Origin: Fictibacillus enclensis
GTDB taxonomy: Bacteria; Bacillota; Bacilli; Bacillales; Fictibacillaceae
Reading direction: 5' to 3'
Length of the DNA stretch: 64,000 nt
Assembly: GCF_001457035.1 (NCBI RefSeq)
Contig: NZ_KQ758617.1
Coordinates: 372,001 to 436,000 of the forward strand
This document shows positions 1 through 64,000 of the stretch, one piece after another. Both the position numbers and the translations under genes were made by a program. Within the stretch, counting starts at the first letter, position 1. Every line of letters begins with the position of its first letter. Under the pieces are notes generated by a model, which saw nothing but the letters and a program-made list of their open reading frames with translations, was not told where the DNA came from and searched no databases.

Positions 1-12
1 ACATAAAAAAAA

Positions 13-48
13 GACTAGAATAAAAATAGCCTGCCAATAAGGCAGGCT
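13..48 (-). terminator. Terminator of the small minus-strand ORF
   Basis: An 8-bp stem (28-35 with 41-48, loop AATAA) is followed on the minus strand by a T-rich tract. It lies just past the stop codon of the 56-residue ORF. Confidence 0.75.
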
Positions 49-49
49 G

Positions 50-220
50 TTAGTCAGTTGAATCTATTTTCACAATCTCAAGCTGGAAGGGGACACATTC
101 TTCCAGCTGTTCTTTGATACGCTCTGCTTCTTCCCAGGATAAAGGCTCATCGCTGTCCGGCAGTGTATCAAGACTGAACGTCCAGCGTCCGCTGGTTTCG
201 ATAATTTTATACTCTTTCAT
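50..220 (-). CDS. Small hypothetical protein, 56 aa
   Basis: A 56-residue acidic protein beginning MKEYKIIETSG and ending VKIDSTD. It has no membrane segment and no cysteine pair; the many Glu/Asp residues and a central helix-like stretch suggest a small soluble protein. The start at 220 is preceded by AAAGGGG at good spacing, and a clean terminator follows, which supports a real gene despite its size. I do not recognise a family and assign no function. Confidence 0.6.
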   Translation of the reverse strand: MKEYKIIETSGRWTFSLDTLPDSDEPLSWEEAERIKEQLEECVPFQLEIVKIDSTD

Positions 221-415
221 TGAATTTTCCCCTTTCTATTTTATAATTCAGTCCGTAAACTAATAATGGGTCTATGTATTATTTCTACATACCCTCTTTA
301 TTCCCCTTTTAGTATTGATTTGAAAGATTTGTCATAAGGGGATAATATTAGTTTATATTACATATACATCAATGATGCATCTCGATGGGAAACTCTGGGG
401 ATGGGGAGGATGTAT

Positions 416-1342
416 ATGGCTGTCAGACCACCAATTCTGCAAAGAGGGGACACCATCGGAATTGTGACGCTTGGAAGCCCGTTGGAGCCTGCAAGAATAA
501 ATGAAGGCATAAAAACCCTTCGGGGCCTTGGATTCAATACAGTGCTTGGCAAAAACGTGTATACGAGCACGGGCTTTTTGGCAGGAACCGACCAGCAGCG
601 AGCTGCTGATTTGATGGCGATGTTTTCCAATAAAAACGTGAAAATGATTCTCCCTACACGTGGAGGGGTGGGAGTAGCGGGGATCCTTCCGTATTTGAAC
701 TTTAATGTCATTCGTCAAAATCCCAAGATTGTATCTGGATACAGCGATATCACGATCCTGCTCAATGTTCTGTACCAGTACGCGGATTTGATTTCTTTCC
801 AAAGCCTGTTGCTCCTCGACTTTAATCTGGAAACTCCGCCATATAATTATAATCAGTTTTTTTTGGCAACCTCCACCTTTCAATCTCCCCGGCAGATTAT
901 AAATCCCCCTGGTATCCCTCAAATCAGCCGAGTGCGCGGAAATGTGACCGGAGAGGTGGTTGGGGGCAATCTGACTTCGTTTGTTGATAATTTGGGAACA
1001 CCCTTTGAGATTGATACAACAGGGAAGATTCTAATCATTGAAGAAACTCATGAGCCGATCAATACCGTTTACCGGTATTTGAACCACCTTAAAATCGCCG
1101 GTAAATTTGCAGATTGTGCGGGAATTGTGATGGGGGAATGCACCTCATGTGAACCTGCTTATGGAGTCACCTATGAGCAGTTAATCCGAGAGGTAATGAT
1201 TCCCCTTGGAAAGCCTCTCATGACTAATGTAACAACCGCCCATGGTTACTATAAAGCAGCGATTCCGATTGGTGCCAGAGCCAATCTGGATACGGTGAAC
1301 AACAGGTTTACCATTCTTGAGCCTTCAGTTGGCAATGCGTAA
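416..1342 (+). CDS. S66 family LD-carboxypeptidase / MccF-like peptidase
   Basis: Serine peptidase of family S66, whose members trim the L,D-bond of muropeptide tetrapeptides (LdcA) or cleave nucleotidyl-peptide antibiotics (MccF). The family elements are visible: N-terminal GDTIGIV, nucleophile elbow GYSDIT with Ser about residue 110, the acid in IIEET and His in TTAHGYY. Length of 308 residues is normal. An upstream in-frame ATG at 401 exists, but GGGGAGG at 403-409 fits the ATG at 416. No signal peptide, so it is probably cytoplasmic. A second S66 protein lies at 34356. Substrate choice between muropeptide and antibiotic cannot be read from sequence. Confidence 0.85.
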   Translation: MAVRPPILQRGDTIGIVTLGSPLEPARINEGIKTLRGLGFNTVLGKNVYTSTGFLAGTDQQRAADLMAMFSNKNVKMILPTRGGVGVAGILPYLNFNVIRQNPKIVSGYSDITILLNVLYQYADLISFQSLLLLDFNLETPPYNYNQFFLATSTFQSPRQIINPPGIPQISRVRGNVTGEVVGGNLTSFVDNLGTPFEIDTTGKILIIEETHEPINTVYRYLNHLKIAGKFADCAGIVMGECTSCEPAYGVTYEQLIREVMIPLGKPLMTNVTTAHGYYKAAIPIGARANLDTVNNRFTILEPSVGNA

Positions 1343-1344
1343 AG

Positions 1345-1398
1345 AAAAAACCAACCGCTGATACCGTTAAAATCAACGGTATCAGCGGTTGGTTTTTA
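1345..1398. terminator. Bidirectional terminator between convergent genes
   Basis: A near-perfect 23-bp stem (1346-1368 with 1375-1397) flanked by A and T runs serves both the S66 gene and the DUF2254 gene. Confidence 0.85.
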
Positions 1399-1415
1399 GT
1401 TTTGGGAGCCATTCC

Positions 1416-2786
1416 TTAAGGTCCCATATGTTGAAAATCTTTTTCATGCCCGGTTGATTTGGCGATTTCATAAAGGAGGTTGTTAAATTTTTCGCAATCA
1501 AGTCCAAATAGAAAATCCTTTTCATACCCTTTAGTCGTATAAACTGCAAATTCCCATATCGCATCATAATCTCTTGGATTGGCTGATTTAGCAATCAAAT
1601 CAAGCACATTTAAAATTTGGATTCCGACAATCACGTTATCCTCGGAATAATGACGGATGTATCCAAGGCCGTTATACAGATAATAGCTAAAATCTTTTTC
1701 TTGAAGAATGACGCGTAAGTGTCCGTCCACATCCACCAGATAAGGATTCAGATTACCTACACAGGAAATGTAGGATAGCAGTTCTCCAAGTTGATTGATG
1801 GCATTAGAGGCAGTCTTTGGGTCATAATTTCCTACAGAACGGATGGCAACCTCAACCAGTTTATTAATGCTAAACTCCATGTCCTGCACTTCCGTCTGCC
1901 GTTTTCCAAAGCTGAAAAGTGCCAAATATTTGGGTATGTCAATCTCCGCATCTTCTTTCGACCAGTATGAAAGAATGGGGGTGGAGCTAAAAACATAATC
2001 TCCAATGGTATATTCCAGTTTGATGATGATGTCATCTTTTTTTGCTTCTTCCATGATTTCAACAAAGTCAATCAACTGTATATAACCGGATCTGTTAGAT
2101 GAGATCTGCTTTCCTTCCCGTTTTGTCAGCCGTTCAACATATTCCTTAAGTGGCGCTGTATCTTTTACCTTATAAGGATCAATCTCATTCTGAAGCGACC
2201 CCTTCACGATGGACATGGATTCTTTTTTCATTTCGTATGTCATTTTGTTCACCTGAAGCCAGGCTACTGCATGATTGATGAAAAAGATAAACGTTCCCAT
2301 GGACAAGGAGGCGAGTAGAACCGCCACCAGCGGGACGGTGAAAAAGTGATGAGCAAAGTGTTTGTTTAAAACCAGAAAGGAAAACAGCATGTAGAAAAAG
2401 CTGCCCGTGAATATTCCCAGGATCCGTTGTGTAGCTTTGCTCGCTATAAAGTTTTTTAATATCCTCGGTGAAAATTGGCCGGAAAAGGTTGTAAATACGA
2501 CAAGAATCAAGTTGAAGGTAAATGTAGTCAATGTCAGGGTTGCAGCAGTTAGTGTACTGACCAGTGCTTGTGTAAGATCATAATCTACTGCGAAGACATC
2601 CCACATTCTTTCGCCAGTTTGAAATTTATAATCTGCCGTGTAGGAAAGGGCGAGCAATACAAACGAGAAGACGATATACAAAACGGGTGTGAACCATAAG
2701 TTCGTCTGGAGCTGGTGGGACAATTCCCTCTCTGAAAGCTGGGTGTATCTTCTTAAGTATTTATCAAGTAACCTGAACCTTGCCAT
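1416..2786 (-). CDS. DUF2254 family membrane protein
   Basis: A 456-residue protein with four hydrophobic segments in its N-terminal half (about 33-50, 75-100, 122-141, 147-172) and a soluble C-terminal half, the DUF2254 layout. The charged N-terminus and large cytoplasmic tail are typical of the family, whose function is unknown. It is monocistronic, convergent with the S66 gene, and read from ATG at 2786 after a GTAGGAGTG ribosome site. Family assignment rests on layout and the TTFTFNLILVVFTTFSGQFSPR region; no function is inferred. Confidence 0.75.
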   Translation of the reverse strand: MARFRLLDKYLRRYTQLSERELSHQLQTNLWFTPVLYIVFSFVLLALSYTADYKFQTGERMWDVFAVDYDLTQALVSTLTAATLTLTTFTFNLILVVFTTFSGQFSPRILKNFIASKATQRILGIFTGSFFYMLFSFLVLNKHFAHHFFTVPLVAVLLASLSMGTFIFFINHAVAWLQVNKMTYEMKKESMSIVKGSLQNEIDPYKVKDTAPLKEYVERLTKREGKQISSNRSGYIQLIDFVEIMEEAKKDDIIIKLEYTIGDYVFSSTPILSYWSKEDAEIDIPKYLALFSFGKRQTEVQDMEFSINKLVEVAIRSVGNYDPKTASNAINQLGELLSYISCVGNLNPYLVDVDGHLRVILQEKDFSYYLYNGLGYIRHYSEDNVIVGIQILNVLDLIAKSANPRDYDAIWEFAVYTTKGYEKDFLFGLDCEKFNNLLYEIAKSTGHEKDFQHMGP

Positions 2787-3199
2787 TCAACACACTCCTA
2801 CGGGAAAAATGTCCCGGTTTTCTTTTGTAATCGATACGGAAACGAAAAAACTATGTCTTTCGTTATGTATAGCAGCTATTGAACCCTAGTACACTTTTAC
2901 CTTTATCGATAGTTTTTACACTCCCAATTTATGTAATGCACACTTGGTATTTTGGCATGATGGCTATTAAAGGGTAAAATAGAGGGTGTAAGAAAACTGT
3001 ATTTTATTTTTAATGAGTTAGCTTGAGAGCAGGAGAGAAGGGAGAGAAGGGAAAGGAAAAAGAATTGCCTACCCCCTGTAAAAGGGTAAACCCCTAGAAA
3101 GAAAGGGAAGCAATCGATATTTATGTATGTAGGAGCACATCTCAATGTGTACATTTTACTATTTCTTACAAACAACACACGTTTAGAAAGGACTACACT
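2787..3199. other. 413-nt intergenic region, no gene seen
   Basis: Divergent promoter region of the DUF2254 gene and the 3200 gene. It holds a 34-nt purine-only run (3031-3064) containing two tandem copies of GGAGAGAAG (3032-3049). I saw no convincing ORF with a ribosome site and no clear promoter boxes. Confidence 0.4.
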
Positions 3200-4333
3200 A
3201 TGAATAAAAAGTTATCATCTTTTCTTGGGCGAAGCGGTGAAGCTTCAAAAAAGAGTGATCAAATTCAGAACCGGGAAAGCTGGTTGAAGGTTATTGTAAT
3301 CGGAGCTTTTGCACTTTTACTTTTTTATAAGATTGCAACCTCGCCTTTCGTTTTCCGCTTCTCAGACTTTATCTCTCTGTTTGCTTCACTTTTTGCGTTA
3401 ACCATTTCCGTTATGTACTATAAAAAATTCAACGATCTTGTCCGGAAGCTTGAAGAACGTACGACTGATACGGAACCAATGGAAGAACCAGCAGTGGCAG
3501 CTCTTCCTGAAGGTATTGTAAACAAAAACGAGGAAGAACCGGCTGTAGAAACTGTTTTTCTGGAAGAAGGAGAACAACTTCCACAAAAAGACGATGAAGC
3601 TGAAGATCCTCCCACGGATAATAAACAATCGGTGGAGGTTCAGGCGGAGCAAGCAGAAGAAAGACAGGAAGCCCTTCACAACCCGGAAGGCGACGCTTCG
3701 GATGCCGAGAAGGAAACTCTTGAATCCATTGAAAAAGCAGACGCTCAGCCTGTAGCGGAACCTGAACCATTATTCGAAACAAATGAACCGGATGCCGAGG
3801 AAGTAAAAGAAAATTCAGCGGTCAATCGCACTGAGCAAGAAGATTCGGTCAATGACTGGACGTATTATGAGCCAAGTGAAGAAGATATGAAAACACAGAT
3901 GTTGAAAGAAGAAGAATTGAAACAAATCGAGATGGACAAGACCCAGATTTATCAGCAACTGTACACGAGGGCCAATCTGAATGAAGAGGAAAGAAAGTTC
4001 TATCAGGAACAGCTTCAGGAAAAAGAAAAACAGGCTACCAATCTGAAGCAGGAATTGATTCAGTTCACGAACCGGATTTCTCAGGCCATCAACCGTACAC
4101 CGCAGCTCTTCCAAAAACGGGATTCACGAATCGAAGGTATTGTACGCCTCCTGACTCCCGAATTTGTCAGCGATTCTTCGTTGGGAGAAATCAATGATAA
4201 GCTTGATGAATTGGCAGCTACTATTCCCGAAGAAACACTGAGTTCCCTTCAGCGTGAGGGTTATCTGGATGATCGTTATCACTTTACACGGTCAGGATAC
4301 AGGGAAGCCATTAACGCCAGCAAATTAATTTAA
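3200..4333 (+). CDS. Acidic membrane-anchored protein with coiled coil
   Basis: No family recognised. The 377-residue chain has two N-terminal membrane helices (about 29-47 and 54-74), a long acidic low-complexity stretch rich in Glu, Ala and Pro (about 80-225), a charged coiled coil with Glu/Lys/Gln heptads (about 230-295) and a compact C-terminal part (about 310-377) ending YHFTRSGYREAINASKLI. The layout suggests a membrane-tethered scaffold with a cytoplasmic rod. Start ATG at 3200 follows GAAAGGA. It stands alone between a divergent gene and a strong terminator. Confidence 0.7.
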   Translation: MNKKLSSFLGRSGEASKKSDQIQNRESWLKVIVIGAFALLLFYKIATSPFVFRFSDFISLFASLFALTISVMYYKKFNDLVRKLEERTTDTEPMEEPAVAALPEGIVNKNEEEPAVETVFLEEGEQLPQKDDEAEDPPTDNKQSVEVQAEQAEERQEALHNPEGDASDAEKETLESIEKADAQPVAEPEPLFETNEPDAEEVKENSAVNRTEQEDSVNDWTYYEPSEEDMKTQMLKEEELKQIEMDKTQIYQQLYTRANLNEEERKFYQEQLQEKEKQATNLKQELIQFTNRISQAINRTPQLFQKRDSRIEGIVRLLTPEFVSDSSLGEINDKLDELAATIPEETLSSLQREGYLDDRYHFTRSGYREAINASKLI

Positions 4334-4337
4334 GGAT

Positions 4338-4376
4338 CAAAAAAGAAGTATCCATTTTCCGGATACTTCTTTTTTC
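4338..4376. terminator. Bidirectional terminator
   Basis: A 14-bp stem (4340-4353 with 4361-4375) between A and T runs separates the 3200 gene from the convergent rsbR-like gene. Confidence 0.85.
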
Positions 4377-4384
4377 TTTGATTT

Positions 4385-5239
4385 TTAGTTGGTGGTTCGC
4401 ATAAAACCAAGGTGCTGCAAAGCGAGATGAAGGCTTGAAAAGGTCTTGATGCCCCTAAACTCGACACCGAGAGCGGTCATTGTAAGGGCAAGCTCTGGGC
4501 GCAAACCGCTGATTTTGGTTTCAACACCAATAAGCTCCAATGCCTGAATCACCTGATAAATCTTTTGTGCCACCATCGTATCAATGATCGGTACTCCTGA
4601 TAAATCCAGAATAAGGTTGTTCAATCCAAGGTCCACCGAACTTTTTAAGGCATTGTCCATGAGGATCTGTGCACGGTTTGTATCAATATCCCCAATCATG
4701 GGTAAGATGCCTATTCCGTCCCCAAGAAGAACCACTGGAACGGACAACTCATCAATCTCCTTCTCCGCAGTTCTCAAGTTGGAGATGTATTTTTCCATAT
4801 AAGACGTACTTACCATTTGTACCGCAGTATCCACAACCAGATCAAATCCGGAAATTAGCTCATAAAACATATCGAGATCCAAGTTTTCGTATTTAGCGGC
4901 TTTTTTTATAATCAAACCGATTTCGTTTCGGTAAAAATGAACCTCTTCAATCGCATGATCAAGAGGAATATTCAATGAAACAAAAATATCCGCATAATCC
5001 TTGCCCCAGTCTTTCAGTTTTTTAGCTGTAATACTCAAAGGAAGCGGGATGGTTTCCCCATATAATTGGATTAGCTGCAACCGCAAGTGCTGAAGTCGGT
5101 CTTTATTATTTCCTGCATGCTTATAGTTAAAATGCTCATCCTCGAGAATGGAATTGGATAATGTTTCTTTTTGTTCTAATATCAGCTCACTGATCTCTTG
5201 AAGATAAGTAGTTGGTTCATTTTTGATCATTTTTGACAT
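4385..5239 (-). CDS. RsbR-family stressosome protein
   Basis: Stressosome co-antagonist of the RsbR family, which with RsbS controls release of the RsbT kinase and thereby sigma-B. The N-terminal all-helical globin-like sensor (about 1-150) is followed by a STAS domain (about 165-280). Both phosphorylatable threonines are present: Thr187 in IGDIDTNRA and Thr221 in VPIIDTMVA. Their spacing of 34 equals that of Thr171/Thr205 in B. subtilis RsbRA. It is monocistronic; start ATG at 5239 follows AGGAGGA. A second paralogue at 21521 lacks the first threonine. Confidence 0.88.
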   Translation of the reverse strand: MSKMIKNEPTTYLQEISELILEQKETLSNSILEDEHFNYKHAGNNKDRLQHLRLQLIQLYGETIPLPLSITAKKLKDWGKDYADIFVSLNIPLDHAIEEVHFYRNEIGLIIKKAAKYENLDLDMFYELISGFDLVVDTAVQMVSTSYMEKYISNLRTAEKEIDELSVPVVLLGDGIGILPMIGDIDTNRAQILMDNALKSSVDLGLNNLILDLSGVPIIDTMVAQKIYQVIQALELIGVETKISGLRPELALTMTALGVEFRGIKTFSSLHLALQHLGFMRTTN

Positions 5240-5664
5240 AACAGACTCCTCCTAAAACCTACGCATAGTCTACCCTATATTGTTCGATCATTTTCCGTTT
5301 TTTGTAACGTATTGATGAATGACGCTGTTGGTATGTCTAAACAAGGAGAAAACCCTGAGGACAGAAGTTCTATAAATTATATCAACATTCATATACAATT
5401 CATGGTTTCACCTCTTTTTTCCTACAGTTTATCCCTCAAAAGCCCCCATTTTTATCGGGTCTCACACATTGGCCCCCAAAATGCAGTATATCCCTTATAC
5501 CAATGGTCATGACTGATTAGAAATGCCTCTCACTATTGTCATAAATTGTGTATTTTTTCTCAAAGATTGCGCTTTCATACAAAATTTCCTTAATTAAACT
5601 GTAAACGTACAGTGATACGTTACACTGTATAATGAGCCCATCAAATAAAAAGGGAGAGAACAAC
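5240..5664. other. 425-nt divergent intergenic region, rsbR-like / carbonic anhydrase
   Basis: No gene seen. The 10-mer TGTAACGTAT occurs at 5303-5312 upstream of the rsbR-like gene, and its exact reverse complement at 5615-5624 beside the carbonic anhydrase promoter. The -10-like TATAAT at 5628-5633 probably drives the carbonic anhydrase operon. Confidence 0.45.
5600..5629 (+). promoter_or_regulatory. Candidate operator overlapping the carbonic anhydrase promoter
   Basis: Two nested inverted repeats. TACAGTG at 5608-5614 pairs with CACTGTA at 5623-5629 across 8 nt, and AACGTA at 5604-5609 pairs with TACGTT at 5616-5621. They abut the TATAAT at 5628-5633, a repressor-like position. The binding factor is unknown. 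Confidence 0.4.
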
Positions 5665-6240
5665 ATGTCAACTATTTCTAAGATTATGGAGCACAATCAA
5701 ACCTTTGTAAAAGATGAAGTGTACAGAGATTTTGAAACAACAAAATTTCCGGATAAGAAGATGGTCATCTTAACGTGTATGGATACAAGGCTCACAGAAC
5801 TACTGCCTAAGGCGATCGGATTTTGCAATGGTGATGCCAAAATTATAAAGAATGCCGGAGCTCTTATTTCTCACCCCTTTGGAAGCGTAATGAGGAGTAT
5901 CCTGGTCGCTATCTATGAACTTGGGGCTGAAGAAGTATGTGTAATCGGCCACAAAGATTGCGGCATGTCCGGGCTCCGCCACGATTCCTTTCTTGATAAG
6001 GTAAAGGAAAAGGGAATTGATCAAAACCAGCTGGATTTCTTAAGAAGTGCAGGAATAGACCTTGAAAAGTGGCTGACTGGCTTTGACCGTGTGGAAGATA
6101 GTGTGGCACACAGTGTGGCGTTGGTTAGAAATCATCCGCTTCTTCCTGAAGGAATAAAAGTACACGGGCTTGTGATTGACCCTCACACAGGTGGATTGAC
6201 CACTGTTGAAATACAAGAATCTATAACTGTACAGCATTAG
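5665..6240 (+). CDS. Beta-class carbonic anhydrase
   Basis: Zinc enzyme interconverting CO2 and bicarbonate. Zinc ligands are visible as Cys38 in TCMDTRL and His96/Cys99 in GHKDCG, with the Asp40-Arg42 dyad, so the active site is complete. Length of 191 residues matches small Bacillus beta-enzymes. An in-frame ATG at 5632 exists, but AGGGAGAG six nucleotides before 5665 sets the start. It is followed after 35 nt by a SulP transporter, the pairing of B. subtilis yvdA-yvdB, consistent with bicarbonate supply. A palindrome over the promoter suggests specific control. Confidence 0.9.
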   Translation: MSTISKIMEHNQTFVKDEVYRDFETTKFPDKKMVILTCMDTRLTELLPKAIGFCNGDAKIIKNAGALISHPFGSVMRSILVAIYELGAEEVCVIGHKDCGMSGLRHDSFLDKVKEKGIDQNQLDFLRSAGIDLEKWLTGFDRVEDSVAHSVALVRNHPLLPEGIKVHGLVIDPHTGGLTTVEIQESITVQH

Positions 6241-6275
6241 AAAAATAGAGATAAGAGAAGAGAGGGAGAGATTGA

Positions 6276-7913
6276 ATGGGTCTTGTTAACCGTTTTAAAA
6301 GCTATACACTGGCTGATTTAAGAAAGGATCTGGTGGCCGGTTTTATTGTAGGGATTGTGGCCATCCCCCTGGGAATGGCATTCGCCATCGCATCAGGCGT
6401 TCGTCCGGAAAATGGATTGTATACTGTTATCATCGCAGGTATATTGATCTCGCTTCTCGGCGGTTCCCGCTATCAAATCGGGGGTCCAACCGGCGCGTTT
6501 GTTCCGATACTGCTCGGGATCGTGATGCAATATGGTTTTCAAAACCTCATGATTGCCGGTTTTATGGCCGGAATCATGCTCGTCATCATGGGGCTTTTAA
6601 AATGGGGTTCACTCATCAAATATATACCCAGGCCGGTCATTATTGGCTTTACGGCTGGGATTGCTGTCATCATTTTCTCAGGGCAAATTTCTAATTTCCT
6701 CGGTCTGAAAGATGTGGAAAAGCATGAAGAATTTCATCTCAACATGATGGCGATCTGGGATAAGATTTCAACATTTAATGGGAAAAGTGTCCTTGTCGCC
6801 CTTGTTTGCCTTGCCTTGTTGATTGCTGTTCCAAAAATCACGAGCAAGATCCCGCCGGCCCTTATCGGACTTCTTGGATCGACCTTAATCGGATTTTTGT
6901 TTTTTCAGGGTCAGATTCCGACAATTGGTACTGCCTTTGGTGATATTCCAAACAAGCTGCCAGAATTTGAGTTCTTTGATTTATCGCTTGAAAAGATTAT
7001 CTATCTTCTTCCTCCTGCGATTGCCATCGCCCTTCTTGGCGGGATTGAATCGCTGTTGTCAGCTATGGTGGCAGACGGCATGAAACAAGGCTACAAACAT
7101 GACAGCAACAAAGAACTGGTGGGACAAGGTATTGCAAATATGGTTGCTCCGCTGTTTGGGGGGATCCCGGCAACAGGTGCCATTGCAAGAACCGCCACTA
7201 ACATTAGAAACGGAGCAATTTCCAAAGTCTCGGGCGTTTTTCACGGGGTTGTGGTGCTCCTCGTACTGCTGCTATTTGCGCCTTATGCTTCACTAATTCC
7301 TCTCGCGAGCATGGCTCCCATCTTAATGGTTGTCGCCTGGAATATGAGTGAAAAAAAGCAGTTCATGCATGTGCTGAAAACAAAAACAATGGATTCCGTC
7401 ATTTTGCTGACCACCTTTTTGCTGACGGTATTCACCGACCTGGCTACAGCGGTTATTGCAGGATTGCTTCTTGCTTTTGTCATTTTTATTACGCGGATGA
7501 GCCGTGCTCTTCACATTAAGAAGGGAAAAACAGCACTTACCCACTTGTCGGAGGATGAGAAGGAAGGTATTGAAGTTATTACACTGAATGGACCGCTCTT
7601 TTTTGGTTCAACCGATGTGCTTGAAGAATCAGTCAGTGCGAAACAAAAAGAAAAGGTTGTCATCCTTAAGCTGCAGGATGTACCCTATATCGATACCAGT
7701 GCCGAGGCTGCCTTGTTGAACATCGTGAAGAAGGTGAACAGACAGAATGGAGAGCTGCTGATTGTGGGACTTCAGCCTGAGCCGAAGCAATTGCTGGAGA
7801 GGACAGGACTGACGCACGAAATCGGGCACCACCGGTTCTTTGAACGGATGGAAGAGGCACTGGGCACCGCAAAACAACTGATGAAAACAAAAGTATCTAG
7901 CCAAATCTCCTGA
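6276..7913 (+). CDS. SulP family anion (probable bicarbonate) transporter with STAS domain
   Basis: Membrane anion transporter of the SulP/SLC26 family. Ten or more hydrophobic segments span about 15-410, including the family stretch GGSRYQIGGPTGAF, and a cytoplasmic STAS domain occupies about 440-535. The 545-residue length is normal. It is the second gene of an operon with a carbonic anhydrase; such pairs (BicA-like logic) point to bicarbonate rather than sulfate uptake, which is inference. Start ATG at 6276 follows AGAGGGAGAG. A terminator follows directly. Confidence 0.88.
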   Translation: MGLVNRFKSYTLADLRKDLVAGFIVGIVAIPLGMAFAIASGVRPENGLYTVIIAGILISLLGGSRYQIGGPTGAFVPILLGIVMQYGFQNLMIAGFMAGIMLVIMGLLKWGSLIKYIPRPVIIGFTAGIAVIIFSGQISNFLGLKDVEKHEEFHLNMMAIWDKISTFNGKSVLVALVCLALLIAVPKITSKIPPALIGLLGSTLIGFLFFQGQIPTIGTAFGDIPNKLPEFEFFDLSLEKIIYLLPPAIAIALLGGIESLLSAMVADGMKQGYKHDSNKELVGQGIANMVAPLFGGIPATGAIARTATNIRNGAISKVSGVFHGVVVLLVLLLFAPYASLIPLASMAPILMVVAWNMSEKKQFMHVLKTKTMDSVILLTTFLLTVFTDLATAVIAGLLLAFVIFITRMSRALHIKKGKTALTHLSEDEKEGIEVITLNGPLFFGSTDVLEESVSAKQKEKVVILKLQDVPYIDTSAEAALLNIVKKVNRQNGELLIVGLQPEPKQLLERTGLTHEIGHHRFFERMEEALGTAKQLMKTKVSSQIS

Positions 7914-7920
7914 CAGTTCA

Positions 7921-7960
7921 CCGTCTTTTCCACTGATATGGAAAAGGCGGTTTTCTTTTT
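7921..7960 (+). terminator. Terminator of the carbonic anhydrase-SulP operon
   Basis: A 12-bp stem with one mismatch (7921-7932 with 7939-7950) is followed by a T-rich run. Confidence 0.8.
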
Positions 7961-8080
7961 GGTTTAGTCTTAAGCCATAAAGATAATATTAAAACAATAG
8001 TTATTTCTTTTTATACATGGTAAAGTTCCATGTAGTATTATTAATTTTTATACATAATCGTTGAAAAAGAAGGGTTGCGC

Positions 8081-8926
8081 ATGGTATTAGGTAACAAAAT
8101 GGTCAGAATTGGTATTGAAGTTATATGCATTATTTTTGGAAGCATGCTGGTCGCGGTAGGGTCGAATACCCTTCTTTTGCCCGCCCATTTGCTTTCAGGT
8201 GGCCTCATGGGGATTTGTATGATTATTTACAATGTGACGGGCTGGTCGGTAGGAACCCAATATTTTCTCTACAATATTCCATTGCTGATATTGGCTTATA
8301 TCCACCTGGGCAGGAAATTTATCGTGTATACCCTGCTTGCGGTAGGCTTTGACTCTTTGTTCTTGCATTTGGTCCCGATTAAAATGATGTGGACCCAGAA
8401 CATTATCCTTGCAGCAATTTTCGGAGGGGTGGTTTCCTTCGCCGGAGGTGCGATCATGCTTCGTGCTGGCGGTTCAAATGGCGGTCTGGACGTATTGGGC
8501 AGGGTGATTGCCAAATACAAAAACTTGTCGATTGCACGGTTCGGTCTGATCATGAATTTTATCATCATTACGATATCGGCTGTGATCTTCAACGTACAAG
8601 CAGCCATGTTCACCATTCTTTCCATGTATGTTGGCGCCAAAACGTATGATACGATTCTTACGGTTGCGGAGAGAAGTTCTGTCATTATTGTTACGGACAA
8701 AGGAAGTGAAGTGTCCGCCGCGCTGAACGAGGCATTTAACCGGGGAGTTACGTTTTGGGATGGTGAAGGTGCCTATTCACATACGAATAAACAAGTCGTG
8801 TTTTGCGTTATTGTGAATATTCAATGGTCCGATCTTGTGGATCTTGTGAAAGAAGTGGATGAAACAGCGTTCATAACTGCTGTTCCGGCTCATAAAATCG
8901 TAGGTAACTTTAAAAATATATGGTAA
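8081..8926 (+). CDS. YitT family membrane protein
   Basis: YitT/DUF161 membrane protein with five or six hydrophobic segments (about 10-195) and a C-terminal soluble DUF2179 domain (about 220-275) ending in the typical EVDETAFITAVPAHKIVG stretch. Paralogues are numerous in Bacillaceae; molecular function is not established. A TTG at 8075 is in frame, but AGAAGGG at 8068-8074 places ribosomes on ATG 8081, giving 281 residues. It is monocistronic with its own terminator. Confidence 0.88.
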   Translation: MVLGNKMVRIGIEVICIIFGSMLVAVGSNTLLLPAHLLSGGLMGICMIIYNVTGWSVGTQYFLYNIPLLILAYIHLGRKFIVYTLLAVGFDSLFLHLVPIKMMWTQNIILAAIFGGVVSFAGGAIMLRAGGSNGGLDVLGRVIAKYKNLSIARFGLIMNFIIITISAVIFNVQAAMFTILSMYVGAKTYDTILTVAERSSVIIVTDKGSEVSAALNEAFNRGVTFWDGEGAYSHTNKQVVFCVIVNIQWSDLVDLVKEVDETAFITAVPAHKIVGNFKNIW

Positions 8927-8987
8927 AAAAACCCGCTGGGCTGATTTATTGCGCAATGCTTGCAATAAAACGGCTGGCGGGTTTTAA
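8927..8987. terminator. Bidirectional terminator
   Basis: The outer stem AAAACCCGC (8928-8936) pairs with GCGGGTTTT (8977-8985), and an inner stem joins 8944-8951 to 8962-8969. It is shared by yitT-like and the convergent arsR-like gene. Confidence 0.8.
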
Positions 8988-9310
8988 TTTTCTTTTCTTT
9001 CGGCAAGATGCTTCAACATCGACATTTTATTTTGCCAGAACTGCTCAAAGTAGGAGAGCCATTGCTCCAGCTCTGAGAGTGGTTCGGCCTGAAGGGTATA
9101 CCGCTTTTCTCTGCCTGTTTTCCTGCTTTGGACCAAACCTGCTTCATCCAAAATAAGCAGATGCTTAGAAACAGCTGTCCGGCTCATAGGGAACCTTTCA
9201 GCAATTTCGGTAACGGCAAGTTCCCGTCCGGCCAGCAGTTTTAAAATTTCCCTTCTTGTGGGATCAGCGATGGCCTGGAAGACATCATGCTTTTTCGGTG
9301 AGGTGCTCAT
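8984..9310 (-). CDS. ArsR/SdpR-type winged-helix repressor
   Basis: A 108-residue ArsR-superfamily winged-helix protein: IADPTRREILKLL opens the domain, recognition helix SRTAVSKHLLILDEAGLV lies about 43-60, and a wing with RKTGREKRY follows. It lacks the Cys pairs of metal sensors and resembles the ArsR-type regulators coupled to SRPBCC proteins. It overlaps the upstream SRPBCC gene by 4 nt (ATGA), so the two are translationally coupled. A 21-bp-arm palindrome covers their common promoter, which suggests autorepression. Confidence 0.88.
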   Translation of the reverse strand: MSTSPKKHDVFQAIADPTRREILKLLAGRELAVTEIAERFPMSRTAVSKHLLILDEAGLVQSRKTGREKRYTLQAEPLSELEQWLSYFEQFWQNKMSMLKHLAERKEN

Positions 9311-9741
9311 TTCTTTTCGGCAGTATCTTTCAAGGTCTGCATGATCTTTGCCCAGCCACCGCTCATATTGTCACGGACAGCAGAAACTTTTTGCTGTGCC
9401 TTTGGCAGTATGGCATCCGGATGACCCCAGCCAGAATGGGTAAGGGTAAAATGAGTTTTTCCTTCTTCTTTTTCTTTCAGCTCAAATGTAACGACCCAGC
9501 CAAATTGATCCCATGCGAAAGAAAGTTTATTTGGCGGCTCCACCAGGAGAACCTTGCAAGGTGAAGGACCGAATGGTGACTGGATATGAAATTCATGGCC
9601 GACATGGGGCTCAAAATCATTTGGCATAAACCAGCTGGAAATGCCCTCTGCTGTGGCTGCCAAGTTCCATACTTTTTCAATGGGAGCATCAATTACTTCT
9701 TCATACCGTATATCTTTTGTGCGTTCGATTGATTCTGACAT
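9307..9741 (-). CDS. SRPBCC (AHSA1-like) domain protein
   Basis: A single START/AHSA1-like domain of 144 residues, with IDAPIEKVWNLAATAEGISSWF at the N-terminus and GGWAKIMQTLKDT at the C-terminal helix. Such proteins bind hydrophobic ligands; the ligand is unknown. The ATG at 9741 follows AAAAGGAGAG and is preferred over an upstream in-frame start inside the operator. It is the first gene of a two-gene operon with an ArsR-type regulator, a common SRPBCC-ArsR pairing in Bacillus. Confidence 0.88.
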   Translation of the reverse strand: MSESIERTKDIRYEEVIDAPIEKVWNLAATAEGISSWFMPNDFEPHVGHEFHIQSPFGPSPCKVLLVEPPNKLSFAWDQFGWVVTFELKEKEEGKTHFTLTHSGWGHPDAILPKAQQKVSAVRDNMSGGWAKIMQTLKDTAEKK

Positions 9742-9768
9742 CGTGATTCTCTCCTTTTGGTTTTGAAT

Positions 9769-9820
9769 ATGAAACCGATTGGTTGTATAAAGTATATACA
9801 ACCAATCGGTTTCATGTCAA
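9769..9820 (-). promoter_or_regulatory. Promoter and 21-bp-arm palindromic operator of the SRPBCC-arsR operon
   Basis: The perfect inverted repeat joins 9769-9789 to 9795-9815 across a 5-nt spacer. On the minus strand a TTGACA -35 (9815-9820) and TATACT -10 (9791-9796) with an 18-nt spacer sit inside it, so a bound dimer would block polymerase. The cognate repressor is inferred to be the ArsR protein of the same operon. Confidence 0.8.
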
Positions 9821-9909
9821 TGCGTTTTAATTTTTTACAAAAATTTCATGGTATTGTTTTTCCCGGAAGAGAGAGAATTTAAATATACCAATTGAGGAGG
9901 TGAAAACAC

Positions 9910-10122
9910 ATGGCTCAACAAGGTGGAAACAACAACGAACTATTGGTTCAAGGTGCTCAACAAGCTATCGACCAAATGAAGTACGAAATCGCTTCTGAAT
10001 TTGGTGTACAACTTGGTGCTGACCAAACTGCTCGTGCTAACGGATCTGTTGGTGGAGAAATCACTAAACGTCTAGTTGCTCAAGCTCAATCTCAACTTTC
10101 TGGATTTGGTGGACAACGCTAA
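9910..10122 (+). CDS. Alpha/beta-type small acid-soluble spore protein
   Basis: DNA-coating spore protein, 70 residues. The conserved GPR protease cleavage region [29 protein letters not shown] is visible, preceded by the [20 protein letters not shown] helix. Codon choice is strongly biased (GCT, CAA, GGT), fitting very high expression. GGAGGTG precedes ATG 9910. Expression in the forespore by sigma-G is known for the family; I could not identify the promoter boxes with certainty. It is monocistronic. Confidence 0.95.
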
Positions 10123-10162
10123 TTTTAGCGAAGACGACAAAACAGAATACTCAATGGACAAG

Positions 10163-10197
10163 GGCTGCCTATCATCATAGGCAGCTCTTATTTATTT
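10163..10197 (+). terminator. SASP gene terminator
   Basis: GCTGCCTAT (10164-10172) pairs with ATAGGCAGC (10177-10185), followed by a T-rich tract. Confidence 0.8.
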
Positions 10198-10268
10198 CCA
10201 GTATGCTGTCATGGCTTATGTTGCATAATACAGTTGTGGAGAAGTTTACAATCGGAGGTTCAAACAAC

Positions 10269-10988
10269 ATGTGGTCACAGCAGAAAATGAATCATTTTAA
10301 AAATGTGTTGCTTCAAATGAAGGAGAGCCTGAACAACAGGCTGAATGACAATCGTCATTACGGATCAGAATTAGAGCTGATCAAGGAATCGGTCAGTGAA
10401 CTTTCCAACTATGACAACCATCCCGGTGATACGGGAACCGAATTATTTGAGCGGCAAAAAGACATTGCGTTAAATGATCTGAATGAAACGGAGCTAAAGT
10501 CCATAAACGAAGCGCTCAAACGGATTGACAACGGTGAGTACGGTTATTGTAAAACGTGCGGCCAGCCCATAGCTGCAGAGCGCCTGGAAGCTTTGCCTGC
10601 AACCGCGTATTGCAAAGAACACAGCCTTGAGCAGACAGGCTCTTACCGCCGGCCGATTGAAGAAGAAGTATTGATGCCTCCTTATGGGAAATTTGATAAT
10701 GATGATAAGGATGCAACATTCTATGATGCCGAAGATTCTTGGCAGGATGTAGCGGTTTATGGAACAAGTGAAACACCATCCGATTTCTCCGAGAACGGAA
10801 TGCTCAATTACAATGAGATGTTTGTAGAATCGGAAGAGAATGTCGGATATGTGGAAGACATTGAAGGGTTTATCGCGACCGACATGGATGGAAGTAATAC
10901 CCGGATCATACCCAATAAGATGCATAAGGATTATGAACGGTTTTTAATGGATCAAGAACAAACCGATGAAGACTCTGATTATGTATAA
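10269..10988 (+). CDS. yteA: YteA family TraR/DksA-type zinc-finger protein
   Basis: The N-terminal coiled coil (about 1-85) is followed by a DksA/TraR C4 zinc finger (YCKTCGQPIAAERLEALPA..YC) at about 95-120 and a long acidic C-terminal extension (about 130-239), the YteA layout seen across spore formers. DksA relatives act in the RNA polymerase secondary channel; the role of YteA is not established. GGAGG before 10269 sets the start; upstream in-frame ATGs lack a site. It is convergent with nfo. Confidence 0.85.
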   Translation: MWSQQKMNHFKNVLLQMKESLNNRLNDNRHYGSELELIKESVSELSNYDNHPGDTGTELFERQKDIALNDLNETELKSINEALKRIDNGEYGYCKTCGQPIAAERLEALPATAYCKEHSLEQTGSYRRPIEEEVLMPPYGKFDNDDKDATFYDAEDSWQDVAVYGTSETPSDFSENGMLNYNEMFVESEENVGYVEDIEGFIATDMDGSNTRIIPNKMHKDYERFLMDQEQTDEDSDYV

Positions 10989-10997
10989 AACATGAAA

Positions 10998-11036
10998 CAA
11001 ACTCCTTATCCTCCATTTAGAGGAAAGGAGTTTTTT
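10998..11036. terminator. Bidirectional terminator
   Basis: AAACTCCTT (10999-11007) pairs with AAGGAGTTT (11025-11033), with an inner CCTC/GAGG pair, between yteA and nfo. Confidence 0.8.
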
Positions 11037-11037
11037 A

Positions 11038-11871
11038 TCAATGTGCCAGTTTTTTTATTTGATCGATCTCCTCAGCATGAAGGATGCCTGCATCTGACGG
11101 TGTTTCAAGAAGGAGAGGAATCTCTTGTAATATGGGGGAACGGATGAAGGATTGAAACTGTTCGCTGGAGATATACCCATTTTTAAAAATATTCGCATGA
11201 CGGTCTTTGCCTTCCGCGTAAGGATATTTGGAGTTATTAAGATGAATGGCTGTCAGGTGCTGAATATAACCGAGCTGTTCACCATGTTGCACAATTTCTT
11301 CCCAGTTGTCGCCGTTCCAAAGACCGCTGGCAAAAGCATGGCATGTGTCAAAGCAAAAGCCAATTTTTTCAGGATAATGCGTCAAATTGCGAACTTGAAC
11401 GAGTTCCTCCAGTGTAGTGCCCATTGAACCAGGCCGTCCTGCGTTGTTTTCAAGTAAAACCTTACAGCTTCCTTCCCAATCGTTAAGGACTTCGTTCAGC
11501 ATAGAAATCATGGTTTGGTATGCAGCAAGAGGATCACTGCTAATCGCGCGGTTTCCAAAATGAACGACAACCCCTACGGCACCACAGGCCTCTGAAATTT
11601 CAAGGTCATTGGCAAGGGAGCGGATGATGAGATCTTTTTTGTCAGGATGAGGAGTAAGGCTTGTCGGGTACGGAGTATGGGCGATGGAGATGACATTATG
11701 CTGATGGCAAAATTTTTTACATTGCTCGGCGTCATCCCGGTTAAATTCTTTTATTGAAAGACTTCTGGGATTCTTCGGAAAAAATTGAAAGGCATTTGCC
11801 CCGATCGAAGCAGCGTGTTTGGCAGCCCCGTAATACCCGTTTCGTATACTTACATGACAGCCTAATCTCAT
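11038..11871 (-). CDS. nfo: Endonuclease IV (AP endonuclease)
   Basis: Base-excision-repair endonuclease cutting 5' of abasic sites. The TIM-barrel metal ligands are all present in order: His in IAHTPYP and VVHFGN, Glu in LLENNAG, Asp/His in CFDTCHAF, His in AIHLNNSK, Asp/His in KDRHANI and Glu in LLETPSD. Length of 277 residues is close to E. coli Nfo. Start ATG at 11871 lies directly downstream of its own short leader. It is convergent with yteA and not in an operon. Spore-formers often carry Nfo for repair at outgrowth. Confidence 0.93.
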   Translation of the reverse strand: MRLGCHVSIRNGYYGAAKHAASIGANAFQFFPKNPRSLSIKEFNRDDAEQCKKFCHQHNVISIAHTPYPTSLTPHPDKKDLIIRSLANDLEISEACGAVGVVVHFGNRAISSDPLAAYQTMISMLNEVLNDWEGSCKVLLENNAGRPGSMGTTLEELVQVRNLTHYPEKIGFCFDTCHAFASGLWNGDNWEEIVQHGEQLGYIQHLTAIHLNNSKYPYAEGKDRHANIFKNGYISSEQFQSFIRSPILQEIPLLLETPSDAGILHAEEIDQIKKLAH

Positions 11872-12087
11872 GAGGATTACCAGCCTTTCAATCGTTTTTA
11901 TTAGCGTAAACTACAGGTGATATTTCATTCTGTTTCAAGTTAATTTCATAATATTTCCTCTATGAAGATACCCTCACGCATATCGGGTTCAGCCTGATTC
12001 CGAACCAGATGTAAGTCCAACCAGAAAGTAAGAATGAACCTCCTTTTTTTGTTGCAAACTAGGAACAGAAAAAAGGAGGTTTTTAAA

Positions 12088-12534
12088 GTGGAACAAGCGA
12101 AAGTGATTTTACTTAAATTTATTGTTTGCCTCATTGCATTTTCAATTGGATTGGATTTGTTCTTTGATGCAACACTGACCGATATTATTTCCTTTAGTGT
12201 CACGACCACGGTGGCTACCTATATCCTCGCTGACCGCATTCTTTTGCCGCGGATCGGCCAAGGAAATACCCTGATGGCTGAATTTTTGCTGACGTACACC
12301 ATTGTCTGGCTGTTTGGGTCCATCCTTCTGCATGGTTATCTTCAAATCGCATGGGGAAGTGCCATTTCAGCAGTCATCATCACGGCAGGAGAGGTCTATA
12401 TTCATAAGTTTTTAGCAAAACATTTGCCAAGCGCTAGCAACAGGGAAGGTGTGCCGTCGCATCCGGGCACAACACCTAAACTTCGGTTTGTTACAGAGTT
12501 TGCAGAAGACGAAGATCCAACAAAAAGGAAGTAG
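12088..12534 (+). CDS. yndM: YndM family membrane protein (DUF2512)
   Basis: A 148-residue protein with four hydrophobic helices (about 5-25, 30-50, 65-85, 90-108) and a hydrophilic tail, matching DUF2512/YndM. Function is unknown. GTG at 12088 follows AAAGGAGG at 8-nt spacing and is preferred over an ATG 54 nt upstream with no site. It is monocistronic; a weak hairpin follows. Confidence 0.78.
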   Translation: MEQAKVILLKFIVCLIAFSIGLDLFFDATLTDIISFSVTTTVATYILADRILLPRIGQGNTLMAEFLLTYTIVWLFGSILLHGYLQIAWGSAISAVIITAGEVYIHKFLAKHLPSASNREGVPSHPGTTPKLRFVTEFAEDEDPTKRK

Positions 12535-12552
12535 AATTAAGTGAGTAATTTG

Positions 12553-12583
12553 GAAGAGGAGCTGTGACAGGCTCTTCTTTTTC
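12553..12583 (+). terminator. Candidate terminator after yndM
   Basis: GAAGAG (12553-12558) pairs with CTCTTC (12572-12577), inner CTG/CAG, followed by T5. The stem is imperfect. Confidence 0.55.
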
Positions 12584-12673
12584 TATGTGAATCGGCACAT
12601 ATATCTGGTGAATAACTGGTAGATATGGCATAATTGGAAACTGTTGTAATAGTAGTATAGGGGAGGGAGAAAC

Positions 12674-12835
12674 ATGAAAGTACTGATTGGTTCGATCATT
12701 GTGGTTCTGGTGATCTGTTTTGGAGTATGGCTCATTTTGTCTCCTTCATTTAAAAAAGTGGGCAATACGGCTCACAAGCTCAGAGAGAATGTACAGGGGG
12801 AAGAAAATGGAGAAGAAAAGCAAGAAAGGCCATAA
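12674..12835 (+). CDS. Small single-pass membrane protein, 53 aa
   Basis: The 53-residue protein has one N-terminal membrane helix (about 3-24) and a charged cytoplasmic tail ending EEKQERP. AGGGGAGGGAG precedes ATG 12674. Its last 29 nt overlap the start of the SPFH gene in a different frame, so translation is likely coupled and the two products may form one membrane complex. No family is recognised. The overlap and strong ribosome site support a real gene. Confidence 0.65.
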   Translation: MKVLIGSIIVVLVICFGVWLILSPSFKKVGNTAHKLRENVQGEENGEEKQERP

Positions 12836-13631
12836 CCGCAAAGTACTTGGGGGAATTATCATTGGAGTTGCTTTAATCCTGGCAGTTGGCATTACTTCGT
12901 TGTTCATAGAGAAAGTACCCAATGGCTATGTAGGGGTCGTGTACAGCCCGAATGGCGGGGTTCAAGATGATACGTTAGGACAGGGATGGCACTTGGTCGG
13001 CTTGTTTGACAAGGTGACGATTTATCCGGTTCGCATGCAGACCGTTAATTACAGCAATATTCAAGTGGCAACATCCGATGGAAAAAGTGTAACCATTGAT
13101 TTTGCTTACAATTACAGCATCCAGCCTGATAAAGTGGTACAGGTGTTCAATAAGTTCGGTCCGGTGGAAATTGAAGAAATAGAAGGATCTTATTTGCGGA
13201 CACGGCTGTGGGATGCCGGGCGAAAGGCCATCGCAAAATATTCGGTTATTGATACATACGGTGAGAAATCATCAGAAGCGGCAACTAACGTGCAGAAAAT
13301 CTTTGCCGAGGATGTTCGTCAGCTGGGCTTTAACGTGAATAATTTGACACTTGGGGTGCCAAAGCCGGATAAATCCACTCAGGCCGCGATTGATAAAAGA
13401 GTGGAAGCAGCTCAAGAGTTGGAACGAAAACAAATCGAGCTGAAAATCGCAAAAGCTGAGGCTGAAAAGAAGCAAATTGAAGCCAAAGGGATTGCTGATT
13501 ATAACGCAATCATCAAGAAATCGATCTCCAAAGAAGTTATTCAAAACAAGTGGATCGAAAAATGGGATGGAAAGATGCCAAAAGCGACCGGAACGAATTC
13601 TTTGATTCAGATACCCGTTGACGAAAAATAA
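12807..13631 (+). CDS. SPFH/prohibitin-domain membrane protein
   Basis: The 274-residue protein has a membrane helix at about 13-35, an SPFH (prohibitin) domain at about 37-190 beginning EKVPNGYVGVVYSPNGG, and a charged coiled coil with repeated ERKQIELKIAKAEAEKKQIEAKG (about 195-230). SPFH proteins oligomerise at membranes as scaffolds. Start ATG 12807 lies inside the preceding small ORF after AGGGGGAAG. Which membrane process it serves is not visible. A strong terminator follows. Confidence 0.85.
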   Translation: MEKKSKKGHNRKVLGGIIIGVALILAVGITSLFIEKVPNGYVGVVYSPNGGVQDDTLGQGWHLVGLFDKVTIYPVRMQTVNYSNIQVATSDGKSVTIDFAYNYSIQPDKVVQVFNKFGPVEIEEIEGSYLRTRLWDAGRKAIAKYSVIDTYGEKSSEAATNVQKIFAEDVRQLGFNVNNLTLGVPKPDKSTQAAIDKRVEAAQELERKQIELKIAKAEAEKKQIEAKGIADYNAIIKKSISKEVIQNKWIEKWDGKMPKATGTNSLIQIPVDEK

Positions 13632-13644
13632 GGCAGCACATAAT

Positions 13645-13686
13645 AAAACAAGCCATTCGCTTAAAAGCGAATGGCTTGTTGTTTGA
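13645..13686. terminator. Bidirectional terminator
   Basis: A 16-bp stem with TTAAAA loop region (13647-13662 with 13667-13680) lies between the SPFH gene and convergent ppc. Confidence 0.88.
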
Positions 13687-16446
13687 TCAACCTGTGTTTC
13701 GGAGCCCTGCCGCAATGCCATTGATGGTAAGCAATGCTTCTCTCAGGAGCTCTTCATCGATTTGTTCATTCTCCCGCAGTTTTGAAATTAGCTCAACCTG
13801 AAGGAAGCTGAGCGGATCGACATACGGATTTCGAAGACGGATCGATTCTTTAATATTAGGAACATGGTCCATGAGCTGTTCCTGTCGAGTGATAAGCAAA
13901 ATCGCATCTTTTGTGCGGTTATACTCATTTTCAATTTCCGAGAAAATGCGCTGGGCCATATTCTGGTCATCCACCATTGCGGTATACTCCCTGGCAGCGG
14001 TCAAATCCGCTTTCATTAAGGCCATTTGGAGGTTATCGATGGTAGAACGGAAGAACGGCCATTCTTGATACATTTGCTGTAGCAGACGAAGCTGTTCTTC
14101 TGTTTCTGTAAAACGCTGAAGTCCTGTCCCCGCCGCATACCAGGCAGGCAGCAGCTGGCGGCTCTGTGTCCAAGCGAATACCCAAGGGATTGCCCGCAAG
14201 TCCTCAAAACGTTCGCTTCCCTTACGGCTCATCGGACGTGAACCGATGTTCAGGGAACCAAGCTCTGGAAGAGGAGTTGCTTGTTTAAAATATGTCAAGA
14301 AGTCGGGATCATTAAAGACAAGCTCCTGATATTTTTTAAGAGCGGCGGCAGACATCTCGTCCATCATCTTCTCCCATTCCTTGGTGCGGATGTTATTTTG
14401 TTCTGCTTCCGATGATATATTAGCGGCGGCCGAAAGAAGGGTGGACGTGGCCTGTTCAAGGCTTCGATAAGAAATGTCATACAGGGAATAGCGTGAGGAT
14501 AAAACCTCACCCTGCTCCGTAATTTTAAAGCCGTCACCAAGGGTCTCGGCTGGCTGAGAAAGTATGCTTCGATACAATGGTCCGCCACCGCGTCCGAGTG
14601 AGCCGCCGCGCCCGTGGAAGAACTTAAGTCTCACACCATATTTTTCGGCGACTTCATGGATTTCCTGCTGAGCTTTATATAATTTCCAGTTGGCTGTCAA
14701 TGTGCCGCCATCTTTGCTTCCATCGGAATATCCCAGCATGATTTCCTGAACATTGCCGTGCTTCTCAAGCTGTTTGCGATAGAAATCCATAGAAAACAGC
14801 TTTTCCATAATGGCGGGGCCTGCAATCAGATCATCAATTGTTTCCAACAGCGGAGCAACGTTTAACTTGCTTTCGATACGGCCGTCCGCGTGAAGCCGGT
14901 ATACCCCTGCTTCTTTGGCGAGAACAAGCACTTCAAGGAGATCGCTTACGGATTCCGCCATACTGACAAGATAGACTTCAATCGCACGGTCCCCAAACTC
15001 TCTGTGGGCTTCCTTGATCATTGTAAATACGTCAATCATTTGCCGGGTTTCTTTTGAATAATCTTCAGTGAAAGGAAGCAGAAGAGGACGGGGATCTTCG
15101 AGTACCCCGGTCAGTAATGCTACTTTTTCTTCTTCCTCCAAAGCAGAATAATCATCTGCCAGGCTCACCGAACGGAAGATCTCCGTAATGGCTGCTTCAT
15201 GCTCGCCGCTATGATTGCGAATATCAAGTGTCGCCAAATGGAATCCGAAAAGCTCTACCTGACGGATCAGCTGGTCAAGATTTTTTAATCGGCTGCCAGC
15301 CGGGGAATGCTGCTCAAAGCTTCGCTTGATTTGCAGCAAATCTTCCCTAAATTCATTGGCATGCTGATAGCCTTGCGAATCTTTGCCAACAAGCTTTAAC
15401 TTTTTCAGCATGATGGCGATTTTCACACGATAAGCCTCATGTTCAACTTTCCATTTTTCATCCTCTTGAAGGAATGCAGCGTCTTTTTTGTTAGCTCCTA
15501 CAAGTTCTTCAGAAATCTGTACGTGCTTTGTGGACTGGCTCATCTGTTTCATGAGGCTGGTCAGCGCCTGGTGATATTTTCGCAAAGCCAGTTTCCGGTG
15601 CTTCGTCAACGTCTCCCAAGTGAGGGAAGGGGTAACATTTGGATTTCCGTCACGGTCTCCGCCAATCCATGAACCAAAACGAAGAATGTTCGGTACATGC
15701 CACTCTTCAGATGAATAATGCTTCTGTAGCGTTTCCTGGAGCTCCTCATGAATTTGCGGTAGCACCTCAAAGAGTGTCTCATCAAAATAATAAAGGCCAT
15801 TCGCCACCTCATCCATAACAGTTGGCTTGCGGTCACGAAGTTCATCGGTCTGCCACAGGATGGTAATCTCATTAAACAGTTTGTCCTGCACGTCCTCACG
15901 CTCTCTGGAGGTAAGAACGGTTTGATCCAGCTGATGCAGCAAAAGCGCGATCCGTTTATGGATTTCAAGTACACTTCTTCGTGTAGATTCTGTTGGATGT
16001 GCGGTAATGATCAATTCCATAGATAGCTTATCGATCACATTTTTTATAAGATCTGCTTCAACCCCATTTTCTTTGAATGAACTGACGGTCGATTCAAGGG
16101 AACCCGGCTGGTTCCCGTCAAGAAGCTGATACTCTCTTCGGCGACGGATTCGGTGATTTTGTTCTGCGATGTTAACCAGGTGGAAATAAATAGCAAAAGC
16201 CCGAATGACTTGCTGTCTTTGCGGCAATTGCAGAGCAGCGATTTCATTTTTTAGCTCCTGATAGGATAATTGGTCATTGTTTCGAAGAGACTTGGTCATT
16301 TCTCTGATTTTTTCCACTTTATCCAATAAATCCTGTCCGCCTTGCTGTACCAGGACATTTCCCAGCAGCTGTCCGAGGAATTTGACATCCCGGCGCAGCG
16401 GAGAGCTATTATTTTCAGCTTTTGCGGATTCTAAAGTTGTAGTCAT
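13687..16446 (-). CDS. ppc: Phosphoenolpyruvate carboxylase
   Basis: Anaplerotic enzyme making oxaloacetate from PEP and bicarbonate, cytoplasmic. The 919-residue chain has the catalytic His150 in TAHPTESTRR, the GYSDGSKDGGTLTANW motif, the FHGRGGSLGRGGGP loop and the C-terminal GIAAGLRNTG signature. It is monocistronic from ATG 16446. An extended -10 (TGGTACAAT, minus strand, 16520-16528) lies upstream. Together with the carbonic anhydrase it links bicarbonate supply to carbon metabolism, although the genes are 8 kb apart. Confidence 0.97.
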   Translation of the reverse strand: MTTTLESAKAENNSSPLRRDVKFLGQLLGNVLVQQGGQDLLDKVEKIREMTKSLRNNDQLSYQELKNEIAALQLPQRQQVIRAFAIYFHLVNIAEQNHRIRRRREYQLLDGNQPGSLESTVSSFKENGVEADLIKNVIDKLSMELIITAHPTESTRRSVLEIHKRIALLLHQLDQTVLTSREREDVQDKLFNEITILWQTDELRDRKPTVMDEVANGLYYFDETLFEVLPQIHEELQETLQKHYSSEEWHVPNILRFGSWIGGDRDGNPNVTPSLTWETLTKHRKLALRKYHQALTSLMKQMSQSTKHVQISEELVGANKKDAAFLQEDEKWKVEHEAYRVKIAIMLKKLKLVGKDSQGYQHANEFREDLLQIKRSFEQHSPAGSRLKNLDQLIRQVELFGFHLATLDIRNHSGEHEAAITEIFRSVSLADDYSALEEEEKVALLTGVLEDPRPLLLPFTEDYSKETRQMIDVFTMIKEAHREFGDRAIEVYLVSMAESVSDLLEVLVLAKEAGVYRLHADGRIESKLNVAPLLETIDDLIAGPAIMEKLFSMDFYRKQLEKHGNVQEIMLGYSDGSKDGGTLTANWKLYKAQQEIHEVAEKYGVRLKFFHGRGGSLGRGGGPLYRSILSQPAETLGDGFKITEQGEVLSSRYSLYDISYRSLEQATSTLLSAAANISSEAEQNNIRTKEWEKMMDEMSAAALKKYQELVFNDPDFLTYFKQATPLPELGSLNIGSRPMSRKGSERFEDLRAIPWVFAWTQSRQLLPAWYAAGTGLQRFTETEEQLRLLQQMYQEWPFFRSTIDNLQMALMKADLTAAREYTAMVDDQNMAQRIFSEIENEYNRTKDAILLITRQEQLMDHVPNIKESIRLRNPYVDPLSFLQVELISKLRENEQIDEELLREALLTINGIAAGLRNTG

Positions 16447-17027
16447 GACTTCACCTTCCTTAACTGTAATCCCTTACTGTTGAATTCTGTACCATTGTTT
16501 GAATATTTTGATTGTATGCATTGTACCATAAAAACACTCTTCTTTCCCAGTGTAAAATAATTGAAAAAGAAATCTGTGTGAGTAAAAAAGAGATAAAAAC
16601 TAATACAGTTTAGTGTGTAAGCGTATACATAAAAAAACAAAAAAATACCCGGCGGGACAGCCGGGCATCACGTCTAAATATGAAAAGGGGTTGTTGGGAT
16701 GTCTTTACTATACCAGCTTGTACATCACAATCATGGAATGTGGGATATTTTAGACATTCAACAAAAAGATTCAACAGGTCGTAAGAGAGTTTGTGGGGAT
16801 TCGAATCAACAGAAAATTTTGGTATGATAAAAAGTAAAAGGGGGTGCATCCGGTTGGAGAATCACAAACGATTGTCCGGGACTTCTTTCACTCATGCAAA
16901 GCCTGATAGTAGAAAGGCGATCCTTTGCATGGGGCGAAATATCTAATTGATCGCAAAAAACAGCTTTTCTGGTATTTTGGCTTTGCACCTTATTTTGCTG
17001 GAATTCAAAAATAAGGGGCTGGCAAAA
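16447..17027. other. 581-nt intergenic region between ppc and the CD3324-like gene
   Basis: It contains the likely ppc promoter (extended -10 at 16520-16528, minus), a minus-directed hairpin (16629-16665), and a plus-strand TTG-initiated ORF of 30 codons (16854-16946) preceded by AAAGGGGG. The ORF shows no recognisable pattern, and I treat it as doubtful. No other gene seen. Confidence 0.4.
16629..16665 (-). terminator. Orphan minus-strand terminator-like hairpin
   Basis: CCCGGC (16648-16653) pairs with GCCGGG (16660-16665); on the minus strand a run of seven T follows. No minus-strand gene lies immediately upstream, so a short untranslated transcript may end here. Confidence 0.5.
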
Positions 17028-17297
17028 ATGAAATATTGCAATGCTAGTAAAGTGTTACCTGAGAATCTGATTCTGGAAATTCAAAAATATGTTCAGGGGG
17101 AGACCCTGTACATTCCTAAGCGGGAAACTGAGCACCGGAAATGGGGAGTATCGAGTGGCGGGAGGCGGCTGCTTGACCGGCGTAATGCTGCTATCAAAAC
17201 ATCTTTTCGTAACGGAAGCAGCATCGAGCAGCTGGCCGAAGAACATTACCTTTCCACTGAAACCATTAAGAAGATTGTCTATTCTCGAAAAGCATAG
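17028..17297 (+). CDS. CD3324 family helix-turn-helix protein
   Basis: An 89-residue protein matching the CD3324-type family: an N-terminal ASKVLPENLILEIQKYVQGE segment, a central basic SGGRRLLDRRNAAIK stretch and a C-terminal helix-turn-helix (SSIEQLAEEHYLSTETIKKIVYS, about 64-87) resembling sigma region 4/Mor. It is probably a DNA-binding regulator with unknown targets. ATG 17028 follows AAGGGGC. A clear terminator follows. Confidence 0.75.
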   Translation: MKYCNASKVLPENLILEIQKYVQGETLYIPKRETEHRKWGVSSGGRRLLDRRNAAIKTSFRNGSSIEQLAEEHYLSTETIKKIVYSRKA

Positions 17298-17298
17298 T

Positions 17299-17336
17299 TC
17301 AAAGCACTGGTGCATTCTTTCACCAGTGCTTTTATT
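17299..17336 (+). terminator. Terminator of the CD3324-like gene
   Basis: A 12-bp stem (17301-17312 with 17321-17332) is followed by T-rich sequence. Confidence 0.82.
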
Positions 17337-17436
17337 ATGCAAAAAACGCTTCTAAGTCATTTTTTCCATTTTGGACGCTTCTTGACTTTTTTATACTATA
17401 AGCAAAAGGCACCAGTAAGGAATGGAGAGATTACGG

Positions 17437-18087
17437 ATGACAGAAGGATTTATTAAAAACGAACAGTTAAATTTCATAAAGAAACAGATTGCCTTGATTA
17501 AGGATACGGCTCAAAAACATGTGCCTCCATCTGTTTTGAAGGCGATAATCGATATGGCCAATGCCAAAGTTCTTGACCTTTTTCCAAACGCATCATCAGA
17601 TCAACAAGAAATGCTGGACCTTTCAAGCCTGAAAACAGATGAGCAGTTTGAGGAGTATATTCAGCATCTTTCCGCTTTTTTGCTGCCTTTTCCAAGCGTG
17701 ACAGAACAGCAATTGAAAAAAATGTTTCCGAAAAATAAAAAGTTAAAGCTGCCGGATTTATCAATGATCGACCACAAAAAGCTGACGTACATGAGCTGGA
17801 ACGATCTCAGATCCAACAAAAAGTTTATCGTATATGAATTAGATGGGAAATTGGTCGGCATTGAATGCAAATTTGAGCCGGCGGGTAAGAAGAGCTTTTG
17901 CTCATTTTGTAAATGTGCGGGAGAGGTCGCTTATATTTCCACTGTAACCAAAGCAAAAAAATCCAAAAATCCGGATTACTACAAGGCCATTGGTAATCTG
18001 ATCTGCGCTGATAACAGCGAGTGCAATAAAAAAATTACCAACACTGGTTATTTAACCTCCTTTTTAAAAGAATCATTAGGAATGTGA
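17437..18087 (+). CDS. FusB/FusC family EF-G-binding protein
   Basis: The 216-residue two-domain protein consists of an N-terminal helical bundle and a C-terminal treble-clef zinc finger with four cysteines (CSFCKCAG and the CADNSECN pair, about 155-200). FusB/FusC proteins bind elongation factor G and free ribosomes stalled by fusidic acid; chromosomal homologues occur in many Bacilli. GGAGAG with 7-nt spacing favours ATG 17437 over the in-frame ATG 17422. Resistance activity is inferred from family only. Confidence 0.82.
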   Translation: MTEGFIKNEQLNFIKKQIALIKDTAQKHVPPSVLKAIIDMANAKVLDLFPNASSDQQEMLDLSSLKTDEQFEEYIQHLSAFLLPFPSVTEQQLKKMFPKNKKLKLPDLSMIDHKKLTYMSWNDLRSNKKFIVYELDGKLVGIECKFEPAGKKSFCSFCKCAGEVAYISTVTKAKKSKNPDYYKAIGNLICADNSECNKKITNTGYLTSFLKESLGM

Positions 18088-18128
18088 ACTCTTTTTGTAA
18101 AAAGAGGAATCTTTGTCGTTTTGTAGAA

Positions 18129-18190
18129 GGCTTTACTTGCACAAAGCAGGGAAACTTGCGCAAGTAAAGCCCTGTTTTTTTTTTTTTTTC
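18129..18190 (+). terminator. Terminator with two alternative stems and a 15-T run
   Basis: The 3' strand CAAGTAAAGCC (18161-18171) can pair with GGCTTTACTTG (18129-18139). Alternatively CAGGG (18147-18151)/CCCTG and ACTTG (18054+100, i.e. 18154-18158)/CAAGT form a shorter hairpin directly before fifteen T residues. Confidence 0.8.
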
Positions 18191-18294
18191 GGCCAGACTA
18201 TCTATGTTTTAATTTCCTCTGCAGCGTGAAAATACATAGAATATGGTTATTTACCAGGACAGCAGTTAGTAAACAAAAAATAAGGAGCAGGTGA

Positions 18295-19263
18295 ATGATT
18301 AGATTTGATAATGTCTCAAAAAAGTACAATGACGGGACCATGGCGGTAAAATCGCTGACCCTGGAGATCAGGGCAGGTGAATTCTTCGTTGTGATTGGGC
18401 CAAGCGGGTGCGGTAAAACGACCATGCTCAAAATGATCAACCGGCTGATTAAACTATCAGAAGGAACTCTCTTTATCGATGGAAAGAGAATCAGTGATTA
18501 CGATATACATGAACTGCGCTGGAATATCGGGTATGTTCTTCAGCAGATCGCTTTGTTTCCTCATATGACTATCCAGGAAAATATTTCGGTCGTTCCTGAG
18601 CTCAGGGGATGGAGCAGAGAAAAAATAACAAAGCGAATAGATGAGCTATTGGAAATGGTTGGTTTGGATCCCGATACCTACCGCGGCAGGAAGCCAAAAG
18701 AACTTTCGGGCGGCCAGCAGCAGCGCATCGGCGTCATCCGGGCGCTGGCTGCGGATCCGGAAATCATTCTCATGGACGAGCCATTTAGTGCTCTTGATCC
18801 TATCAGCCGCGAAAAGCTGCAGGATGATCTTTACGATATGCAGAGGCGCATCAAGAAGACGATTGTATTTGTTACGCATGATATGAAAGAAGCGCTAAAG
18901 CTGGGAGACCGCATTTGTATCATGAATGGTGGCGAAATTGTTCAAATTGGAACTCCGGAGGATCTCCTGAAGCATCCTGCTGATGAATTTGTTCGGGACT
19001 TTGTTGGCGGTAATGAAAAATCCTATAAAGCAGAAGGGGATCTTTCCCGTCTGGCTGCACCTCTTCCAGCGGATGTAAGTTTTTCTGAATCATTGAAAAT
19101 GATATCTGCGTCTGCTTCATTAAAAGATGCCCTGTTCCTTTTAAAGGATGAAGAAGAGTTGGGGGTTGAGGAAGAAGGAAAAATAATCGGTACCCTCAGC
19201 AGACATGCCGTGATTCGGTACCTTTCGGATCATTTGGAGGAAAGGAGCAGCGGCCATGAATAA
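18295..19263 (+). CDS. Osmoprotectant-type ABC transporter ATPase (OpuFA/OpuCA-like)
   Basis: The 322-residue ABC ATPase has Walker A GPSGCGKTT (about 38-46), Q-loop VLQQ, signature LSGGQQQR, Walker B IILMDEP and the switch His in FVTHDM. It belongs to the OpuCA/ProV group; the C-terminal CBS region seen in OpuCA looks degenerate here. It overlaps the downstream permease/binding-protein fusion by 8 nt. This two-gene arrangement matches OpuF of Bacillus (and EgtUV/BilE elsewhere), so a compatible solute or ergothioneine-like substrate is inferred. Confidence 0.88.
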   Translation: MIRFDNVSKKYNDGTMAVKSLTLEIRAGEFFVVIGPSGCGKTTMLKMINRLIKLSEGTLFIDGKRISDYDIHELRWNIGYVLQQIALFPHMTIQENISVVPELRGWSREKITKRIDELLEMVGLDPDTYRGRKPKELSGGQQQRIGVIRALAADPEIILMDEPFSALDPISREKLQDDLYDMQRRIKKTIVFVTHDMKEALKLGDRICIMNGGEIVQIGTPEDLLKHPADEFVRDFVGGNEKSYKAEGDLSRLAAPLPADVSFSESLKMISASASLKDALFLLKDEEELGVEEEGKIIGTLSRHAVIRYLSDHLEERSSGHE

Positions 19264-20770
19264 TTTTTTAAACGTGTTTCAAGAAAGGAAGGGAGAACTG
19301 GCAAGCGCCCTTCTTGAGCATATCCAAATCTCATTTATTGCACTATTGTTTGCCGTTCTGATCTCCATACCGCTTGGAATCTATCTGACCAAAAAACCAA
19401 AAGCAGCTGAACCTATCATTGGAGTCACAGCGGTTTTGCAGACCATTCCGTCCTTGGCACTCCTTGGGTTGTTAATCCCTTTGTTTGGAATCGGAAAAAT
19501 TCCGGCCATTATCGCACTGGTCGTGTATGCTTTACTTCCCATTCTAAGAAATACATATACCGGTATTAAAGAAGTCGATCCATCCCTGATTGAAGCCGCG
19601 AAAGCAATGGGCATGGACAGCGGAAAGCGACTCATAAAAGTGGAGCTGCCCCTGGCTATGCCTGTGATTATGGCAGGAATCCGGACGGCCATGGTTTTGA
19701 TCATTGGCACAGCCACCCTTGCTGCGCTGATCGGTGCAGGCGGGCTTGGGGATATCATTCTGCTGGGCATTGACAGGAATAACTCGACACTTATCGTGCT
19801 GGGAGCCATACCAGCAGCTTTACTGGCCATTCTCTTTGATGTTCTTCTTAGAAGATTTGAGCTTCTTTCATTTAAACGGTCCATGATGACGTTTGGCATC
19901 TTGGGCCTGGTGATCCTCTTGATTGCGATCGCTCCGTCCGCTTTACGGGGGGAACAGAAAGAGATCGTCATTGCCGGGAAGCTGGGCTCCGAACCGGAAA
20001 TACTCATTAATATGTACAAGCTTTTGATTGAGGACGAAACGGATTTGAAAGTTGAACTGAAACCGGGTCTTGGAAAAACTTCCTTCGTCTTTAACGCACT
20101 GAAATCTGGCAGCATTGATGTTTACCCCGAATTTACAGGGACGGCCATTACCGAATTTTTAAAAGAAACCGCATCCAGTACAAACAGAGGCAAGGTATAT
20201 GAGCAGGCACGAAAAGGGATGGATGAAAAGTTCGATATGCAGTTGCTCCGCCCAATGAAATATAACAACACCTATGCTCTCGCGGTTCCGGAGAAAACGG
20301 CAAAACAATATGGACTCACTGCGATTTCCGATCTGAAAAAGGTCAGCCAGAATATGAACGCCGGATTTACGCTGGAATTTGCAGACAGGGAAGACGGATA
20401 CCGCGGCATCCAGAAAAAATATGACCTTACACTCGGAAATGTGAAGACGATGGAGCCAAAGCTGAGGTACAATGCCGTGAAAAAGGGCGACATCAAAATC
20501 GTGGATGCTTATTCCACTGACAGTGAGCTCGAGCAATACCACCTGAAAGTTCTTCAGGACGACAAGCACCTGTTTCCACCGTATCAGGGAGCACCGCTGT
20601 TGCGGAAGGAAACGGTGGAAAAGTACCCCGAAATTAAAAAGGCACTGAATAAGCTCGCTGGGAAAATTACAGACGATGACATGAGGGAGATGAACTATAA
20701 GGTAAATGTGAAAGGCATGTCACCGGGTAAGGTGGCAAAGGAATTTTTAGAGGGAAAAAATATACTTTGA
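19256..20770 (+). CDS. Fused ABC permease and substrate-binding protein (OpuFB/EgtU-like)
   Basis: The 504-residue fusion has an N-terminal ProW-type permease (about 1-200, membrane segments with the coupling motif EAAKAMGM), a further membrane helix (about 208-226) and an extracellular OpuAC/QAT-type binding domain (about 235-504, starting IVIAGKLGSEPEIL). Tyr-rich ligand positions (MKYNNTYAL, DAYSTDS, PPYQGAPLL) fit quaternary-amine binding. Whether it carries betaines, ectoine or ergothioneine cannot be read from sequence. It is translationally coupled to the ATPase. Confidence 0.88.
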   Translation: MNNFLNVFQERKGELASALLEHIQISFIALLFAVLISIPLGIYLTKKPKAAEPIIGVTAVLQTIPSLALLGLLIPLFGIGKIPAIIALVVYALLPILRNTYTGIKEVDPSLIEAAKAMGMDSGKRLIKVELPLAMPVIMAGIRTAMVLIIGTATLAALIGAGGLGDIILLGIDRNNSTLIVLGAIPAALLAILFDVLLRRFELLSFKRSMMTFGILGLVILLIAIAPSALRGEQKEIVIAGKLGSEPEILINMYKLLIEDETDLKVELKPGLGKTSFVFNALKSGSIDVYPEFTGTAITEFLKETASSTNRGKVYEQARKGMDEKFDMQLLRPMKYNNTYALAVPEKTAKQYGLTAISDLKKVSQNMNAGFTLEFADREDGYRGIQKKYDLTLGNVKTMEPKLRYNAVKKGDIKIVDAYSTDSELEQYHLKVLQDDKHLFPPYQGAPLLRKETVEKYPEIKKALNKLAGKITDDDMREMNYKVNVKGMSPGKVAKEFLEGKNIL

Positions 20771-20775
20771 TGAAC

Positions 20776-20808
20776 AAAAAGACCGCTTTGTGAGGAGCGG
20801 TCTTTTTA
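20776..20808. terminator. Bidirectional terminator
   Basis: An 11-bp stem (20777-20787 with 20796-20806) lies between the ABC operon and the convergent GNAT gene. Confidence 0.82.
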
Positions 20809-21348
20809 GATATCTTTATTGATGATGGCCATCATCTGGTGGTCTTCCCACTTCCCGTTGATCCTTACAGATTTTACGGCGATTCCTTCTTTATGAAACC
20901 CGGCTTTTTCCAGGACGCGAATGGACCCTTTATTTTGGGGCATGACACCGGCCTCGATACGATGCAGTTTAAGTTCATCAAAGGCATAGGAGACCATTTT
21001 TTGAACGATCGAGCTCATGTATCCTCTCCCGTTATAGGTCTGGTCCAGGCAGTAGCCAAGCATACAGCTTTGTACAGGCTCCCTTTCAATTTTAAACAGG
21101 GAAGCATCCCCGATTAAATCGCCGGTTTCCTTTGAAAAAATACCAAACGTATATTGCTGTCTAAGCTCACGCATCCGCTTAATCATGTTCAGCCGTTCCT
21201 GCTGGCCTTCCAGCGTATAGAATTCAGGGTTTCTTAAGGGAGTGATTGTTTGAAAAAACTCCCGGTTCTTAACCTCGAGCTGAAGCATATGTTCGGCATG
21301 GCCGGATTCCATCGGCTGTAAAAGGAAGGATTCTATTTTTTTACTCAT
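20806..21348 (-). CDS. GNAT N-acetyltransferase, RimJ/RimL type
   Basis: The 180-residue GNAT has an acetyl-CoA loop in QTYNGRGYMSSIV and the RimJ/RimL-type ending RIEAGVMPQNKGSIRVLEKAGFHKEG. Members acetylate ribosomal proteins, other amino groups or antibiotics; the substrate is unknown. ATG at 21348 follows AGGCAGGTGAG; an earlier in-frame start at 21411 lacks a site. It is monocistronic. Confidence 0.85.
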   Translation of the reverse strand: MSKKIESFLLQPMESGHAEHMLQLEVKNREFFQTITPLRNPEFYTLEGQQERLNMIKRMRELRQQYTFGIFSKETGDLIGDASLFKIEREPVQSCMLGYCLDQTYNGRGYMSSIVQKMVSYAFDELKLHRIEAGVMPQNKGSIRVLEKAGFHKEGIAVKSVRINGKWEDHQMMAIINKDI

Positions 21349-21520
21349 AGACTCACCTGCCTTTCTTATATCGTAGCACAGGCAAAAGATTTCATGATAG
21401 GTTGCTAACATATTTCTTCCTATTATGTCGAAATAAGCTATAATAAGCTTATGTTATTTAGGTGCTTAATATTAAAACACCTATCGATTTAAATATTACT
21501 ATCTTAATAGGAGAGTAACC

Positions 21521-22336
21521 ATGGACTCTATCAATACCTTGGCAAACTATCTTACCAACCATTCAGCGTCCATTGCTTCAGAAGTCGTTGACGAGATTAT
21601 TGGGCGGTTTGAATTTCATATTCCGAAAGAGGAAATTATACAGGCAAAACAAATGTATAATGAATTTATTGTGTTTCTGGCAGATTCTCTGGATTGTGAG
21701 GAAGGCTCTGCTCCTGAGGTTTTAATGGAGTGGAGCAAAAAGAATGGAGAGACAACTGCCAAAAGCGGGCTTGAGATTTCCCAAATTTTGATGCGGTATC
21801 CAGATACACGGATCGTTTTTGCTGATTATATGACCAAGCTGGGGATGGAATATCAGCTTGGCACTCAGGATGTCGTGATGATCATCAAGCGAGTGAACCA
21901 CATTTTGGATCTGAGTATAAATGAAACGGTTTTTGCTTTTGAACGATATAAAGACCATCTCATTAATGCCGCGCAAAATGAAATCAAAGAATTATCCAAT
22001 CCGGTTGTTCCGATTCAGGACAAGATTGCTATCCTTCCTCTGATTGGAAAGATAGATGCCGACCGGACGGATCATTTGCTCAACCATGTGGTTCCAAGGA
22101 TTCAGCAGCTGCACATTCACCATTTAATCATTGATTTTTCAGGAATCGTGAACATTAATACAGAAGTAGCGATGTACATTTTTAATATACAAAGTGTTTT
22201 TCAGCTTCTTGGCATTGAAATCCTGATAACGGGGATACGTCCAGAATTGGCCAGCCGGATTGTTCAGGCAGGCATTGATTTTACAACGATTAAGGTATAT
22301 GGCAATGTAAAGCAGGCTATTGAAAACATCCAATAA
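21521..22336 (+). CDS. RsbR-family stressosome paralogue lacking the first phospho-threonine
   Basis: The 271-residue RsbR-type protein has an N-terminal helical sensor (about 1-150) and C-terminal STAS domain (about 158-268). Aligned with the other paralogue in this window, the second site is kept (Thr214 in VNINTEVAM), but the first is Ala180 in GKIDADRT, 34 residues earlier. It may therefore answer RsbT differently. TATAAT at 21439-21444 and an inverted repeat TAGGTG/CACCTA (21459-21483) lie upstream. It is monocistronic. Confidence 0.85.
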   Translation: MDSINTLANYLTNHSASIASEVVDEIIGRFEFHIPKEEIIQAKQMYNEFIVFLADSLDCEEGSAPEVLMEWSKKNGETTAKSGLEISQILMRYPDTRIVFADYMTKLGMEYQLGTQDVVMIIKRVNHILDLSINETVFAFERYKDHLINAAQNEIKELSNPVVPIQDKIAILPLIGKIDADRTDHLLNHVVPRIQQLHIHHLIIDFSGIVNINTEVAMYIFNIQSVFQLLGIEILITGIRPELASRIVQAGIDFTTIKVYGNVKQAIENIQ

Positions 22337-22374
22337 AAAAAGGGGACAACACTAAAGGTGTTGTCCCCTTTTTC
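22335..22374. terminator. Bidirectional terminator
   Basis: AAAGGGGACAACAC pairs with GTGTTGTCCCCTTT across a short loop, between the RsbR paralogue and the convergent yolD-like gene. Confidence 0.85.
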
Positions 22375-22386
22375 TACGATATTCAT

Positions 22387-22737
22387 CTACTCCTCAGCTC
22401 TGGAAATGTCTTTAATCGCTGAAATGCGCAAAATACGTAGCTGACCGTTTTCATCGATCACTCTCAAGATACGGTTCTTCTCATCCATATAATGGACCAT
22501 TCCTTTGACTCTGTGCAGATGGCCCCTTTGATAAAAGGTAAACAGCAAGGCAAATGAAAATTCCAAGGCTTGAAGGACCAACTGATCCATTTCCTCCAAA
22601 TGCTGTTCATCCGGCTCCAGCTCTTCTTCTTCGTAATACTCCTCCAGAAAATAGTTCTTAAGATGTGTTACTGTCTCGGGGAGCATCAAGCTGGTTTTCC
22701 ATTTTATGTTACCACGGTCCCGAATCACATCACTCAT
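22387..22737 (-). CDS. YolD-like family protein
   Basis: A 116-residue protein beginning IRDRGNIKWKTSLMLPETV, the opening of YolD-like proteins, with an SH3-like C-terminal beta region (KGMVHYMDEKNRILRVIDENGQLRIL). In B. subtilis, YolD (UvrX partner) and relatives accompany Y-family polymerases; none is adjacent here, so function is unassigned. ATG 22737 follows AGGAGGATG. It lies 115 nt downstream of cwlJ on the same strand. Confidence 0.8.
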   Translation of the reverse strand: MSDVIRDRGNIKWKTSLMLPETVTHLKNYFLEEYYEEEELEPDEQHLEEMDQLVLQALEFSFALLFTFYQRGHLHRVKGMVHYMDEKNRILRVIDENGQLRILRISAIKDISRAEE

Positions 22738-22782
22738 CCTCCTTTCTACCTATAATAACCGAACACACGTTCTTTTTAAACT

Positions 22783-22842
22783 GGAAAAAATGGACAGTCA
22801 TGATATAAGGCTGATTTGGAGAAAACTGAGTCTTATATCATG
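22783..22842 (-). terminator. Candidate cwlJ terminator / inverted repeat
   Basis: CATGATATAAG (22799-22809) pairs perfectly with CTTATATCATG (22832-22842). On the minus strand it is followed by a six-T run near 22785. It could equally be an operator before the yolD-like gene. Confidence 0.5.
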
Positions 22843-22851
22843 CCCATCCGA

Positions 22852-23280
22852 TTAAAAGGTACTATATACATTGTCACATTCTTCAGCTGTCGGCTGATAA
22901 AAACAATGAAGCTTATATCGTGCAACAAACGGCTGGTCATACCAGGTCGGCGGGCAATCGCCCTGAGGCCTGAAATACCAGAGACTATATTTAGCCGGCC
23001 AAAAGCGTTCTCCACTAATTGCACGCCTGGCGAGCCGCTTTTCACTGGATCTGGCGGCCTGATAAAAATAGCCATGGGTCACGGCTTCAAATGCGTGGGG
23101 CTGGTAAATCATCTGGGGGATGGTTCTGAGGCCTTTAAAGTCGGAACAATTGGCCCGGATTCGGTTGATTCCAACGTTGCCAATCAGCTGCATCCCGCGA
23201 ACTCCTTCACCTTCACCTTCAGCTCTGAGCAAACGGGCGAGAAGATTAATATCTGAATTACTGGCTTGCACAACAGCCAC
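22852..23280 (-). CDS. cwlJ: Spore cortex-lytic cell wall hydrolase CwlJ
   Basis: The 142-residue SleB/CwlJ-fold hydrolase degrades cortex peptidoglycan during germination. Signature stretches are NLLARLLRAEGEGEGVRGM, NVGINRIRANC, GERFWPAKYSLWYF and PQGDCPPTWYDQPFVARYK. GTG at 23280 with GGAGGTG five nucleotides upstream gives exactly the length of B. subtilis CwlJ; the longer frame upstream is spurious. The usual partner gerQ is not adjacent; a yolD-like gene is downstream instead. Confidence 0.92.
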   Translation of the reverse strand: MAVVQASNSDINLLARLLRAEGEGEGVRGMQLIGNVGINRIRANCSDFKGLRTIPQMIYQPHAFEAVTHGYFYQAARSSEKRLARRAISGERFWPAKYSLWYFRPQGDCPPTWYDQPFVARYKLHCFYQPTAEECDNVYSTF

Positions 23281-23363
23281 CGTATCACCTCCATATCGTT
23301 CTTTTTTAATATATAAAAAAGAAGGTTGGGCCATAACCACCAAGAGAAGATTTTCCCAGGCAA

Positions 23364-23400
23364 TCAAAAAAGGGCAAGGATGCAGCAGCATCCTTACCCT
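23364..23400 (-). terminator. namA-like gene terminator
   Basis: AAGGATGC (23376-23383) pairs with GCATCCTT (23388-23395) with outer AGGG/CCCT, followed on the minus strand by T6. Confidence 0.8.
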
Positions 23401-23407
23401 GATTTTT

Positions 23408-24487
23408 TTACCATCCCCGCTCATATTGAGGAGGAATATGAAGTTCATTTTTCTTATGCACCGTTTCCGCAGCACGAAGCGGCCAGTATGGATCACGGAG
23501 AAGCTCGCGGGCCAAAAGAACAAGATCTGCTTTTTCATTGCGGATGATTTCGTCTGCCTGCATGCCTTGTGTGATCATACCTACTGCCGCAGTTGCAATA
23601 TCCGCTTGCTGGCGGATTTTTTCTGCAAAAAGGTTTTGGTAACCGGCACCGACGGGGATCGGAGCTTTTGGAACATTACCGCCAGAGCTGCAATCGATAA
23701 GGTCTACACCTTCTTGTTTGAGGCGTTTGGAGAGTTCAATGGATTCTTCCAGTGTCCATCCGTCGTCTACCCAGTCGGTAGCTGAAATACGGACAGTAAA
23801 CGGAAGATTTTCGGGCCATTCTTGGCGCATCACACGAACGGTTTCCAATACAAAGCGGATGCGGTTGTCAAAGCTTCCGCCATATTCATCTGTACGCTTA
23901 TTGGAAAGCGGGGAGAAAAAGCTGTGAGCCAGATATCCGTGTGCACCATGGAATTCCATCCACTCAAAGCCGGCTTCCCGCGCCCTGATGGTGGCCTGTC
24001 GGAAGTTCTCCTGAATTTCCTTGATTTCTTCCACGCTCAGTTCTTTCGGTTCTTTGTATCCGTCATTAAATGGGATGGCACTCGGTCCGACCACATCCCA
24101 GCCGCCCTGATCATTTGGAACTCCGGCAGCCGGTGCTTCTTTTTCCTTCCATGGGCTGTAGGTGGATGCTTTTCGTCCAGCATGGGCGAGCTGGATTCCT
24201 GGTACGGCACCATGCTCTTTCAAAAAGGCAGTGATGCGTTTAAAGGGTTCGATATGCCGATCCGTATAGATCCCCAGGTCTTCGGGTGAGATGCGCCCTC
24301 TTGGTTCTACAGCGGTAGCTTCCACGATCACCAGGCCGGCTCCACCGACTGCACGTGATCCCAAGTGTACGAAGTGCCAATCATTCGGTACTCCGTCTTC
24401 GGCACTATATTGGCACATAGGTGAGACACCAATGCGGTTTCGAAGTGTAATATCCTTAATGGTTAGTGGAGAAAAAAGATGTGGCAT
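23408..24487 (-). CDS. namA: Old yellow enzyme, NADPH dehydrogenase NamA/YqjM type
   Basis: The 359-residue FMN ene-reductase reduces activated C=C bonds. YqjM-class residues are visible: Cys25 and Tyr27 in SPMCQYS, His180/His183/Tyr185 in FHGAHGYL, and the FMN-phosphate region AVGMITQG. ATG at 24487, 8 nt after AGGAGGAG, is preferred over the TTG six nucleotides earlier. It is monocistronic. A detoxification or redox role is inferred from the family. Confidence 0.9.
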   Translation of the reverse strand: MPHLFSPLTIKDITLRNRIGVSPMCQYSAEDGVPNDWHFVHLGSRAVGGAGLVIVEATAVEPRGRISPEDLGIYTDRHIEPFKRITAFLKEHGAVPGIQLAHAGRKASTYSPWKEKEAPAAGVPNDQGGWDVVGPSAIPFNDGYKEPKELSVEEIKEIQENFRQATIRAREAGFEWMEFHGAHGYLAHSFFSPLSNKRTDEYGGSFDNRIRFVLETVRVMRQEWPENLPFTVRISATDWVDDGWTLEESIELSKRLKQEGVDLIDCSSGGNVPKAPIPVGAGYQNLFAEKIRQQADIATAAVGMITQGMQADEIIRNEKADLVLLARELLRDPYWPLRAAETVHKKNELHIPPQYERGW

Positions 24488-24729
24488 GGACAAGACTCCT
24501 CCTGTGGTTTAAGAATTAAAATCAAAATCATGGTAACACAATCCGAATGGTGCGATAAAACAATGTGCTTAGGATTCGTTCAAAACTCATTGTAGTCTGC
24601 CCTCTTTAAGGGAGAGATATAACATAGACATGAAATGACGCAAAAACAGAAAAATAGACAGAAACAGGAAGGAAAATTTTGCATGATTATCGAATGTATT
24701 GCTTGAATAGAAAAAGGCAGGTGCGATGT

Positions 24730-25137
24730 ATGTCATACTCAGAAAAACTCATTCAAAAGGTAAAGGAAATGTACATATTGGATCATAAAGCGCGTGTACA
24801 TATTGATAAAGCCCAGCATTCCATTAACGTCTTTTTTGGTGACATGAAATTTAAATTACGATCTGTAGAAGAAAAAACGGATGAAATTAACATTGTGATT
24901 AACGAAGCAGTCCCCGGCATCTTTGCCCAAATCATGATTAAACAAAGTGTTCTCTGCTTTGAACGGTCACCCAATGGAATCATTTATATCCAGTTAAAAA
25001 ACGAAGATAGCGAGACCAAGCTGGATACACTTCAGTGGGATGGAAGGTGTGTGGCCTCTGAACGGTATAACAAAGAATTTACAATTCCCCTGATCAACAG
25101 CTATTTGAAAGAGGCTTTTGATCCTGTTCTTTTTTAG
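24730..25137 (+). CDS. Hypothetical protein, 135 aa
   Basis: No family recognised. The product MSYSEKLIQKVKEMY... is soluble and mixed alpha/beta, with an N-terminal helix, a beta-rich middle (about 20-100) and a C-terminal helix ending YLKEAFDPVLF. ATG 24730 with AGGCAGGTG upstream is favoured over ATG 24679. It lies between the divergent namA and convergent azoR genes and ends at a shared terminator. Confidence 0.65.
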   Translation: MSYSEKLIQKVKEMYILDHKARVHIDKAQHSINVFFGDMKFKLRSVEEKTDEINIVINEAVPGIFAQIMIKQSVLCFERSPNGIIYIQLKNEDSETKLDTLQWDGRCVASERYNKEFTIPLINSYLKEAFDPVLF

Positions 25138-25143
25138 GTAAAC

Positions 25144-25183
25144 AAAAAAGGCAGATCTTTGTAAAAGATCTGCCTTGCTTGTT
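25144..25183. terminator. Bidirectional terminator
   Basis: The stem GGCAGATCTTT/AAAGATCTGCC is flanked by A and T runs, between the 24730 gene and azoR. Confidence 0.82.
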
Positions 25184-25192
25184 TTATAATTA

Positions 25193-25828
25193 TTAGAAAG
25201 TATGTGCTGCATCCTTAGCGCGTGCAACGCCGTTTTCTTTGATTTCTTGTGCTTTTTCAGGCATGGCTGCTTGTCCTTCAATAAATACGCCATCGAAAGA
25301 AGGAACACCGAAGAAGTTCATCATGATGCCAAGGTAACGGTGCCCCATTTCTAGTTCTGCTGCAGGGCCTTCAGAGTAAATGCCGCCGCGAGCTTGAATG
25401 TGAATGGCTTTTTTGTCGGTTAGAAGACCTACAGGGCCAAGCTCTGTATACTTGAATGTTTTTCCTGCAACTGCAACGGAATCAAGATATGCTTTCATTA
25501 CAGGCGGGAATGAGAAGTTCCAAAGCGGTGTTACGAATACATATTTGTCTGCTGCAACGAATTGTTCGCTAAGCTGACCCAAACGTTCCACTTTTTCCTT
25601 TTCACTTGCAGATAGTTCTTCAAAGCCTTTACCGCTTTGCAATTTTCCCCAGCCGCTGAATACATCCGCATCGATTTGCGGGATATTTTCTTTATAAAGA
25701 TCGATATGAACGATCTCATCCTCAGCATTCAGATTTTTATATTCTTCGATAAATGCCTTTCCGGCAGCCATGCTAAAGGATTGAGCCTCATCATGAGGGT
25801 GGGCAGTGATATATAATACTTTTGCCAT
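25193..25828 (-). CDS. azoR: FMN-dependent NADH-azoreductase
   Basis: The 211-residue flavodoxin-fold quinone/azo reductase opens [20 protein letters not shown] and carries [22 protein letters not shown] and the FMN-binding [11 protein letters not shown] loop, as in B. subtilis AzoR1/AzoR2. ATG 25828 follows AAGGTGGAAA; the upstream in-frame ATG overlaps the promoter. It is divergent from an HxlR regulator with a single N-terminal cysteine, an arrangement like YodB/CatR control of azoR and catE, suggesting quinone induction. Confidence 0.92.
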
Positions 25829-25858
25829 TGTTATTTCCACCTTTTCTTGTAAATTTAC

Positions 25859-25927
25859 AACACAGAACATGTGCATGTGTTATTATCACGCTTAGGATTG
25901 AATTTGTGAAGTAGGCACATTTATGTG
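25859..25927. promoter_or_regulatory. Divergent azoR / hxlR-type control region with two palindromes
   Basis: Palindrome 1 spans AACACA (25859-25864) to TGTGTT (25876-25881), with nested ACATG-TG-CATGT (25867-25878). Palindrome 2 is CACAT-TT-ATGTG (25916-25927). Both carry the same CACA/TGTG core and are candidate sites for the adjacent HxlR regulator. Confidence 0.45.
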
Positions 25928-25970
25928 TTATAGTATAAAAAAAGGTACTGTAAAAGTGGAGGCAGCAAGG

Positions 25971-26333
25971 ATGAAGAAAAATCCCGAGCAATGCCAGGTC
26001 GTTGTGGCATTGGATATGATTGTTGGAAAGTGGAAACCGATTATTATACAACATCTGCTGAATGGAGATGTGTTGCGTTTTAATGAACTCAGAAGATTAA
26101 TGCCTGATATCACTCAGCGAATGCTTACTCTTCACCTGCGTGAACTGGAAGAGCAGGATATTGTCCAGCGAAAAGTTTATCCGCAGATCCCTCCAAAAGT
26201 GGAATATTCAATTACGGAATACGGAAAAAGTCTGGAGACCGTCATGGATGCCATGCACGAATGGGGAGCTGCCCATGTGGAACATATGGAGATGAAAAAG
26301 AAAGAAGATGCTTTGAGCGAGAAGGAAATCTGA
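25971..26333 (+). CDS. HxlR (DUF24) family redox-type regulator
   Basis: A 120-residue HxlR winged helix: CQVVVALDMIVGKWKPIIIQHLL, RFNELRRLMPDITQRMLTLHLRELE, then the wing KVYPQIPPKVEYSITEYGKSL. The only cysteine is Cys8, at the position of the redox-sensing cysteine of YodB/CatR. ATG 25971 follows GGAGG at 8 nt. Divergent from azoR, it most likely represses that gene until electrophiles modify Cys8; this is inference from the family. Confidence 0.88.
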   Translation: MKKNPEQCQVVVALDMIVGKWKPIIIQHLLNGDVLRFNELRRLMPDITQRMLTLHLRELEEQDIVQRKVYPQIPPKVEYSITEYGKSLETVMDAMHEWGAAHVEHMEMKKKEDALSEKEI

Positions 26334-26471
26334 CAAGATTTCCTTTTTTTAATAGAATTGACACCTCAAAGGTTTGGTCGATACAGAAAATGGGGAGGTT
26401 TAATTGTAAAAAAATAGAGGATGAATTTTTTTGATTTGTGGTTCATGATTAGAAGAAAGGGAGGGATAAGG

Positions 26472-28585
26472 TTGAATGCAGAATGGTTTTTTCAAGTATC
26501 CGAAGAAATATATATTGTTTGCAATGAACAAGGCATGATCCAACAGACGAACTCAGCTTGGAATAACCTCACTGGCTATGAACAACAGGAGATCCTTCAC
26601 CGGCCATTAATCAGTTTTTTTCCACCTGAACTGCATGAGCAATTTACACGCTGGAGCAGTGGGCTCCGTTCTTCGGAATACGCCCATTTTGATTGCAAGG
26701 TTATGGGCAAAACAGGGGATATCAGACATGTGAAATGGACCCATGGAACCATCGTTAATAATCAATTGTTGTATTTAAAAGGTATTCTCTCGCCGATTAG
26801 TGATGGAAAAGCCGCGCTTGAACTCCACAAATCCGTCATCGAAAAGCAAGCAACCCTGCGGTTATGATCGATCTTGAAACCAATGTACTGGCTATAAATC
26901 CAGCTTTTGAAGAATTGTTTGGCTGGTCACAGGATGAAATGATTGGACGGACATTGCCTAACATGCCCCCGTTGTTGTATCCCAGTTTCCTTCATTATCT
27001 GGAAGTGGCCAAAACCGGCCAAAAAATTACAAATCTTGAAACACAGAGACTTAAAAAGAATAGAGAATTGCTAAATGTAAGCGTTACTATTTCTCCGGTT
27101 AAAGATGCAAATGGCAATGTAATTGCCTTAAGTGCGGTAACAAGAGATATCTCCAAGCGTAAACAGATCGAGTGGGAATTGGTAAGAAAAACAGCCCAAT
27201 TGAAGGAAGCCAATAAACGGTGTGAAACGATTCTTGAAAGCATCACGGATGGCTTTTATACATTGGATGAGGAATTACGATTCACATACATGAACAAACC
27301 GCTTCAGAAAATGTGGAAAATTCCTGCGGAAGAGCTGCTGGGCAAGGTAATATCGGATGCTTTCCCGGTTGTTCTGCAGCACCCTTTTAAAGAGCATTTC
27401 AAAAAAACCATCGAACAACAAGTTGCATGCAAATTTCAAGTGTATTCAGATACATTGGACAAATATTTTGATATTCGGACCTATCCAACGGACAACGGTG
27501 TTGCCGTGTTTTTAAAAGACTACACCGAGCTTCAGAACGTTCTCCAGAGACTGCAGGAAAGCCAGGAAATTCTCCGTGAAATAACGGAGAATGCTAAGGA
27601 GAGCTTTTGCATCCATTCACCGGACTTCTCCAAAATCTATTTTCTTAGCGCTGGCGGAGAAGATATTTTAGGCAGGCCCTTAGCTGAGATTCTGAATAAC
27701 CCGGTGCTCGCCTTGCAATGCATTCATCCGGAGGATCAGGAAGCTGTACGCTCTACCGGCGAAAAACGTCCGGAAACGATTATTAACATTGACTACCGGC
27801 TGAACCATCCCAAAAGAGGACAGCGCTGGATCCGCTGGCGGCGATATCCTGTATTTCCGGTAAAAGATAAGGTTTTCAAAAACGTCAGCATCTGGGAGGA
27901 TATCACCGACCTGAAAGAAAAGGAACAACAGATTCAAAAAGCAGAGAAATTTGAGATTGTCAGTCAGTTGGCTGCCGGGGTTGCGCACGAAATTAGAAAC
28001 CCTTTAACGACGATTAAAGGGTTTCTGCAAATGAACCAGCATAAGGTGAATATCCCGTATGAAGAAATTATCATGTCTGAGCTTGAAACGATTGAGCAAG
28101 TTCTTCATGAATTTTTAATCCTTGCGAAGCCGCACCATGAAATAAAACTTGTAAAGAAAAATATAGCGCTTATATTGAAAGACTTGCTGAGACAAATGAA
28201 GAATGAGCCCTTTCTGCAAAACATTTCAATAATTCCAGACCTGAATGTTGATCTTCCATTTATCAAATGCGATGAAAAACACATTCGACAGCTCATCTTA
28301 AATTTGTTCAAAAATGCTTCAGACGCCATGCCGAATGGCGGTAAGCTTTGGATATCTTCCTTTGCGGATGAACATCAGGTGAATATCACCATCAGAGATA
28401 ATGGCCAGGGCATGCCGGCTGAGCGTCTTGACCGGGTTGGAGAACCCTTTTATTCCAATAAAGAAAAGGGAATTGGTCTTGGGCTGATGGTATCCAGGAA
28501 AATAATGCAGATTCATGAGGGGACCATTGACCTGAAAAGTGAAGAAGGACGGGGAACGACTGTTATCCTGCGGTTTCCACTATAA
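26472..28585 (+). pseudogene. Frameshifted multi-PAS sensor histidine kinase
   Basis: Two overlapping frames encode one kinase. Frame 1 (26472-26867, TTG start after AAGGGAGGG) holds the first PAS domain; frame 2 continues with PAS domains from about 26864, then the H-box VAHEIRNPLTTIKGF, N-box LILNLFKNASDAM, IRDNGQGMP and GIGLGLMVSRK. Adding one A to the A4 run at 26842-26845 joins them as ...VIEKASNPAVMIDLETN, a normal PAS opening, so a single-base loss is the cause. It looks like the orphan KinE-type kinases feeding sporulation phosphorelays. The frame-2 ATG at 26864 (ATGA overlap) could still give a soluble PAS kinase. Confidence 0.82.
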
Positions 28586-28588
28586 AAG

Positions 28589-28646
28589 AAAAGCTGCCGC
28601 TCAGCTTCGAAGAAGGTCGAAGCTTTGAGCAGCAGCTTTTTGCAGG
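28589..28646. terminator. Bidirectional terminator
   Basis: A long stem AAAAGCTGC...GCAGCTTTTT with an inner CTTCGA/TCGAAG pair separates the kinase from the convergent phosphotransferase. Confidence 0.82.
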
Positions 28647-29508
28647 TGCGAATCTTTCATGTCATGAGCATAAAGCAGGAGAAAAGCTGTGGTGTAAAGA
28701 GCTTTAAACCGGGCAAGTTCTTTGGTCTCGGAAGTGACTTCACCGTAAATTTGATAAAAGCAATCCCGGCCCCTGAAGGAAGAAAGCTGTAAACGATGGA
28801 CAAATCTACAGCGGGATGGCCCACATGAACGTCGCCCCAATCAATAATACCAGCTATCAGGCCTTCATTATTAACGATCATGTTGCGGATATGCAGATCC
28901 CCATGGACAAGGAGGGTTTGTCCGCTAATGTCATGAGTAGAGGTGCGTAAGGCGATTCGTATTAACTCATCAACCTCATTGTACAAACCAAGCGATCTTA
29001 TTTTCTCTAAAAACTCAAGCAGCCTTGGCTTTCGTTTGTGAACATTCAGCCGGTCCAGTTCATCAAAGGGCACACCTGTTTTTAATGCTTTTTCAACAGG
29101 ATAAGAGTGAAGCACACCTAGAAAGGTTGCAAGGTGAGCCGCTGATTTCACCCGCTGTTCATAAGATAAATTCCCTGGCGGGTGTCCGGGCAGAAGATGA
29201 TAGCCTGTAAACGCCCAGGGAAACAGATTGGGTTCCGGACGTCCAAAAAAGCAAGGAGTGGCAATGGGAATAAGCAATAGCTCTGCCAGTAGTGGAAGCA
29301 AGGCGTTTTCTGTTTTCAAAAGCGGCACGGCAATGGAGCGGCGCGGAAACCGAAAGACATATTGGTCGTTTACGGCATAGACTGTATTGTCAAATCCTTT
29401 GCCAAGCTCAGCCACACGGGCTGGCGATAATTGTGGAAACTGAGCTTCGATGAGCTGTTTGGCGAGCAAGGGGGTAACGACGACCTCAGCATCCCATACA
29501 TTTCCCAT
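28601..29508 (-). pseudogene. Frameshifted aminoglycoside phosphotransferase-family protein
   Basis: APH/choline-kinase-fold phosphotransferase: Brenner-type LVHGDLHIRNMIV and IIDWGDVHVGHPAVDL are intact in the frame from ATG 29508. The frame fails at TTTT (28756-28759 on the plus strand as AAAA). Restoring one base yields AFYQIYGEVTSETKELARFKAL... to a stop at 28601, the expected C-terminal helices. The catalytic core is complete, but the tail is replaced by an out-of-frame stretch ending at 28657. The substrate is unknown. Confidence 0.8.
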
Positions 29509-29533
29509 AACAATCCTCCTACTGCGAATAAAT

Positions 29534-30172
29534 TCATAGGATTAAATTATATAATTGATAGGAAAAATGGCAAGCGAAACCCAAAAGACACATTCCAGCC
29601 AAAATCATGATGGTTCTCATCACGTTCACGCTCATCAGCTTTTTGGAAAAATGAACGGTGAACACCAGATTAAGGTTCCATAAAAATAAGCCCAGTAGTA
29701 TCGCAATGCTGCAGAGTACAGAAAAAGCAACTGAATGGGTAGCAGTGAGTACATGCAGGGAAGTACCGAATACTCCAAACCAAAAAATTAAGCTGATCGG
29801 ATTGGCAATGGAAATCATGAACCCTGTCATATAGGCGCCTTTTGGGCTGATTTCTTTAGAAACTGTATATTCGCTTTCTTTTTTTTGAAAAGCATGACTG
29901 AAGCTTTGCCAGCATAATAGCGTTAAAAGAACGATCCCGATTAGATACATACTGATCTGCACACCTGATATTTGCATTAAATTCCCCAGGCCTAAGTTAA
30001 TGCCTAAAAGCAACAGTACATCTCCTGTCAATCCGCCGAGTCCCACACACCAAGAGGCTAGAAACCCTTCCGTTAACCCCCGTCTCATGACTTCAATATT
30101 CATCGGCCCGACCGGTGCGGCCAAACTTAATCCCAATACGATAAAATGAATAAATATCACCCAATCCTTCAT
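29534..30172 (-). CDS. LysE/RhtB family amino-acid exporter
   Basis: The 212-residue membrane protein has six hydrophobic segments and the LysE-family opening LGLSLAAPVGPMNIEVMRRGLTEGF, then SIANPISLIFWFGVF. Members export amino acids or related small molecules; the substrate is unknown. ATG 30172 after AAGGAGTGG is preferred over the long upstream frame. It is divergent from aldA. Confidence 0.87.
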   Translation of the reverse strand: MKDWVIFIHFIVLGLSLAAPVGPMNIEVMRRGLTEGFLASWCVGLGGLTGDVLLLLGINLGLGNLMQISGVQISMYLIGIVLLTLLCWQSFSHAFQKKESEYTVSKEISPKGAYMTGFMISIANPISLIFWFGVFGTSLHVLTATHSVAFSVLCSIAILLGLFLWNLNLVFTVHFSKKLMSVNVMRTIMILAGMCLLGFACHFSYQLYNLIL

Positions 30173-30328
30173 TCCCGCCACTCCTTCTTGTCCCTTCACT
30201 AATTCTATGCGGGTTGATGGACAGGACATGCCTGACAGTGGATATTTCAAAACACCCCTCATGTTTCATGATATCTAAAATGTGGAAGACAACGGATGTA
30301 CTTAAAAGAAGTAAGGGAGGATTTTTTA

Positions 30329-31780
30329 GTGCAACCACATAAGCTTTACATTAATGGTGAATATGTACCTTCCACATCAAATGAGACGATCGATATCCTA
30401 AACCCGTCAACCGAAGAGGTGGTATCTTCTATTTATAACGGGACGAAAGAAGATGTTGATAAAGCAATAAACGCTGCGTTTGAAGCGCAAAAGCAATGGG
30501 AAAAGGTTCCGAGTTTCAAGCGCGGAAAAGCAGTCCGAAAGCTGGGGGATTTGATTCAGGAGAAAAGAGAAACCTTCATTCAGCTGTTGTCTGAAGAACA
30601 AGGCAAACCGTACGTTGCGGCCAGCATGGAGGTCGATACAGCGATTGAGTATTTCCACTATATGTCTGAATGGGCGCGCCGTATTGAAGGGGAAATAATC
30701 CCCAGCGACCGGCCAAATGAAAATATATTGATCTACCGCAAGCCAATTGGTGTCGTGGCCGGTATTGTTCCATGGAACTTTCCAGTGTTTATTTTGGCAA
30801 GGAAGGTTTCGACCGCACTCATTACGGGATGCTCCATTGTCTTGAAACCCAGCCAGCAAACCCCGAACACGGCAGTCGAGTTTACTAAGCTGATCGACAG
30901 CATGAAAGAGGAGATTCCGGCCGGTGTTTACAATTTGGTTACCGGTAAAGGATCGGTGATCGGAAATGCGATGGCCTCCCATCCGAAAGTAGGCATCGTG
31001 ACGATGACAGGCAGTATTGGTGCCGGGTCAAAAGTTATGGAAGCTGCCTCAAAAAATATTACGAAGGTAAACCTTGAGCTTGGCGGCAAAGCCCCGGCTA
31101 TCGTAACTCAGCATGCAGATCTTGATTTGGCTGTGGACAAGATCAAGACTTCAAGAATCACGAACGCCGGGCAGGCTTGTACGAACGCAGAACGAGTCTA
31201 TGTTCATGAAAGTGTGGCTGATGCGTTTGTTGATAAAATGGTTAACGCAATGAGAGATACCACGGTTGGCAAGGCATCAGAAGATCGTACAGAAATGGGA
31301 CCGCTTGTCAGCCAGGACAGATTGGAAACCGTTCATGAAATGGTGGAGAGTGCCGTGAGCAGTGGAGCCAAGGTGGCAACGGGCGGCAAGCGTGCCGATA
31401 TGGATAAGGGGTTCTTTTATGAACCGACAGTTATTACGAACGTCACTCAGGAGATGAAAATTATCCAGCAGGAGATTTTTGGACCTGTTTTGCCGGTCGT
31501 AACATACAACACTCTTGACCAGGCCATTGAATGGGCCAATGATTCAGAGTATGGATTGTCATCTTCCATCTATACAGAGAACGTGCATGAAGCGATGAGA
31601 GCAGCCAATGAATTAAAATATGGAGAAACATTCGTGAACCGTGAAAACTTTGAAGCGATTCAGGGCTATCATGCCGGCCAGAGAAAGTCGGGACTGGGTG
31701 GTGCGGACGGCAAGCACGGCATCGAGGACTTCCTCGTGACCCATGCGGTTTATATGGAATACAAGAATGATATTCAGTAA
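30329..31780 (+). CDS. aldA: Aldehyde dehydrogenase, AldA (lactaldehyde/glycolaldehyde) type
   Basis: The 483-residue NAD-dependent aldehyde dehydrogenase has general base Glu250 in NLELGGKAP and nucleophile Cys284 in NAGQACTNAERVY, one residue from E. coli AldA numbering. The ending NRENFEAIQGYHAGQRKSGLGG is characteristic of AldA. GTG 30329 follows GGGAGG. It is monocistronic and divergent from lysE. It likely oxidises lactaldehyde or glycolaldehyde, inferred from subgroup motifs. Confidence 0.9.
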   Translation: MQPHKLYINGEYVPSTSNETIDILNPSTEEVVSSIYNGTKEDVDKAINAAFEAQKQWEKVPSFKRGKAVRKLGDLIQEKRETFIQLLSEEQGKPYVAASMEVDTAIEYFHYMSEWARRIEGEIIPSDRPNENILIYRKPIGVVAGIVPWNFPVFILARKVSTALITGCSIVLKPSQQTPNTAVEFTKLIDSMKEEIPAGVYNLVTGKGSVIGNAMASHPKVGIVTMTGSIGAGSKVMEAASKNITKVNLELGGKAPAIVTQHADLDLAVDKIKTSRITNAGQACTNAERVYVHESVADAFVDKMVNAMRDTTVGKASEDRTEMGPLVSQDRLETVHEMVESAVSSGAKVATGGKRADMDKGFFYEPTVITNVTQEMKIIQQEIFGPVLPVVTYNTLDQAIEWANDSEYGLSSSIYTENVHEAMRAANELKYGETFVNRENFEAIQGYHAGQRKSGLGGADGKHGIEDFLVTHAVYMEYKNDIQ

Positions 31781-31789
31781 TGAAAGTTG

Positions 31790-31820
31790 AGGAGCCTGGC
31801 AGGGAATGCCAGGCTTTTTC
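31790..31820 (+). terminator. aldA terminator
   Basis: AGCCTGGCA (31793-31801) pairs with TGCCAGGCT (31807-31815), followed by T5. Confidence 0.85.
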
Positions 31821-31891
31821 ATTCATTCTGGAAAAGAAAGCACAATTGTTTAGTATGGACAGGCTGAGAGCATGAAAGCAGCGGGAAGTTT

Positions 31892-32029
31892 GTGAAGGAA
31901 TATGTACCTGCATTGTTAAATAAAGCAAAGCTGAAAGAGGATGTTATCGAACTTAAAAAAGAAGGTGTTAAAGTAGAAGAATTATGGCGGGTAGTCCAGA
32001 AGGTGTCACTAAAAGGGAATGCCATTTAA
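31892..32029 (+). CDS. Small ORF or gene remnant, 45 aa
   Basis: GTG-initiated frame MKEYVPALLNKAKLKEDV...LWRVVQKVSLKGNAI, with coding-like composition. The reading frame is open from about 31874 (HESSGKF), and only a weak GGGAAG site precedes the GTG. It may be the C-terminal remnant of a larger gene rather than an independent one. A bidirectional hairpin at 32062-32091 follows. No family recognised. Confidence 0.3.
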   Translation: MKEYVPALLNKAKLKEDVIELKKEGVKVEELWRVVQKVSLKGNAI

Positions 32030-32061
32030 GTCCTAGTGGTTTAAAGGAATTATGAAATAGA

Positions 32062-32181
32062 AAAAAGACGTCCTAAAAGAACGTCTTTTTGGCGTTTTGC
32101 GGCGAGAGACAGCACTCCACATTGTGCATTGCCTAAAATCGGCGGGTCAATCTCGTCTTATGCAAAATAAGCTCATCGCAA
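32062..32181 (-). ncRNA. Candidate small structured RNA
   Basis: No ORF here, yet the minus strand has a full transcription unit: -35 TTCACA (32210-32215), 17-nt spacer, -10 TATACT (32187-32192), a start near 32180 and a terminator stem (32081-32090 with 32062-32071) plus T6. Inside are a CTTAT/ATAAG hairpin, a CGAGA/TCTCG long-range pair enclosing a GCAC/GTGC hairpin, and C-rich unpaired stretches (GACCCGCC, CGCCGC) of the kind used against ribosome sites. I do not recognise a known RNA family. Confidence 0.45.
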
Positions 32182-32275
32182 AAATTAGTATACCATGGTT
32201 ATTGATGAATGTGAAGAGCAATAATAAACAAATCCAGCTCGATTACTAAAGAAGAACGCTTAGGGGGACTTCATT

Positions 32276-32473
32276 ATGAATTTTGCAAGAGCCATTTTTT
32301 CTTCTAAATGGTTTGGATATACATTAATTTTCATGTTAATATTTGGTGGTTACTATAAATATGGAATACTTACTGTCATAGGTGTGGCTGCACTCACATC
32401 AACTGCTATATCTTTGATTGCATACAGTATCAAACATATTTCATTAATTGATTTATCCAAAAAGGTAAAGTAA
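32276..32473 (+). CDS. Small membrane protein, 65 aa
   Basis: The 65-residue protein has two hydrophobic helices (about 13-28 and 31-51) and a basic C-terminus LIDLSKKVK. AGGGGGAC precedes ATG 32276, and a strong terminator follows. No family recognised. Confidence 0.65.
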   Translation: MNFARAIFSSKWFGYTLIFMLIFGGYYKYGILTVIGVAALTSTAISLIAYSIKHISLIDLSKKVK

Positions 32474-32490
32474 CAGCCAAGCTCGTGTAC

Positions 32491-32540
32491 TGCACCACAA
32501 ATTTTAGACAGCGTCTAAAATTTCGAGGTGCTTTTCTTTT
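32491..32540 (+). terminator. Terminator after the 65-aa membrane protein
   Basis: AAATTTTAGAC (32499-32509) pairs with GTCTAAAATTT (32512-32522) with outer GCACC/GGTGC, followed by T-rich sequence. Confidence 0.82.
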
Positions 32541-32637
32541 AGGGTGATTTACGAACGTGCAGGTGTATAAACAGGAACGGCACCGAAGTAAGCCGTACAT
32601 TGTAATGGCAGAATACAAGCAAGTGGAGGAGATTTTT

Positions 32638-33114
32638 ATGAAAAAAGTAAAAACGAATGCGATGAGAATTCTGGACAAGGAAAAAATCGACTATGAATCA
32701 ATGAATTACAGTACGGATGATGGAAAAATAGATGGTGTGTCTGTCGCCCGCAAAATCGGAAGAGAGCCGGGAACCGTATACAAGACACTGGTCGCACAAG
32801 GGGCAGGAAAAGAATATTACGTTTTTGTAATCCCAGTGGAAGCGGAGCTGGATTTGAAAAAAGCAGCAAAGGCAGCTGGCGAGAAAAAAGTAGAGATGCT
32901 GGCGGTCAAAGACTTGCTTCCTGTCACAGGATATGTTCGTGGCGGCTGTTCACCGATCGGGATGAAAAAGCTCTATTCCACAATTGTAGAAGAGCAAGCA
33001 GCCGAGCTGGAAACGGTCATTGTAAGCGCGGGAAAAATCGGTCATCAAGTAGAATTGTCTCCTCAAAATTTAATGAAGGTAACAAATGGCCGATATGCGA
33101 ATGTATCTAAATAG
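32638..33114 (+). CDS. ybaK: Cys-tRNA(Pro)/Cys-tRNA(Cys) deacylase YbaK
   Basis: The 158-residue YbaK/EbsC-type trans-editing factor removes Cys from mischarged tRNA. The catalytic Lys sits in TVYKTLVAQ and the GYVRGGCSPIGMKK motif is intact. ATG 32638 follows GTGGAGGAG; upstream in-frame starts lack a site. A second, more distant YbaK-type protein is at 35444. It is monocistronic. Confidence 0.92.
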   Translation: MKKVKTNAMRILDKEKIDYESMNYSTDDGKIDGVSVARKIGREPGTVYKTLVAQGAGKEYYVFVIPVEAELDLKKAAKAAGEKKVEMLAVKDLLPVTGYVRGGCSPIGMKKLYSTIVEEQAAELETVIVSAGKIGHQVELSPQNLMKVTNGRYANVSK

Positions 33115-33127
33115 TTGGAAAGAGGAC

Positions 33128-33154
33128 CTTACAACATTGTGAGAAAGTTGTAAG
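33128..33154. promoter_or_regulatory. Inverted repeat upstream of the PAP2 gene
   Basis: CTTACAAC (33128-33135) and GTTGTAAG (33147-33154) form a perfect 8-bp repeat across 11 nt, about 90 nt before the PAP2 start. It is a candidate operator; the regulator is unknown. Confidence 0.4.
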
Positions 33155-33243
33155 TTGTCTCGATGTCAAATCACACACTTTTCTTATAAATTAGAAAGAG
33201 AAAAAAGAAAAAGGATATTTTAAAAAATTAAAGGGGGTACTAA

Positions 33244-33807
33244 ATGGATTTTACTCAATTTAATAATGAGACGTTTCGAAGCATTAATCAGCTTGCGGAT
33301 CCTTTGTCTGCTTTAAATCCCTTTATGGTGTTTATGGCAGAGTATGTGTTGTATATTCTGGGAATCGTGTTATTCGGTTTTGTTTTGACCCGTTCCAAGC
33401 GCAATCGGGTGATGGTGGTTTTCGCAATCGTAAGCTGTCTGGTGGCAGAGATCTTCGGGAGGCTGGCAGGGCTGTTCTATTCTCATCATCAGCCGTTTTC
33501 CGTACTGCCGGATGTGAACCAGTTGATTGAACACGCCATTGATAACTCCTTTCCAAGCGACCACTCGATTATTTTTTTCTCGGTCTGTATGGTTTTGTTG
33601 CTATTCAAAAGGAAGACAGGAGCTATCTGGATGTTCATCGCGTGCTGCGTGGCCCTCTCCCGGGTCTGGGTTGGAGTGCATTACCCCGTGGATGTGGTGA
33701 CAGGCGGGCTGCTAGGTATTTTTTCTGCAGTATTTGTAGTAAAAACCATGTCCGCTATGCCTTTTGCCAAAATGGATGCTTCAAAAAAGGGAGTCGAATA
33801 TCTTTAA
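33244..33807 (+). CDS. bcrC: PAP2 undecaprenyl pyrophosphate phosphatase, BcrC-like
   Basis: The 187-residue PAP2-fold membrane phosphatase has five hydrophobic segments and catalytic motifs C2 FPSDHS and C3 SRVWVGVHYPVDV. BcrC dephosphorylates undecaprenyl pyrophosphate, recycling the cell wall carrier and conferring bacitracin resistance. The opening FTQFNNETFRSINQLA resembles BcrC. It is preceded by AAAGGGGG and an upstream inverted repeat. It is monocistronic. Confidence 0.85.
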   Translation: MDFTQFNNETFRSINQLADPLSALNPFMVFMAEYVLYILGIVLFGFVLTRSKRNRVMVVFAIVSCLVAEIFGRLAGLFYSHHQPFSVLPDVNQLIEHAIDNSFPSDHSIIFFSVCMVLLLFKRKTGAIWMFIACCVALSRVWVGVHYPVDVVTGGLLGIFSAVFVVKTMSAMPFAKMDASKKGVEYL

Positions 33808-33897
33808 AATGTAGCGGTTCAATTAAACAACTTGACCGTTTTTTTTGCTATAATAGACGGAATATTTCGCATTGCGAAAGAGAAAGGAAGAACCAAA

Positions 33898-34341
33898 GTG
33901 TCGCTCACCACTGTTTTAATGACCCATGAGAATGTGGATCGCTGTGTTTCGCTTTATCAGCAGGTGTTCAACCGTGAACCCTGGAACGAGAGCTGGACAA
34001 ATGAAACGGCAGGGGAAAGACTGCGCGATCTTGTGAATACTCCGAAGTTTTTCGGATTTATGTATTATGAAGGAGAAGAGCTGGTGGGATTCATTGCAGG
34101 CAACAGCAAGAGAACCTTTCAGGGACTCACGTACTATATCGCGGAATGCTGCGTGAACTCAGAGATTCAAGGAAAAGGCTATGGATCAAGAATGTTAAAA
34201 CTCCTTGAAGATGAATTAAAAGGAAGAGGAGTACGGAGTATTTATTTGTTAACCGTATCAGAGGGGCTTGCCCAAACGTTTTATGAGAAAAACGGATACC
34301 ACGTGAACGAAAACCGGCTGGTCATGAATAAAAGCCTTTAA
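33898..34341 (+). CDS. GNAT family N-acetyltransferase
   Basis: The 147-residue GNAT has an acetyl-CoA loop in VNSEIQGKGYGSRML and the C-terminal AQTFYEKNGYHV signature. GTG 33898 follows GAAAGGAAG. Only 14 nt separate it from a downstream MccF-type S66 peptidase, so they form an operon. MccE (acetyltransferase) and MccF (peptidase) both inactivate processed microcin C; the pair here may detoxify a similar compound, but this is inference. Confidence 0.85.
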   Translation: MSLTTVLMTHENVDRCVSLYQQVFNREPWNESWTNETAGERLRDLVNTPKFFGFMYYEGEELVGFIAGNSKRTFQGLTYYIAECCVNSEIQGKGYGSRMLKLLEDELKGRGVRSIYLLTVSEGLAQTFYEKNGYHVNENRLVMNKSL

Positions 34342-34355
34342 AAGGAGGAAACCAC

Positions 34356-35372
34356 ATGATTACCTATCCGTCTTTAGAAAAAGGGACAACAATTGGTGTT
34401 ACCGCTCCATCCTCAGGTCTGTCTGACGAGCTTCACCCTTTGCTGAATCAGGCAATGGAGAGAATGGAAAAAGAGGGTTACAAGGTGGTTTGCGGAAAAA
34501 CACCATGGACGCAGCATAAGGCAAAGTCAGCGGATGCAAAAGTAAGAGCCGCAGAATTCAATGACATGATGAAAGGACAGGACATCGATATCATTATCCC
34601 TCCCTGGGGCGGGGAGCTGTTGATCGAAATGCTGCCTTTTGTAGATTATTCCATAAAAAAACCAAAATGGATCCTCGGTTATTCTGACATAAGTGTTTTG
34701 CTGCTGGCGATTACTTTAACTACAGGAATGGCAACGGCACACGGTACAAACCTGATCGATTTGAGGGGAGAAGAAACGGATGCCATAACAGCGATGTGGG
34801 AAACGGTATTGTCCGTACCAGAAGGTGATTCGGTGCTGCAACATTCCTCTAGGAAGTATCAGGAAAAATGGGATCACGAAAATCCTTCGTCTCATGTCTA
34901 TCATCTGACAGAAAAGACCGAATGGAAAACGGTATCCGGTCAGAATGAACAAATAAAAGGTCGTCTATTGGGGGGATGTATTGATGTCATCCGTCATCTG
35001 GTTGGCACTCCATTTGGCCATGTTGAAGGTTTTAAGAAAGAACATATTCCTGGCGAACCATTGATTTGGTATTTGGAAAATTGTGAGCTGAATACGGCCG
35101 ATCTTCGACGCTCATTGGTGCAAATGAAGCTGGCCGGCTGGTTTGACGGGTGCTCTGGAATCTTATTTGGCCGAAGTGCTGCGAATGAACCAGTGGGCGG
35201 CTACACTGTTGAAGATGTTTATCAAGATCTCGCAAAAGAGCTGCAGATCCCGATCATCTATGACATCGACTGCGGACATATGCCGCCGCAGGTTACATTG
35301 ATTAACGGTGCCTGGGCAGAAGTGGAGGTATCCGGAGGGAAAGGGACCGTCCTGCAGCACTTTAAGCCTTGA
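34356..35372 (+). CDS. MccF-like S66 peptidase
   Basis: The 338-residue S66 serine peptidase has GTTIGVTAPSS at the N-terminus, nucleophile in GYSDIS, Glu in LIWYLENCE and His in DCGHMPPQ. The longer inserts and PPWGGELL stretch resemble the MccF branch, which cleaves the amide bond of nucleotidyl-peptide antibiotics, more than LdcA. AAAGGAGG precedes ATG 34356. It is second in an operon with a GNAT. Confidence 0.88.
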   Translation: MITYPSLEKGTTIGVTAPSSGLSDELHPLLNQAMERMEKEGYKVVCGKTPWTQHKAKSADAKVRAAEFNDMMKGQDIDIIIPPWGGELLIEMLPFVDYSIKKPKWILGYSDISVLLLAITLTTGMATAHGTNLIDLRGEETDAITAMWETVLSVPEGDSVLQHSSRKYQEKWDHENPSSHVYHLTEKTEWKTVSGQNEQIKGRLLGGCIDVIRHLVGTPFGHVEGFKKEHIPGEPLIWYLENCELNTADLRRSLVQMKLAGWFDGCSGILFGRSAANEPVGGYTVEDVYQDLAKELQIPIIYDIDCGHMPPQVTLINGAWAEVEVSGGKGTVLQHFKP

Positions 35373-35443
35373 TCCGCTTTTTTCGATATATTTTAATAAA
35401 AATGATAAGATGCTAGAAATATCTATTTGAAAGGATGATAGAA

Positions 35444-35956
35444 ATGGCCATTGATAGTGTTAGACGACATTTCAAACAATTCAACCGTGAACAAGACGTA
35501 ATGGAGTTTGACGCATCCAGTGCAACGGTGCAAGAGGCGGCTGATACGATAGGCGTTATTCCTGCACGGATTGCGAAAACCCTTTCGTTCAGGGGGGAGG
35601 GCGATCAGGCAATCCTTGTTGTGGCAGCAGGAGATGCCAAGATCGATAACAAGAAGTTCCGCCAGCATTTTGGATTCAAGGCCCGGATGCTTTCACCAGA
35701 AGAGGTCCTGGACCAAACCGGACATGCGATCGGAGGAGTTTGTCCTTTCGGTTTGAAAAATGATCTCGATGTGTATCTCGATGAATCCATGAAGCGCTTT
35801 AAAACGCTCTTTCCGGCATGCGGCAGCTCAAACTCTGCCATCGAGCTTACCTGTGAGGAATTGGTTACATACGCCTCAGCCAAAGAATGGGTGGATATCT
35901 GCAAAGGCTGGGAAAGCGAAGAAACCGAAGCAGAAAAAGTAAAAAGCCATTCTTAA
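35444..35956 (+). CDS. YbaK/ProX-type aminoacyl-tRNA deacylase
   Basis: The 170-residue YbaK-domain protein has the substrate Lys in RIAKTLSFRG and the GGVCPFGLKNDLDVYLDES and CGSSNSAIELT motifs, typical of the YbaK/YeaK group that hydrolyses mischarged tRNA. ATG 35444 (after AAAGG) is preferred over 35435. It is the second such protein within 3 kb but of a different subgroup. Which tRNA it edits is not visible. Confidence 0.87.
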   Translation: MAIDSVRRHFKQFNREQDVMEFDASSATVQEAADTIGVIPARIAKTLSFRGEGDQAILVVAAGDAKIDNKKFRQHFGFKARMLSPEEVLDQTGHAIGGVCPFGLKNDLDVYLDESMKRFKTLFPACGSSNSAIELTCEELVTYASAKEWVDICKGWESEETEAEKVKSHS

Positions 35957-35959
35957 AAG

Positions 35960-35986
35960 TAAGGATCCTGATCAGGATCCTTTTTT
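35960..35986 (+). terminator. Terminator
   Basis: A 10-bp perfect palindromic stem, AGGATCCTGA/TCAGGATCCT, is followed by T7. Confidence 0.82.
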
Positions 35987-36007
35987 TGTGGGATTTTTTA
36001 AAATTAT

Positions 36008-36032
36008 CAACTTTTTCCAAGTGTTCTTCGTC
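36008..36032 (+). promoter_or_regulatory. Candidate ECF-sigma autoregulated promoter
   Basis: CAACTT (36008-36013) and CGTC (36029-36032), 15 nt apart, resemble the AAC/CGTC pattern of ECF promoters and lie just upstream of the sigma gene. Confidence 0.35.
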
Positions 36033-36066
36033 TATAGTTATAGAGAGGGGTAGAGGGAGTGAAATT

Positions 36067-36618
36067 GTGCACATACTGTCATATGATAGAAAGCCAGACT
36101 TTACAGCAGCAATGACACAAGAAGAAATGATGGAACAAGTCATGACGGACTATGGAAACGAAGTGCTGTATCTTTGCTATACCTATGTGAAGGAATGGAA
36201 TCTGGCCGAGGACCTGGCGCAGGATGTTTTTTTGAAGGCCTATGAAAAGGCAGATACGTTCAAAGGGGAGGCCAAGCTGAAAACATGGCTGTACAAGATC
36301 GCAGCCAACCACTGCAGGGATTATATTAAAAGCGCGCATTACCGGTATTCGATGGTGACGCATAAAATCCAAATGTATATAAAAGGAACATCTTCTTCTG
36401 TGGAAGAAATCGCCGTATACAGAGAAGAGAAGAATAAGCTTTATCGGCACATTTTTAAACTGCCATTGAAGTACCGTGAAGTTATTTTTTTATACTATTA
36501 TGAAGAACTGACCCTTCAGGAAATCAGCGATACACTCAATGCCAATCTGAGTACGATCAAATCCAGATTAACGAAAGCGAGATTGCTGCTGAAAGATGCG
36601 ATCAAAGGAGGGAAGTAA
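36067..36618 (+). CDS. ECF-type RNA polymerase sigma factor
   Basis: The 183-residue sigma-70 ECF protein has region 2 (about 25-90, AEDLAQDVFLKAYEKADTF, LKTWLYKIAANHCRDY) and region 4 (about 125-175, LPLKYREVIFLYYYEELTLQEISDTL, STIKSRLTKARLLL). GTG 36067 is 7 nt after GGGAG; the long upstream frame is spurious. The next gene, starting 1 nt past the stop, is a membrane anti-sigma candidate, so signalling across the membrane is expected. Paralogue identity (SigV, SigX, SigM-like) is not decidable here. Confidence 0.92.
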   Translation: MHILSYDRKPDFTAAMTQEEMMEQVMTDYGNEVLYLCYTYVKEWNLAEDLAQDVFLKAYEKADTFKGEAKLKTWLYKIAANHCRDYIKSAHYRYSMVTHKIQMYIKGTSSSVEEIAVYREEKNKLYRHIFKLPLKYREVIFLYYYEELTLQEISDTLNANLSTIKSRLTKARLLLKDAIKGGK

Positions 36619-36619
36619 A

Positions 36620-37273
36620 ATGGAAGAGCTCAAAGATTTACGGAATCATATGAAGAAAACGGTCTTTAACGGCCATGGTTTTGATAAAAGCAACCGGAGG
36701 ATCGTCCATCAGCGATACAAAAGCATGAAGATGGAAAAAAGAACAAAACGCCGGCGTCCATTAGTTATGACGGCTGCCAGTCTGGCTGTTTGCGCCTTGC
36801 TCTTCTTTTTAACGACCTCCATTGTAACAGATCATAAAGGGAAACTCGATCCTTCTTCAGGAAAAACCATAACGAAAACCGAGATGAAACAACAACAAAT
36901 TGTGAAAGAGGCGACTAAAAAGGGAGAAGTAGTGTCGTATTTAAATGAAAAGTGGATTCCTGACAGCAAAACCAAAAATCTTGAGTACATGCTGCGTCTC
37001 AAGAAAAAAGAAGAGCAGGGCAAGCCTTTTAAGACCACCATCCATTATTTTCTTGGCGACAAGGTTTATCAGAATACAATTGAATATAACGGAAAAAAAA
37101 TCATTTACAAAAATACGGTGCCTGCTCTTGGCGAGCCGAAAACGTATGAATGCAAAGCCTTCAGTGACTCCACAATACAGCTCGAAGGCTGCACGGGAGT
37201 AAAAGAAGGATATGATGTCCTTGTCGTGCCTGTGACGTTATCAGATATGAGGTATGCGGAGGCGAAACAATGA
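36620..37273 (+). CDS. Membrane-anchored anti-sigma factor candidate
   Basis: The 217-residue protein has a cytoplasmic basic N-terminus (about 1-48), one membrane helix (about 50-68) and an extracellular domain (about 70-217) with the two cysteines Cys173 and Cys187 region TYECKAF...LEGCTG. Position and topology mark it as the regulator of the ECF sigma factor. AAAGGAGG lies before ATG 36620, inside the end of the sigma gene. It shares 4 nt with the next gene, so three genes are coupled. No zinc HHCC motif seen. Confidence 0.75.
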   Translation: MEELKDLRNHMKKTVFNGHGFDKSNRRIVHQRYKSMKMEKRTKRRRPLVMTAASLAVCALLFFLTTSIVTDHKGKLDPSSGKTITKTEMKQQQIVKEATKKGEVVSYLNEKWIPDSKTKNLEYMLRLKKKEEQGKPFKTTIHYFLGDKVYQNTIEYNGKKIIYKNTVPALGEPKTYECKAFSDSTIQLEGCTGVKEGYDVLVVPVTLSDMRYAEAKQ

Positions 37274-37593
37274 AGAAACTAATCAGCACGTTTATCGTTA
37301 CGTTAGTAGGAATCATCGTACTCAATTTTGTCTGTTCATGGGCGGCAAAGGTTTCATTTATCGATGTGGCGTTCATCACAGGTCTGGCATCAGCCGTCAT
37401 ACTGAAATTTTTTACGTCAAGCGGAGGGTTCTTCTCCAACTCCGCGAGACTTCAGGCACAGGCGCAGACAGGAATAAAAGAACAAGAGGAGAAAAAGTCT
37501 TTTTCTCCCGGTATTTCCTTTTATACAGCAGTTGGCTATACGATCTGTTCGGTCATTGCAACGGCAATATATTATAGGGAGTATTTTCTATAG
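37270..37593 (+). CDS. Small membrane protein of the sigma operon
   Basis: The 107-residue protein has three hydrophobic helices (about 4-22, 31-48, 85-103) and a Ser/Gln-rich linker (FFTSSGGFFSNSARLQAQAQ). ATG overlaps the anti-sigma stop (ATGA), so it is translationally coupled and probably part of the same signalling unit. It resembles small DUF3899-type proteins, but this is uncertain. A terminator follows. Confidence 0.65.
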   Translation: MKKLISTFIVTLVGIIVLNFVCSWAAKVSFIDVAFITGLASAVILKFFTSSGGFFSNSARLQAQAQTGIKEQEEKKSFSPGISFYTAVGYTICSVIATAIYYREYFL

Positions 37594-37603
37594 AAGAAAA
37601 CTT

Positions 37604-37632
37604 GAAAGCACTGCGACTGCAGTGCTTTTCGT
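37604..37632 (+). terminator. Terminator of the ECF sigma operon
   Basis: AAGCACTG (37606-37613) pairs with CAGTGCTT (37620-37627), followed by a T-run. Confidence 0.78.
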
Positions 37633-37679
37633 ATTTTGAATTCAGAATAAAAATCTTGTGAAATGCCTGCATATCGACT

Positions 37680-38411
37680 TCATTTTTCATTTAATCGGGT
37701 TATTAAAACGTATTCTCGTCCTTGGCGGTCTGGAGCTTCTCTAACATCTTCAACAGACAATCCTGCATCATTCAGTGTTTTGATTATTTCCCGAAGACTT
37801 CTAAAGCGCAACGTTGAATCAGAGGTGATTACCGTACCATCTCTTTCGAAAACATAGGTCCATCGAAAAGACACCAAGGAGTCACGAACTTCAGTAACAT
37901 CTGCCCATACATTTACAATGCCACAGTGAGGGACATTCAACCGCTGGTAGGTTTTCTCTTTATTCCATTCTAACCATGCTTGTGCCTAAGGCTTTCTTGT
38001 TTCAAACACCAATCGTCCACTTGGACGCAAAGTGTCTCGGATGGCAAGTAATGTTTCACTCCACTCTTTATCAGTAAGGAAGACTTGAGCTACATTAGCT
38101 GTCATCGTGACAAGACCAACCTTCAAGTGACGGAGATCCAGGGCATTTCCGTGAATCCATCTTACACGGTCAGCGCCTTGTTTTGTTTTAGCCACCTTTA
38201 ATGAAGCTTCAGCAGGGTCCAGCCCAATAACCTTGATGCCTTTCACTGCCAGACGACAGGCAAACGTTCCGGTTCCACAGCCGATATCAAGTACAGTGTG
38301 AGCATCAAATTCATTAACCATAGACTCGTAAAGATCTAAATCAGAACGGTCAGAGTCAAAAGGATCATAAATAGATGCGAGTCTTGGATTCTCAAATATT
38401 TCATCAGCCAT
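37680..38411 (-). pseudogene. Class I SAM methyltransferase with in-frame amber codon
   Basis: Reading from ATG 38411 gives motif I VLDIGCGTGTFACRLA, motif II VIGLDPAEASL and post-I stretches typical of class I methyltransferases, up to ETRKP. TAG at 37986-37988 interrupts, and the same frame continues AQAWLEWNKEKTYQRLNVPHCG... to ITRLNEK. A single substitution (for example CAG or GAG to TAG) explains the stop. The N-terminal part alone (142 residues) lacks the C-terminal beta strands, so it is probably inactive unless the stop is read through. The substrate is unknown. Confidence 0.8.
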
Positions 38412-38564
38412 CAAAAAAAACCCTCCTGTCCAAAACCAAATCCTCCTTAAAGTGCCCCGCCTATATCTATTCTTTTGAGATTATGATTAACCTTTAAGAG
38501 TAATCAAATTGACCATAGAATACAAAAAAGGCAAGAAATAATTGGATTATTTTCTCGGAGAACA

Positions 38565-38573
38565 TGATATAGT
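38565..38573 (+). promoter_or_regulatory. Extended -10 promoter of the attenuator-hydrolase unit
   Basis: TGATATAGT matches the extended -10 pattern TGnTATAAT with one change and lies 50 nt before the leader ORF. No good -35 was seen. Confidence 0.4.
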
Positions 38574-38622
38574 GAAAGGGGGATTTCCCCGTTAGTATTC
38601 AGTAAAAGGAGGCTGCCACGTC

Positions 38623-38652
38623 ATGATTATCAAATGGATGAGAGTCAGATAA
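38623..38652 (+). CDS. Leader peptide MIIKWMRVR
   Basis: A nine-codon ORF with a strong AAAAGGAGG at 38604-38612. The peptide ends Met-Arg-Val-Arg directly before TAA. Met-Arg-Leu-Arg of ErmDL and the wider +X+ (Arg/Lys-X-Arg/Lys) motif cause macrolide-dependent ribosome stalling, so this is probably a sensing leader for the hydrolase 89 nt downstream. Function is inferred from motif and position. Confidence 0.65.
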   Translation: MIIKWMRVR

Positions 38653-38741
38653 TGATAGGTGCAGACCTGCTGCTCCGTTACGAGTAAAAGTTCTGCGCCT
38701 GCTTGCCCGGCGTTGGATAACAAAAGTACGGAGGGATCGTT
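38653..38741 (+). promoter_or_regulatory. Translational attenuator between leader and hydrolase
   Basis: AGGTGCAGA (38657-38665) can pair with TCTGCGCCT (38692-38700). CTCCGT (38673-38678) is complementary to ACGGAG (38728-38733), which contains the hydrolase ribosome site CGGAGGG. A ribosome stalled on the last leader codons would cover the 5' arm and change this folding. There is no T-run, so control is translational rather than by termination. Confidence 0.55.
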
Positions 38742-39599
38742 ATGAAGGAAAAGATAATTTCAATTAATGGAATGGATATTTGTACAGAAAACTTTGGGGA
38801 ACCGGAAGATCCGCCCATTTTACTGATCATGGGAGCCATGTCTTCGCTTGATTGGTGGGATGAAGATTTCTGCTCAGCATTGGCTGCGGAGGGAAGATAT
38901 GTTATCCGGTACGATCACCGTGATTTGGGCAAATCTGTTGTGTATGAACCGGGGACGTCCAATTACACCATTACCGACCTGGCTGATGATGCCATCCACG
39001 TGCTGGACGCGTATGCTTTGGAAAAAGCTCATGTTGTCGGCATGTCCATGGGCGGAATGGTATGTCAGATTCTTGCCGTTCGGAATCCACAGCGCGTCCA
39101 ATCACTGACGCTCATTGCTTCAAGTGTGTTTGGAACAGAACAGGAAAAGCTTCCGCCAATGGATCAAAAAATTCTTGATCACCATGGAAAGGGTTCTTCC
39201 TTAGACTGGTCCGACCGGGATGCGGTTATTTCGTATCTGGCAGGAGGCTGGAGAACACTGGCCGGCTCCAAGCCCTTTGAAAAAGAACGGATGTACCGGT
39301 TGGCAGGAAGAGAAATGAACCGGGCACGGCAGCTGCAAAGCAGGTTCAATCATGCGCTGCTGGGTGGTGGAGAAGAATTTTACGACCGAATGGGTGAGAT
39401 TGCGGTTCCGGCAGTAGTAATCCATGGTACGGAAGATCCTGCTCTTCCTTTTGAGCACGGGAAGGCGCTTGCGAGGGCCATTCCTCATTCTCAATTGATT
39501 TCTCTTGAGGGCTCAGGCCATGAACTGCATCGTACAGATTGGGATACAATCATAGCATCCATTGTAAAAACAAGTTCTCTGATAGAAAATAATAGATAA
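38742..39599 (+). CDS. Alpha/beta hydrolase, EstX/EstT-like (possible macrolide esterase)
   Basis: The 285-residue alpha/beta hydrolase has nucleophile Ser102 in VVGMSMGGM, Asp232 in GTEDPALPF and His260 in GSGHEL. Its opening (ISINGMDICTENFGEPEDPPILLIMG, then WWDEDFC, VIRYDHRD) matches the EstX/EstT group, some of which are serine-dependent macrolide esterases. The upstream +X+ leader peptide and anti-ribosome-site structure suggest antibiotic-inducible expression, which supports that role; the enzyme could otherwise be a general esterase. It is monocistronic with its own terminator. Confidence 0.82.
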   Translation: MKEKIISINGMDICTENFGEPEDPPILLIMGAMSSLDWWDEDFCSALAAEGRYVIRYDHRDLGKSVVYEPGTSNYTITDLADDAIHVLDAYALEKAHVVGMSMGGMVCQILAVRNPQRVQSLTLIASSVFGTEQEKLPPMDQKILDHHGKGSSLDWSDRDAVISYLAGGWRTLAGSKPFEKERMYRLAGREMNRARQLQSRFNHALLGGGEEFYDRMGEIAVPAVVIHGTEDPALPFEHGKALARAIPHSQLISLEGSGHELHRTDWDTIIASIVKTSSLIENNR

Positions 39600-39608
39600 A
39601 CTGAAATA

Positions 39609-39640
39609 GAGCAGCTGTCACTTTTGACAGTTGCTTTTCT
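39609..39640 (+). terminator. Hydrolase gene terminator
   Basis: AGCAGCTGTCA (39610-39620) pairs with TGACAGTTGCT (39625-39635), followed by a T-rich run. Confidence 0.8.
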
Positions 39641-39711
39641 TTGGTCCGATGTTTAAAGCGAAGCATACAACGGGAAATAAAAAAGAAACGTTACAGAATC
39701 GGAGGAACCAC

Positions 39712-40572
39712 ATGTCTATCGCATTGAAGCCAACAGAAAGCATCAGATGCCAAAGCGAATATGATTCCCTTGCCCGTGTCATTGTATGTGAACCACAGTA
39801 CATGTCCATCTCAGAGGTTATCAATGAAACCCAACGGCATTATGCTGCAGAAAATATAAACAGAAGCTTAGCCTCCGCACAGCATAAAGAATTTGTACTC
39901 GCGCTTCGCAATCAAGGTGTGGAAGTTGTTGAATTGCCACCAGATCATCAATATCCGGAACAAGTATTTACCCGTGATATTGGATTTACCATAGATTCCA
40001 CTGTTTTTCTCTCTACGATGGAAAGCTCTATTAGAAAAGGTGAAGTAGAAATATTGAAGAAATGGCTCATTTCCCAAAAGGCAACGATGCAGCCGTTGCC
40101 TGATACGAAAATTGAGGGCGGAGACGTAATCGCCGACAGGGACAATGTGTTTGTCGGGGTAAGCGGCCGGACATCAGATATTTCCATCCAGACATTACGC
40201 AACCATCTACCGGAAAAAAACATGATGGCCATTCCTTTTGATAAAAAGTATCTGCATCTGGACTGTGTCTTCAATATTCTTTCTCCCCGGAAAGCATTGA
40301 TTTACCCTCCTGCTTTTCAAGAAAAAGAACTGAACATTCTATCCAAAATGTACGACACCATTGAAGTAAGCAAGGAAGAACAGTTTACCATGGGCACCAA
40401 TGTTCTTTCCATTGGGAATAAGAAGGTATTCAGTTTGCCCGTTAACAAGAAGGTTAACAGCCAGCTCCGGGAAAGAGGCTATGAAGTCATTGAAGTGGAT
40501 TTATCGGAAATCATTAAATCCGGAGGCTCTTTCCGCTGCTGCACATTGCCTCTGGTAAGGTATGCCAATTAG
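39712..40572 (+). CDS. ykgA: Dimethylargininase / amidinohydrolase family protein (YkgA-like)
   Basis: The 286-residue pentein-fold protein equals B. subtilis YkgA in length. Catalytic elements are QVFTRD, EGGD (about 135-138), His182 in YLHLDCVF and Cys276 in SGGSFRCCTLPL. DDAH-type enzymes hydrolyse N-omega-substituted arginines to citrulline and an amine. GGAGG precedes ATG 39712. The next gene is a YqcI/YcgG protein, a family that contains heme-dependent guanidine N-hydroxylases, suggesting consecutive steps on an arginine-like substrate. Confidence 0.85.
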   Translation: MSIALKPTESIRCQSEYDSLARVIVCEPQYMSISEVINETQRHYAAENINRSLASAQHKEFVLALRNQGVEVVELPPDHQYPEQVFTRDIGFTIDSTVFLSTMESSIRKGEVEILKKWLISQKATMQPLPDTKIEGGDVIADRDNVFVGVSGRTSDISIQTLRNHLPEKNMMAIPFDKKYLHLDCVFNILSPRKALIYPPAFQEKELNILSKMYDTIEVSKEEQFTMGTNVLSIGNKKVFSLPVNKKVNSQLRERGYEVIEVDLSEIIKSGGSFRCCTLPLVRYAN

Positions 40573-40653
40573 CATGCTTGCCGTTTAACTAACTGGGTAT
40601 AAGGGAACGACTCCTGTGTAACGATAAATAAATTTTTACTTGGGAGTGGTAAG

Positions 40654-41391
40654 TTGAAAACAGCCAATCGATACCTATTAGAGAAAGAAGATATGACAAA
40701 ACCTGAAATCGTGCCAAAATGGGTGATTGAAGAGTATAAGAACTTTCATCAAACGGTAACAGACAAGACCTTTCCCTGCTATTTCGGGATGAGTGCCGAA
40801 AAAAGGGGTGAGCTTCGTTACGCATATGTCAGCCAGAACGATTGGTCCAACCTGCCGGGCGCTGTCGAAGAATTCATGGAACTGTTCGATGCGCCGAAAC
40901 TGATCCGTCACGGATTATTTGTATTTGTGGAGCCGGAAACTGAAGAGAAGTCCATTCCTTACTATAGAGAGTATTTCTGGAACCTGCTTCAATATATGCA
41001 TGAAGAGGATCATGTTCCCTGGCCAGAGGATAAACCCATCGATCCCGATCACTATTTGTGGAACTTCACGTTTGCAGGAGAGCCATTCTTTGTGTTTGGA
41101 AACGCACCTGCCTACAAACAAAGAAAAACGCGGGATCTTGGAAACAGCCTTGTGCTGGGATTTCAGCCCAGACGTATCTTTGAAGGGCTGGAAGGAACGT
41201 CAAAGGGAGGAATCATGTCCCGGGAAAAGGTAAGGGAACGGGTAGAGAAATGGGACAACCTGCCAACACATCCCAATATCAGCCATTACGGAGATCCTGA
41301 ACACAAAGAATGGAAGCAATATTTTATCGGCGACGATGTCAAACCCATTGAAGGCAAGTGTCCTTTTCATCATAAATCAAAAGAAAATTAA
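40654..41391 (+). CDS. YqcI/YcgG family protein (heme-dependent N-hydroxylase family)
   Basis: A 245-residue YqcI/YcgG protein: FPCYFGMSAEKRGELRYAYVS, WNFTFAGEPFFVFGNAPAYKQRKTRDLG, LVLGFQPRRIFEGL and the terminal GKCPFHH. Family members such as GntA of guanitoxin synthesis hydroxylate guanidino nitrogens using heme. TTG 40654 follows GGGAGTGG; ATG 40693 is an alternative. It lies 81 nt after ykgA on the same strand with no terminator between, so co-transcription is likely. Confidence 0.85.
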   Translation: MKTANRYLLEKEDMTKPEIVPKWVIEEYKNFHQTVTDKTFPCYFGMSAEKRGELRYAYVSQNDWSNLPGAVEEFMELFDAPKLIRHGLFVFVEPETEEKSIPYYREYFWNLLQYMHEEDHVPWPEDKPIDPDHYLWNFTFAGEPFFVFGNAPAYKQRKTRDLGNSLVLGFQPRRIFEGLEGTSKGGIMSREKVRERVEKWDNLPTHPNISHYGDPEHKEWKQYFIGDDVKPIEGKCPFHHKSKEN

Positions 41392-41405
41392 AGTGTCAGC
41401 ATACG

Positions 41406-41453
41406 CAATGGTGCCGGATCATCGAATTTCCAAGATGGCTGGCACCATTTTTC
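41406..41453 (+). terminator. Terminator of the ykgA-yqcI/ycgG unit
   Basis: AATGGTGCC (41407-41415) pairs with GGCACCATT (41441-41449), followed by a T-run. Confidence 0.78.
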
Positions 41454-41626
41454 TTATTTCATGGTACAATGGTAGAAGTTTTACCGCGGAATTTGAACGT
41501 TGTGTGTAAAATCATTCGATAATGGGGAAATTTCCCGGCGTTTTCGCTAGGATATAACGTATGTGAAGAGCGTTTTTCGTTTATGAGATTTATAGACAGA
41601 TAAATGTGAAAGGTGAAGTTTCATTC

Positions 41627-42403
41627 ATGAGATTTTTTAGTTTGCGATTTTTACTGCTGTTGGTTTGTGTCGCTGTCTTGGCAGTAATGCTGCTCTATTA
41701 TTTTACGAATATTACTATTCCGGGGCAGCGATCCGTTTCAGGTATTGTCCAAAATGTTAAAGACATGGCTTCCATTGAAAAAGAAAATAATGTGTTAAAA
41801 GCCAAACTGGAGGAACAGGAAACTCTTTCTGTACAGCAATTGGAGTTAAAGCGGGAAAATAAAAACCTTCAGGCTGTTGTAGATAAAACGAAAGAAGTGG
41901 AACAATATAATCCTATGCAGGCGAGTGTGATGCACCGGGATGCAGATCCGGCAAACTGGTATGAAACGGTTATTGTTGACAAGGGAAGCAATGATGACGT
42001 TCAGGAGAACATGGCCGTAGTGACCCAGGATGGATTGATCGGCAAGATCACACAGGTTAAACCGACATTTTCTGAAGTAAAACTGCTATCCAGCAAAGAT
42101 AAGAGATACCGTATTTCCGCGACGATTCAAGGCAAAAAAAATGTAAACGGCATACTGAACGGCTTTGACCCGAGCAATAAGTATTTAATGGTCCGTGACA
42201 TTCTGAATAAGAATCTTAAAAAGGGTGAAAAGGTAGTCACTTCAGGTCTGGGAGAAATATTGCCTCCGAACCTCGATATCGGAACCATTGTTAAAGTGAA
42301 GCCCGATCCTTATGGACTGACAAGCATCGCCTATATTAAGCCAACGGCGGACTTTTATGATATCAATCAGGTGATCATTCTCAGAACAGGGAAAAAAGCA
42401 TAA
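41627..42403 (+). CDS. mreC: Orphan MreC-like rod-shape protein
   Basis: The 258-residue MreC-type protein has an N-terminal membrane helix (about 4-26), a coiled coil (about 50-92, EKENNVLKAKLEEQE) and two beta-domains with ASVMHRDADPANWYETVIVDKGSNDDV and GLIGKITQVKP. MreC spans the membrane and scaffolds lateral wall synthesis. ATG 41627 follows AAAGGTGAAG. No mreB, mreD or minCD is adjacent, so this is probably a second, stand-alone copy. Confidence 0.87.
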   Translation: MRFFSLRFLLLLVCVAVLAVMLLYYFTNITIPGQRSVSGIVQNVKDMASIEKENNVLKAKLEEQETLSVQQLELKRENKNLQAVVDKTKEVEQYNPMQASVMHRDADPANWYETVIVDKGSNDDVQENMAVVTQDGLIGKITQVKPTFSEVKLLSSKDKRYRISATIQGKKNVNGILNGFDPSNKYLMVRDILNKNLKKGEKVVTSGLGEILPPNLDIGTIVKVKPDPYGLTSIAYIKPTADFYDINQVIILRTGKKA

Positions 42404-42539
42404 AATCATTTCCAAATATATTAAAGGTACATACTTACAAATACTTATTAACTAAAAATACAGGTTTAAACTATTTTTTATAGGATATGTTAAGGATAGT
42501 AAGAAAAGTAGTGTACTCTTTAATAAGGAGATGAAACGA

Positions 42540-43151
42540 ATGGCTGCAATTAATTTGGCTGTTATCTATTACAGCTCGACAGGAACGAACTACCAACTGG
42601 CGAAGTGGGCTGCCGAAAGTGGAAAAGAAACAGGTGCTGAGGTCAAAGTATTGAAGATTCCTGAACTGGCTCCTCCTGAAGCAATTGAATCCAATGCTGC
42701 CTGGAAAGCTCATGTCGAGGAAACGAAACATGTTCCGGAAGTATCGTTAAGCGATTTAGAGTGGGCGGATGCGATTATTTTCAGTGTTCCGACCCGTTTT
42801 GGTAACGTTCCGTCACAAGTTAAGCAGTTTCTTGATACGACAGGCGGACTTTGGTTCCAGGGTAAACTGGTTAACAAGGTAGTCAGTGCAATGACTTCTG
42901 CTCAAAATCCACACGGCGGACAGGAAGCCACTATATTAGCTTTATACACCACAATGTATCATTGGGGTGCGATTGTGGCCACACCGGGATATACAGATCC
43001 TGTACTCTATGGAGCCGGAGGAAATCCTTACGGCACAAGTGTTACCGTCGATCAGAGCGGCAATATGGTTGAAGATGTTCAGGGTGCGGTGAAGCACCAG
43101 GCGAAACGTACCGTAAACGTAGCTCAGTGGGTCAAGCAGGGCAACCAATAA
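42540..43151 (+). CDS. wrbA: NAD(P)H:quinone oxidoreductase WrbA
   Basis: The 203-residue flavodoxin-like protein has an FMN loop YYSSTGTNYQLAKWAA, SVPTRFGNVPSQVKQFLDTTGGLW and SAQNPHGGQEATILALYTTMYHWG, the WrbA signature. It reduces quinones by two electrons with FMN. AAGGAG precedes ATG 42540 by 9 nt; ATG 42531 is too close to the site. It is monocistronic with a strong terminator. Confidence 0.92.
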   Translation: MAAINLAVIYYSSTGTNYQLAKWAAESGKETGAEVKVLKIPELAPPEAIESNAAWKAHVEETKHVPEVSLSDLEWADAIIFSVPTRFGNVPSQVKQFLDTTGGLWFQGKLVNKVVSAMTSAQNPHGGQEATILALYTTMYHWGAIVATPGYTDPVLYGAGGNPYGTSVTVDQSGNMVEDVQGAVKHQAKRTVNVAQWVKQGNQ

Positions 43152-43158
43152 TTGAAAA

Positions 43159-43212
43159 TGAAAAAGGTAAAAGCTGGTCTCCTACTATGGAAACCGGCTT
43201 TTACCTTTTTTA
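43159..43212 (+). terminator. wrbA terminator
   Basis: A 14-bp stem (43161-43174 with 43197-43210) is followed by T-rich sequence and overlaps the end of the convergent gerPD-like gene. Confidence 0.82.
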
Positions 43213-43536
43213 CGTTCGGGCAGGTGCACCTCCGCTGCCAGCAGAAGGTGCAGGAGGGGCGGTTCCTCCAGATGGAGGGGCTGCAGCAGGAGGAGCAGGT
43301 GTCAATGGAACGGACGCCCCTGTTTCAGGAGGTGCGGTGCTCTGACTGGCAGGCTCAAGTGTACCCTGAATGGGCACAAGAAGAGGGCCTACCACTAGAG
43401 AGGTGGGGGGAGTATCGAAGGTGGATCCGGCGGAGATGGATTCAGCATCTCCGATCAGTAAAACAGAAGATATGCTCACACCTATGATATTGAACTCATG
43501 AACAGCCAGCATTCGGTTGACAATTTTCACATTCAC
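43210..43536 (-). CDS. GerPD-like spore germination protein with Pro/Ala-rich tail
   Basis: The first 60 residues match GerPD-type proteins (VSISSVLLIGDAESISAGSTFDTPPTSLVVGP), components of the gerP system that lets germinants cross the spore coat. The C-terminal 45 residues are a Pro/Ala/Gly-rich extension absent from classical GerPD. GTG 43536 follows AGAGGTGA. No other gerP gene is adjacent. Its site is inferred to be the coat. Confidence 0.78.
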   Translation of the reverse strand: MNVKIVNRMLAVHEFNIIGVSISSVLLIGDAESISAGSTFDTPPTSLVVGPLLVPIQGTLEPASQSTAPPETGASVPLTPAPPAAAPPSGGTAPPAPSAGSGGAPART

Positions 43537-43607
43537 GGACGTCACCTCTCAAAGGAAAATCCCTATTGCCTCTATGTGTATGGAAGGGACAGAAACTTTA
43601 TGTATAC

Positions 43608-43646
43608 CGCAAAAAGCAGTTCACCTCATCGTGAACTGCTTTTTGT
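43608..43646 (-). terminator. modA terminator
   Basis: A perfect 14-bp stem (43611-43624 with 43631-43644) shows that modA is not co-transcribed with a permease. Confidence 0.85.
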
Positions 43647-43648
43647 TC

Positions 43649-44461
43649 TCAGCTGTTTTTTTTGAAGCCGTAGTCTTCCAAGGTTTTTACGGTTGAAGGT
43701 TTTTGTAAGTATTGGTAAAACGCTTTTGCTTCTTTTTTGTGTTTGGTGTCTTTAATGATGCCGACGGGATAAACGATTGGACTGTGGGTCTTTGGATCAG
43801 CCGAAGCAACAATTTGTACTTTCTTTGAGATCAGGGCATCTGTTTTGTATACAACCCCGGCATCAACATTTCCGGTTTCCACATAGGAAAGAACCTGGCG
43901 AACATCTTTGGCATACACAAGCTTGGACTGTAGAGTATTCCAGAGCTTCATGTTTTTAAAGGATTCCTTGGCATAGGATCCGGCTGGCACGGCTTCAGGT
44001 GTTCCAATGGAAATCTTTTTTATGGAAGACTTCGAAAGATCGGTGAATGTCGAGATCTTTGCCTCTGAATCCTTCGGAACAACCAGTACAACATCATTAC
44101 CGACAAGGTTGATGCCTTCGCTCTTTTTAATCATTCCTTCCTTCACCAGCACATCAAACTTATCTTCTGCGGCGGAAAAGAATAAATCTGCAGGAGCACC
44201 TTGAGAAATTTGCTGCTGAAGGGTGCCGGAAGCTCCGAAATTGAAACGGAGCTTAACGTTTGAATGCTCTTTTTCATACGTTTTCTGTATGTCAGTCAGG
44301 GCATCTTTAAGGCTCGCGGCAGCAGAGATCGTCAGCTCTGTCGTTTTCTTGCTGCTTGCGTTTTTGTCGTTAGACGGATTCTCTCCGCAAGCGGACAAAA
44401 TTGAAAATAAAAAAAGAAAGAGAACGAGATAAACCGTTTTTTTCAAGTCCATATCCCTCAT
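43649..44461 (-). CDS. modA: Molybdate-binding lipoprotein ModA
   Basis: The 270-residue periplasmic-type binding protein is anchored by lipobox LSAC (Cys25). ModA features are ISAAASLKDALTDIQ, FNFGASGTLQQQISQGAPADLFFSA and VYKTDALIS. ATG 44461 is given; ATG 44452 is possible but very close to GAGGG. It is divergent from a YvgK-like regulator, as in B. subtilis yvgK-modA-modB, but here modA stands alone with no permease downstream. Confidence 0.88.
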   Translation of the reverse strand: MRDMDLKKTVYLVLFLFLFSILSACGENPSNDKNASSKKTTELTISAAASLKDALTDIQKTYEKEHSNVKLRFNFGASGTLQQQISQGAPADLFFSAAEDKFDVLVKEGMIKKSEGINLVGNDVVLVVPKDSEAKISTFTDLSKSSIKKISIGTPEAVPAGSYAKESFKNMKLWNTLQSKLVYAKDVRQVLSYVETGNVDAGVVYKTDALISKKVQIVASADPKTHSPIVYPVGIIKDTKHKKEAKAFYQYLQKPSTVKTLEDYGFKKNS

Positions 44462-44480
44462 TTCAAATAAAGTAAGTTTA

Positions 44481-44520
44481 TTATAACTTATTATAATTAG
44501 TTATAACTAGTTATAACTAA
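44481..44520. promoter_or_regulatory. Four tandem 10-bp repeats in the modA / yvgK-like control region
   Basis: Units TTATAACTTA, TTATAATTAG, TTATAACTAG and TTATAACTAA occupy 44481-44520 without gaps, placing four AGTTATAACT-like half-sites on one face of the helix. They are a candidate binding array for the divergent YvgK-like regulator. Confidence 0.6.
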
Positions 44521-44586
44521 GATATTAAGGCGAAAGACAATACATTTTCCCTAAAATTAGATACACTAATAACGTGGAGGGATCGT

Positions 44587-45492
44587 ATGGATAAACCAGT
44601 ATCATATACCATAGAAGAAGTAGCCGACCGGTTAAGAGTTTCAAAGCTTACCATCTATGATCTGATCAAAAAAGGCGAGCTGCCGGCTTATCGGGTCGGC
44701 AGGCAAATGCGAATTGATGACCAAGATCTTGAAACCTATAAAAATAGCTCAAAGACCGTGCAGAAGCCACAAAAAAGCCAGAAGCCTCCATTAAATAGAG
44801 AACAGCTGGTCATCAGCGGACAGGATATGGTGCTTGATTTTCTTGGCAAGCATTTAGAACCGAAGCTTGGCACGTCTCCTTTAAGGTGGTATACGGGCAG
44901 TCTGAACAGCTTAATGGCCATGTACCAGGGACAGTGCGATATTGTGAGCGTCCATTTATTTGATGGTGAAAGCGGGACCTATAACGTGCCTTATGTGAAG
45001 CGCATTTTAATCAGCGAACCTTTTGCCTTGATCAACCTGGTATGCAGAACTGCCGGCATTTATGTGAAAAAGGGGAATCCCCTTGGAATTAAAACCTGGA
45101 GTGATCTCGCCAAACCGGGTATAACCATCGTTAACCGTGAAAAGGGAGCGGGTGCACGGGTGCTGCTGGATGAACAGCTGAGGCTCGCCGGGCTATCCCG
45201 TGAATATATTTCAGGATACAACACCGAGTACACCAGCCATTTTTCAATTGCCTCTGCCGTTGCAGGCGGACAGGCGGATGCCGGGGTAGGAATTGAGAAT
45301 GTAGCCAAGATGGCTGAAGTGGATTTTATTCCCATGATCCAGGAACAATACGATCTGGTTGTGCTAAAAGACAACCGAAACCTCCTTAAGCTCGTGAGGG
45401 ACACCATCACTTCACACGAATTTCAAACCCAGGTTAGCCAGTTAAAAGGCTATAACCTGCACCTCTCAGGAGAAATTGTATATGAAACCTAA
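44587..45492 (+). CDS. yvgK: Excisionase-type HTH / ModA-like sensor regulator (YvgK-like)
   Basis: The 301-residue protein has an N-terminal MerR/excisionase HTH (YTIEEVADRLRVSKLTIYDLIKKGELPAYRVGRQMRI, about 7-50) joined to a PBP-like domain (about 70-300, DIVSVHLFD, GAGARVLLDEQL, AVAGGQADAGVGIENVA). This layout senses molybdate-like ligands in one-component fashion. It is divergent from modA with repeat iterons between. GGAGGG precedes ATG 44587. Confidence 0.85.
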   Translation: MDKPVSYTIEEVADRLRVSKLTIYDLIKKGELPAYRVGRQMRIDDQDLETYKNSSKTVQKPQKSQKPPLNREQLVISGQDMVLDFLGKHLEPKLGTSPLRWYTGSLNSLMAMYQGQCDIVSVHLFDGESGTYNVPYVKRILISEPFALINLVCRTAGIYVKKGNPLGIKTWSDLAKPGITIVNREKGAGARVLLDEQLRLAGLSREYISGYNTEYTSHFSIASAVAGGQADAGVGIENVAKMAEVDFIPMIQEQYDLVVLKDNRNLLKLVRDTITSHEFQTQVSQLKGYNLHLSGEIVYET

Positions 45493-45493
45493 C

Positions 45494-45536
45494 TAAACCC
45501 AGATATCCGTTCAACGGAAATCTGGGTTTTTATTTT
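45494..45536 (+). terminator. yvgK-like terminator
   Basis: AACCCAGAT (45496-45504) pairs with ATCTGGGTT (45520-45528) with an inner TCCGTT/AACGGA, followed by a T-run. Confidence 0.82.
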
Positions 45537-45576
45537 GTTTTATGAACTTAAGGAAGAGTTAAGCTTGCTTCTCTAA

Positions 45577-45732
45577 ACTATCCATAACGGTGGTTCAAGC
45601 AGGAATGGTTTTTCTGGAAGTGATCCTGCACTTACGCCACAAAGCCTTGAAAAGATGGTCAAAGCAGGAGAGATTAAATATTTCTTAATTTCAGGAGGCA
45701 GCAACCGCCGAATGGGAGGCAGAGGGAATTAG
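45577..45732 (+). pseudogene. C-terminal fragment of a YkcB-type glycosyltransferase
   Basis: The frame TIHNGGSSRNGFSGSDPALTPQSLEKMVKAGEIKYFLISGG then NRRMGGRGN and a stop has no start codon and begins after an in-frame TAA. It resembles the extracytoplasmic Gly-rich C-terminal domain of GT39-type membrane glycosyltransferases such as YkcB. The rest of the gene is missing, so this is a remnant. A small hairpin (45772-45795) follows. Confidence 0.5.
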
Positions 45733-45894
45733 GAGGACTTTTTTAATTTGGTTGAGAAACTTCCCGTGAAATCACCCTCAAAAGAGGGGGTTTTTCGCTC
45801 TATTTTCTCAACATGGAAATGTCGAATTTTGCTACTAATGGAGTATATTTTGATTTATCATGGGGGGAGAAACGATTATTTAGGAGTGAAAGAC

Positions 45895-46077
45895 ATGAGC
45901 CCGGTTTTGAATCAAGAATTAATAGAATTAATTGAACATAAGCGTGATGAAATGATTCATTCAGCCAGGGAGACGGGTTTTCAAAGTGTAGAAACGATTA
46001 CTCGTGGAAATGAGCTAAATGAACTACTAAACTGCTATCAAAAGCTGCTATCCATTCCAACCCATAATAAAATGTAG
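45895..46077 (+). CDS. Spo0E-like aspartyl-phosphate phosphatase
   Basis: A 60-residue two-helix protein, LNQELIELIEHKRDEMIHSARETGF then ITRGNELNELLNCYQKLL, with the Spo0E-type signature around TRGNELNELLN (S/T-x-x-L-D-like, here with Asn). Spo0E family phosphatases remove phosphate from Spo0A and delay sporulation. ATG 45895 follows AGGAGTG at 6 nt. It lies upstream of a peptide-receptor-like regulator. The last acidic residue is Asn rather than Asp, so activity is uncertain. Confidence 0.75.
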   Translation: MSPVLNQELIELIEHKRDEMIHSARETGFQSVETITRGNELNELLNCYQKLLSIPTHNKM

Positions 46078-46184
46078 CCTTCTTTTACATAGTTTTGATT
46101 TGCGAAGTGGCTGCCTGGTATAAGTTGTGGTAATATTTCTACTAGGAAAATATTATCTGCTCTGAAAATTTAAGGGGGAAGCCA

Positions 46185-47435
46185 TTGATCGACGGCAAGA
46201 AAGTATTCTTTTACAGAATCAAAAAGGGATTAACACAAAAGGCAGCTTGTGAGGGGATTTGCTCGGTTTCTTATTTAAGTAAAATTGAAAACAACAGCAT
46301 AACCCCAAGTCCGGAAATTCTGGAATTGTTATGTGAGCGTCTGGGTATTGAATATTCTTATGTTAGTGAAGAAGCCATAAATAATCTGAAGAAGGAAATG
46401 CATGTCTGGTATAAGGACATAAAATATAGAAATAAAGAAGCGGCTGACCAAAAGTTTAATCATTTTCAATCGCGTATCATGAATATGGATGACACAGGAT
46501 TGATTCATCTATTCATGGCAATGTCAGCTCGCTATTATATTTTTATTAATGATATGGTGAATGCCAAAAGATTATTGGACAAATTAAATGAAGTAAGAAA
46601 AATATCGACGTCCGAAATTCAATACTACACCATTCAGTTTACAGGACATTATGAATATTTACAAAATAATTACAAAACATCATTGGATTATTTTAAACAA
46701 GCCTATCTTTTATCGAGAAAACTTGGAATACAAGATGAAGAATTATTTTATTTGATGGGAAATATTAGTACAAGACTCGGATATTTTTCCCAATCGATAT
46801 ATTATATTAAAACAGCGCTTGAAATTTTTAATGCAGATGCTAATTTTGCCCGCAGCATTGATTGTCATATCCTACAAGGTATGAATTATAGCCGTTTAAG
46901 GGATTTTGAAACAGCTCATTCGCATTATACTATAGCACTAAATGCATCACACTTTAATCCAGCTTTACAAGGCATGTTGTCAACCGTCCTGCATAATCTT
47001 GGTCATTCCTATTTACAGGCTGAGCAATATGAAGAAGCACTTTCGGTTTCAAAAAAAGGTCTCCGAGAGAAGAAAGGGGAAAATATAGGTAATACGATTT
47101 GTCTCATTGCTGATATATATTACCATACAAATAGATGTAAGGAAGCTATGTTGTGGGTGCGAAAGGGATACCAAGCAATCAATAATGAAGCAGTAACCCC
47201 AACGTATCTTCGGCTAAAGACGCTGGAATTCAAAATAAATGATCAAATTCATGATGAAGCTTATCAGCAGTTTATCGAAGAGGAAGCATTGCCATTTTTG
47301 GAAAAGACGCAGGACCGGCTGCATCTGATCGAAATGTATGAAGAGCTGGCTGCTTATTACTCGGCAAAGTTTTCTTATAAAAATGCCAACCACTATTATG
47401 CAAAAGTAAATCAGTTGTATAAAGAATACCTATAG
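46185..47435 (+). CDS. XRE-TPR regulator of the RRNPP (NprR/PlcR-like) type
   Basis: The 416-residue protein has an N-terminal HTH (YRIKKGLTQKAACEGICSVSYLSKIENNSITPSPEILELLCERLGI, about 8-55) and TPR repeats (about 100-400). This layout belongs to peptide-pheromone receptors that act as transcription factors. TTG 46185 is 6 nt after AAGGGGG. The gene is visibly richer in A+T than its neighbours, suggesting transfer. A terminator follows at once, so no cognate peptide gene lies downstream. Confidence 0.82.
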   Translation: MIDGKKVFFYRIKKGLTQKAACEGICSVSYLSKIENNSITPSPEILELLCERLGIEYSYVSEEAINNLKKEMHVWYKDIKYRNKEAADQKFNHFQSRIMNMDDTGLIHLFMAMSARYYIFINDMVNAKRLLDKLNEVRKISTSEIQYYTIQFTGHYEYLQNNYKTSLDYFKQAYLLSRKLGIQDEELFYLMGNISTRLGYFSQSIYYIKTALEIFNADANFARSIDCHILQGMNYSRLRDFETAHSHYTIALNASHFNPALQGMLSTVLHNLGHSYLQAEQYEEALSVSKKGLREKKGENIGNTICLIADIYYHTNRCKEAMLWVRKGYQAINNEAVTPTYLRLKTLEFKINDQIHDEAYQQFIEEEALPFLEKTQDRLHLIEMYEELAAYYSAKFSYKNANHYYAKVNQLYKEYL

Positions 47436-47436
47436 A

Positions 47437-47478
47437 ATGAAGGAGAAAAACAAACCTGTTTTTCTCCTTCATTTTTTA
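47437..47478 (+). terminator. Terminator of the XRE-TPR gene
   Basis: GAAGGAGAAAAACA (47439-47452) pairs with TGTTTTTCTCCTTC (47457-47470), followed by T6. Confidence 0.85.
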
Positions 47479-48126
47479 TGCGGAAATGTTTGGCTGTATG
47501 GACCGGCTTTTCTTTCTCCGAAGGTGCCATTCCGCCCATCCGAGGTTAACCGCCATTGAAAAATAGATGGACAGTGGGAACGATAAAGAGATAGGCAGGC
47601 CAGCCAGGGTAAGCAGCGGAAGAAAAACACGGAATGTCACAAAAACGAGTGTCACAGCATAACTGCGAAGCATCCATTCCTGATGGCTGGTCACCTTTTT
47701 TTCGCGGATTCGCTTCAAGCCGACAAAAGCGGTCATAAACCAGGCCACATCCAGAACAATAAATCCGATCGAAGAGGCAAGACCGCCTGTGGCATACAAC
47801 GCCAGATAAATGCCAGCCGGGACACTGACGAAAATGGATATCCCATAGATTCTGCCCATGATTCTGTGGACAGAAATCACCTTCCGGCTGGACCTTAAGA
47901 ATTGAAAGGGACCTGTAAGCAAGGCGATGGATCCAGTGGCGATGTGTACAAAGAAAAAGACCTGCCACGTGTTGTAAGGAAATCCGGGAATCGAAAGTTT
48001 CCCCGAAACAATCCCTGCCTGTTTTGGCCCAAAGACCAGATATTGAACAACGATATACGCAATAAAAAGAGCAACGATTACATAACAACCTGCTACAGCA
48101 TAATTCTTTCTCGTTCGCCCTGTCAC
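47476..48126 (-). CDS. DUF2306 family membrane protein
   Basis: The 216-residue protein has seven hydrophobic segments and histidines in FFFVHIATGSIAL, VHRIMGRIYG and SHQEWMLRSYAVTL, the DUF2306 pattern that suggests heme or metal contact. Function is unknown. GTG 48126 follows GGGAGGG. A terminator upstream separates it from the cupredoxin gene on the same strand. Confidence 0.8.
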   Translation of the reverse strand: MTGRTRKNYAVAGCYVIVALFIAYIVVQYLVFGPKQAGIVSGKLSIPGFPYNTWQVFFFVHIATGSIALLTGPFQFLRSSRKVISVHRIMGRIYGISIFVSVPAGIYLALYATGGLASSIGFIVLDVAWFMTAFVGLKRIREKKVTSHQEWMLRSYAVTLVFVTFRVFLPLLTLAGLPISLSFPLSIYFSMAVNLGWAEWHLRRKKSRSIQPNISA

Positions 48127-48185
48127 AAAAGCCCTCCCTCTTTTTTGTTATAGATTACCATATAATGTATATAAATGGAATATGA

Positions 48186-48218
48186 CAAAAAAGAAAGCAT
48201 TCAGCTTCGAATGCTTTC
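48186..48218 (-). terminator. Cupredoxin gene terminator
   Basis: GAAAGCATTC (48193-48202) pairs with GAATGCTTTC (48209-48218), followed on the minus strand by T6. Confidence 0.82.
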
Positions 48219-48225
48219 CATTGAA

Positions 48226-48672
48226 TCAATCAACGACCAGATAGGCAATCATGGGACCGTTGTGGGAAATATCTGCGTGTGTTTTACAGATCAGCCGGTA
48301 GATGCCCTCCTTTTTAAAGCGAAGATGCAGGACCGTTTCCTTGCCTTTTACCACGTTGCCCTTCACATTCGTTCCCTCGATGTAAAAAGGATGTGCTTTG
48401 CCGTTTACACCATAAATGCTCAAGGTCACCGGCTGATCACGCGGGATATAAATCGTCCCTGGATCCCAGCGGTAGGCTTCAATCTCTTTTCCGTTATCCA
48501 GCGTAGATTTGAATTCCCCTGTGACCATGTTAATGGTCAGCCGCTTTGCATTGGCCGGTGATCCCGTCGTTTCAACAGCATCAGGCTTTACAACATACCA
48601 CGTGCCAAGTCCGATACAAATACATAAAATAAACAATAAAATCCATTTTCTCGGAACAAACCATATTTTCAA
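48226..48672 (-). CDS. Membrane-anchored cupredoxin-domain protein
   Basis: The 148-residue protein has an N-terminal membrane helix (about 10-27) and one extracellular cupredoxin domain. Putative copper ligands are His in GKAHPFYI, then Cys and His in LICKTHAD and Met in GPMIAY, the blue-copper spacing. TTG 48672 after GGAGGTG is preferred over an ATG 15 nt upstream without a site. Electron-transfer or copper-sensing roles are both possible. Confidence 0.78.
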   Translation of the reverse strand: MKIWFVPRKWILLFILCICIGLGTWYVVKPDAVETTGSPANAKRLTINMVTGEFKSTLDNGKEIEAYRWDPGTIYIPRDQPVTLSIYGVNGKAHPFYIEGTNVKGNVVKGKETVLHLRFKKEGIYRLICKTHADISHNGPMIAYLVVD

Positions 48673-48813
48673 ATGTTCCACCTCCATCAGCTTGTCTTTA
48701 GACTATATGTGGACAGGATGGATTTCTTGTTAAAAAAATAGAGGGGAAGCGCAAAGGACAACCCTTTTACAAGAAGAATAGTTAAAGGAATACGGAAAAA
48801 AGGGATGAGATAA

Positions 48814-49197
48814 ATGGAAAAGGCGATGAAGGAACAGATGAGAGAGCTGGAGGAGAGCCATTTGCGGCCCGATGTTCGAACTTCATTCGAAAAGCTGGAT
48901 GAACTGCTTGCCGATGACTTCATGGAATTCGGCAGTACCGGTTCTCCCATACGAAAGGAAGATTGTTTGACAGGAGATCTTGATGTGGATGATTTTTCTC
49001 TTTTAAATTTTGAAGCTCGGCTGCTGGCGCCTGACATCGTATTAACGACGTATATCATCCGTAACCGGACAAAAGACCGAAACACATTGAGGAGTTCCTT
49101 ATGGAAGCACATGGAGGGGAGATGGCAGCTTTATTTTCACCAGGGGACTGTAACTCCGTTGGATCCTTCAGATTCAGCTATTCATTTTAAACCATAA
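48814..49197 (+). CDS. DUF4440 / NTF2-like protein
   Basis: The 127-residue SnoaL/NTF2-type fold has the DUF4440 pattern ELEESHLRPDVRTSFEKLDELLADDFMEFGSTG and a C-terminal WQLYFHQGTVTP. Family members are small enzymes or binding proteins; no catalytic role is assignable. ATG 48814 is used; ATG 48826 is an alternative. It is monocistronic and ends at a bidirectional terminator. Confidence 0.8.
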   Translation: MEKAMKEQMRELEESHLRPDVRTSFEKLDELLADDFMEFGSTGSPIRKEDCLTGDLDVDDFSLLNFEARLLAPDIVLTTYIIRNRTKDRNTLRSSLWKHMEGRWQLYFHQGTVTPLDPSDSAIHFKP

Positions 49198-49233
49198 AAA
49201 AGGATGGACCTCCAGGAGGCCATCCTTTTGTAG
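49196..49233. terminator. Bidirectional terminator
   Basis: AAAAGGATGG pairs with CCATCCTTTT with an inner CCTC/GAGG pair, between the DUF4440 gene and the convergent SurA-N lipoprotein. Confidence 0.83.
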
Positions 49234-49238
49234 TGCAG

Positions 49239-50009
49239 TTAGATTTTCACATTAATCTTGGCGTTCTTTTTCAGATCTTGAACTTTTTTAACGAGTTTTT
49301 CCTGCTGCTTTTGTTGTTCAAGCTGCTGTTTGATTTGAGGTTTTACTTCTTCTAGTTTTGGTGCTTTTTGATCTTTTCCTGTACTTTGCTTAGCATATTT
49401 GTTGTAGTAATCCTGAATTTCCTTGTCTGACACTTTGTCAGCAGGAACTTCTTTTTTAATATATTTTTGGGAAGCAATGCCGTCCGCAATTTGTCCCTTA
49501 AGATCTGACTCGCTCAGGTTCGCTTGTTTAAGAGCGGCTGCGAATTTCTTTTCATCTTTATATTGCTTTTTGGTTTGAGACAACTGATCGTTCACTTCTT
49601 TATCTGATGCTTTGTATCCTTTTTTCTCTGCATCCTGTAGGATAAGGGATTGTCCAATCAGGCTTTCAACCGTCTGGTCTTTAATTTGCTTTGCAGCGTC
49701 TTTGGAGGAAGGGTCTTGTCCCATTTGCTGCATTTGCATTTGTGAAGAAGAAAGCGCCATGTTGTAATCCTTGCCGATGATCTTCTCATCATTTACCGTG
49801 GCTACTACTTTCTTGTCATCCACTTTTTGTGCATCCATTTTCTTCTGCATTTCTTTCATTTGCTCTTCTTGCTTTTTCTGATTTTCGGCTTGAGATGTTT
49901 TTGCCTTGTCTTTACTATCTGAAGCCTTTTTGTCTTTATCATCCGAACCGCAAGCTGTCAATGCGATGGCAAGCATTGCGATCATTAGTATTGAAATAAT
50001 CTTTTTCAT
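49239..50009 (-). CDS. SurA N-domain lipoprotein without a PPIase domain
   Basis: The 256-residue lipoprotein has signal MKKIISILMIAMLAIALTAC (lipidated Cys20), a Lys/Glu-rich linker (about 22-75) and a SurA/PrsA N-terminal chaperone-like domain (about 80-235, VVATVNDEKIIGKDYNMAL, ESLIGQSLILQDAEKKG). No parvulin insert is present, unlike PrsA. A periplasm-equivalent folding role is inferred. ATG 50009 follows AAGGAGTG. It lies downstream of the permease gene on the same strand. Confidence 0.83.
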   Translation of the reverse strand: MKKIISILMIAMLAIALTACGSDDKDKKASDSKDKAKTSQAENQKKQEEQMKEMQKKMDAQKVDDKKVVATVNDEKIIGKDYNMALSSSQMQMQQMGQDPSSKDAAKQIKDQTVESLIGQSLILQDAEKKGYKASDKEVNDQLSQTKKQYKDEKKFAAALKQANLSESDLKGQIADGIASQKYIKKEVPADKVSDKEIQDYYNKYAKQSTGKDQKAPKLEEVKPQIKQQLEQQKQQEKLVKKVQDLKKNAKINVKI

Positions 50010-50138
50010 TATTTCACTCCTTTCAAAATTGCCCTTGGGGCGAATTATAACGGATTTGGCGTGAAAATGGAAATGAAACAGGAATTTGTTTTGCAAATGT
50101 AAAGAAGAAGACCCACTCTTGGAGCCTTCTTCTTACAG

Positions 50139-51551
50139 TCAGATCAAGAACATGGCGACAATAGTGGTCACCACGAGACCAATCGCAACAGGGAGCAGGT
50201 TTCTTCTGGCAAGTTCGAAAGGATCGACTCCGCAGATGGCCGCTGCGGGAATCAGGGCCCATGGCACCAGCGTGCCTCCGCCAACCCAAATGGCCGCGAT
50301 TTGACCGAGGGCGGTCAAGGTAGCCGCTCCAGCACCAATAGCATGGGCAAACAGTGCAGCAATGGACCCGGCAAGCGATATACCGGAGAAGCCCGAGCCG
50401 TCGAGACCGGTGATGGCCCCAACACCCGTTAAAGTGACTGCACCGATTTCCTTAGTCATTGGAACAACTGATGCGAGTGATACACCTAGGTCGTTCACAA
50501 TTCCGTGAGAGTGTTTGGGCAGAAGGTTCCCAATGATGGTGTTAAATCCGGCATCACCCAGGTAAAAGAAGGCAGCAATCGGGATAACGGGACCAAAGAC
50601 TTTAAAACCGAACTGAAAGCCTTCAATAAGATAGCTTGTTGTTTTCTCCAGTCCTTTTCCTTTGTGCCCTGCCATCGAGATGAGAAGCAGAATGACAACA
50701 GAGGTTCCTCCGATCAGTGCGGTCGCTTCGCCGCCCTGTAGTTGAAATAAATACATGGCGACAACATCCAGGGCAAATAAAACAGGAACGAGTAACGCGA
50801 AAAAGCGTTTTTGGCTGGAGGAAAGCAATGCAGGGTCTCCATTTTGAAGAGTGCTTTCCTTGGAGGAAGCGGCAGCCGTGGCCAATCCTGTGCCGCTTGT
50901 GAGCTTGCCGTTTTTTAAATCACGCTTTAAAAAGTAGAAGGCACAAACGGTCGTTACAGCACCCATGACGATAACCAGAGGGATACTGGCATGGATGACC
51001 TGGCTGACGGGGAGGCCGGCAGCGTCTGCCGTCAGTTTGGGTGCGCCCTGAATGACAAAGTCGCCGGACAATGCGATCCCGTGTCCGAAGAGGTTCATGG
51101 CCATGGCCACACCGAGAGCAGGAAGTCCGGCCCGGATGGCAACCGGAAGCAGAACGGCTCCCATCAAAGCAACGGCGGGAGATGGCCAAAAGAAGAAGGA
51201 AATAACCATCATGAGCAGGCCGATCGTCCAATACGCGAGGGCCGGCGAGCGTATGAGCTTTGAAAAAGGCGAAATCATGACATCATTAATCCCTGTAACA
51301 GTTAGTGTTTTACTCATGGCCACAATGATTGAGATGACGAGGATCGTGGAGAGCAGCTCGGTTATGGCATAGGCGAAGCTGTTGAAGATGCTGCTTACCG
51401 AGGCGCTTAAAGAGCTTGTAGCAGTCAGTGCAATCAAGAAAATCCCCAAAATGCAAATGAGGGTTGTATCTCTCCTTGCGACCATAAAGCCGATGATGAA
51501 AAAGATAAAAAGGACATAAATCCAATGAAGTGCTGTTAGCTCAACGCCCAT
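50139..51551 (-). CDS. Large permease of unknown substrate (YhfA/DcuC-like)
   Basis: The 470-residue membrane protein has about twelve hydrophobic segments and central repeats GHGIALSGDFVIQGAPKLTADAAG and ITGLDGSGFSGISLAGSIAALFAHAIGAG. Glycine-rich hairpins of this kind occur in DcuC/GntP-type carboxylate carriers of the ion-transporter superfamily; B. subtilis YhfA is similar in size. The substrate is not assignable. ATG 51551 follows AGGGAGAG. It is read toward the SurA-N gene. Confidence 0.65.
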   Translation of the reverse strand: MGVELTALHWIYVLFIFFIIGFMVARRDTTLICILGIFLIALTATSSLSASVSSIFNSFAYAITELLSTILVISIIVAMSKTLTVTGINDVMISPFSKLIRSPALAYWTIGLLMMVISFFFWPSPAVALMGAVLLPVAIRAGLPALGVAMAMNLFGHGIALSGDFVIQGAPKLTADAAGLPVSQVIHASIPLVIVMGAVTTVCAFYFLKRDLKNGKLTSGTGLATAAASSKESTLQNGDPALLSSSQKRFFALLVPVLFALDVVAMYLFQLQGGEATALIGGTSVVILLLISMAGHKGKGLEKTTSYLIEGFQFGFKVFGPVIPIAAFFYLGDAGFNTIIGNLLPKHSHGIVNDLGVSLASVVPMTKEIGAVTLTGVGAITGLDGSGFSGISLAGSIAALFAHAIGAGAATLTALGQIAAIWVGGGTLVPWALIPAAAICGVDPFELARRNLLPVAIGLVVTTIVAMFLI

Positions 51552-51702
51552 ATCTTTTCTCTCCCTTCCGATTCATGTACCGGGCCAATGGACAGCCGCC
51601 CGGTGATTACTAACAGAATATGTAGGGAATGAAAAGTGGTGAGATAAAAAGCTTTCCAAAGATATGGGAACCGATTATAATGGGCACCAAAGCGAGGTAG
51701 TT

Positions 51703-52452
51703 ATGAAGACGAGTAAAGAAAAACGCTATGAAACTGATCTGTATATGCCTGTTCGGGACTATTTTATGGAAAAAGGATATGAAGTGTACGGTGAAGTCCA
51801 TCATTGCGATATCGCCATGATGAAAGAAGACGATCTCGTGATTGTCGAACTCAAGCTCACCTTAAACGTGGACCTGCTTGTACAGGCCACAAACCGGCAA
51901 CGGCTGACCGACTTTGTTTATATAGCGGTTCCAAAGCCCAAATATAAAAGGAATTCAAAAAAGTGGCATGATGTTTTGCACTTAATCAAAAGGCTGGAAC
52001 TCGGGCTGCTGCATGTTTCCTTTACCAAAAAAGGCGCGACGGTGGAAACCATACTTAATCCCGGGGCCTTTGACCGCAAGAAAAGCCAGCAGCGATATAA
52101 AAAGAGACGGACGAAGCTGCTCGAAGAAATCAAAGGCCGGAATGGGGACTACAATGTCGGCGGAAGCAGCAAGACCAAACTGATCACGGCCTACATGGAA
52201 ACCTGCATTTACATCGCCTGCCTGCTTCTGGAATTCGGTCCGCTGACCCCCAAGGCACTGCGAGGGTGGGGAACGGGAGACAAGACGCTGTCCATTTTAA
52301 GCAAAAACTATTATGGATGGTTTGAAAAAATTTCCCGGGGTATCTACTCCATAAGTGAAAAAGGAAAACAGGAATTGGGAATCTATCCCGATCAGGTGTG
52401 CTATTATCAAAACAAAATAATAGAGCTGCAGGAAGAAGCCGAAAAAAGCTGA
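51703..52452 (+). CDS. DUF2161 family PD-(D/E)XK phosphodiesterase
   Basis: The 249-residue protein has a nuclease-like core in which Asp of HCDIAMM and Glu/Lys of VIVELKL give the D...ExK pattern, followed by Gln of LLVQATNRQ (about 33-65). A winged-helix-like C-terminal part (about 175-230) follows. DUF2161 proteins are predicted nucleases of unknown role. ATG 51703 follows GCGAGG. It lies between a permease and the pullulanase. No methylase or helicase is nearby to suggest restriction. Confidence 0.8.
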   Translation: MKTSKEKRYETDLYMPVRDYFMEKGYEVYGEVHHCDIAMMKEDDLVIVELKLTLNVDLLVQATNRQRLTDFVYIAVPKPKYKRNSKKWHDVLHLIKRLELGLLHVSFTKKGATVETILNPGAFDRKKSQQRYKKRRTKLLEEIKGRNGDYNVGGSSKTKLITAYMETCIYIACLLLEFGPLTPKALRGWGTGDKTLSILSKNYYGWFEKISRGIYSISEKGKQELGIYPDQVCYYQNKIIELQEEAEKS

Positions 52453-52475
52453 TGTTCTCTTTTCGGTTTTTTTGT
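52439..52475 (+). terminator. DUF2161 terminator
   Basis: CCGAAAA (52439-52445) pairs with TTTTCGG (52460-52466), followed by T7. The 5' arm lies in the last codons of the gene. Confidence 0.7.
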
Positions 52476-52494
52476 GCCTTTTGACCTATCTGTT

Positions 52495-52510
52495 ATGCAA
52501 ACGCTTTCAC
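52495..52510 (+). promoter_or_regulatory. CcpA cre-like site before pullulanase
   Basis: ATGCAAACGCTTTCAC matches the cre consensus WTGNNARCGNWWWCAW at 15 of 16 positions, 69 nt before the start codon. Carbon catabolite repression of pulA is inferred. Confidence 0.65.
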
Positions 52511-52578
52511 TTGTTCCTTTATCGTGGTAAAGTTGTGATAGCAATCCAAAATTTTCATGTTAAAGGGAGGACGGGAAT

Positions 52579-55494
52579 ATGAAGGGGATCAAGATCAAGC
52601 GGTTTATTTCTCTTGTTTCCATTTTTACAGTGCTGATGGGAATCTTTTTTTCATTCCATTCTGTGCAATCGTTTGCAGAAACGAATTCTTCATCAGGGAA
52701 AACAAAAGTAACCATTCATTACAAGCCATCAGAGGGAAATACGAAGGACTGGAACTTATGGGTTTTTCCTGAAGGCGGAGAAGGGAAAGCCTATCCGTTT
52801 ACCGGGGAGGACAAATTTGGAAAGCTGGCTGAAATTGAGCTCGATGGTACATACAAAAAGGTAGGCTTTATTGTACGCACTGACAGCTGGGAGAAAGACG
52901 GAGGCGACCGTTTCATCGATATTGCTGGAGGTGAAGGGGAAGTCTGGGTCAAGTCAGGGGATGACAACACGTATACCGAGCCGCCTGATGGCGAGTACCG
53001 TGACTTACCTGCCTATGAAAAGTTCAATGTGAAAGTGCACTATTTCCGTTACGACAATCAATACGACGGATGGAATCTGTGGACATGGCCAGAGAATGGT
53101 GAAGGAAAAGCGGTTCAGTTTACAAAGGATGATGCCTTCGGCAAAGTAGCTACAATTGAAATGGAAAACCTGAAGGACGTTCATAAGCTTGGATTTATTG
53201 TAAGAAAGAGCATACCAGGCAATGATTGGGCCGAAAAAGAATTCAACGACCGTTATGTAACAAAGTTCAAGGAGGACGGTTCTGCCGAGGTATGGATTGC
53301 TCAAGGACAGGAGCGCCTTTATTACGATAAAGATTTGGTGGACCGTACACCGAAAATCGTAAAGGCATCCATCGATGGTTTTCGTGAGATTACATTTGAA
53401 ACGAATTTTCCGTTTGATATAAAAGAGCATGGCATCAGCCTTACCGGCTGTGCATCCATCAAACAAGTTGTTCCCGCTGACAATCAAGGGGGAGACTTTA
53501 CAAACAAGGTGAAGATCATCACTTCCAAAGATTTGGATCTCACTAAAGTGTACAAGGTTTCCAAAGAAAACTTTGGAGAGGCAGAGGTACAAACAGGCAA
53601 AGTTGTCCGCACGCCGGAATTTGACAATAAGTTCTTTTATGGTGGAGATGATTTGGGCAACAGCTATTCCAAAAAAGAAACAAAGTTCCGGCTTTGGGCA
53701 CCAACCGCCAGTGAGGCAAAGCTTGTTATGTACAAATCATGGCAGGACGAAAAGGGAACCGATCTGCCTTTGAAAAAAAGCAAACGCGGAACGTGGAAAT
53801 TAACACTAAAAGGCAATCATGAAGGGCTGATCTATACGTATAAGGTGAAAATCGGCAACCAATGGAGCGAGGCGGTTGATCCCTATGCCCGTGCGGTAAC
53901 CGTAAACGGCCAAAAAGGAGCCGTCATCAATTTGGATAAAACCGATCCAAAGCACTTCCATAAACGGATGAAAGCTTTCACTCCGGAAGATGCAATCATT
54001 TATGAACTTCACGTCAGAGACCTTTCCATGCATCCGAAAAGCGGAATCAAGCATAAAGGAAAGTTCCTGGGAGTTGCTGAGGAAAACACAACAGGACCAG
54101 AGGGTGTCAAAACAGGATTGAACCATATCAAGGATCTTGGAGTCACGCATGTACAGCTTTTGCCGATCTATGATTATAAAACCGTAGATGAAACCAAGAT
54201 CGATCAGCCACAGTTTAACTGGGGCTATGATCCACAGAACTATAACGCACCGGAAGGATCTTACTCAACAGATCCCTATAAGCCGGCTGTGCGGATCAAA
54301 GAAATGAAGCAAATGGTAAACATCCTGCATCACAACAACCTGAGGGTGATTATGGATGTTGTGTATAACCATATGTTCTCGGCAGACGAATCGAATTTTC
54401 AAAAGCTCGTGCCGGGTTATTACTTCCGGTATAACGATGACGGAACACTGGCAAACGGAACCGGAGTCGGAAACGATACGTCTTCAGAGCGCAAGATGAT
54501 GAGGAAATTCATTGTGGAATCCGTCAGCTACTGGGCCAAGGAATACAATCTGGATGGCTTCCGATTCGACCTGATGGGTATTCATGATGTAGAAACGATG
54601 AATCAAGTCAGAAAGGCATTGAATAAGATTGATCCATCGATCATCGTGCTCGGTGAAGGATGGGACCTCAATACTCCGCTTGATCCGTCATTGAAAGCCA
54701 ATCAAAAGAATGCCGGAAAAATGACTGGCATCGCCCATTTTAACGATGGAATCCGTGACAGCTTAAAGGGGAGCGTATTTGAAGATACCGACAAAGGGTT
54801 CGTGAACGGAAAACCCGATACCGAAGAGGCAATCAAGGAAGGGGTTAAAGCAGGGATCGATTATTCGAGCACGATGGCGACCTATAAGGATCCGGAACAG
54901 GTGATCACGTATGTCGAAGCTCACGATAACCACACCCTGTGGGACAAGCTTCAATTGACAAATCCGGAAAGCTCGGTGGATACCCGGAAAAAGATGCATA
55001 AGCTCGCGTCATCCATCATCCTGACATCACAAGGTATCTCCTTCCTTCATGCCGGACAGGAATTCATGAGAACGAAAGGAGGCGACCATAACAGCTACAA
55101 GTCACCTGATGCGGTCAATCAGCTCGACTGGCAGCGCCGTGCCGATTTCAGAAAAGAGGTAGACTATATGAAAGGCTTGATTAAGCTTCGAAAAGGCCAT
55201 CCTGCCTTCCGGATGAGAACGGCCGCTGACATCCGCAGTCATATCAAGTTTCTGCCCGCACCAAAAAATACAGTTGCCTATGATCTGAAAGGCCATGCGA
55301 ACAACGACAGGTCAAAGGATCTGGTCGTGGTTTATAACGCCAACACAAGCGTTCAAACGATCTCACTTCCAAAGATCGGACCATGGCGAGTCCTGGCGAA
55401 TGGCGAAGACGCGGGGAACAAACCTCTTGGAATCGTAATGGGCAAAACCATTCAAGTACCTGCGCTCAGTACCATTGTTCTGGATGGACGATGA
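52579..55494 (+). CDS. pulA: Secreted type I pullulanase
   Basis: The 971-residue enzyme cleaves alpha-1,6 links of pullulan and branched starch outside the cell. The signal peptide ends about SFA33. Two CBM41 starch-binding modules (about 40-145 and 147-255) precede an E-set/CBM48 module (about 355-450) and the GH13 barrel. The type I mark FNWGYDP (about 543-549), nucleophile Asp664 in GFRFDLMG, acid Glu693 in LGEGWD and Asp783 in EAHDNHT are present. No LPXTG anchor seen. A cre-like site lies upstream. It is monocistronic. Confidence 0.95.
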   Translation: MKGIKIKRFISLVSIFTVLMGIFFSFHSVQSFAETNSSSGKTKVTIHYKPSEGNTKDWNLWVFPEGGEGKAYPFTGEDKFGKLAEIELDGTYKKVGFIVRTDSWEKDGGDRFIDIAGGEGEVWVKSGDDNTYTEPPDGEYRDLPAYEKFNVKVHYFRYDNQYDGWNLWTWPENGEGKAVQFTKDDAFGKVATIEMENLKDVHKLGFIVRKSIPGNDWAEKEFNDRYVTKFKEDGSAEVWIAQGQERLYYDKDLVDRTPKIVKASIDGFREITFETNFPFDIKEHGISLTGCASIKQVVPADNQGGDFTNKVKIITSKDLDLTKVYKVSKENFGEAEVQTGKVVRTPEFDNKFFYGGDDLGNSYSKKETKFRLWAPTASEAKLVMYKSWQDEKGTDLPLKKSKRGTWKLTLKGNHEGLIYTYKVKIGNQWSEAVDPYARAVTVNGQKGAVINLDKTDPKHFHKRMKAFTPEDAIIYELHVRDLSMHPKSGIKHKGKFLGVAEENTTGPEGVKTGLNHIKDLGVTHVQLLPIYDYKTVDETKIDQPQFNWGYDPQNYNAPEGSYSTDPYKPAVRIKEMKQMVNILHHNNLRVIMDVVYNHMFSADESNFQKLVPGYYFRYNDDGTLANGTGVGNDTSSERKMMRKFIVESVSYWAKEYNLDGFRFDLMGIHDVETMNQVRKALNKIDPSIIVLGEGWDLNTPLDPSLKANQKNAGKMTGIAHFNDGIRDSLKGSVFEDTDKGFVNGKPDTEEAIKEGVKAGIDYSSTMATYKDPEQVITYVEAHDNHTLWDKLQLTNPESSVDTRKKMHKLASSIILTSQGISFLHAGQEFMRTKGGDHNSYKSPDAVNQLDWQRRADFRKEVDYMKGLIKLRKGHPAFRMRTAADIRSHIKFLPAPKNTVAYDLKGHANNDRSKDLVVVYNANTSVQTISLPKIGPWRVLANGEDAGNKPLGIVMGKTIQVPALSTIVLDGR

Positions 55495-55507
55495 AAATAA
55501 TGGAAGA

Positions 55508-55538
55508 AACCGCTGGAGGAATCCGGCGGTTTTTTATC
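55508..55538 (+). terminator. pulA terminator
   Basis: AACCGCTGGA (55508-55517) pairs with TCCGGCGGTT (55522-55531), followed by T6. Confidence 0.85.
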
Positions 55539-55546
55539 ATTCTGTA

Positions 55547-55611
55547 GTAAAAGTTTTACCTGTTCCTAGTCACTTTTCACAATAGATTACAGAATATTGT
55601 TACTATATAAT
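55547..55611 (+). promoter_or_regulatory. Candidate promoter region of the ectoine cluster
   Basis: It holds a perfect short palindrome GTAAAA-G-TTTTAC (55547-55559) and a -10-like TATAAT (55606-55611) upstream of eutB. A -35 was not convincing. Confidence 0.35.
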
Positions 55612-55647
55612 CCGAAGTAGAGATGGTTTTAAGAGGGAGGGACAAAA

Positions 55648-56637
55648 ATGAAAGAGCTAAAAACGAATGTGACGATACAAAACGTATGGGAAGCAAGAAA
55701 GAGGATGAGTTCAATAATCAGCAAAACACCGGCTGTTGAATCTTTTATTCTATCAGAAAAGGTGGGCCGCCCGGTCTATTTAAAACTGGAGACCGTGCAT
55801 GATACAGGGGCTTTTAAGGTACGGGGTGCGGCCAATAAAATCCTCAGCTTGACTGAGGAGGAAAGAAAACGGGGTGTAGCAACGTATTCCACCGGAAATC
55901 ATGGAATGGCAGTGGCCTATGTCGCTAAAAAGCTGGGAATTAAAGCGACCGTTTGCATCTCGAACCGGGTACCAAAGGCAAAAGTAGATTCATTGAAAAG
56001 GCTTGGAGCTTTCATTGAATTTTGCGGAGAGAGCCAGGATGAAGCGGGCGAACGATGTCTGGTGCTGGAAAGGAAGCATGGGTTAACCGTTATTGAGCCC
56101 TTTGATGATCCAGAGGTCATTGCCGGTCAGGGCACCATCGGCCTCGAGCTGCTGGAGGATATCCCTGCTTTGAAGGACGTTGTTGTCCCTCTTTCAGGCG
56201 GAGGACTGCTGTCAGGAATCGGTATGGCGCTGAAGACGAATGACCCTTCAATCGGGATCACTGGCGTTTCCATGGTAGAATCAGCCGTGATGTATGAAAG
56301 TTTACGAGCGGGCAAACCAATTAAGATGCCGGAAAAGGATACGCTTGCCGACAGCCTGCTCGGCGGCATTGGAATGGATAACCGTTACACCTTCGATATG
56401 GTCCAGAAATATATGGACCGGGCGGTATTGATACCTGAAGATGAAATCGCACAGAGTATGGCATTCATGATCGACCATCACCGAATGATCCTCGAGGGGG
56501 CAGCGGCGACCGGAATTGCTGCGTTGCTGGGAAATCATATTGAGTACAAGGATGGAGCTATTGCCGTTATTATCACTGGACATAATGTGGATCTGACTGT
56601 TGTTCAGCGTATATTGAATACGTATAATCCTGCATAA
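55648..56637 (+). CDS. eutB: Hydroxyectoine utilization dehydratase EutB
   Basis: The 329-residue threonine-dehydratase-like PLP enzyme has Lys57 in GAFKVRGAANK, the phosphate-binding loop PLSGGGLLSGIGM and STGNHGMAVAYVA. In hydroxyectoine catabolism EutB acts with EutC on the hydroxylated intermediate. Assignment as EutB rather than threonine deaminase rests on the neighbouring doeA- and eutC-like genes and the lack of a regulatory ACT domain. GGGAGGG precedes ATG 55648. It is the first gene of the cluster. Confidence 0.85.
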   Translation: MKELKTNVTIQNVWEARKRMSSIISKTPAVESFILSEKVGRPVYLKLETVHDTGAFKVRGAANKILSLTEEERKRGVATYSTGNHGMAVAYVAKKLGIKATVCISNRVPKAKVDSLKRLGAFIEFCGESQDEAGERCLVLERKHGLTVIEPFDDPEVIAGQGTIGLELLEDIPALKDVVVPLSGGGLLSGIGMALKTNDPSIGITGVSMVESAVMYESLRAGKPIKMPEKDTLADSLLGGIGMDNRYTFDMVQKYMDRAVLIPEDEIAQSMAFMIDHHRMILEGAAATGIAALLGNHIEYKDGAIAVIITGHNVDLTVVQRILNTYNPA

Positions 56638-56720
56638 TGCTCCCCGCCTGCTGCAAGTTTTGGTATAGTTAACTATATGAATATTTAGAAAATAATCTTG
56701 CGGCCAGAGGGGGAGAGCGG

Positions 56721-58426
56721 TTGAAGTTAGCTGTGAATGATCTGTTAAGCTTGGAAATTATGGAAAATGCCAGGGTGCGTACCGGGAGCTCCCATCTTAG
56801 AGAACGGTATGTCCAGTGGATTTCTGCCATTGAAATGCCGGTGGAAAATTTTGTGCGTAAGAACGAAGTTGTCCTTAGTACGGCCATCGGCTGCGGGCAT
56901 GATGTTCAATTATTTAAAAAGTTTGTGGAGGATATCATCCATTCCGAAGCCTCGGCACTGATTATTGCACTGGGGCGTTATATCTTTGACGTTCCAAAAG
57001 AAGTGGTGGAGCTGGCTGAAAAGCATCAATTTATCATTATGGAAATCCCGTGGGAAGTCCGGTTTTCCACCATTATAGAAGAAGTGCTGAGGGAGCTAAA
57101 CGACATTCAGCATAAAGAACGGGAGAAATCGGAAAAAGCCCAGCAGGAACTCCTCCAGCTGATTCTCAAGGAAACGAGCCTCAGGGAGATTTCCGATTAT
57201 ATTCAAAATCAGATCGGCTGCCCGATCGTCATTACCGACCGTGCAGGAATCATCCAGGACCGTACGGACGCGGGGGATCCGGATGACAAATGGAAGTACT
57301 ATAACCTGAAGGATGGAATCTCCATAAAAAAAACATCATCCCTTTTGCCACAGGATCCCATGTATCAAAAGTTTCAAATGATTGAGCTCGGCGGTAAGAC
57401 CATTTTGCGGCTGCCGATCCTGAATGCTTCAGGAGATGTCCAGGGATATTTATTTGTACTGTTCCCAAATGATTGCGAGCTGGAAGAATTTTTAACACAA
57501 TACCGGGTGAATGTGCTTGAGCATTCGGCTACCACGATCGCGCTTTGGCTGTCGCGCCAAAATGCCATAGAAGAAACCGAAATGCGCCTTCGCAGCGATT
57601 TTATACAGGAATTAGCCAAAGGTGAATTTACTTCTGATGAACAAGCGGAGTCCAGAGCCAAACTGCTTGGATTTAATCTTAAGGTTCCTTATGTCTGTAT
57701 TGCGGGCTATCCCGAGAACCTGGAGCTCTTGTTTAAAAAAAGAAAGCAGTATGACCTTTCGTACGAGCATTGGCTTGACAGCATGATCCGCTACATTGAG
57801 GAAGGGAAGAAATTTACTATGCTGCCGGGTCGCTTGAGAAAGAAGTAATGATGACCTATCAGGGAGATAAATTAACCCTTTTTGTGCAGGCAAAAAACAA
57901 TGAAAACCCTGCTCATCATTTTTTGGACCTGGTGGAAAGGCGGCTGCGGAATTTGCTGCCTGATGTGGTCATTTCTTGGGGAATTGGAGGGGCGCAAGAA
58001 ACAATCGCAGGATTCAAAACAGGCTTTGACCATGCACAAACGGCCCTGCAAATCGGCAGAAAGAAAAAAGGGGCCGGGCACCGGGTATTATATGAGAATA
58101 CAAAGGTGGACCGGGTGCTGTTGACCCTGGCCCAAAACAAGGAAATGAAAGAAATCATCGTCTCTGCTATCGAACCGCTCATCCAATATGATCAGCAGCG
58201 CAACATGGATTTGATCGGCACCTTCAGCACCTACAATGAGTGCCACGGAAACGTCAGCCAAACCGCCCGCCTGCTTAACCTTCACAGACAGTCTCTATTG
58301 TACAGACTGCGCAAAGTTGAAACATTAACAGGCCTTTCTCTCATCGATACCGATGATTTATTTCTGCTCGACCTCAGCATTAAAACGTGGAAACTGGGCA
58401 TAACTGAAACCCCGGTTCATTCATAA
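56721..58426 (+). pseudogene. Frameshifted PucR/CdaR-family regulator
   Basis: TTG 56721 (after GGGGGAGAG) starts a PucR N-domain (about 1-125) and GGDEF-like CdaR region, ending out of frame at 57848. The second frame carries VMMTYQGDKLTLFVQ and the PucR C-terminal HTH (TFSTYNECHGNVSQTARLLNLHRQSLLYRLRKVE). One extra G at GGG 57804-57806 would join the frames as ...YIEEGEEIYYAAGSLEKEVMM. It is probably the cluster activator. If the defect is real, the sensor and DNA-binding parts are separated. Confidence 0.82.
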
Positions 58427-58428
58427 TG

Positions 58429-58461
58429 AAAAAAAGACCCTGAAAAGGTCTTTTTTTCTTA
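58429..58461 (+). terminator. Terminator of the regulator gene
   Basis: AAAAAAGACC pairs with GGTCTTTTTTT across CTGAAAA-like loop sequence, followed by T-rich sequence. Confidence 0.8.
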
Positions 58462-58559
58462 GTCGTCCTCCTTCTTGTAAAAAACATCAAACTGTTCCCA
58501 AACATCTTCCAGTTTATTGAAGCGGCCCTACAAATGAATCGAAAAACGTAGGAAGATGA

Positions 58560-58661
58560 CTGGAGGCCAGCAGGACAACATCAGCATGGGGAACAAGGGG
58601 CGAGAACGAAATCAATCGTACGCTGGAAGCTTATGATTATGCACTATCCAAAATGAGTTAA
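58560..58661 (+). pseudogene. C-terminal remnant of a class III aminotransferase
   Basis: The frame LEASRTTSAWGTRGENEINRTLEAYDYALSKMS then a stop resembles the last helix of class III aminotransferases (EAS...HTEEDIDRTLEA pattern). It has no start, and the upstream body is missing. In ectoine catabolism the DABA transaminase DoeD is a class III enzyme, so a lost doeD-like gene is possible. The fragment is short. Confidence 0.35.
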
Positions 58662-58673
58662 ATAAATGAGCGG

Positions 58674-58706
58674 GGACTGTCTATCCTGTCGACGGTCTCT
58701 TTTTAT
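58674..58706 (+). terminator. Terminator-like hairpin after the remnant
   Basis: GGGACTGTC pairs with GACGGTCTC (one G-U wobble) around 58675-58699, followed by T5. Confidence 0.6.
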
Positions 58707-58851
58707 GTAATATGATAATTTGGCTAAAATTTTTACAAAAACTTCATACATTTTTGCAGATGAGAGAAAACCATCTTTTCTTCTATACTAGAGTCATAGA
58801 TTAATTATTCTTAAAATTCAAATAATAACTGCGTTAGAGAGGGTGGGTCCA

Positions 58852-60045
58852 ATGTCATTGGGAACAACTGAATATCAGAAGAGAATTGTGAAAACGAAAC
58901 AAAGGATGGTGGAAAAAGGAATCGAGGTCCTGCTGATCACGGATCCCGCAAATATGAATTACTTGTCCGGCTATGATGGATGGTCCTTTTATGTTCATCA
59001 AATGCTGATCGTCATTGATGATGAAGACCAGCCAATCTGGATCGGCCGGAACCAGGATACAAATGGAGCCAAAGCCACATCCTGGCTTTATCATGAGAAC
59101 CTGATTCCTTATCCGGATGATTACGTTCAATCCGATACGAAGCATCCGATGGATTTTGTTGCTGATATTTTAAAGCAGATTGGACAGGACAAACGCGCGG
59201 TCGGCGTAGAGATGGACAACTACTATTTTACTGCCAAATGCTATGAACAGCTGAGAAAGGGACTTCCGAACGCTGAATTCAAGGATGCAACGCTGCTCGT
59301 CAATTGGATCCGCCTGATTAAATCCGATACCGAAATTCAATATATGAAGCGGGCTGCAACGATCGTGGAAAAAGCCATGATGGACGGAATCGGGATGATC
59401 AACGAAGGCGTAAGGGAATGTGATGTCGCGGCCAAGATTTTTCATACCCAGATCACAGGAACCAAGGAATTCGGCGGCGATTACCCAGCTATCGTACCCC
59501 TGTTGCCATCAGGGGAAAAAACATCCACTCCCCACCTGACCTGGACAGATGACAGATATAAGAAAGGCGACTCCGTCATCCTGGAGCTGGCAGGCTGCTA
59601 CAAACGGTATCATTCACCTCTTGCCAGAACGGTCAATATCGGACAGCCGTCTGAACGCTTACAAAGTCTTTCCGGGATTGTGGTCGAGGGATTGAATGCG
59701 TGCCTGGATATGATCAAGCCTGGCATTGCCTGTGAAGAAATCGAAGAAACGTGGAGAAAGACCATTCATAAAAGCGGGATCGTGAAGGAATCACGCCTCG
59801 GTTATGCGATGGGGCTGAACTATCCGCCTGACTGGGGCGAGCATACAGCGAGTATCCGGAAAGGGGACAAAACGATCCTCCAGCCAAATATGACGTTCCA
59901 TCTCATTCCGGGCATCTGGCTTGACCAGTATGGGTTTGAAGCGAGCGAAGCCCTTCGGGTAACGGCAACTGGCTGCGAAACGTTCGCATCCTTGCCAAGA
60001 CAGCTCGTGATTAAAGAAGGTGCCCTTGAAACCAACTTCAATTAA
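58852..60045 (+). CDS. doeA: Ectoine hydrolase DoeA/EutD
   Basis: The 397-residue M24 (creatinase/Xaa-Pro peptidase fold) protein is the same size as DoeA, which opens the ectoine ring to N-acetyl-diaminobutyrate. Visible stretches are TDPANMNYLSGYDGWSFYVHQ, EFGGDYPAIVPLLPSGEKTSTPHLTW and ELAGCYKRYHSPLARTV, the DoeA-type active region in which the usual metal ligands are replaced. ATG 58852 follows GAGGGTGG. It is followed by eutC after 14 nt. Confidence 0.9.
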   Translation: MSLGTTEYQKRIVKTKQRMVEKGIEVLLITDPANMNYLSGYDGWSFYVHQMLIVIDDEDQPIWIGRNQDTNGAKATSWLYHENLIPYPDDYVQSDTKHPMDFVADILKQIGQDKRAVGVEMDNYYFTAKCYEQLRKGLPNAEFKDATLLVNWIRLIKSDTEIQYMKRAATIVEKAMMDGIGMINEGVRECDVAAKIFHTQITGTKEFGGDYPAIVPLLPSGEKTSTPHLTWTDDRYKKGDSVILELAGCYKRYHSPLARTVNIGQPSERLQSLSGIVVEGLNACLDMIKPGIACEEIEETWRKTIHKSGIVKESRLGYAMGLNYPPDWGEHTASIRKGDKTILQPNMTFHLIPGIWLDQYGFEASEALRVTATGCETFASLPRQLVIKEGALETNFN

Positions 60046-60059
60046 AAGGGGAGCTGCAG

Positions 60060-61064
60060 ATGTACATTTTTACAGAACAAGAGTTAAGGCAGCATATATC
60101 ACTTAACCATGAAGCGCTATCGGTGGTGGAAGACGGATTTTCAAGCCTCGCCGAAAAGAAAGCGGTCATGCCTCCCATCATGCGGGTGGATGTTCATGAC
60201 CACAATGGTGAAGTGGATGTGAAAACGGCCTATATCAAAGGCAAAGACAAGTTTGCGATCAAAGTGTCTTCCGGCTTTTTTAACAACTATCAGCTGGGTC
60301 TGCCGAGCGGAAGCGGTCTGATGATGCTCGTTAGTGCAACTACGGGAGTTCCGGAGGCGCTGTTGCTCGATAATGGATATCTCACAGACGTTCGGACGGC
60401 TGCCGCCGGGGCCATCGCATCGAAATACATGGCAAAGGAGGACATCCATACCGTCAGTGTGATTGGCTGTGGCAGCCAGGCCCGGTATCAGGTAAAAGCG
60501 CTTCAGTTGGTTCGGAATTTTAAACGGGTGATCGTCTACGGAAGATCACCGGATCGAGTAGCAGCGTATGTGAAGGAAATGACCGAAGAGCTTGGAGTGG
60601 AAGTTCAGGCGGCTGAAAGTGCAAAAGAAGCCGTCATCCAGAGCGATCTTGTCATTACAACCACACCGGCAAGCGAACCGGTAATCAAAGCAGAGTGGCT
60701 TCATCCCGGACTCCATATCACGGCGATGGGTTCGGACGCAGAGCACAAACAGGAGATTGAAGCAGATGTTTTGGCGAAAGCGGATGTTCTGGTCTGTGAT
60801 ACGGTCGCTCAATGTGAGCGGCTGGGCGAGCTTCATCATGCGCTCTCTCAGGGCGTGATTTCAGAAACAAGGTCGATCACTGAAATCGGTGAGCTTACCT
60901 CACGAAAGGTTGCAGGACGCCAAAATGATGAGCAGATTACGGTGTGTGATCTGACAGGCACGGGTGTTCAGGATACGGCGATTGCTCTGTTCGCTTTTCA
61001 GGAAATGGTGAACCGGGGACTGGGCCTGAAAATTGAAAATAAAAAACCAGCTCTAAAAAACTAA
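60060..61064 (+). CDS. eutC: EutC-like ornithine cyclodeaminase-family protein
   Basis: The 334-residue OCD/mu-crystallin family protein has NAD-binding IGCGSQARYQVKAL at about 133-146, the DVRTAAAGAIASKYMAKED stretch and a substrate lobe with SSGFFNNYQLGLPSGSGLM. In hydroxyectoine clusters EutC partners EutB, and position here supports that name over ornithine cyclodeaminase. AAGGGGAG precedes ATG 60060. It is followed by a PLP enzyme after 15 nt. Confidence 0.87.
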   Translation: MYIFTEQELRQHISLNHEALSVVEDGFSSLAEKKAVMPPIMRVDVHDHNGEVDVKTAYIKGKDKFAIKVSSGFFNNYQLGLPSGSGLMMLVSATTGVPEALLLDNGYLTDVRTAAAGAIASKYMAKEDIHTVSVIGCGSQARYQVKALQLVRNFKRVIVYGRSPDRVAAYVKEMTEELGVEVQAAESAKEAVIQSDLVITTTPASEPVIKAEWLHPGLHITAMGSDAEHKQEIEADVLAKADVLVCDTVAQCERLGELHHALSQGVISETRSITEIGELTSRKVAGRQNDEQITVCDLTGTGVQDTAIALFAFQEMVNRGLGLKIENKKPALKN

Positions 61065-61079
61065 AGGAGGAGTCATCGT

Positions 61080-62276
61080 ATGACACAGAATGCAAAAGCA
61101 GGAACACAATCCGTTTGGGCAGGGGAAAAAGACTATTTGGTGCACGGGGCAACTCAAGTGCCTGTAGTGTTAAGCGTAGCCTATGGCTATGACGATATGG
61201 ATGAATGGTATGACGTGGCCATCGGCAAGAAAAAGGGACATATTTACGGAAGGAACACGAACCCCACCGTTCAGGCGTTTGAAGATAAGGTAAAGATTCT
61301 TGAGGGAGCGGAAGCCGCAACAAGTTTTTCAACCGGAATGGCTGCGATCAGCAACACGCTGTCCACGTTCCTTGTACCAGGGGACCGAATTGTGTCCATC
61401 AAGGATACATACGGCGGAACGAATAAAATTTTTACTGAATTCCTCCCCCGCCAGCAGGTAGAAGTGGTTCTGTGTGAAACGGGCAACCACGAGCAAATTG
61501 AAGAAGAAGTAGCCAAAGGATGCTCCATTCTTTATCTCGAGACTCCAACCAATCCGACCGTGAAGATTACTGACATCGAACGAATGGCGAAGGCCGGCCG
61601 TGAAGCTGGAGCACTCGTGGTGGTGGATAACACGTTTGGAACGCCAATTAATCAAAACCCACTTGCTCTTGGTGCAGATTTGGTCATTCACAGTGCGACC
61701 AAGTTCCTTGGCGGACATGCAGATGCACTTGGAGGTGTTGTATGCGGTTCAGATGAACTGGTGGAAAAAATCTATCATTTCCGTGAGATTAACGGAGCGA
61801 CCATGGATCCGATGGCAGCCTATCTTATCCTGCGAGGAATGAAGACTCTCAAGCTTCGTGTCCGCCAGCAAAGTGAAAACGCAATGGCACTGGCCAAGTT
61901 CCTTGAAACACAAGAACTTGTCGAGGGCGTTTATTATCCTGGGCTTGAAACCCATCAAAACCATGAAATAGCGAAGAAGCAGATGAGAGGGTTTGGCGGA
62001 ATGCTCAGCTTTGCCGTAAAAGGCGGAGTGGAAACGGTACGGGACCTTCTTCCAAAATTGCAATATGCCAACCGGGCGGCAAACCTTGGTGCTGTGGAAA
62101 CAACAGTCGGGCCGGCACGGACCACAAGCCATGTGGAGTGTACACCGGAAGAGCGGGCAGCCATGGGCATCCCGGAAGGATTAATCCGGATCTCCTGTGG
62201 CATTGAAGATATTGAGGACATTATTGCCGATTTCGAACAAGCCTTTCAGCATGTGGAAAGCGGGTTGAAAGTTTAA
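61080..62276 (+). CDS. Cystathionine gamma-synthase family PLP enzyme
   Basis: The 398-residue Cys/Met-metabolism PLP enzyme has Lys208 in SATKFLGGHADALGG, Tyr in YGRNTNPT, and the VVVDNTFGTP and FGGMLSFAVKGG segments. Family reactions are gamma-replacement or gamma-elimination. It sits inside the ectoine cluster between eutC and the deacetylase, a place not filled by this family in the classical pathway. It may act on diaminobutyrate or a derivative, which is inference. AAAGGAGG precedes ATG 61080. Confidence 0.88.
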   Translation: MTQNAKAGTQSVWAGEKDYLVHGATQVPVVLSVAYGYDDMDEWYDVAIGKKKGHIYGRNTNPTVQAFEDKVKILEGAEAATSFSTGMAAISNTLSTFLVPGDRIVSIKDTYGGTNKIFTEFLPRQQVEVVLCETGNHEQIEEEVAKGCSILYLETPTNPTVKITDIERMAKAGREAGALVVVDNTFGTPINQNPLALGADLVIHSATKFLGGHADALGGVVCGSDELVEKIYHFREINGATMDPMAAYLILRGMKTLKLRVRQQSENAMALAKFLETQELVEGVYYPGLETHQNHEIAKKQMRGFGGMLSFAVKGGVETVRDLLPKLQYANRAANLGAVETTVGPARTTSHVECTPEERAAMGIPEGLIRISCGIEDIEDIIADFEQAFQHVESGLKV

Positions 62277-62310
62277 GAAAATTTTCCGGGTTTGAGGAGA
62301 TGAGTGATCT

Positions 62311-63546
62311 ATGAAACATCCGGAAAGTATAGGAAGCATGAAAGAAAAGCTTATGACCTGGCGGCGGCAGATTCATCAAAGGCCGGAACTCAGTTTTCAG
62401 GAGTTTGAAACGTCAAGCTATATTGCTAATGCTTTGAGACAGATGCCGGGAATGAAGACCAAGACGGGAATAGGCTGGGCTACCGGGGTAGTGGGCACAC
62501 TCTCTTCCGGTGAAGGGCCCGTGATCGCGATCAGGGCAGATATCGATGCCCTGCCGATTACGGAGGAAAACAAAGTGAGTTACTCTTCCGGAAACGAAGG
62601 GGTGATGCACGCCTGTGGCCATGATGCGCATACCTCGATTGTCCTCGGCGTGGCCTCATTGCTCTCGGAACAGTTCGAGCGCGGTGATATACAGGGAACC
62701 GTGAAATTTATTTTTCAGCCGGCAGAAGAAAGTATCGATGAAAACGGGCTATCCGGCTCTCCGTATATGATCAGAGCCGGAGCGTATGATGGGGTGGATG
62801 CAGCTATTGCCCTTCACATGTGTCCGTGGCTACCCGTCGGTTCCATGCAAGTGAACGACGGGTACAGCATGGCCAATGTCGACGTGTTTCAAGGCAAAAT
62901 TAAGGGGACCGGCGGACATGGGGCCTACCCGGAGCAGGGCACAGACCCGATATGGATGCTGGGCCCGGTGCTGCAGGCTCTTCATGGCATTGTTGCAAGG
63001 AAGCTATCGGCATTGGATTCGGCTGTTGTCAGTATTGGAGAGGTACACGCGGGTTCAGCAAGCAACATCATTCCTACCGAAGTCTCCATAACTGGCACCT
63101 TGCGCAGCTATTCCCCGGAAGTGCGGGATAAGCTGGCGGTGGAACTGCAGCGGGCGTTTTCCATTGTTGAACCGCTCGGCGGAGAGTATTCCTTTCGAAT
63201 CGACCGCGGCGAGCCGGCATTGAAAAACGATCCGGCGGTGAACCAGTGGTTTATTGAGGCGGCTCAACAGTGGTATCCAAAAATCAATATTACAAGAGGG
63301 CCTTTCGGAATGGGCGGGGAGGATTTTGGATACGTAACGGAACGGGTACCGGGTGCGTTGTTTTTTCTGGGATGTGCTGAACCTGGCGGTGAGCAAAGGG
63401 ATTTACATACCCCGATATTTGACATTGATGAGGAGTGCCTGCCGATGGGTACGGCAATCCTGGCACAAACAGCGATCAATTATTTAAAGGGCGAGGCAGT
63501 TTTGCCAAACCGTAAAAAGGTGGAGGTCGACATTCATGGCACATAA
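62311..63546 (+). CDS. doeB2: M20 amidohydrolase, DoeB2-like N-acetyl-diaminobutyrate deacetylase
   Basis: The 411-residue M20D peptidase has metal ligands Cys102/His104 in HACGHDAHT, Glu139/Glu140 in FQPAEES and His169 in ALHMCPW, with dimer segment GGHGAYPEQGTDPI. Classical DoeB/EutE is an AstE/AspA-type enzyme; the M20 type is used in the DoeB2 variant. In this cluster it would remove acetate from N-acetyl-DABA after DoeA. It overlaps the next gene by 11 nt. Confidence 0.85.
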   Translation: MKHPESIGSMKEKLMTWRRQIHQRPELSFQEFETSSYIANALRQMPGMKTKTGIGWATGVVGTLSSGEGPVIAIRADIDALPITEENKVSYSSGNEGVMHACGHDAHTSIVLGVASLLSEQFERGDIQGTVKFIFQPAEESIDENGLSGSPYMIRAGAYDGVDAAIALHMCPWLPVGSMQVNDGYSMANVDVFQGKIKGTGGHGAYPEQGTDPIWMLGPVLQALHGIVARKLSALDSAVVSIGEVHAGSASNIIPTEVSITGTLRSYSPEVRDKLAVELQRAFSIVEPLGGEYSFRIDRGEPALKNDPAVNQWFIEAAQQWYPKINITRGPFGMGGEDFGYVTERVPGALFFLGCAEPGGEQRDLHTPIFDIDEECLPMGTAILAQTAINYLKGEAVLPNRKKVEVDIHGT

Positions 63547-64000
63547 ACTCGCATTTATCGGGTTTGGGACGGTCGGTCAGGGGCTGGCTGAAATTTTAAA
63601 AAATAAGAAAGAGCAGTTAAAGATGAATGAACAATTTGAAGCTGAAATTGTCGCCATATCAGATTTTAAAAAAGGTTCCATCTATCACCCAAGAGGCCTT
63701 GATATAGAAACCGCGCTTGAAGTGCTCAAGGAAACCGGAAATCTTGAGAACTATCCTTCTTCACCGGGTCTTGTAACGGGATGGGACAGCCTGACGACCA
63801 TCCGGGAATCCAATGCGGATACCATTGTGGAGGTTTCCTATACCGATGTCCAAACCGGGCAGCCTGCGATTGACCATTGCCGCACTGCCTTTCTGGCCAA
63901 AAAGAATGTGGTGATGACAAACAAGGGTCCGGTCGCACTGGCCTATCAGGAGTTATCACAGCTGGCTGAAAAGCAAGGTGTTCATTGGGGTTTTGAAGGC
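63536..64000 (+). CDS. Homoserine dehydrogenase-like protein (partial, runs off the end)
   Basis: The first 155 codons of an NAD(P)-binding homoserine-dehydrogenase-type protein are visible: FIGFGTVGQGLAEIL (Rossmann loop), IVAISDFKKGSIYHPRGLDIETALE, ADTIVEVSYTDVQTGQPAIDHCRTAF and VVMTNKGPVALAYQEL. It starts inside the M20 gene after AGGTGGAGG, so it is coupled to the ectoine cluster. Its likely substrate, aspartate semialdehyde, is the product of DABA transamination. The C-terminus is outside the window. Confidence 0.87.
   Translation, partial: MAHKLAFIGFGTVGQGLAEILKNKKEQLKMNEQFEAEIVAISDFKKGSIYHPRGLDIETALEVLKETGNLENYPSSPGLVTGWDSLTTIRESNADTIVEVSYTDVQTGQPAIDHCRTAFLAKKNVVMTNKGPVALAYQELSQLAEKQGVHWGFEG

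Follow-up and report, generated by a model that had tools for sequence, protein, structure and literature searches.

A nine-codon leader that precedes a macrolide esterase gene in Fictibacillus enclensis is very probably part of a drug-responsive translation attenuator controlling this 16-membered-ring macrolide esterase (MLE). Throughout this report, the window designates the whole 64,000-nucleotide stretch of DNA that was analysed, and positions are counted from its first letter. The identity of the gene, the conservation of the peptide among relatives, a conserved pairing potential in the intervening RNA, and a peptide class in common with the leader of the tylosin-resistance gene tlrB are the four observations on which this reading is built.

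The esterase

The MLE is encoded on the + strand at positions 38742..39599 and has 285 aa. Its assignment is based on the NCBIfam models, on the alignment to the EstT chain 11tu, and on its catalytic residues. The protein scored 452.4 bits over residues 1-278 against NF052610, the equivalog model for 'alpha/beta fold macrolide esterase' (cut-off 420), but remained under the cut-offs of the narrow mleCBF model NF053693 (512.8 bits, cut-off 564.5), the EstT model NF041759 (357.3 bits, cut-off 450), and the EstX model NF033124 (332.8 bits, cut-off 600). The protein is therefore an MLE, but not an EstT, EstX or CBF enzyme by those models. Its nearest relatives in the PDB were the EstT and EstX chains 11tu (336.7 bits), 11tv, 11tt, and 11ts. 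The catalytic triad consists of Ser102, Asp232, and His260; where the window protein has this Ser, the solved chains displayed in the alignment have A. A reading made earlier from the sequence only had proposed a complete Ser-Asp-His triad and a place in the EstX/EstT group of macrolide esterases; the triad is borne out by these three residues, and the group by the curated equivalog model together with the alignment to solved EstT and EstX chains.

Macrolide esterases of Gram-positive bacteria were described only in late 2025, with tests performed from artificial promoters (PMC12704417). According to that study, six such enzymes act on 16-membered, not 14- or 15-membered, macrolides, CBF-1 degrades eight 16-membered macrolides, and MLEs raise the resistance of B. 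subtilis little (PMC12704417). Judging from its sequence, the window protein would likewise open the ring of 16-membered macrolides.

Leader ORF and organization of the locus

Upstream of the esterase, on the same strand, the ORF ATG ATT ATC AAA TGG ATG AGA GTC AGA TAA (38623-38652, +) encodes the peptide MIIKWMRVR, with a C-terminal +X+ motif (Arg-Val-Arg). Its ribosome-binding site AAAAGGAGG (38604..38612, +) contains AAGGAGG and places AGGAGG 10 nt upstream of the ATG. The leader stop is separated from the esterase ATG (38742) by a gap of 89 nt (38653-38741), which includes the esterase ribosome site ACGGAGG (38728..38734, +). On direct reading, all coordinates agree with the earlier description of a nine-codon ORF ending in Met-Arg-Val-Arg-stop behind a strong ribosome site, with the hydrolase starting 89 nt past the leader stop. 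The two pairings proposed for the intervening RNA also proved correct: CTCCGT (38673-38678) is complementary to ACGGAG (38728-38733), and 38657-38665 (AGGTGCAGA) pairs with 38692-38700 (TCTGCGCCT). These correspond to the recurring sequestor and anti-sequestor helices of the relatives described below.

A likely extended -10 promoter element, TGA-TATAGT (TGATATAGT), occupies positions 38565..38573 (+), with a transcription start predicted near 38580. Many relatives have ATG-N-TATAGT-like stretches at the corresponding position upstream of the leader; the element is nevertheless a proposal read by eye, as the consensus scanner did not list 38565-38573. The hairpin GGGGGATTTCCCC (38578..38590, +) stands at the presumed 5' end of the transcript, and a GGG...CCC hairpin is found near the same place in 26 of 46 relatives, where it may act as a 5' stabiliser. 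Promoter element, 5' hairpin, leader, and esterase are likely to form a single-gene unit. The sole terminator-like site detected in 38400-38900 precedes the leader; none turned up in the gap to the esterase, and transcription attenuation was rejected for this reason.

Conservation of the leader before related esterases

Related loci comprised 37 from a related-locus search and others from genome searches. Because some genomes were the same assemblies as named records, duplicates were removed by sequence, which left 69 distinct loci out of 101. The set of 62 close homologues is defined by more than 60% identity; L038, matched only from residue 33 onward, and six others below 60% (L043, L044, L092, L110, L111, and L113) were excluded. 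Conservation of a +X+ leader before related hydrolases had been set as a test by the sequence-only reading, and the family passed it: a nine-codon leader ending in [RK]X[RK] occurs 73-98 nt upstream of the gene in 46 of the 62 distinct MLE loci. Altered leaders were found in three loci (L024, MMIKWVGLK; L094, MIIKWIRLKSFMQA; L109, MIIKWVRLNN), and 13 have none. The L094 leader runs beyond RLK into a longer peptide and that of L109 ends in LNN, with ACGGAGG kept ahead of the gene in both.

The 46 leaders follow the pattern M-I-I-K-W-(I/V/M)-(R/K)-X-R, with a change of W to R and of the second I to V in one row each. Lys4 does not vary and Trp5 hardly does; position 7 holds Arg in 28 and Lys in 18, and position 8 can be L, H, Q, V, I, F or E. 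All 46 have Arg at position 9, encoded by five different codons (AGA, CGA, CGT, AGG, and CGC), although only the absence of Lys is free information there, since rows were preselected for the [RK]X[RK] ending. The peptide is thus kept while its codons vary. The leader and a CGGAGG-type ribosome site ahead of the esterase co-occur: 45 loci have both, 14 neither, and 1 and 2 are discordant (Fisher 6e-11, ignoring relatedness). On the protein tree, this association is represented by one independent pair with well-supported branches, and by three in all, and it is not independent of kinship.

Several loci deserve mention in their own right. In L007/L060 (genome G004) and L079 (G313), the leader is intact but the esterase frame is shortened, to 172 and 177 residues. 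Two leaderless esterases of a Priestia-type clade, L029 and L033, have in common an inverted repeat, TTAGAGAA...TTCTCTAA, ahead of the ribosome site and may be regulated otherwise. Another leaderless pair, L010 and L013, has the stretch ATAGCAGCATAA in common about 100 nt upstream of the gene.

A second clade of MLEs, 52-56% identical to the window protein, carries MII(K/Q)(F/Y)IRLR, or a closely similar peptide, some 103-114 nt ahead of the gene. Among its 18 rows, the leader is present in 15, altered in L130, and absent from L111 and L131. The leaders of L125-L127 are MIIKFIRLR with an alternative start, read as GTG in L125; leader groups on the protein tree were assigned with an ATG-only pattern, which undercounts this second leader type by these three.

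Predicted RNA switch

Attenuators of the ermC type follow a four-strand scheme, and we infer stalling, inducer, and switching by a similar logic here. In the absence of drug, the ribosome would complete MIIKWMRVR and depart; strand 1 would then pair with strand 2, and CTCCGT with ACGGAG of the esterase ribosome site (3 with 4), which would keep esterase output low. If tylosin or a related macrolide occupied the exit tunnel, translation would stall with Val8 at the P site and Arg9 at the A site, the footprint of the ribosome ending near 38659-38660. The stall would block strand 1 and leave most of AGGTGCAGA free for TCTGCGCCT (2 with 3), releasing the ribosome site. The esterase would then open the lactone ring and thereby end the signal.

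In the window, the leader hairpin (strands 1 and 2; 38608..38671, +; z -2.43) holds the 5' arm of the anti-sequestor, TAGGTGCAGA (38656..38665, +), which can form 10 bp with the 3' arm, TCTGCGCCTG (38692..38701, +). The anti-Shine-Dalgarno (anti-SD) strand CTCCGT (38673..38678, +) lies between these arms, and its CUCCG:CGGAG helix is 96.1% paired over 46 relatives. When the parts were folded apart, mean z-scores over 47 loci (L092 included, as in the masking model below, but left out of the 46-locus alignments and codon counts) were -2.63 for the leader hairpin (47/47 negative), -1.66 for the SD sequestor (45/47 negative; -0.53 for that of the window), and -2.04 for the anti-sequestor (43/47 negative). 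In the 46-sequence alignment, sequestor pairing filled 81.4% of cells versus 38.1-52.2% when slid, and anti-sequestor pairing 84.2% versus 27.9-49.8%. Counts that anchored the leader hairpin to a single register carry no weight here, since the clade with ATC ATT codons has a shifted register. Covariation was modest: the sequestor score was equalled in 34/500 shuffles and the anti-sequestor score in 17/500, and anti-sequestor pairs with double changes were no more numerous than in shuffles. RNAalifold, with 30 sequences, returned only a sequestor core of 4 bp and a further 4 bp within the leader. A scan of Rfam (E up to 10) gave five sub-threshold matches, none of them relevant. The fold of this stretch of the window was unremarkable (z -0.79, 44/200 shuffles as good); support for the leader comes from conservation, not from the fold of this one stretch.

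Leader hairpin, SD sequestor, and anti-sequestor are three mutually exclusive helices that recur in relatives. Their exclusion appears to match strands 1:2, 3:4, and 2:3 of ermC-type attenuators, with the extra leader helix completing a putative four-strand switch. An off-state in which sequestor and anti-sequestor formed one pseudoknot was dropped once the leader hairpin appeared in the folds.

The cost of opening the SD region was modelled under several conditions. A crude masking of the stalled stretch, with the other RNA at equilibrium, had no clear effect (median gain 0.19 kcal/mol; 29/47 loci in the right direction; -0.50 for the window), and the downstream RNA was therefore modelled with and without the anti-sequestor. 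The median predicted cost was 6.1 kcal/mol for the RNA alone, 3.5 beyond a stalled ribosome at equilibrium, and 1.4 with the anti-sequestor held, the latter lowering the cost in 39 of the 42 loci able to form it; 4 of the 46 loci were excluded, having fewer than 4 possible anti-sequestor pairs beyond the modelled footprint. As a trait of the family, the predicted switch is thus well supported. For the RNA of the window itself the case is weak, because its cost moves only from 4.28 to 4.05 kcal/mol (a change of 0.23) and because the cost rises with the anti-sequestor in L004 and L006, its nearest relatives.

This failure of the modelled anti-sequestor to free the ribosome site in the window and its two nearest relatives would fit a leader that acts without a four-strand switch, the stalled ribosome either preventing the folding of RNA, nascent or mature, or stabilising the message, along the lines of one-hairpin or RNA-stability models. 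The 5' hairpin conserved in 26/46 relatives would suit a stability role. In the second MLE clade, moreover, the leader codons TTCATTCG pair with CGAATGAA just ahead of the gene's ribosome site in 8 of 11 loci, a layout closer than that of the window clade to the one-hairpin arrangement described for tlrB in PMC6851288. However, the window clade has its anti-SD strand outside the leader, and its anti-sequestor is conserved well above the best slid value (84.2% versus at most 49.8%), which makes a leader without the four-strand switch unlikely for this clade, though by no means negligible.

Link to the tlrB leader and likely inducer

The B. subtilis gene tlrB encodes an rRNA methyltransferase conferring tylosin resistance and is preceded by the leader MIIQFIRYR (PMC6851288). 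Toeprint assays and lacZ fusions reported in that work show that this peptide stalls the ribosome in response to tylosin but not to erythromycin; Tyr occupies the P site of the stalled ribosome and the final Arg its A site, and induction requires RYR (PMC6851288). MIIKWMRVR falls within the same nine-residue MII...+X+ pattern, to which it is connected by a graded series leading to MIIKFIRLR and MIIQFIRLR, and it lies upstream of an esterase instead of tlrB. Identical nonamers occur before both gene families. MIIQFIRLR precedes an MLE in L151, L157, L159, L160, and L161, and tlrB in L152, L153, L155, L156, L171, and L179; MIIKFIRLR precedes an MLE in L150, L158, L163, and L164, and tlrB in L165, L166, and L170. 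In one set of 13 loci, 12 were found, L123/L151 and L121/L161 being the same genes seen twice. Both units, leader-MLE and leader-tlrB, are present in genomes G005, G435, and G650. The search used detected no TlrB homologue in the window's genome (1/7 for genomes of the genus).

Based on these data, we regard it as probable that the nine-residue tylosin sensor (MII, K/Q, aromatic, hydrophobic, +X+) is a portable module. It would serve at least two unrelated resistance genes (macrolide esterase and TlrB) in at least two RNA layouts, with the anti-SD outside the leader in the window clade and inside it in the second esterase clade, and would constitute a regulator-less tylosin regulon across the class Bacilli, with both units in the three genomes named above. 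As to mobile elements, an MLE of the second clade with an MIIKFIRLR leader (L148) is carried by a Bacillus arachidis plasmid typed as mobilizable (NZ_CP127373.1). Phage records numbered 2; the plasmid records, 975 in number, were all below 60% identity and mostly of the estX type. The leader was present in 1 of the 2 loci examined.

Tylosin or another 16-membered macrolide, rather than erythromycin, is the likely inducer by analogy, because MIIQFIRYR, the closest tested peptide, responds to tylosin and not to erythromycin, because MLE and tlrB have nonamers in common, and because 16-membered macrolides are the enzyme's substrate class. This refines the sequence-only reading, as does the extra helix inside the leader. 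Induction mainly by a 14-membered macrolide or a ketolide, such as erythromycin or telithromycin, is distinctly unlikely: it would follow the example of ErmDL, which stalls at Arg-Leu-Arg with both drugs as described in PMC8298421, and +X+ motifs are general arrest sites for macrolides and ketolides, yet the leader has its length, its MII start, and its final +X+ in common with a tlrB leader reported as unresponsive to erythromycin (PMC6851288), and the MLEs tested by others spare 14- and 15-membered drugs (PMC12704417).

Gene-blind search for the leader

The degenerate DNA pattern of the leader was also searched without reference to any gene, with the reversed pattern as a control; at class level a slightly different pattern was used, which omits the Met6 of the window itself. 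The leader pattern was present in 19/34 genomes of the family, 39/397 of the order, and 36/398 of the class, whereas the reversed one gave 0, 0, and 1 match in these 34, 397, and 398 genomes. Combined, the three listings comprise 84 distinct places, 40 before MLEs, 32 before tlrB, and 12 before neither; 11 of these 12 lack a clear GGAG-type ribosome site, and most of them overlap longer open frames. The twelfth, MIIKFIRLR with a clear site of this type (L076:1501-1530, strand -, genome G288), has no MLE or TlrB gene close downstream and is perhaps a leftover after gene loss.

Attenuation by amino-acid starvation or another non-drug signal is hardly credible. The leader does hold one Trp and two Arg codons, but relatives replace Trp by Phe or Tyr and Arg by Lys, thus keeping the charge, the genes downstream are resistance enzymes and not biosynthetic ones, and no terminator-like site was detected in the gap between the two ORFs. 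Least credible of all is a chance ORF inside a conserved 5' region: short ORFs are common and the window RNA is not unusually stable, but the residues are conserved despite codon change, 72 of the 84 gene-blind matches precede two macrolide-resistance gene families, and the reversed pattern gave almost none.

Significance of a probable drug-responsive esterase leader

While this kind of mechanism is known, the regulated family (MLE) and the use of one sensor peptide by two families are new to us. Searches of the openly licensed PMC literature revealed no description of a leader before MLEs, and the words 'leader' and 'attenuat' are absent from the main text of PMC12704417. One review in that literature mentions both macrolide esterases and leader peptides, in passages that have no bearing on this question. 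In the same literature, MIIQFIRYR appears only in PMC6851288, and six of the leader peptides (MIIKWMRVR not among them) are not mentioned. If natural MLE genes stay off unless the cell meets a 16-membered macrolide, they could escape susceptibility tests that include no pre-exposure. An identical nonamer before two unrelated resistance genes would also offer a clean test of what makes nascent-peptide arrest tylosin-specific, and many natural variants at positions 4-8 are available for this, beside one leader already toeprinted.

Comparison with known systems

The window protein resembles the Gram-positive MLEs of the CBF-1 type in belonging to the same family, and the Ser-Asp-His triad is described for BRB-1 as well (PMC12704417). 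It differs from CBF in its score under the narrow mleCBF cut-off. Its homology to EstT and EstX (PDB 11ts, 11tt, 11tu, and 11tv) is full-length, yet its scores lie below the cut-offs of these families. Compared with attenuators of the ermC/ermD type, the window unit has another peptide and another gene, no sequence similarity was noticed, and its likely inducer is 16-membered; the +X+ arrest motif and, as predicted for the window unit, the leader hairpin, the SD-sequestering hairpin, and the alternative 2:3 helix are common to both. Relative to the tlrB (yxjB) leader of B. subtilis and its homologues, the downstream gene encodes an esterase and not an rRNA methyltransferase, the peptide reads KW in place of QF, the anti-SD strand of the window clade lies outside the leader with a separate anti-sequestor, and the intrinsic terminator between leader and gene expected of the tlrB family was not detected here. 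Nevertheless, the two leaders are alike in their nine residues, their MII start, their hydrophobic and aromatic middle, and their C-terminal +X+, and, in the account of tlrB given in PMC6851288, also in adjoining a tylosin-resistance gene and in SD sequestration.
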